DNA of 13,746 nucleotides from Methanospirillum hungatei. GTDB taxonomy: Archaea > Halobacteriota > Methanomicrobia > Methanomicrobiales > Methanospirillaceae. The stretch's first letter is position 1. Each line of letters starts with the position of its first letter. The position numbers and the translations under genes were made by a program. Positions 1 to 13,746 of this stretch are shown one piece after another. The stretch covers positions 1 to 13,746 of the forward strand of contig NZ_JAIWNS010000141.1 in NCBI RefSeq assembly GCF_020216685.1. The letters run 5' to 3'. The notes beneath the pieces were generated by a model. That model was given only the letters and a program-made list of their open reading frames with translations. It was not told the DNA's origin and searched no databases.

Positions 1-90
1 TTTAAGCCCAATTTTAACAAAATAATTCATCAACTACTGGTTAGAGATTACAGAGTTAAGTTTACATGAAAATTTAAACGCGTAACTTCT
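1..90 (+). mobile_element. Possible 3' end of an insertion sequence abutting pglX
   Basis: AT-rich DNA unlike the C-rich pglX sequence that follows. Frame 1 is open from the window edge to a TGA at 67-69 and would give a 22-residue tail ending in LLVRDYRVKFT, which could be the C-terminus of a transposase; about 20 bases then separate this stop from the point where PglX homology begins. That layout (gene tail, short end, interrupted target gene) is what an insertion sequence end looks like. I do not recognise the family, and the other end and any target duplication are outside the window. It could equally be ordinary rearranged intergenic DNA. Confidence 0.3.
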
Positions 91-937
91 AAATAAAATA
101 TTTATCGAAGCCTATGGCCTTCAGGACGAACTCACCCCTGACGTCCCCCTCTCCGAGATCACCCTCACCTGCAACCCCCATTACCGGTATGACGCAAACA
201 AACCTGAAGAAGAACTCGAAGCTCTCCTCCTGACCGATACCATCAACGAACTCATCTCCTATGCAGTCGGATGCATGTTCGGACGGTACTCACTCGACAA
301 ACCAGGCCTGATCCTTGCAAACCAGGGAGAGACCATCGAAGATTACCTCAAACAGGTACCAAACCCCACATTCAGACCTGACGATGACAACATCATCCCG
401 GTCCTTGATGACGAATACTTCCCTGATGACATCGTAGGCAGATTCAAGAACTTCCTCAAGGTCGTATTTGGTGAAAAAACCCTCTCCCAGAACCTTGACT
501 TCATCGCACGGGCACTGACCGGAAAGAGCACAGCCTCACCAGAGAAGGTCATCAGGGACTACTTCTCGAAGGACTTTTATAAAGACCATGGCCAGCGATA
601 CAAGAAAAGACCCATTTACTGGATGTTCTCATCCGGAAAGCAGCAGGGATTTAATGCCCTCATCTACATGCACCGGTACAATAAAACGACACTTGCAAAG
701 ATGAGAACCGATTACCTCCTCGAACTTGAGGCAAAACTTGATGCAGAACTCACCGCCTTAAGCGAAGACGCGGTCAAGAACAAGGCACGAATCTCGAAGA
801 TCAAGAAGCAGATCGATGAGATGAAGGCATGGGATGAACTCCTCAACAACAAGGCACTTGCCCTCATCGAGATAGACCTTGATGACGGTGTCGTCGTCAA
901 TTATGCAAAGTTTGAAGGACTGGTCCGGCCGATATGA
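86..937 (+). pseudogene. pglX: BREX type 1 adenine methyltransferase PglX, C-terminal remnant
   Basis: PglX is the N6-adenine DNA methyltransferase that marks host DNA in BREX. The open frame runs from just after a TAA at 83-85 to the TGA at 935-937, 283 codons, against about 1,200 for a full PglX. Recognisable C-terminal stretches are [12 protein letters not shown], the [15 protein letters not shown] segment, [15 protein letters not shown] and a Lys/Glu-rich helical region before the end. PglX-like sequence already starts at about position 92, well before the first good ATG (275), so the gene is truncated at its 5' end rather than short. The SAM-binding and NPPY catalytic motifs, which lie in the missing N-terminal half, are absent, so this piece cannot methylate DNA alone. 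It could still be the 3' part of a gene split by a mobile element or an exchangeable segment. Confidence 0.88.
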
Positions 938-1031
938 TGAACCGGGAATCAGGAGAGAAAGACCAGGGAGAGACCTGAATGATGAATATCATGGGTTTGT
1001 ATACTCCACATACCAATCCATCATCACCGGT

Positions 1032-1114
1032 TTACTGTTCATATCGTTCACCCCGAAAAGTGAACAGTAACTTACTCATCGTTATCTTTTTCATCTTTGG
1101 GAATTGAACGATAT
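1032..1114. promoter_or_regulatory. Interleaved inverted repeats upstream of the COG2865 gene
   Basis: Two perfect 10-bp inverted repeats are interleaved. The first is TTACTGTTCA (1032-1041) with TGAACAGTAA (1061-1070). The second is ATATCGTTCA (1041-1050) with TGAACGATAT (1105-1114), two bases before the ATG at 1117. Together they place four GTTCA/TGAAC half-sites in 83 bases. They may be operators for the HTH-containing protein just downstream, or mutually exclusive RNA hairpins, since the arms share base 1041. The repeats are seen; function is inferred. Confidence 0.6.
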
Positions 1115-1116
1115 GC

Positions 1117-2427
1117 ATGAATATTGAAGACCTTATCTATCTGATCCAATCCGGAGAATCAGAAACATTAGAGTTTAAAGAGACAGAAGGGAGACATTTT
1201 CATCATGAAATTGCTGCTTTTGCAAATTCAGAAGGTGGAACAATACTGGTTGGTGTATCAGACTCAGGGAAGATAATTGGAACACAGGTAAAAGAAGCGA
1301 TTGAGAAGATAACCAGTTCTATCCAGTCTATAATTCCTCCACCAAAGATACGAACACAGAAGATTTCTATAGATGGCAAAGATATCCTGGTTGTCACCGT
1401 AGATAAAAGCCCCACACTCTGCTCAATCGGAGGAGTGGTATATATCAGAGCTGGAACAGGAGTAAGACCACTCTCCCTCCAGGAGATAGTAATGCTCTCC
1501 TCAGAGATGGGGACTATCCATTGGGATGAGATACCCATGATCCCCAAAGAAGAGACCAGACCAGAATATGTCAGTTGGTTCTTTGAAAAAGTTGAAGAGA
1601 CACGGGGAAAGGCGATATCTGCAGAAAACCGGGAGCGGTACCTGATAAGTAGCGGAGCACAGAAGAATGAAAAACTTACAAACGCTGGAATTCTATTTTT
1701 TACAGATGCCACATTACATATTTCCTCTGCAAAAATTCGAAAAGTAGGAATGAGTGAAGACGGACCCCAGTGGAGTGAGGACTATGAAGGACCGGTATGG
1801 AAAGTCATTGATGAGGCATACAGCAGTATCATCCGGGATATAAAGAGGGTTGATATCGTATCCGGAACCAGAAGGATTAGATTAGAGGAATATCCTCCCC
1901 GGGCGATTCGGGAGGCATTAATTAACGCTGTTACTCACCGTAACTATACCATAAGTGCTGATGTGAAGATACTTGTGTATCCGGACCGGCTCGAGATAAA
2001 AAATCCGGGTTCTCTCATGCCGGGGGTAGATATCAAGGATCCTGAGCATATCCCCCGTAATCCATCACTATCCAACCTCTTATTTGACACAGGGTACATC
2101 GAGCGATATGGATATGGGATTATGATGATAGAAGAGGAAGTCCGTGCCCATCAGTTCTGTTCGGTAGAGTTTAAGGTATCCCCGGCATCGTTCACCGTTA
2201 TATTCAGGAAAGACTTCTCAAAAATCCTTGATGAGATAGACAACCAGATCCTGAAACTGGTTCAGGTACCTGCAAAGAGTGGAGATATTGCAGCAAGACT
2301 TGATCTCTCAAAGAATACGATACTCAAGAGGATCGAGAAACTTGAGAAACTTGGTCTTGTTGAAAAGAAGGGATCAGGTCCGAAGACATCGTACAGTGCT
2401 ACACATACTAAGGGGAGAGGGGGTTAA
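1117..2427 (+). CDS. COG2865-type AlbA_2/Schlafen ATP-binding transcriptional regulator in BREX locus
   Basis: 436 residues. The N-terminal AlbA_2 (divergent AAA-4) domain spans about residues 8-125, with the ESETLEFKE opening and AAFANSEGGTILVGV. A GHKL-like HATPase_c_4 region follows at about 240-350; REALINAVTHRNY contains the N-box Asn270, followed by RLEIKNPGSLMPG. A winged-helix domain covers about 365-430 (SGDIAARLDLSKNTILKRI). Family members are treated as ATP-binding transcriptional regulators, and genes of this class are common passengers between pglX and pglZ. The stop shares one base with the pglZ start (TAATG), so the two are probably co-translated. The 5' half is more AT-rich and uses different codons from pglX and pglZ, which suggests later insertion. 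I infer a role in controlling BREX or guarding it, perhaps through the repeats at 1032-1114. ATG 1117 is chosen because it starts immediately before the domain; no strong ribosome site is seen. Confidence 0.85.
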   Translation: MNIEDLIYLIQSGESETLEFKETEGRHFHHEIAAFANSEGGTILVGVSDSGKIIGTQVKEAIEKITSSIQSIIPPPKIRTQKISIDGKDILVVTVDKSPTLCSIGGVVYIRAGTGVRPLSLQEIVMLSSEMGTIHWDEIPMIPKEETRPEYVSWFFEKVEETRGKAISAENRERYLISSGAQKNEKLTNAGILFFTDATLHISSAKIRKVGMSEDGPQWSEDYEGPVWKVIDEAYSSIIRDIKRVDIVSGTRRIRLEEYPPRAIREALINAVTHRNYTISADVKILVYPDRLEIKNPGSLMPGVDIKDPEHIPRNPSLSNLLFDTGYIERYGYGIMMIEEEVRAHQFCSVEFKVSPASFTVIFRKDFSKILDEIDNQILKLVQVPAKSGDIAARLDLSKNTILKRIEKLEKLGLVEKKGSGPKTSYSATHTKGRGG

Positions 2428-5045
2428 TGGCAATCCTGAGTATTGAGAAGACAACCGCTGCAATCCTGGAAAAATTCAGAAACCTCTCCGAATTTGAGAC
2501 CAGGAAGATAGTCTTCTGGTACGACGGGGAACAGACCGCCGGGGAAGAGGACCTGACCCATATCAGAGAGGCGCTCTCCGAACAGGGCATTGCAATGCAT
2601 ATCCTGGACGGGAACTCCTTTGCCACCAAAAAACTCCTTGAACATGACGACACCACATCGTCCTATCTCATCTACTCAGCCCAGCCTGAACCAGACTATG
2701 AGAAGAACTGGCTCCTCGACATCCAGCTCTACTCCGAGAGGTTTGAGAACAGCCGGATATCAGACATCAAGGCAGAGATAGGGATCGAGGGATATGACCT
2801 TGACATCTTCCTTGGAGCACACCTGAAATTCTTCTCAAACAAGAGACGAGCTCTTGCGTTTAAGAAATGGTATGAACCATCCTGGAGAGAAGACGACTGT
2901 ATCAGAGGAATGCTCGCCGTCCTCTCAGGAGCTGCTGCCCCTGACATCCGTGAGATAACAAAGTCGGTCCTGATGGACTCACTTCATGAAGAAGACAATA
3001 CCATCTGGGAGCAGATAACAAAGTTTGACCTCACCGGACGATTCTGGGAGATAGTCCGGAAACAGTTCGGCTACTACCAGGAGAGCCCGACCCTGAAAAA
3101 ATTCTTCGTAAGCCTTCTCATCACCCATATCGACCGTCATACAACCCTCCCGCTCGGTCATCTCGAACAGTTCGTCAATACAAAACGACAGGGGAATGAA
3201 TGTGAGTTGTTCATCTCCGGATGGATGCATCACGCCCGTGATTCGGCCAGGTTTGACAGGTACTGCGCAGACCTATTAGCAGAAAACGATAAGAAACTTG
3301 AGAAAGAACTGACCTCCATCGTGCATAATCAACCCGTAGAATCCTACCTACAACCCGAAGCACCTGACATCTTTGACAAGAGCATCATCAGGAAGATAGT
3401 ATCAACCCTCATCGATGGCGGGCAGGACTATGACATGTACCTCTCCTGGATAGAGGCGAGGAAGACAAAACACTCCTACCAAAAGTTTGAGGACATTTAC
3501 ACAGCCCTGGTATCTGCAATAGAACTCATCCGGTTTGCACAGCAGTGTGAAGAAGAGAAAACCATCGCACGTACCCCTGCTGAACTCTTCCGGGCCTATA
3601 CCGACCGATACTACCTCCTTGATTATCAGTACAGGAAATTCTACACCTCCTATGACAAAACCAGTGATACACAGATCCTAAAGACCGGTATCAGGGAGAT
3701 GGTCGAGCGGCAGTACCTCCATATCACCCAGAAGATCCAGATGAAATGGAGTGACCTTATATCAGCCCAAGGCCTGACCACCTGGGGAGTTGAACTCATA
3801 CCATCCCAGGAAGAGTTCTATACCGCCCATGTGGATGCGATCATACAAAGAAACGACCGTGATAAGGTTGCGGTCATCATCTCCGATGCCATGCGGTACG
3901 AGGTAGCGGTTGAACTCAAAGAAACCCTCAACAGGAACATGAACGGAACCAGTGAACTCAGCTCAATGGCCGGATGCCTCCCGTCATATACAAAACTGGG
4001 GATGGCAGCACTCCTCCCTCATGAACGCCTGACATTTCAAAAGGACCACATCCTCGTTGATGGCATGAACTCTGACGGCATTGAAAACAGGGAAAAAATC
4101 CTCATGAAAAAGGAAGCTGAGTCTATAGCCATCCGGTTCAAAGAACTCCGGGACCTCAAAAGGGATGACGCACGGGAGAGAATCAGAGGAAAACGGGTTA
4201 TTTACATCTATCACAACAAGATAGATGACACCGGAGACAACCTGCAATCCGAAGATGAGGTGTTCAAAGCCGCTGATGAAACGATCCATGAGATAGAAGA
4301 CATGGTAAACCGCCTGGTCAATTCACTCAACATCAGTAACATCTTCATCACGGCAGATCATGGATTTCTCTATACCCGTAATGCCCTTGAAGAACTCGAT
4401 GTCATAGACGTCTCCGGATTTGATAAAGACCGGTTCATCTCCTCAAACAAACGGTTCATCATCAGCAGTGAAAAGACCGACCTTATGAACACCCATCGTT
4501 TCCTCATGGATTACATCGTCGATACACAAAACCCGCTCTATATCTACACCCCCTCTGCAGATCTCAGGTTTAAAATGAGCGGAGGTGGACGAAATTTTGT
4601 CCATGGCGGATTGTCATTCCAGGAGATAGCAATCCCGGTCCTCCTCTATAACCATAAGACACTGACCGACCTTGATAAAAAAGGGATCGAGTATGGAAAG
4701 GTTGGTATCATCCTCATCGGACAGACCAGGAAGATAACGAGCAATCCGTTTAAAATTACCCTATTCCAGACCGAAAACGTAACGGAGAAACGAGGAATCC
4801 TCAAATGCAGGATTGCCCTCTATGATAACACCGGAGCCAGAGTCAGCGATGAGAAGGTTATTCTGGCCGACAAAACCACAGATGATCCAAACCAGAGAAA
4901 AATTTCTATCACCCTGACGATGAACAGTACCATTCAAAATGGAATATACACCCTGAAAGCCATAGATGAAGATGTAAAGGCAACATTCAGGGATGTCCTT
5001 GAGATACCCGTTGAAGTTGATATTTTAATAACCGATGATTTTTAA
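2427..5045 (+). CDS. pglZ: BREX type 1 phosphatase-like protein PglZ
   Basis: 872 residues, the usual length for BREX-1 PglZ. The N-terminal half (1-450) is the family-specific helical region. The alkaline-phosphatase-superfamily domain spans roughly 475-760, with metal-site motifs VIISDAMRYE (Asp487) and ITADHGF (Asp644, His645), and PSYTKLGMAALLP with Thr522 as a possible nucleophile-position residue. PglZ is a core BREX component required with PglX and BrxC for exclusion of phage; its exact substrate is not settled. A purine-rich ribosome site (AGGGGAGAGGGGG, 2411-2423) lies just before the start, and the ATG overlaps the previous stop by one base. Codons strongly favour C-ending Leu/Ile/Thr, like the pglX remnant and brxL, marking these as one inherited block. 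The frame is intact, with no visible lesion. Confidence 0.95.
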   Translation: MAILSIEKTTAAILEKFRNLSEFETRKIVFWYDGEQTAGEEDLTHIREALSEQGIAMHILDGNSFATKKLLEHDDTTSSYLIYSAQPEPDYEKNWLLDIQLYSERFENSRISDIKAEIGIEGYDLDIFLGAHLKFFSNKRRALAFKKWYEPSWREDDCIRGMLAVLSGAAAPDIREITKSVLMDSLHEEDNTIWEQITKFDLTGRFWEIVRKQFGYYQESPTLKKFFVSLLITHIDRHTTLPLGHLEQFVNTKRQGNECELFISGWMHHARDSARFDRYCADLLAENDKKLEKELTSIVHNQPVESYLQPEAPDIFDKSIIRKIVSTLIDGGQDYDMYLSWIEARKTKHSYQKFEDIYTALVSAIELIRFAQQCEEEKTIARTPAELFRAYTDRYYLLDYQYRKFYTSYDKTSDTQILKTGIREMVERQYLHITQKIQMKWSDLISAQGLTTWGVELIPSQEEFYTAHVDAIIQRNDRDKVAVIISDAMRYEVAVELKETLNRNMNGTSELSSMAGCLPSYTKLGMAALLPHERLTFQKDHILVDGMNSDGIENREKILMKKEAESIAIRFKELRDLKRDDARERIRGKRVIYIYHNKIDDTGDNLQSEDEVFKAADETIHEIEDMVNRLVNSLNISNIFITADHGFLYTRNALEELDVIDVSGFDKDRFISSNKRFIISSEKTDLMNTHRFLMDYIVDTQNPLYIYTPSADLRFKMSGGGRNFVHGGLSFQEIAIPVLLYNHKTLTDLDKKGIEYGKVGIILIGQTRKITSNPFKITLFQTENVTEKRGILKCRIALYDNTGARVSDEKVILADKTTDDPNQRKISITLTMNSTIQNGIYTLKAIDEDVKATFRDVLEIPVEVDILITDDF

Positions 5046-5057
5046 ACGTGATGAGAC

Positions 5058-7121
5058 ATGACTGACCCTACCTCCGGACCACTACCAGAACAGGGCAATG
5101 ACCCTGATACAGATACAAAGCTCAACACCTGGTTTCCCGGCAGGGTGGTCAGAAAAGACCTCACCATAAAACTCAAAGGGTCAAATAACGTCCCCGTATA
5201 TGTTCTTGAATACCTGCTTGGATCCCATTGTGCCACCGATGATGAATCACTCATACAAGAAGGAGTAGCAAAAGTAAAACGGATTCTGGCAGACAACTAT
5301 GTACGGCCAGATGAGGCTGAACTCATTAAATCCAGGATCAGGGAGACCGGGTATTACACCGTCATCGATAAAATAACCGTCCGGCTGAATGAAAAGAGGG
5401 ATGTGTATGAGGCAGAGTTCTCATCACTTGGGATCAAGGAGATCGAGATAGAACCTGAGACGGTACGTAAATACGAAAAATTACTCGGGGGTGGGATATG
5501 GTGCATCGTCAAGATGGAATACCTCACCGATGGGTCGCGATCACCTTTTGTTATCGCAAGTCTCAAGCCGATTCAGATCCCGAACATGGATATCAATGAA
5601 CTCATCGACCGAAGAAAATACTTCACCAAAGATGAATGGATCGATATCCTGCTCCGGACCGTCGGGATGGAACCTGACACCCTTGACTATACGGTAAAAT
5701 GGCACCTCCTCCTCCGGCTTGTTCCCCTGGTTGAGAATAATTACAACCTCTGTGAACTTGGGCCGCGAAGCACCGGGAAATCGCACGTATACAAGGAGAT
5801 ATCACCAAATTCAATCCTCATCTCCGGTGGGCAGACCACCGTTGCAAACCTCTTTTACAACCTGAGCCTGAGGCAGGTCGGACTTGTGGGGCTGTGGGAT
5901 GTCGTAGCCTTTGATGAAGTGGCCGGAATCAGGTTTAAGGACAAGGATGGTATCCAGATACTCAAGGATTACATGGCATCCGGTTCATTTGCACGGGGAA
6001 AAGACCAGATCAATGCACATGCATCCATTGTATTTGTGGGAAACGTCAATGAAAGTATCCAGTCATTACTGAAAACCGCCCATCTCTTTGCTCCCTTCCC
6101 TGAGGCCATGAACAATGACAGCGCCTTTTTTGACCGGATACACTACTATCTCCCCGGTTGGGAAGTTCCCAAATTCAGACCCGAACATTTCACCATGCGG
6201 TATGGATTTATCGTTGATTACCTGGCCGAATACCTCCGTGAGATGAGGAAACGATCCTTTAGTGACACCATATTCAAGTACTTCAGATTTGGCAGTAACC
6301 TGAACCAGCGTGATACTATTGCCATTAAGAAAACCTGCTCCGGCCTGTTAAAACTCATCTATCCGGATGATAGTGCCACAAAAGAAGAGGTCCGTGAGAT
6401 ACTGGAATATGCACTTATCGGTAGAAGAAGGGTCAAAGAACAACTCAAAAAGATCGGAGGGATTGAGTTTTACGATGTGAACTTCTCCTATTTCGATAAC
6501 GAAGAAGGGACCGAGCATTTCGTCACCGTCCCGGAGAGCGGGGGGAGCAAATTAATCCCCGAAGGATTGACCAAACCAGGTCAGGTATACTCGGTAAGTC
6601 GAAATGAAGAGGGGAAAATAGGAGTATACAAGTTTGAACTCCAGGTTATACCAGGCTCTGGAAAATATGAAAAATCAGGTCTTGGATCAAATATGAAAGC
6701 AAAGGAATCAGTCCAGACCGCTTTTCATTATTTTAAAGCCAATGCAAAGTCTGTAAGCCAGAGCATCTCCACCAAGGAACGGGATTATCAGCTCCATGTC
6801 CAGGATCTCATGGGTGTAGGAATGACAGAAGAACTGGCTCTTCCGGCCTTTATCAGTCTCTGTTCCGGTGCTCTTGCAAAACCGGTTCATGAGTCGATTG
6901 TCATTCTCGGGACTTTCACCATCGGTGGATCAATAAGCATCATTGATAATCTTGCAGATCTCCTTCAGATTGCCCTTGATGCCGGGGCAAAAAAAGTCCT
7001 GATACCAATCTCATCAGCAGGGAAGATCTCGGTTGTACCCCCTGACCTCTTTAGTAAATTTCAGATATCCTTCTATGAAGATCCGATAGATGCGGTGTAT
7101 AAATCGATTGTCTTGTCATAA
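5058..7121 (+). CDS. brxL: BREX AAA+ / Lon-like protein BrxL
   Basis: 687 residues, typical for BrxL. Domains in order: an N-terminal region to about 190; an AAA+ ATPase core with Walker A GPRSTGKS (235-242, Lys241) and Walker B VVAFDEVAG (Asp286, Glu287); and a Lon-protease-like C-terminus from about 575 (QDLMGVGM to the end, including LGTFTIGG and AGAKKVLIP). In Lon the catalytic Ser lies in GPSAG and the Lys in GGLKEK; here the aligned segments read GMTEEL and DNLADLL, so both catalytic residues appear to be missing and proteolysis is unlikely. Published work on BrxL describes a DNA-binding, MCM-like assembly. It lies 12 bases after pglZ in the same operon, with a weak GATGAG ribosome site. 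It ends the BREX block; the next gene-like sequence is convergent. Confidence 0.94.
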   Translation: MTDPTSGPLPEQGNDPDTDTKLNTWFPGRVVRKDLTIKLKGSNNVPVYVLEYLLGSHCATDDESLIQEGVAKVKRILADNYVRPDEAELIKSRIRETGYYTVIDKITVRLNEKRDVYEAEFSSLGIKEIEIEPETVRKYEKLLGGGIWCIVKMEYLTDGSRSPFVIASLKPIQIPNMDINELIDRRKYFTKDEWIDILLRTVGMEPDTLDYTVKWHLLLRLVPLVENNYNLCELGPRSTGKSHVYKEISPNSILISGGQTTVANLFYNLSLRQVGLVGLWDVVAFDEVAGIRFKDKDGIQILKDYMASGSFARGKDQINAHASIVFVGNVNESIQSLLKTAHLFAPFPEAMNNDSAFFDRIHYYLPGWEVPKFRPEHFTMRYGFIVDYLAEYLREMRKRSFSDTIFKYFRFGSNLNQRDTIAIKKTCSGLLKLIYPDDSATKEEVREILEYALIGRRRVKEQLKKIGGIEFYDVNFSYFDNEEGTEHFVTVPESGGSKLIPEGLTKPGQVYSVSRNEEGKIGVYKFELQVIPGSGKYEKSGLGSNMKAKESVQTAFHYFKANAKSVSQSISTKERDYQLHVQDLMGVGMTEELALPAFISLCSGALAKPVHESIVILGTFTIGGSISIIDNLADLLQIALDAGAKKVLIPISSAGKISVVPPDLFSKFQISFYEDPIDAVYKSIVLS

Positions 7122-7296
7122 GTAGACATCACAGCACGTTCTTTTATTGATATTCATGTTAGGATCTCACACCCTCCAGAAACAATAAATTCCCTACTCC
7201 GCACCCCCCAAAAACCGGATAATTTTGTTTTATTCCGTCATAATTTAATATATAAAATCACATATTTTTTAAAAATAATATGAACTAACAAGAAGA
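7122..7296. other. Convergent AT-rich spacer after brxL
   Basis: No gene is visible. T-rich runs at about 7140-7150 and 7222-7235 could act as archaeal oligo-U termination sites for brxL, and the A-rich stretch 7266-7280 could do so for the opposite strand. There is no clear stem-loop. The spacer separates the BREX block from the hsdM debris. Confidence 0.35.
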
Positions 7297-7575
7297 TCAC
7301 ATCGCCACTATTCTGCTCATAAGCAGACTGGCAAACCAGTCCACAAATCCGGAACAAACTGTCAACGGCGTGAAGAAGTTCCCTTTCCTCTTCCCCGAAT
7401 CTTTCGCGAAATTGCTGATCAGGTACTCATAGGCATCACCCAGGAGATCGTCACCATCCGCCCGGTTTGAACTGAAATCAAGAGCAGGGTTCTCATATAT
7501 CGTGATGAGCTTTGTGAGCCGGTCTACCATCTCCTTCCCTCTCCCCATTTTATCATCCGAGTTAAAATCATCCGG
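7297..7575 (-). pseudogene. hsdM: Type I restriction methyltransferase HsdM, internal fragment
   Basis: Read on the - strand, the segment carries hallmark HsdM sequence: GKEMVDRLTKLI, ENPALDFSSNRADGDD, LLGDAYEYLI, then SGKRKGNFFTP, the motif just before the SAM-binding part of a type I N6-adenine methyltransferase. Homology continues upstream of the first ATG (7546-7548) to a stop at 7576-7578, so the true reading frame began further upstream. After FFTP (near 7375) the sequence leaves the family and reaches a stop at 7297-7299. The SAM-binding and NPPF motifs are missing, as are hsdS and hsdR. This is a two-sided fragment of roughly 90 codons from a protein of 500 or more, and cannot be active. 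Confidence 0.8.
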
Positions 7576-7709
7576 TCAAATGTTAACCGAGGGCATTCAT
7601 CAAGAATCTCAGCGAATTTAGTCAGGAAATAAAAAAACGAAGAGTGCTCCTTCACTATGGGAGAGTTCAGAGAGGATAACTCATTTAGGAAAAATTCAAG
7701 TTCTACCAT
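7524..7709 (-). CDS. Short hypothetical ORF, possibly frameshifted 5' part of the hsdM fragment
   Basis: 61 codons on the - strand starting MVELEFFLNELSS and overlapping the hsdM fragment in another frame. The stretch ILDECPRLT meets the hsdM frame (PDDFNSDDK) at about 7575-7585, so it may be the upstream part of the same gene displaced by a frameshift; I cannot confirm HsdM similarity in its N-terminus. The last 20 codons are simply hsdM DNA read out of frame. Its ATG is only 14 bases from the divergent vapB start, leaving little room for a promoter. Confidence 0.3.
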   Translation of the reverse strand: MVELEFFLNELSSLNSPIVKEHSSFFYFLTKFAEILDECPRLTFDRMILTRMIKWGEGRRW

Positions 7710-7723
7710 AATAAATACCCTAT

Positions 7724-7948
7724 ATGGAAGTCGGTAAGGGAGCAGATAATGGACACATCTTCATCCCTTTACCATTAAGAAAAAAATATAATCTTAATGA
7801 TGGGGACACGATAATTTTTGAAGAACGAGAAGGTGGTCTTTTACTCAAACCTCGCTCGAAATTATCTGTGCTCATGGGTGCATATACTGAAGACGGACTA
7901 TTAGACGATCTGGAAAAATTAAGAGAACAGGAACGTTCTTTGGTATGA
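7724..7948 (+). CDS. vapB: AbrB/MazE-type antitoxin, VapB-like
   Basis: 74 residues. The N-terminal 48 form a SpoVT-AbrB swapped-hairpin DNA-binding domain: GHIFIPLPLRKKYNLNDGDTI followed by FEEREGGLLLKP. The C-terminal tail (ending LRERERSLV-like, about residues 50-74) is the usual toxin-wrapping segment. It overlaps the toxin start by four bases (ATGA, 7945-7948), the classic coupled arrangement. Such antitoxins bind their own promoter and neutralise the partner PIN nuclease. The antitoxin looks intact although the toxin is broken, so it may survive as an orphan that can neutralise related toxins or repress related promoters. No clear ribosome site precedes the ATG. Confidence 0.82.
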   Translation: MEVGKGADNGHIFIPLPLRKKYNLNDGDTIIFEEREGGLLLKPRSKLSVLMGAYTEDGLLDDLEKLREQERSLV

Positions 7949-8332
7949 ATTATCTTTTTGACACACATGCACTCATCACGTTATTTCATAACGAACCAGG
8001 TTATGAAATAGTTCAATCTATCTTTGAGGAGAGAGAATGGAAAGGCAGATGGATATATATGAACCGTTACACTAACCGAATTGAAGTACCTCTATTTTAA
8101 AAGATTTGGAGAAGATGAGTCAGAAAAACGTTTACATCCTATCCTCACATCCAATCTTACAATAATTCCGGTAACAATTTCTATTGCCCTGTCGGCTGGA
8201 TCCATCAAAAAAACAGGTATTTCGCTGGCACATGCCATTATTGCGTCAACGGCACGGGAAATACGGGCTGTAGTTGTAACTGGTGACATTCATTTCTCTG
8301 TAATGGGGATTGAGATGAAAAAATACAGGTGA
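7945..8332 (+). pseudogene. vapC: VapC PIN-domain toxin, frameshifted and missing an active-site acid
   Basis: PIN toxins are Mg-dependent ribonucleases with four conserved acidic residues. The start reads MNYLFDTHALI (first Asp at residue 6), and after codon 38 the frame runs off to a TAA at 8098-8100. The rest lies one frame over: TVTLTELKYLYF (second acid), ISLAHAIIAST, then VVTGDIHF (fourth acid), stopping at 8330-8332. Dropping one A at 8062-8063 joins both parts as IYMTVTLTELKYL and gives a 128-residue VapC, the normal size. Where the family has LADAIIA, this gene has LAHAIIA (CAT at 8231-8233), so the third acidic residue is His. It is therefore doubly disabled, unless the extra A is a sequencing error, in which case it is still a probable catalytic variant. 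Confidence 0.85.
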
Positions 8333-8353
8333 AGCCTAGTCATAAACCGATAC

Positions 8354-8530
8354 ATAATAATAGATCAGTTTGATATTTCAGATATCCGAATTGTTGACCG
8401 GATAGATGGATCAACCAAAATTATTACCCCGAATGCAGAGGAATTAAAGGACTGGCTGGAAGATTATACCGTTGGAGAACTCTGGCAAAAAAACCTTCTG
8501 GGTGGATTACCGATTCAGGGGCCTCTGTGA
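8354..8530 (+). pseudogene. AAA_21-type ATPase, C-terminal remnant
   Basis: A short open stretch reads DQFDISDIRIVDR, then WLEDYTVGELWQKNLLGG, before a TGA at 8528-8530. It matches position by position the tail of the intact ATPase at 11896-13005 (LNHFTLDEIRIIER and WLEDYSPAELWQNGILGG). Walker A and Walker B are gone; only the last 55 or so codons remain, joined directly to the end of vapC. It belongs to a related but not identical second copy of the ATPase/DUF4276 pair, whose second gene follows five bases later. Confidence 0.8.
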
Positions 8531-8534
8531 TACG

Positions 8535-8696
8535 ATGGGGGCAAAATTACAGATTATTGTTGAAGGCCTGACTGAGCAATTATTTGTTCAGCAAATTCTC
8601 ATCCCTCACCATATATACTCTTTTTCATATTCCTTAATAATTGTAATTCCACCTTCTTCTTTCTCTAAATTAGCATATCGATTATCTCTTGTATGA
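8535..8696 (+). pseudogene. DUF4276 protein, N-terminal remnant
   Basis: Begins MGAKLQIIVEGLTEQLFVQQILIPH, which aligns with the start of the DUF4276 gene at 13010 (MSTHLHFIVEGQTERQF and EIIIPH). VEGxTE is the conserved Toprim-like opening of this family. After IPH, near 8615, similarity ends and the frame runs through AT-rich sequence to a TGA at 8694-8696, 54 residues in total against about 220. It follows the ATPase remnant by five bases, the same gene order as the better preserved pair. Non-functional by truncation. Confidence 0.72.
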
Positions 8697-8697
8697 A

Positions 8698-9363
8698 CGA
8701 GCGAATATAATGAGAGGTGCTGACTTCTCTGAGATCAGGCGGAAGGATGTCTGGAGTATTCCGCTCACAATCTTCGGGAGGTCATCATCAACGCCCTTGT
8801 CCATGCAGATTATTCACAGATAGGAGCACCGATCCGGGTATCGTTCTTTGATGACCGGATTGGGGTTGAAAATCCTGGTATCCTCCTCCCCGGCATGACC
8901 ATTGAGGAGGTAAAAGCTGGGGTGTCAAAGATCCGGGACCCTCGTGATTACCCGGGTGTTTCGGGAATGAGATCTGATTGAGCAGTGGGGGAGCGGGTTT
9001 CGCCGGATAATTCAAGAAGCTTCGAATTTGGGGCTTTCCGAGCCGGTGATCGAGGAGATCGGGATGCGGGTCCCGGTGACGGTTTTTCTTGCCGAGAGTC
9101 AGGAGATACACATGACCGAATAAGTAACCGAACAAGTACCCGAACAAGTAATTCGTCTTGTTCATTGTCTGAAGGATACACCTTTGAGTGTAAAAGAAGC
9201 GATGAAATGTATTGGTTTGAACCATCGTCCTTCGTTCATCTATGGCTATCTGAAACCTGCCATTGATGCAGGATATGTTGAAATGACTCAGCCTGATTCA
9301 CCAAATAATCCGAGGCAGAGATACCGGCTGACGAGGAAAGGGAATTTCTATTGTTTCAGCTGA
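8698..9363 (+). pseudogene. Second COG2865-type ATP-binding regulator, multiply broken
   Basis: Pieces of the C-terminal half of an AlbA/COG2865 regulator lie in shifting frames. The segment near 8710-8770 reads RGADFSEIRRKDVWSIPLTI; a frameshift near 8771 leads to LREVIINALVHADYSQ (the ATP-binding N-box region), then FFDDRIGVENPGILLPGM. Another frameshift near 8945 leads to RVFRE, a TGA (8968-8970), then DLIEQWGSGFRRI, EPVIEEIGMRV, a TAA (9121-9123), and a C-terminal helix-turn-helix region ending in PRQRYRLTRKG before the TGA at 9361-9363. The N-terminal AlbA_2 domain is missing. It is not a recent copy of the gene at 1117: the C-terminus is of a different subtype with a TEQV-repeat linker. 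Confidence 0.85.
9115..9150 (+). repeat. Three 12-bp tandem units coding a TEQV-type linker
   Basis: ACCGAATAAGTA, ACCGAACAAGTA and CCCGAACAAGTA follow one another and would encode TEQV-TEQV-PEQV. The first unit carries TAA where the others have CAA, a single C-to-T change that makes a stop. This linker is typical before the C-terminal HTH of one COG2865 subgroup. Confidence 0.85.
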
Positions 9364-9380
9364 CAAGATCTGATGATGAA

Positions 9381-9400
9381 AACGGGAATATACTATTTTT
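9381..9400 (+). promoter_or_regulatory. Candidate archaeal promoter for the TIGR04255 operon
   Basis: A purine-rich AAACGGGA followed by ATATACTA resembles a BRE/TATA pair and lies about 50 bases before the ATG at 9444, leaving a short leader. It sits in the 80-base gap after the broken regulator. The match is weak and rests on spacing as much as sequence. Confidence 0.3.
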
Positions 9401-9443
9401 ACATCCAATGTAGAGTGTACTTAACAATATTCATATTCTTTCC

Positions 9444-10229
9444 ATGCTTAATAACTATACCATGGATAATCGGCTGCCTCATCCACCTCTCCAGGAAGTG
9501 ATATTTGAATTAAAATGGAGATTGGATCCAATTCAGCCCGGGATTTTGAAGGATCCACATTATCAAATTCTTATTGGCACCCTTTATGGAAAATTACGTG
9601 AATTAGGGTACTCATTTCATGAACCCCTGCAAACATCAAATATTCCGGATGAAATGGTTCCTTATATCGTTCAACATCGCTTCAGACCCTCTCAGGAACA
9701 ATGGCCTCTTGTTCAGATAGGTTCCGGGATTTTGACTCTTAATGACACGATTCATTATTCATGGCCTGATTTTTCAGGCCGGATCCGGGATCTGGTAGAA
9801 AATTTTTTTTATGTCTATCCTGAACTTGATTCATTACAGATCTTAGAGATGAACCTTCGATATATCGATGCGGTTACTATACCTGAAGGAACTGACCCTA
9901 AAGAGTTTCTAAAACAGTCTGTGGGGGCTGATATTGTAATGCCTGAAGCATTGTTTATGAATACCGGGGTAATGAACAGGCCGGTTGGATTTGATATATA
10001 TCAGACATTCCCTCATGAAGGAGATGGAACGTTAGTAATGATCCGATATATCTATGGGCATGGGACACCACCGGGCAAATTTACTTGGGAAACTACCGTT
10101 CACATTGATGGAGAGACAGTTCCAAAAACGCCTGAGAAGATCATGCAATGGTGTAATCAGGCCCATGATCTTACGCATGACTGGTTTTTGAAAATGTGTT
10201 CAGATGAATTGATGGAGTCATTTAAATGA
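9444..10229 (+). CDS. TIGR04255 family protein
   Basis: 261 residues, the usual length for this sporadically distributed family, recognised by the N-terminal PPLQEVIFEL motif and the LRYIDAV stretch in the middle. No catalytic motif, signal peptide or membrane segment is seen. The biochemical role of the family is unknown to me; its patchy distribution and its neighbours here suggest a defence or toxin-antitoxin-like function. A second ATG at 9462 (MDNRLPHPPLQEV) would put the motif nearer the start, as in many relatives, and is a reasonable alternative start; neither has a clear ribosome site. The stop overlaps the next start by four bases (ATGA), indicating translational coupling. Intact, and lower in GC than the BREX block. 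Confidence 0.82.
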   Translation: MLNNYTMDNRLPHPPLQEVIFELKWRLDPIQPGILKDPHYQILIGTLYGKLRELGYSFHEPLQTSNIPDEMVPYIVQHRFRPSQEQWPLVQIGSGILTLNDTIHYSWPDFSGRIRDLVENFFYVYPELDSLQILEMNLRYIDAVTIPEGTDPKEFLKQSVGADIVMPEALFMNTGVMNRPVGFDIYQTFPHEGDGTLVMIRYIYGHGTPPGKFTWETTVHIDGETVPKTPEKIMQWCNQAHDLTHDWFLKMCSDELMESFK

Positions 10230-10759
10230 CACCTGCAATACTTCACGAGACTATAGTACATGACTATTATCCTCAACCCTGGAGAGAATATAGTTCAGTT
10301 TTTTCGAAAATTTCAATGCAAAGACCAGAAGCATTTGAAGGAAAGCGAGATGCACCGATAGAAATTACCTCTTTTTTTGGGTATTCTTCAATTACGTCAA
10401 TAAAAGTTACTAGTGGCACTCATAGTACATCCTATATTCAATCCATCATTAATAGAGTGAAAACAGATTCCAGACCAAAGATAATGTATTTCTTTCAGAA
10501 AAATCCTGAAATGATTAGTGGGGTTGATGAAGTAATTCGGAGAATTGATAGAATTTTCCCTCATAACACTCAATATTTTTTAGAGACAAGAAAGGATCCT
10601 GATTCGGGGATTGATTACATCAGACTGTGTGTCAGGCTTTCTCATTACCCTGATGATTTTTTTGATATCGCTTTTGAGATTGAGGAGTCTTGTTCTTACC
10701 TTTTTTCAGGAAGTAAAAGCAAATTTCTTCTAACTACTGACTTTATGCCTTCACAGTAA
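10226..10759 (+). CDS. Hypothetical protein, middle gene of the TIGR04255-HEPN operon
   Basis: 177 residues; I do not recognise a family. It is mostly polar with mixed alpha/beta character: an N-terminal part with IVHDYYPQPWREYSSVF, a central segment RPKIMYFFQKNPEM, and a C-terminal part rich in Phe, Asp and Glu (DDFFDIAFEIEE). No signal peptide, membrane helix or Walker motif is visible. It overlaps the TIGR04255 gene by four bases and ends one base before the HEPN gene, so the three are surely one transcript. By analogy with three-gene toxin modules it could be an adaptor or antitoxin, but this is inference from position only. Confidence 0.75.
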   Translation: MTPAILHETIVHDYYPQPWREYSSVFSKISMQRPEAFEGKRDAPIEITSFFGYSSITSIKVTSGTHSTSYIQSIINRVKTDSRPKIMYFFQKNPEMISGVDEVIRRIDRIFPHNTQYFLETRKDPDSGIDYIRLCVRLSHYPDDFFDIAFEIEESCSYLFSGSKSKFLLTTDFMPSQ

Positions 10760-10760
10760 T

Positions 10761-11147
10761 ATGCAAACTCAATCCTCCTCATTTGACTGGGTAGATTATA
10801 TTGAATTAGCGAAGAAACTGCAACAAAATCCTATTCCAAATGCTCTATATCATACTGCACTCTATCGGGCCATTGTAAGCAGAGCATACTATGGTGCATT
10901 TATGTATGCACGAAGGAGGGCTGAAAGAATCAAAGGAGTTTTTTCAGGTGTTAATATCCACGAACAAGTGATTGAGTATTATATTCATTCTGAATCAAAA
11001 AATCACCGAAAAGCAGGAACATTTCTTAAAGTATTGAAGGATAAACGGATTGAATGCGACTATTTTGATAACCTTACGGAAGATCCAAAAAGGATGGCGG
11101 ATATATCAATAAAACTCGCAGAAAATATAATTAATCTCATTCTGTAA
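10761..11147 (+). CDS. HEPN-like domain protein
   Basis: 128 residues, almost entirely helical. The segment AIVSRAYYGAFMYARRRAE matches the SRAYYAAF signature of the HEPN superfamily (helix 2 region of COG1895/COG2250-like proteins), followed by NIHEQVIEYYI and a C-terminal helix. Many HEPN proteins are ribonuclease toxins with an Rx4-6H motif; I do not see a clean one here (the nearest is Arg-x10-His, RIKGVFSGVNIH), so it may be a non-catalytic or divergent member. The start follows the previous stop by a single base. The frame is intact, ending at 11145-11147. The partner genes suggest a role in defence or dormancy; the HEPN call is by motif only. Confidence 0.7.
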   Translation: MQTQSSSFDWVDYIELAKKLQQNPIPNALYHTALYRAIVSRAYYGAFMYARRRAERIKGVFSGVNIHEQVIEYYIHSESKNHRKAGTFLKVLKDKRIECDYFDNLTEDPKRMADISIKLAENIINLIL

Positions 11148-11188
11148 CTGAAATGCACTTCCAAACCTCATACCGTCCTAAGTTTAGG

Positions 11189-11325
11189 AATTTATAACGT
11201 ACCCTGACTCAATCTTTTCTCTTTGAGCAAATTTTTAAACCCCATGATCTTTAACTGTTCCTCTATTTTTTGTGAAGTGTTGAGATACCAGAATGCCTTT
11301 TCCTTATTATCATATTCAATCTCAA
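11189..11325. repeat. Direct repeat copy A (~137 bp)
   Basis: Copy A shares long diverged stretches with copy B at 11425-11562: TATAACnTACnCCTG near the start, GAnCAAATTTT, CCATGAT, CTGTTCCTCT, CCAGAATGCCTTTTCCT and ATATTCAATCTCA at the end, in the same order and spacing. The period is about 236 bp. It coincides with the 3' part of a minus-strand reading frame. Confidence 0.8.
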
Positions 11326-11425
11326 CATATTGAACACGCTTTAATCTTCTTAAGAGTTCATCATACTCATATTCCCGTTTATTCTTGGGTATTTGTTTCA
11401 GAATATATTCCCCATTTTTGAAAGA
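11192..11425 (-). pseudogene. Unidentified C-terminal coding remnant on the minus strand
   Basis: The - strand is open for about 75 codons before a TAA at 11192-11194, reading NGEYILKQIPKNKREY, then YDELLRRLKRVQYVEIEYD, NKEKAFWYLN and KIMGFKNLLKEK. There is no in-frame ATG at its upstream end; a stop lies immediately upstream in the TTATAA of copy B. The duplicated part reads similarly in copy B (EIEYDTQEKAFW) but with a stop after the Trp. The conservation of coding sense between the copies suggests this was the C-terminus of a real protein that was partially duplicated. I do not recognise the family. It is charged and probably alpha-helical. Confidence 0.45.
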
Positions 11426-11562
11426 TTATAACCTACTCCTGGATCAATCTCTTCTTTCTGAACAAATTTTAAAACCCCCATGATATGTACCTGTTCCTCT
11501 CCCTTTTGAGAAGATTTAAGTCACCAGAATGCCTTTTCCTGAGTATCATATTCAATCTCAAA
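11425..11562. repeat. Direct repeat copy B (~138 bp)
   Basis: Second copy of the segment described at 11189-11325, diverged by substitutions and small indels. On the - strand it reads EIEYDTQEKAFW then TGA, so it is the more decayed copy. Its right edge at about 11562 is exactly where methyltransferase-like coding sequence begins on the + strand, marking it as a recombination boundary. Confidence 0.8.
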
Positions 11563-11899
11563 AAGATGCAATCATTCGTGATGAAGACCTCAGGCAAAAA
11601 CTCATCCTCATCCTGAACGGAGAGTCTCCGAGAGTCTCCCTATGACACCTATGTGAGATGGAAACCACTCCATGAACAGCCGATTGGATGGGAACCTGAT
11701 TTAAACGATGGGGTTTGTATGAATATCAGGCCATTTGTTACTGCCGGAGTGCTCATAAGTCAGCCAAAGATAAACGGATTAAGGACCAGGGGGAAGATCC
11801 GGTACCGAACTATCCGGGACCACTGACCGGCAAAATGATCTGCATTTTACGCTTGATAAGAAGAGGAAAGCACGGGAGGAGGCAGGGAAAAAAGGATGA
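11563..11899 (+). pseudogene. Adenine-specific DNA methyltransferase (COG1002/YeeA-like), C-terminal remnant
   Basis: The C-terminal part of a large N6-adenine methyltransferase of the COG1002 type is spread over three frames: AIIRDEDLRQKLILILNGESP, then YDTYVRWKPLHEQPIGWEPD with NDGVCMNIRPFVTAGVL, then QGEDPVPNYPG, and finally DRQNDLHFTLDKKRKAREEA ending in a TGA at 11897-11899. The first shift is an exact 10-bp tandem duplication (11620-11639). Two further shifts lie near 11780 and 11822. The SAM-binding and catalytic half is absent. This is a different family from PglX at the window start. The stop overlaps the ATPase start by four bases, so the ATPase was once coupled to it. Exact subfamily (restriction-linked, DISARM or other) cannot be told from the tail. 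Confidence 0.8.
11620..11639 (+). repeat. 10-bp tandem duplication causing a frameshift
   Basis: GAGAGTCTCC occurs twice in direct succession (11620-11629, 11630-11639). Removing one copy gives NGESPYDTYVRWKP in a single uninterrupted frame across the junction, so the duplication is the lesion. Confidence 0.9.
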
Positions 11900-13005
11900 A
11901 ATTAAAAAATATCTGCATCAAAGGATTTAAATCACTGGAGGATGTTGATCTTCCCCTTAACCACCTGACGGTATGTATCGGTGCAAATGGAACAGGAAAA
12001 TCAAACCTTCTCTCCGCTTTTTATTTTCTACACAGGATAGCAGAAGGCCGGTTTTCATATGCAATAGCCAAGGCAGGTGGTGCACATAGTCTTCTCTATA
12101 ACGGTCCTGATTATACCAAAAAAATTGAATTCACTCTCACCTTTGAAGACTATGTGTACCATGCTGCCTGTGAGCCTTCGAGTGATGATTCTCTCGTGTT
12201 TATTCAGGAGGATATTAAAAGATCTCAAACAGTTCCTGGAGGAGTCAGGGAAGTCTCACATGCTAACAATCCACCAGGGTACCGGGAAAGTGTCCTCATC
12301 AGGTGGAATTATGATCTCCTTGACGGAAAAAAGATAAAAAAATTCCTTTCAGACGCCTCTGTGTATCATTTCCATGACACCAGTGACACCTCTGGTGCAC
12401 GCCTTATTGGACCAATATCTGATAATTTCTCCCTGAAACCTGATGGCTCCAATCTCGCAGCATACCTGTACCTTATCATGAACCAGTACCCCAAACATTT
12501 TGAGCAGATAATAGAGACCATTCGGCTTCTAGCCCCATTTTTTCATACATTCATACTTCGTCCCACAGCCGAGAACCAGGAGATGATCCGCCTTTCATGG
12601 CAGGAAGTAGGAAGTGATACTGTCTTCCAGGGACATCAAATGTCAGATGGTCTCCTTCGGTTTACTTTACTCGTAACCCTTCTCATGCAACCGGTAGAGT
12701 TGCGACCTTCGATAATAATGATTGATGAACCTGAATTAGGATTGCACCCGGTTGCCATTGATATCCTCGCTGGACTTATGAAAAGTGCTTCTGCACAGAA
12801 TCAGGTTCTTATCACGACTCAATCTCCATTACTCCTCAACCATTTCACTCTTGATGAAATACGAATTATAGAGAGAAAACAAGGGTATTCTACCATCCGA
12901 ACCCCGGATCAGGAAGGCCTCAGGGAATGGCTGGAGGATTATAGTCCTGCAGAATTATGGCAAAATGGCATATTGGGTGGCGATCCATCAGTCATCCTGC
13001 GGTGA
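11896..13005 (+). CDS. AAA_21-type ABC/SMC-like ATPase of an ATPase-DUF4276 pair
   Basis: 369 residues, full length for the family. It opens with ICIKGFKSLEDVDLPLN, then Walker A GANGTGKS (29-36, Lys35). After a central insert come LSWQEVGSD, QMSDGLLRF (signature-like segment) and Walker B IIMIDEPELGLHP (Asp277, Glu278). The switch position usually held by His (STHSP) is Gln309 in TTQSP, as is common in this subgroup. The C-terminus WLEDYSPAELWQNGILGG is shared with the remnant at 8354-8530. Such OLD/RecF-like ATPases act as sensors or motors coupled to a Toprim-type nuclease in several defence pairs. A good ribosome site, GGGAGGAGG (11874-11882), lies upstream; the start overlaps the methylase stop (ATGA). 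DUF4276 follows after four bases. Frame intact. Confidence 0.9.
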   Translation: MKLKNICIKGFKSLEDVDLPLNHLTVCIGANGTGKSNLLSAFYFLHRIAEGRFSYAIAKAGGAHSLLYNGPDYTKKIEFTLTFEDYVYHAACEPSSDDSLVFIQEDIKRSQTVPGGVREVSHANNPPGYRESVLIRWNYDLLDGKKIKKFLSDASVYHFHDTSDTSGARLIGPISDNFSLKPDGSNLAAYLYLIMNQYPKHFEQIIETIRLLAPFFHTFILRPTAENQEMIRLSWQEVGSDTVFQGHQMSDGLLRFTLLVTLLMQPVELRPSIIMIDEPELGLHPVAIDILAGLMKSASAQNQVLITTQSPLLLNHFTLDEIRIIERKQGYSTIRTPDQEGLREWLEDYSPAELWQNGILGGDPSVILR

Positions 13006-13009
13006 ATTC

Positions 13010-13684
13010 ATGAGTACTCATCTCCACTTTATTGTCGAAGGTCAGACTGAAAGACAATTTATTCATGAGATCATCATTCCTCATCTCTATTCATGTGGGA
13101 TTCAGGGAATTGTATAAATTATTACCACATCAATCCAATCAAAGACCTTCCGGGGTGGTGTTGGAACCTATACACAAATACAAAAAAATATTAGAAAAGG
13201 GCTGTGCCGTAAGGATTGTTATGTCACTACCTTGTTCGATCTCTATGGTCTCCCTCATGATACGCCAGGAAATCAAAAGATAAACGATGCAATGAGTGGG
13301 GAAGAGAAAGTGAACGTAATAGAAGCATCAATCAGTGGAGATATATCTAATCGACGGTTTATTCCTCATATACAACTCTATGAATACGAAACCCTCCTAT
13401 TTTCTGATATTTATGCAATCGACAATGTAATCGGCATTCATTGTTCATCACAAATTGAAAAGCTGCAGGAGATTATCAGAAGAGCTGGTGAACCCGAGAA
13501 AATTAATGATAATCCAAATACAGCTCCATCGAAAAGACTACATCATTTGTACCCATCGTACCAGAAAAATCCCCATAATATTTTAATAATCAAAAAAATC
13601 CCTCTTTCACATATTCGTGCTCATTGCCCTCATTTCAATGACTGGATAACAAAATTAGAGACATTGCCCCCGCTTGGAGAATGA
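13010..13684 (+). pseudogene. DUF4276 (Toprim-like) protein interrupted by one in-frame TAA
   Basis: One frame runs 225 codons from ATG 13010 to TGA 13682-13684, broken only by TAA at codon 36 (13115-13117). Before the stop it reads HFIVEGQTERQF and EIIIPHLYSCGIQGIV; after it, TFRGGVGTYTQIQKNI, YVTTLFDLYGLPHDTPG, FIPHIQLYEYETLLFSD, and a NTAPSKRLHHLYPSYQK segment, all standard DUF4276 landmarks in the right order and at normal total length. Downstream residues are well preserved, so the lesion is recent or a base-call error. An internal ATG at 13232 would remove the VEGQTE motif and is unlikely to give a working protein. DUF4276 proteins are Toprim-related and are often paired with AAA_21 ATPases, presumably as the nuclease or effector. 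The stop overlaps the next start by four bases. Confidence 0.85.
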
Positions 13685-13746
13685 CCATGGATAAAACACT
13701 AGCCCCTATTCTCATCTGGTTAGTGGAGGAAAGGCAACTGTTGCAA
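13681..13746 (+). CDS. Start of a third coupled gene, cut by the window edge
   Basis: The ATGA overlap at 13681-13684 starts an open frame reading MTMDKTLAPILIWLVEERQLL, open to the last base. Twenty-two codons are too few to assign a family. The four-base overlap with DUF4276 implies it belongs to the same operon, so the ATPase-DUF4276 pair may be a three-gene system. A second ATG at 13687 is an alternative start. Confidence 0.55.
   Translation, partial: MTMDKTLAPILIWLVEERQLLQ

Follow-up and report, generated by a model that had tools for sequence, protein, structure and literature searches.

What is the role of a compact three-gene cassette that sits among defence genes in Methanospirillum hungatei? 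The window analysed here is a whole contig (G000:C165, 13,746 bases) of a 3.0-Mb assembly, and the cassette lies on its forward strand. The first gene, g1 (9462..10229), encodes a TIGR04255 family protein of 255 aa, as assigned by NCBIfam profile. The second, g2 (10226..10759), is a 177-aa reading frame that profile searches and structure prediction leave without a family assignment. The third, g3 (10761..11147), encodes a HEPN protein of 128 aa, recognised by Pfam profile and alignment, in which the RX4-6H motif is absent. The initial annotation had described three intact genes joined by a 4-base overlap and a 1-base gap, and the ORF coordinates agree: g2 starts at 10226 and g1 ends at 10229, and g2 ends at 10759 with g3 starting at 10761. 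It had also begun g1 at an upstream ATG, 9444; the start at 9462 is more likely, because the sister copy in genome G198 carries an in-frame stop just 5' of the matching ATG. The reading we consider probable is that g1-g2-g3 is a defence-island module in which a HEPN RNase, g3, is restrained or triggered by g1 and g2, where we infer the RNase activity, the restraint, the trigger and the RNA target. This supports the interpretation in the initial annotation, which saw the layout as fitting a multi-gene toxin or abortive-infection module; the module would presumably be toxic or protective.

Along the window, a type 1 BREX remnant comes first, followed by gene fragments, the cassette, a HEC-01A-like AAA gene and a partial DUF4276 gene. 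The BREX remnant consists of a C-terminal piece of PglX (275-937), an AlbA/Schlafen-like gene with both domains complete (1117-2427), PglZ (2427-5045) and BrxL (5058-7121). Since the window spans the entire contig, the truncation of PglX may be an assembly edge. The fragments are an N6_Mtase piece on the reverse strand (7300-7548) and a PIN piece (8081-8332), both found by profile match, and an AlbA/RecG-like gene remnant in several frames upstream of the cassette on the forward strand (8686..9345), recognised by comparison with G198, where the cassette interrupts a related gene. Downstream are the AAA_21/HEC-01A-like gene (11896-13005) and the HEC-01B-like DUF4276 gene (13232-13684), whose profile match lacks the first 60 profile positions in its frame. 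The impression that nearly everything around the cassette is broken was correct as to these several fragments and overstated otherwise, because the PglZ, BrxL, AlbA/Schlafen-like and AAA genes are intact, with profile matches that run nearly end to end.

Two other gene pairs were observed in the window. At 7724-8332 an AbrB/MazE-like antitoxin gene precedes a PIN toxin gene of which just the C-terminal portion is left, and this is a decayed toxin-antitoxin pair. At 11896-13684 the intact HEC-01A-like AAA ATPase gene is followed by the HEC-01B-like DUF4276 gene.

The cassette recurs across archaea and bacteria. A search with the single g2 sequence detected g2 in 12 of the 232 genomes from the class, and a g2 profile detected it in 18 of 392 genomes of a phylum sample. 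A pattern scan of a species-genome collection, made with a narrower alignment, gave 69 candidate stretches, 22 of which were confirmed; among these were stretches from methanogens and from Desulfobacterota, Blastocatellia, Chloroflexi, Stahlbacteria, Coatesbacteria, Zixiibacteriota and Acidobacteriota. After removal of duplicates there were 47 distinct g2 loci: 33 with g1-g2-g3, 10 with g2-g3 only and 4 with g2 alone, and the g2-g3 pair occurs in 43 of 47. The neighbourhood is thus conserved, whereas the initial annotation would have counted the lack of a conserved neighbourhood as refuting. Three of the full cassettes (L065, L073 and L111) were found only through the g1 search; without them the figure from the g2 searches is 30 of 44. 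The spacing between g1 and g2 falls between -46 and +6 in 31 of the 32 full cassettes other than L100. Plasmid pTB1 of Thermus brockianus carries a further full cassette, outside the 47 loci, with a DNA methylase, VapC and Cas6 nearby. Among plasmid records one has the g2 of L012 and none has the divergent g2 of L030, no phage record has the L012 g2, and of 96 pattern matches in IMG/VR viral contigs none was confirmed. One close relative of g2 is labelled as a Bacteroidetes MAG, which may be misbinning. In genome G121 there are four g2 copies (L004/L032, L016/L125, L034 and L035), with one full cassette among them; the others lack g1, and two also lack g3.

Ten of the 47 loci have g2-g3 but no TIGR04255, so g1 is not strictly required. 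In four of these ten (L026, L027, L028 and L030) a different conserved gene of 204-228 aa precedes g2; it gave no family match in the two copies scanned, L026 and L028. Profile comparison gave no support for this gene as a remote TIGR04255 member (hhalign probability 0.3%, E 0.18, from four sequences only). Since g2-g3 persist in loci that have lost g1 or have another gene in its place, the direct partner of g3 may be g2, and g1 a variable sensing part. The g2 protein itself was unrecognised in the initial annotation and stays so, as Pfam and NCBIfam give it no match close to a cut-off and PADLOC gives none. Its profile against the PDB gave only unconvincing rows, among them viral fusion proteins and G proteins (best E 0.0015). 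Structure prediction gives a confident mixed alpha/beta domain for residues 66-177 and pLDDT below 50 for residues 1-65, and the predicted C-terminal part was compared with the KH type II fold (alpha-beta-beta-alpha-alpha-beta).

Comparison of loci indicates that the cassette can be exchanged as a block. Positions 9421..11177 of the window (1,757 bases, forward strand) are 94.8% identical to L124:8612-10368 of G198, from 41 bases before g1 to 30 bases after g3, and both flanks differ. A second block, at 94.1% identity, is shared by L089 and L090; it begins 36 or 117 bases before g1, as the choice of start differs, and ends 6 bases after g3. Between L089 and L096 similarity likewise stops at g3. 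In the other five of the eight distinct locus pairs, similarity continues beyond the cassette on at least one side, and in L092/L094 and L094/L095 it runs through HsdR. In G198 the cassette splits an AlbA/RecG-like gene within a BREX locus, with BrxC and a PglX-like Eco57I/N6 methylase piece (PglX by position) upstream and a stretch of DNA downstream that is 87.7% identical to PglZ of the window. When this interrupted gene is aligned with its insert-free relatives, L130 from the window's own genome and L134, residues 1 to 83-88 align upstream of the cassette and residues from 175 or 184 align downstream, so about 90 residues of the G198 gene are missing. Over 32 full cassettes the pairwise distances of g1, g2 and g3 correlate with r of 0.83-0.84, and for each pair 0 of 9999 permutations in a Mantel test were as high. 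Genes that are inherited or move as one unit would give such correlations, and plain vertical descent is compatible with them too.

The initial annotation had placed the operon in a defence island, and for one family of defence genes, HSDR_N, an association with the cassette was found and put in numbers. Of 25 cassette genomes, 7, 8 and 11 have an HSDR_N match no further than 2.5, 5 and 10 kb from the cassette; given the size and gene number of the genomes, 0.14, 0.27 and 0.54 were expected. At 5 kb the P value is 9e-11 with genomes treated as independent; relatedness exists among them, and the 11 with a match within 10 kb represent 6 of 12 genera. The 25 genomes were drawn from 33 with a g2 match, G187, G016 and six genomes of a divergent group having been left out before the count. 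HSDR_N is absent within 10 kb in 14 of the 25, and some of its matches are Eco57I-type enzymes rather than HsdR, as in L091.

Neighbouring proteins were also picked by eye and scanned with Pfam. HsdM, HsdS and HsdR surround the cassette in L092, HsdS was matched in L023 (G086), and both of these loci have HsdS on one side of the cassette and HsdR on the other; L088 has HsdR by Pfam and HsdS by eye. Elsewhere the scan found DUF499 and DUF1156 (L125), Cas5 and Cas7 (L086), an Eco57I-type enzyme (L091), an MjaI-type REase with its MTase (L104), a ResIII helicase (L106) and Mrr (L107). BREX genes were seen near the cassette only in the window and G198 copies, and other copies adjoin type I restriction-modification, Cas and other genes (L086, L092, L104, L107), so the cassette is not part of an obligate BREX core set. 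In 10 of the 26 longer loci (L089, L090, L093, L098-L101, L103, L105 and L127), whose flanks were almost all outside the Pfam scan, no defence gene was recognised by eye, and one flank protein of L101 that was scanned had no Pfam match.

Three further observations concern genes near the cassette. L088:1498-2328 and L092:4222-5058 hold related-looking unassigned genes of 276-278 aa between HsdS and the cassette. In the L092 copy, which has no Pfam match, RNESGH near the C-terminus resembles by eye the RX4H motif of HEPN proteins. In G197 a RhuM-family gene (L126:3834-4898) lies about 5 kb 5' of the cassette.

These distributions bear on the strongest rival reading, in which the cassette is a toxin-antitoxin (addiction) module, with g3 as toxin and g2, with or without g1, as antitoxin, residing in islands as a mobile stabilising element with no virus protection. 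Several features would fit it: g2-g3 is the most stable pairing, g1 being missing or replaced in ten of those 43 loci; the module is small and patchy, as the 18 genomes of the phylum sample illustrate; the Thermus plasmid copy adjoins a VapC gene; and MNT-HEPN pairs behave as addiction modules according to the part of PMC2701414 considered here. Against this, 33 of the 47 loci, archaeal and bacterial, retain a third gene, and the g1-g2-g3 distances covary, the association with HSDR_N is strong, and no DNA-binding domain was recognised in g2 by Pfam or in its predicted structure. We regard an addiction module as an unlikely explanation, and prefer the defence-island module.

The case for a ribonuclease depends on g3. 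Its assignment to HEPN, proposed in the initial annotation, is borne out at the level of profiles. The window's g3 scores 21.6 bits against Pfam PF05168 (cut-off 22, E 2.5e-4), 17 of the 35 members in the alignment match PF05168 at E <= 0.01, the best of them at 1.4e-8, and some relatives pass the cut-off, with the Thermus copy at 27.4 bits. A g3 profile finds HEPN chains in the PDB at E 1.2e-7 to 5.9e-5. The nearest named proteins are from Methanospirillum MAGs. Among 42 distinct sequences R36, R41, Y43, H67, R96, D100 and Y101 are invariant, and the 35-member alignment, which includes the Thermus and L100 copies, agrees on these residues.

The canonical criterion for a HEPN RNase, RX4-6H at the end of helix 3, does not hold for g3: the motif is absent from all 42 aligned sequences and the helix end reads RxxxDY, with D100 replacing the expected H. 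The initial annotation had not noted this absence, and the active site of g3 must be read differently. One guide is the HEPN-T type of AF0298, in which, in the portion of Anantharaman et al. 2013 (PMC3710099) considered here, the motif H is replaced by D and an alternative conserved H is found in the helix 2-3 insert. The g3 family has these features, with D in place of H, R kept and a conserved H N-terminal to the motif (H67, R96 and D100, each in 42 of 42), and its profile finds the AF0298-type PF05168 structure 2hsb at E 0.12. A second guide is retron-Kva2, whose HEPN protein (36ht_I) is matched by the g3 profile at E 5.9e-5. In this alignment H67 falls on H64 and A42-Y43-Y44 on Y40-Y42, with numbers counted from the printed alignment; the match spans profile positions 12-85 and ends before R122, so the equivalence of R96 and R122 is only inferred. 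For retron-Kva2, the available part of a preprint (PMC13405049) reports that H64A, R122A and Y40-42A abolish defence against T5, and its authors conclude that the system acts via tRNA degradation. In the literature searched, no published description was found of a HEPN protein with SRAYYAAF, nor, among the papers listed, of one with an alternative site like that of g3.

The same missing motif could be read to mean that g3 is a non-catalytic, RNA-binding HEPN protein, and that the module adjusts the restriction or BREX machinery next to it, or helps it to assemble, with no cell killing. Some HEPN domains without RX4-6H are thought to be non-catalytic and perhaps to bind RNA, as stated in the part of PMC3710099 considered, and the cassette's place between HsdS and HsdR in L092 and L023, with HsdR and HsdS present in L088 too, would suit an accessory of this kind. 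An RNA-binding scaffold would have no need of an H67 and R96 invariant in 42 of 42 sequences, a similar residue pattern is needed for defence by retron-Kva2 in the cited part of PMC13405049, and the cassette accompanies many unrelated defence systems, or none recognised. A non-catalytic g3 seems quite improbable to us, and we retain the ribonuclease reading.

The remaining protein, g1, is a clear member of TIGR04255, as the initial annotation had it: it scores 154.8 bits against a cut-off of 30 and covers model positions 1-252 of 252 in NCBIfam. Its predicted fold is a two-repeat alpha/beta arrangement, possibly TBP-like by Foldseek, and its profile finds nothing in the PDB under E 2.3. A reading of the cassette as a small restriction system, with g1 as its divergent endonuclease, is already disfavoured and very improbable, the case for it consisting of weak sub-threshold matches to RE_SinI (Pfam, E 0.021) and REase_II (PADLOC, E 0.048), with which the predicted fold disagrees. 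TIGR04255 proteins were found without g2 or g3 in the flank (1.5-3 kb or to the contig end) for 25 of 58 distinct long g1 proteins; as the family stands alone in many genomes, it is used outside the cassette too. In a tree the cassette g1 proteins do not group as a single clade apart from the solo ones, so a single origin for the cassette g1 is not demonstrated. Loci L037-L064 (mostly genus g27) and L112-L123 carry TIGR04255 proteins and shorter relatives of 172-213 aa alone, with no nearby g2 or g3.

Four described systems resemble the cassette in part. The type IX retron, retron-Kva2, shares a HEPN protein without RX4-6H and a multi-protein locus with one HEPN toxin, as far as the preprint text considered describes it, and the PADLOC HEPN_IX model matches 15 of 35 g3 proteins at E <= 0.01 (candidate PDC-M05B models match up to 4 of 35). 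The retron has an RT, a structured ncRNA and a winged-helix protein, whereas the cassette's partners are TIGR04255 and g2, neither of them an RT or winged-helix protein by profile; a scan of ten window ORFs found no RT, and Rfam matches nothing in the window. HEPN-T proteins of the AF0298 type share the D for H, the H of the helix 2-3 insert and a clustering with restriction-modification operons, but in the considered part of PMC3710099 they are listed as standalone or MNT-fused, and g3 has the partners g1 and g2. MNT-HEPN pairs are likewise small mobile operons with a PF05168-type HEPN protein; the cassette differs in its two unrelated partner genes, and no nucleotidyltransferase is among the window's profile matches. 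PrrC with EcoprrI (and RloC) is a HEPN RNase beside type I restriction genes that acts as a second line of defence, according to the same portion of PMC3710099; PrrC is an ABC ATPase fused to HEPN, whereas g3 is a HEPN domain only, of 128 aa, and the cassette has no ATPase.

In PADLOC-DB 2023 there was no convincing match for g1 (window, L012 and L025) or g2 (window, L012, L025 and L026), the best E being 0.014. A literature search, with most subscription journals outside its scope, found among the papers listed no published three-gene HEPN defence-island module or tripartite HEPN toxin-antitoxin system. In the part considered, a 2026 BREX survey (PMC12839542) describes auxiliary HEPN genes near BREX as typically stand-alone and in some cases MNT-fused. 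DefensePredictor (PMC13092281) adds 31 validated systems, four with HEPN domains; the portion of its main text considered contains no TIGR0 name, and one of its 31 systems may be the g1-g2-g3 module. We rate the cassette as a HEPN-effector module whose two partners are undescribed in the literature and PADLOC searched.

If retron-Kva2 and PrrC are taken as models, the simplest account would have g3 as an effector RNase and g1-g2 holding or triggering it. The three genes would form one exchangeable module of defence islands. The g3 protein, probably acting as a dimer, would be a HEPN ribonuclease with a split active site in place of RX4-6H, made of H67 from the helix 2-3 insert and R96 from the end of helix 3, and Y43/Y44 may lie near the substrate. 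In an uninfected cell g3 would be kept inactive by g1 and g2, most likely within a complex. Once the cell is infected, or an invader has got past a restriction, BREX or CRISPR system next to the module, sensing of the invader by g1 and/or g2 would free g3, which would then cut cellular RNA, with tRNA as the first candidate, and growth would stop. A bolder version, which we offer as a tentative possibility, is a retron-like tripartite immune complex without an RT: a TBP-like g1 would sense nucleic acid or an invader protein, g2 would be the adaptor and g3 a non-canonical HEPN tRNase, and the g2-HEPN core would accept different sensors across archaea and bacteria.

If the defence-island reading is true, it would give a first role to g2 and to TIGR04255, a widespread family that was not found named in the literature searched, most subscription journals being outside its scope. 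It would also mean that the split H/R site of HEPN proteins, important in one retron, extends to a module that crosses the two domains and stands beside restriction, BREX and CRISPR systems.
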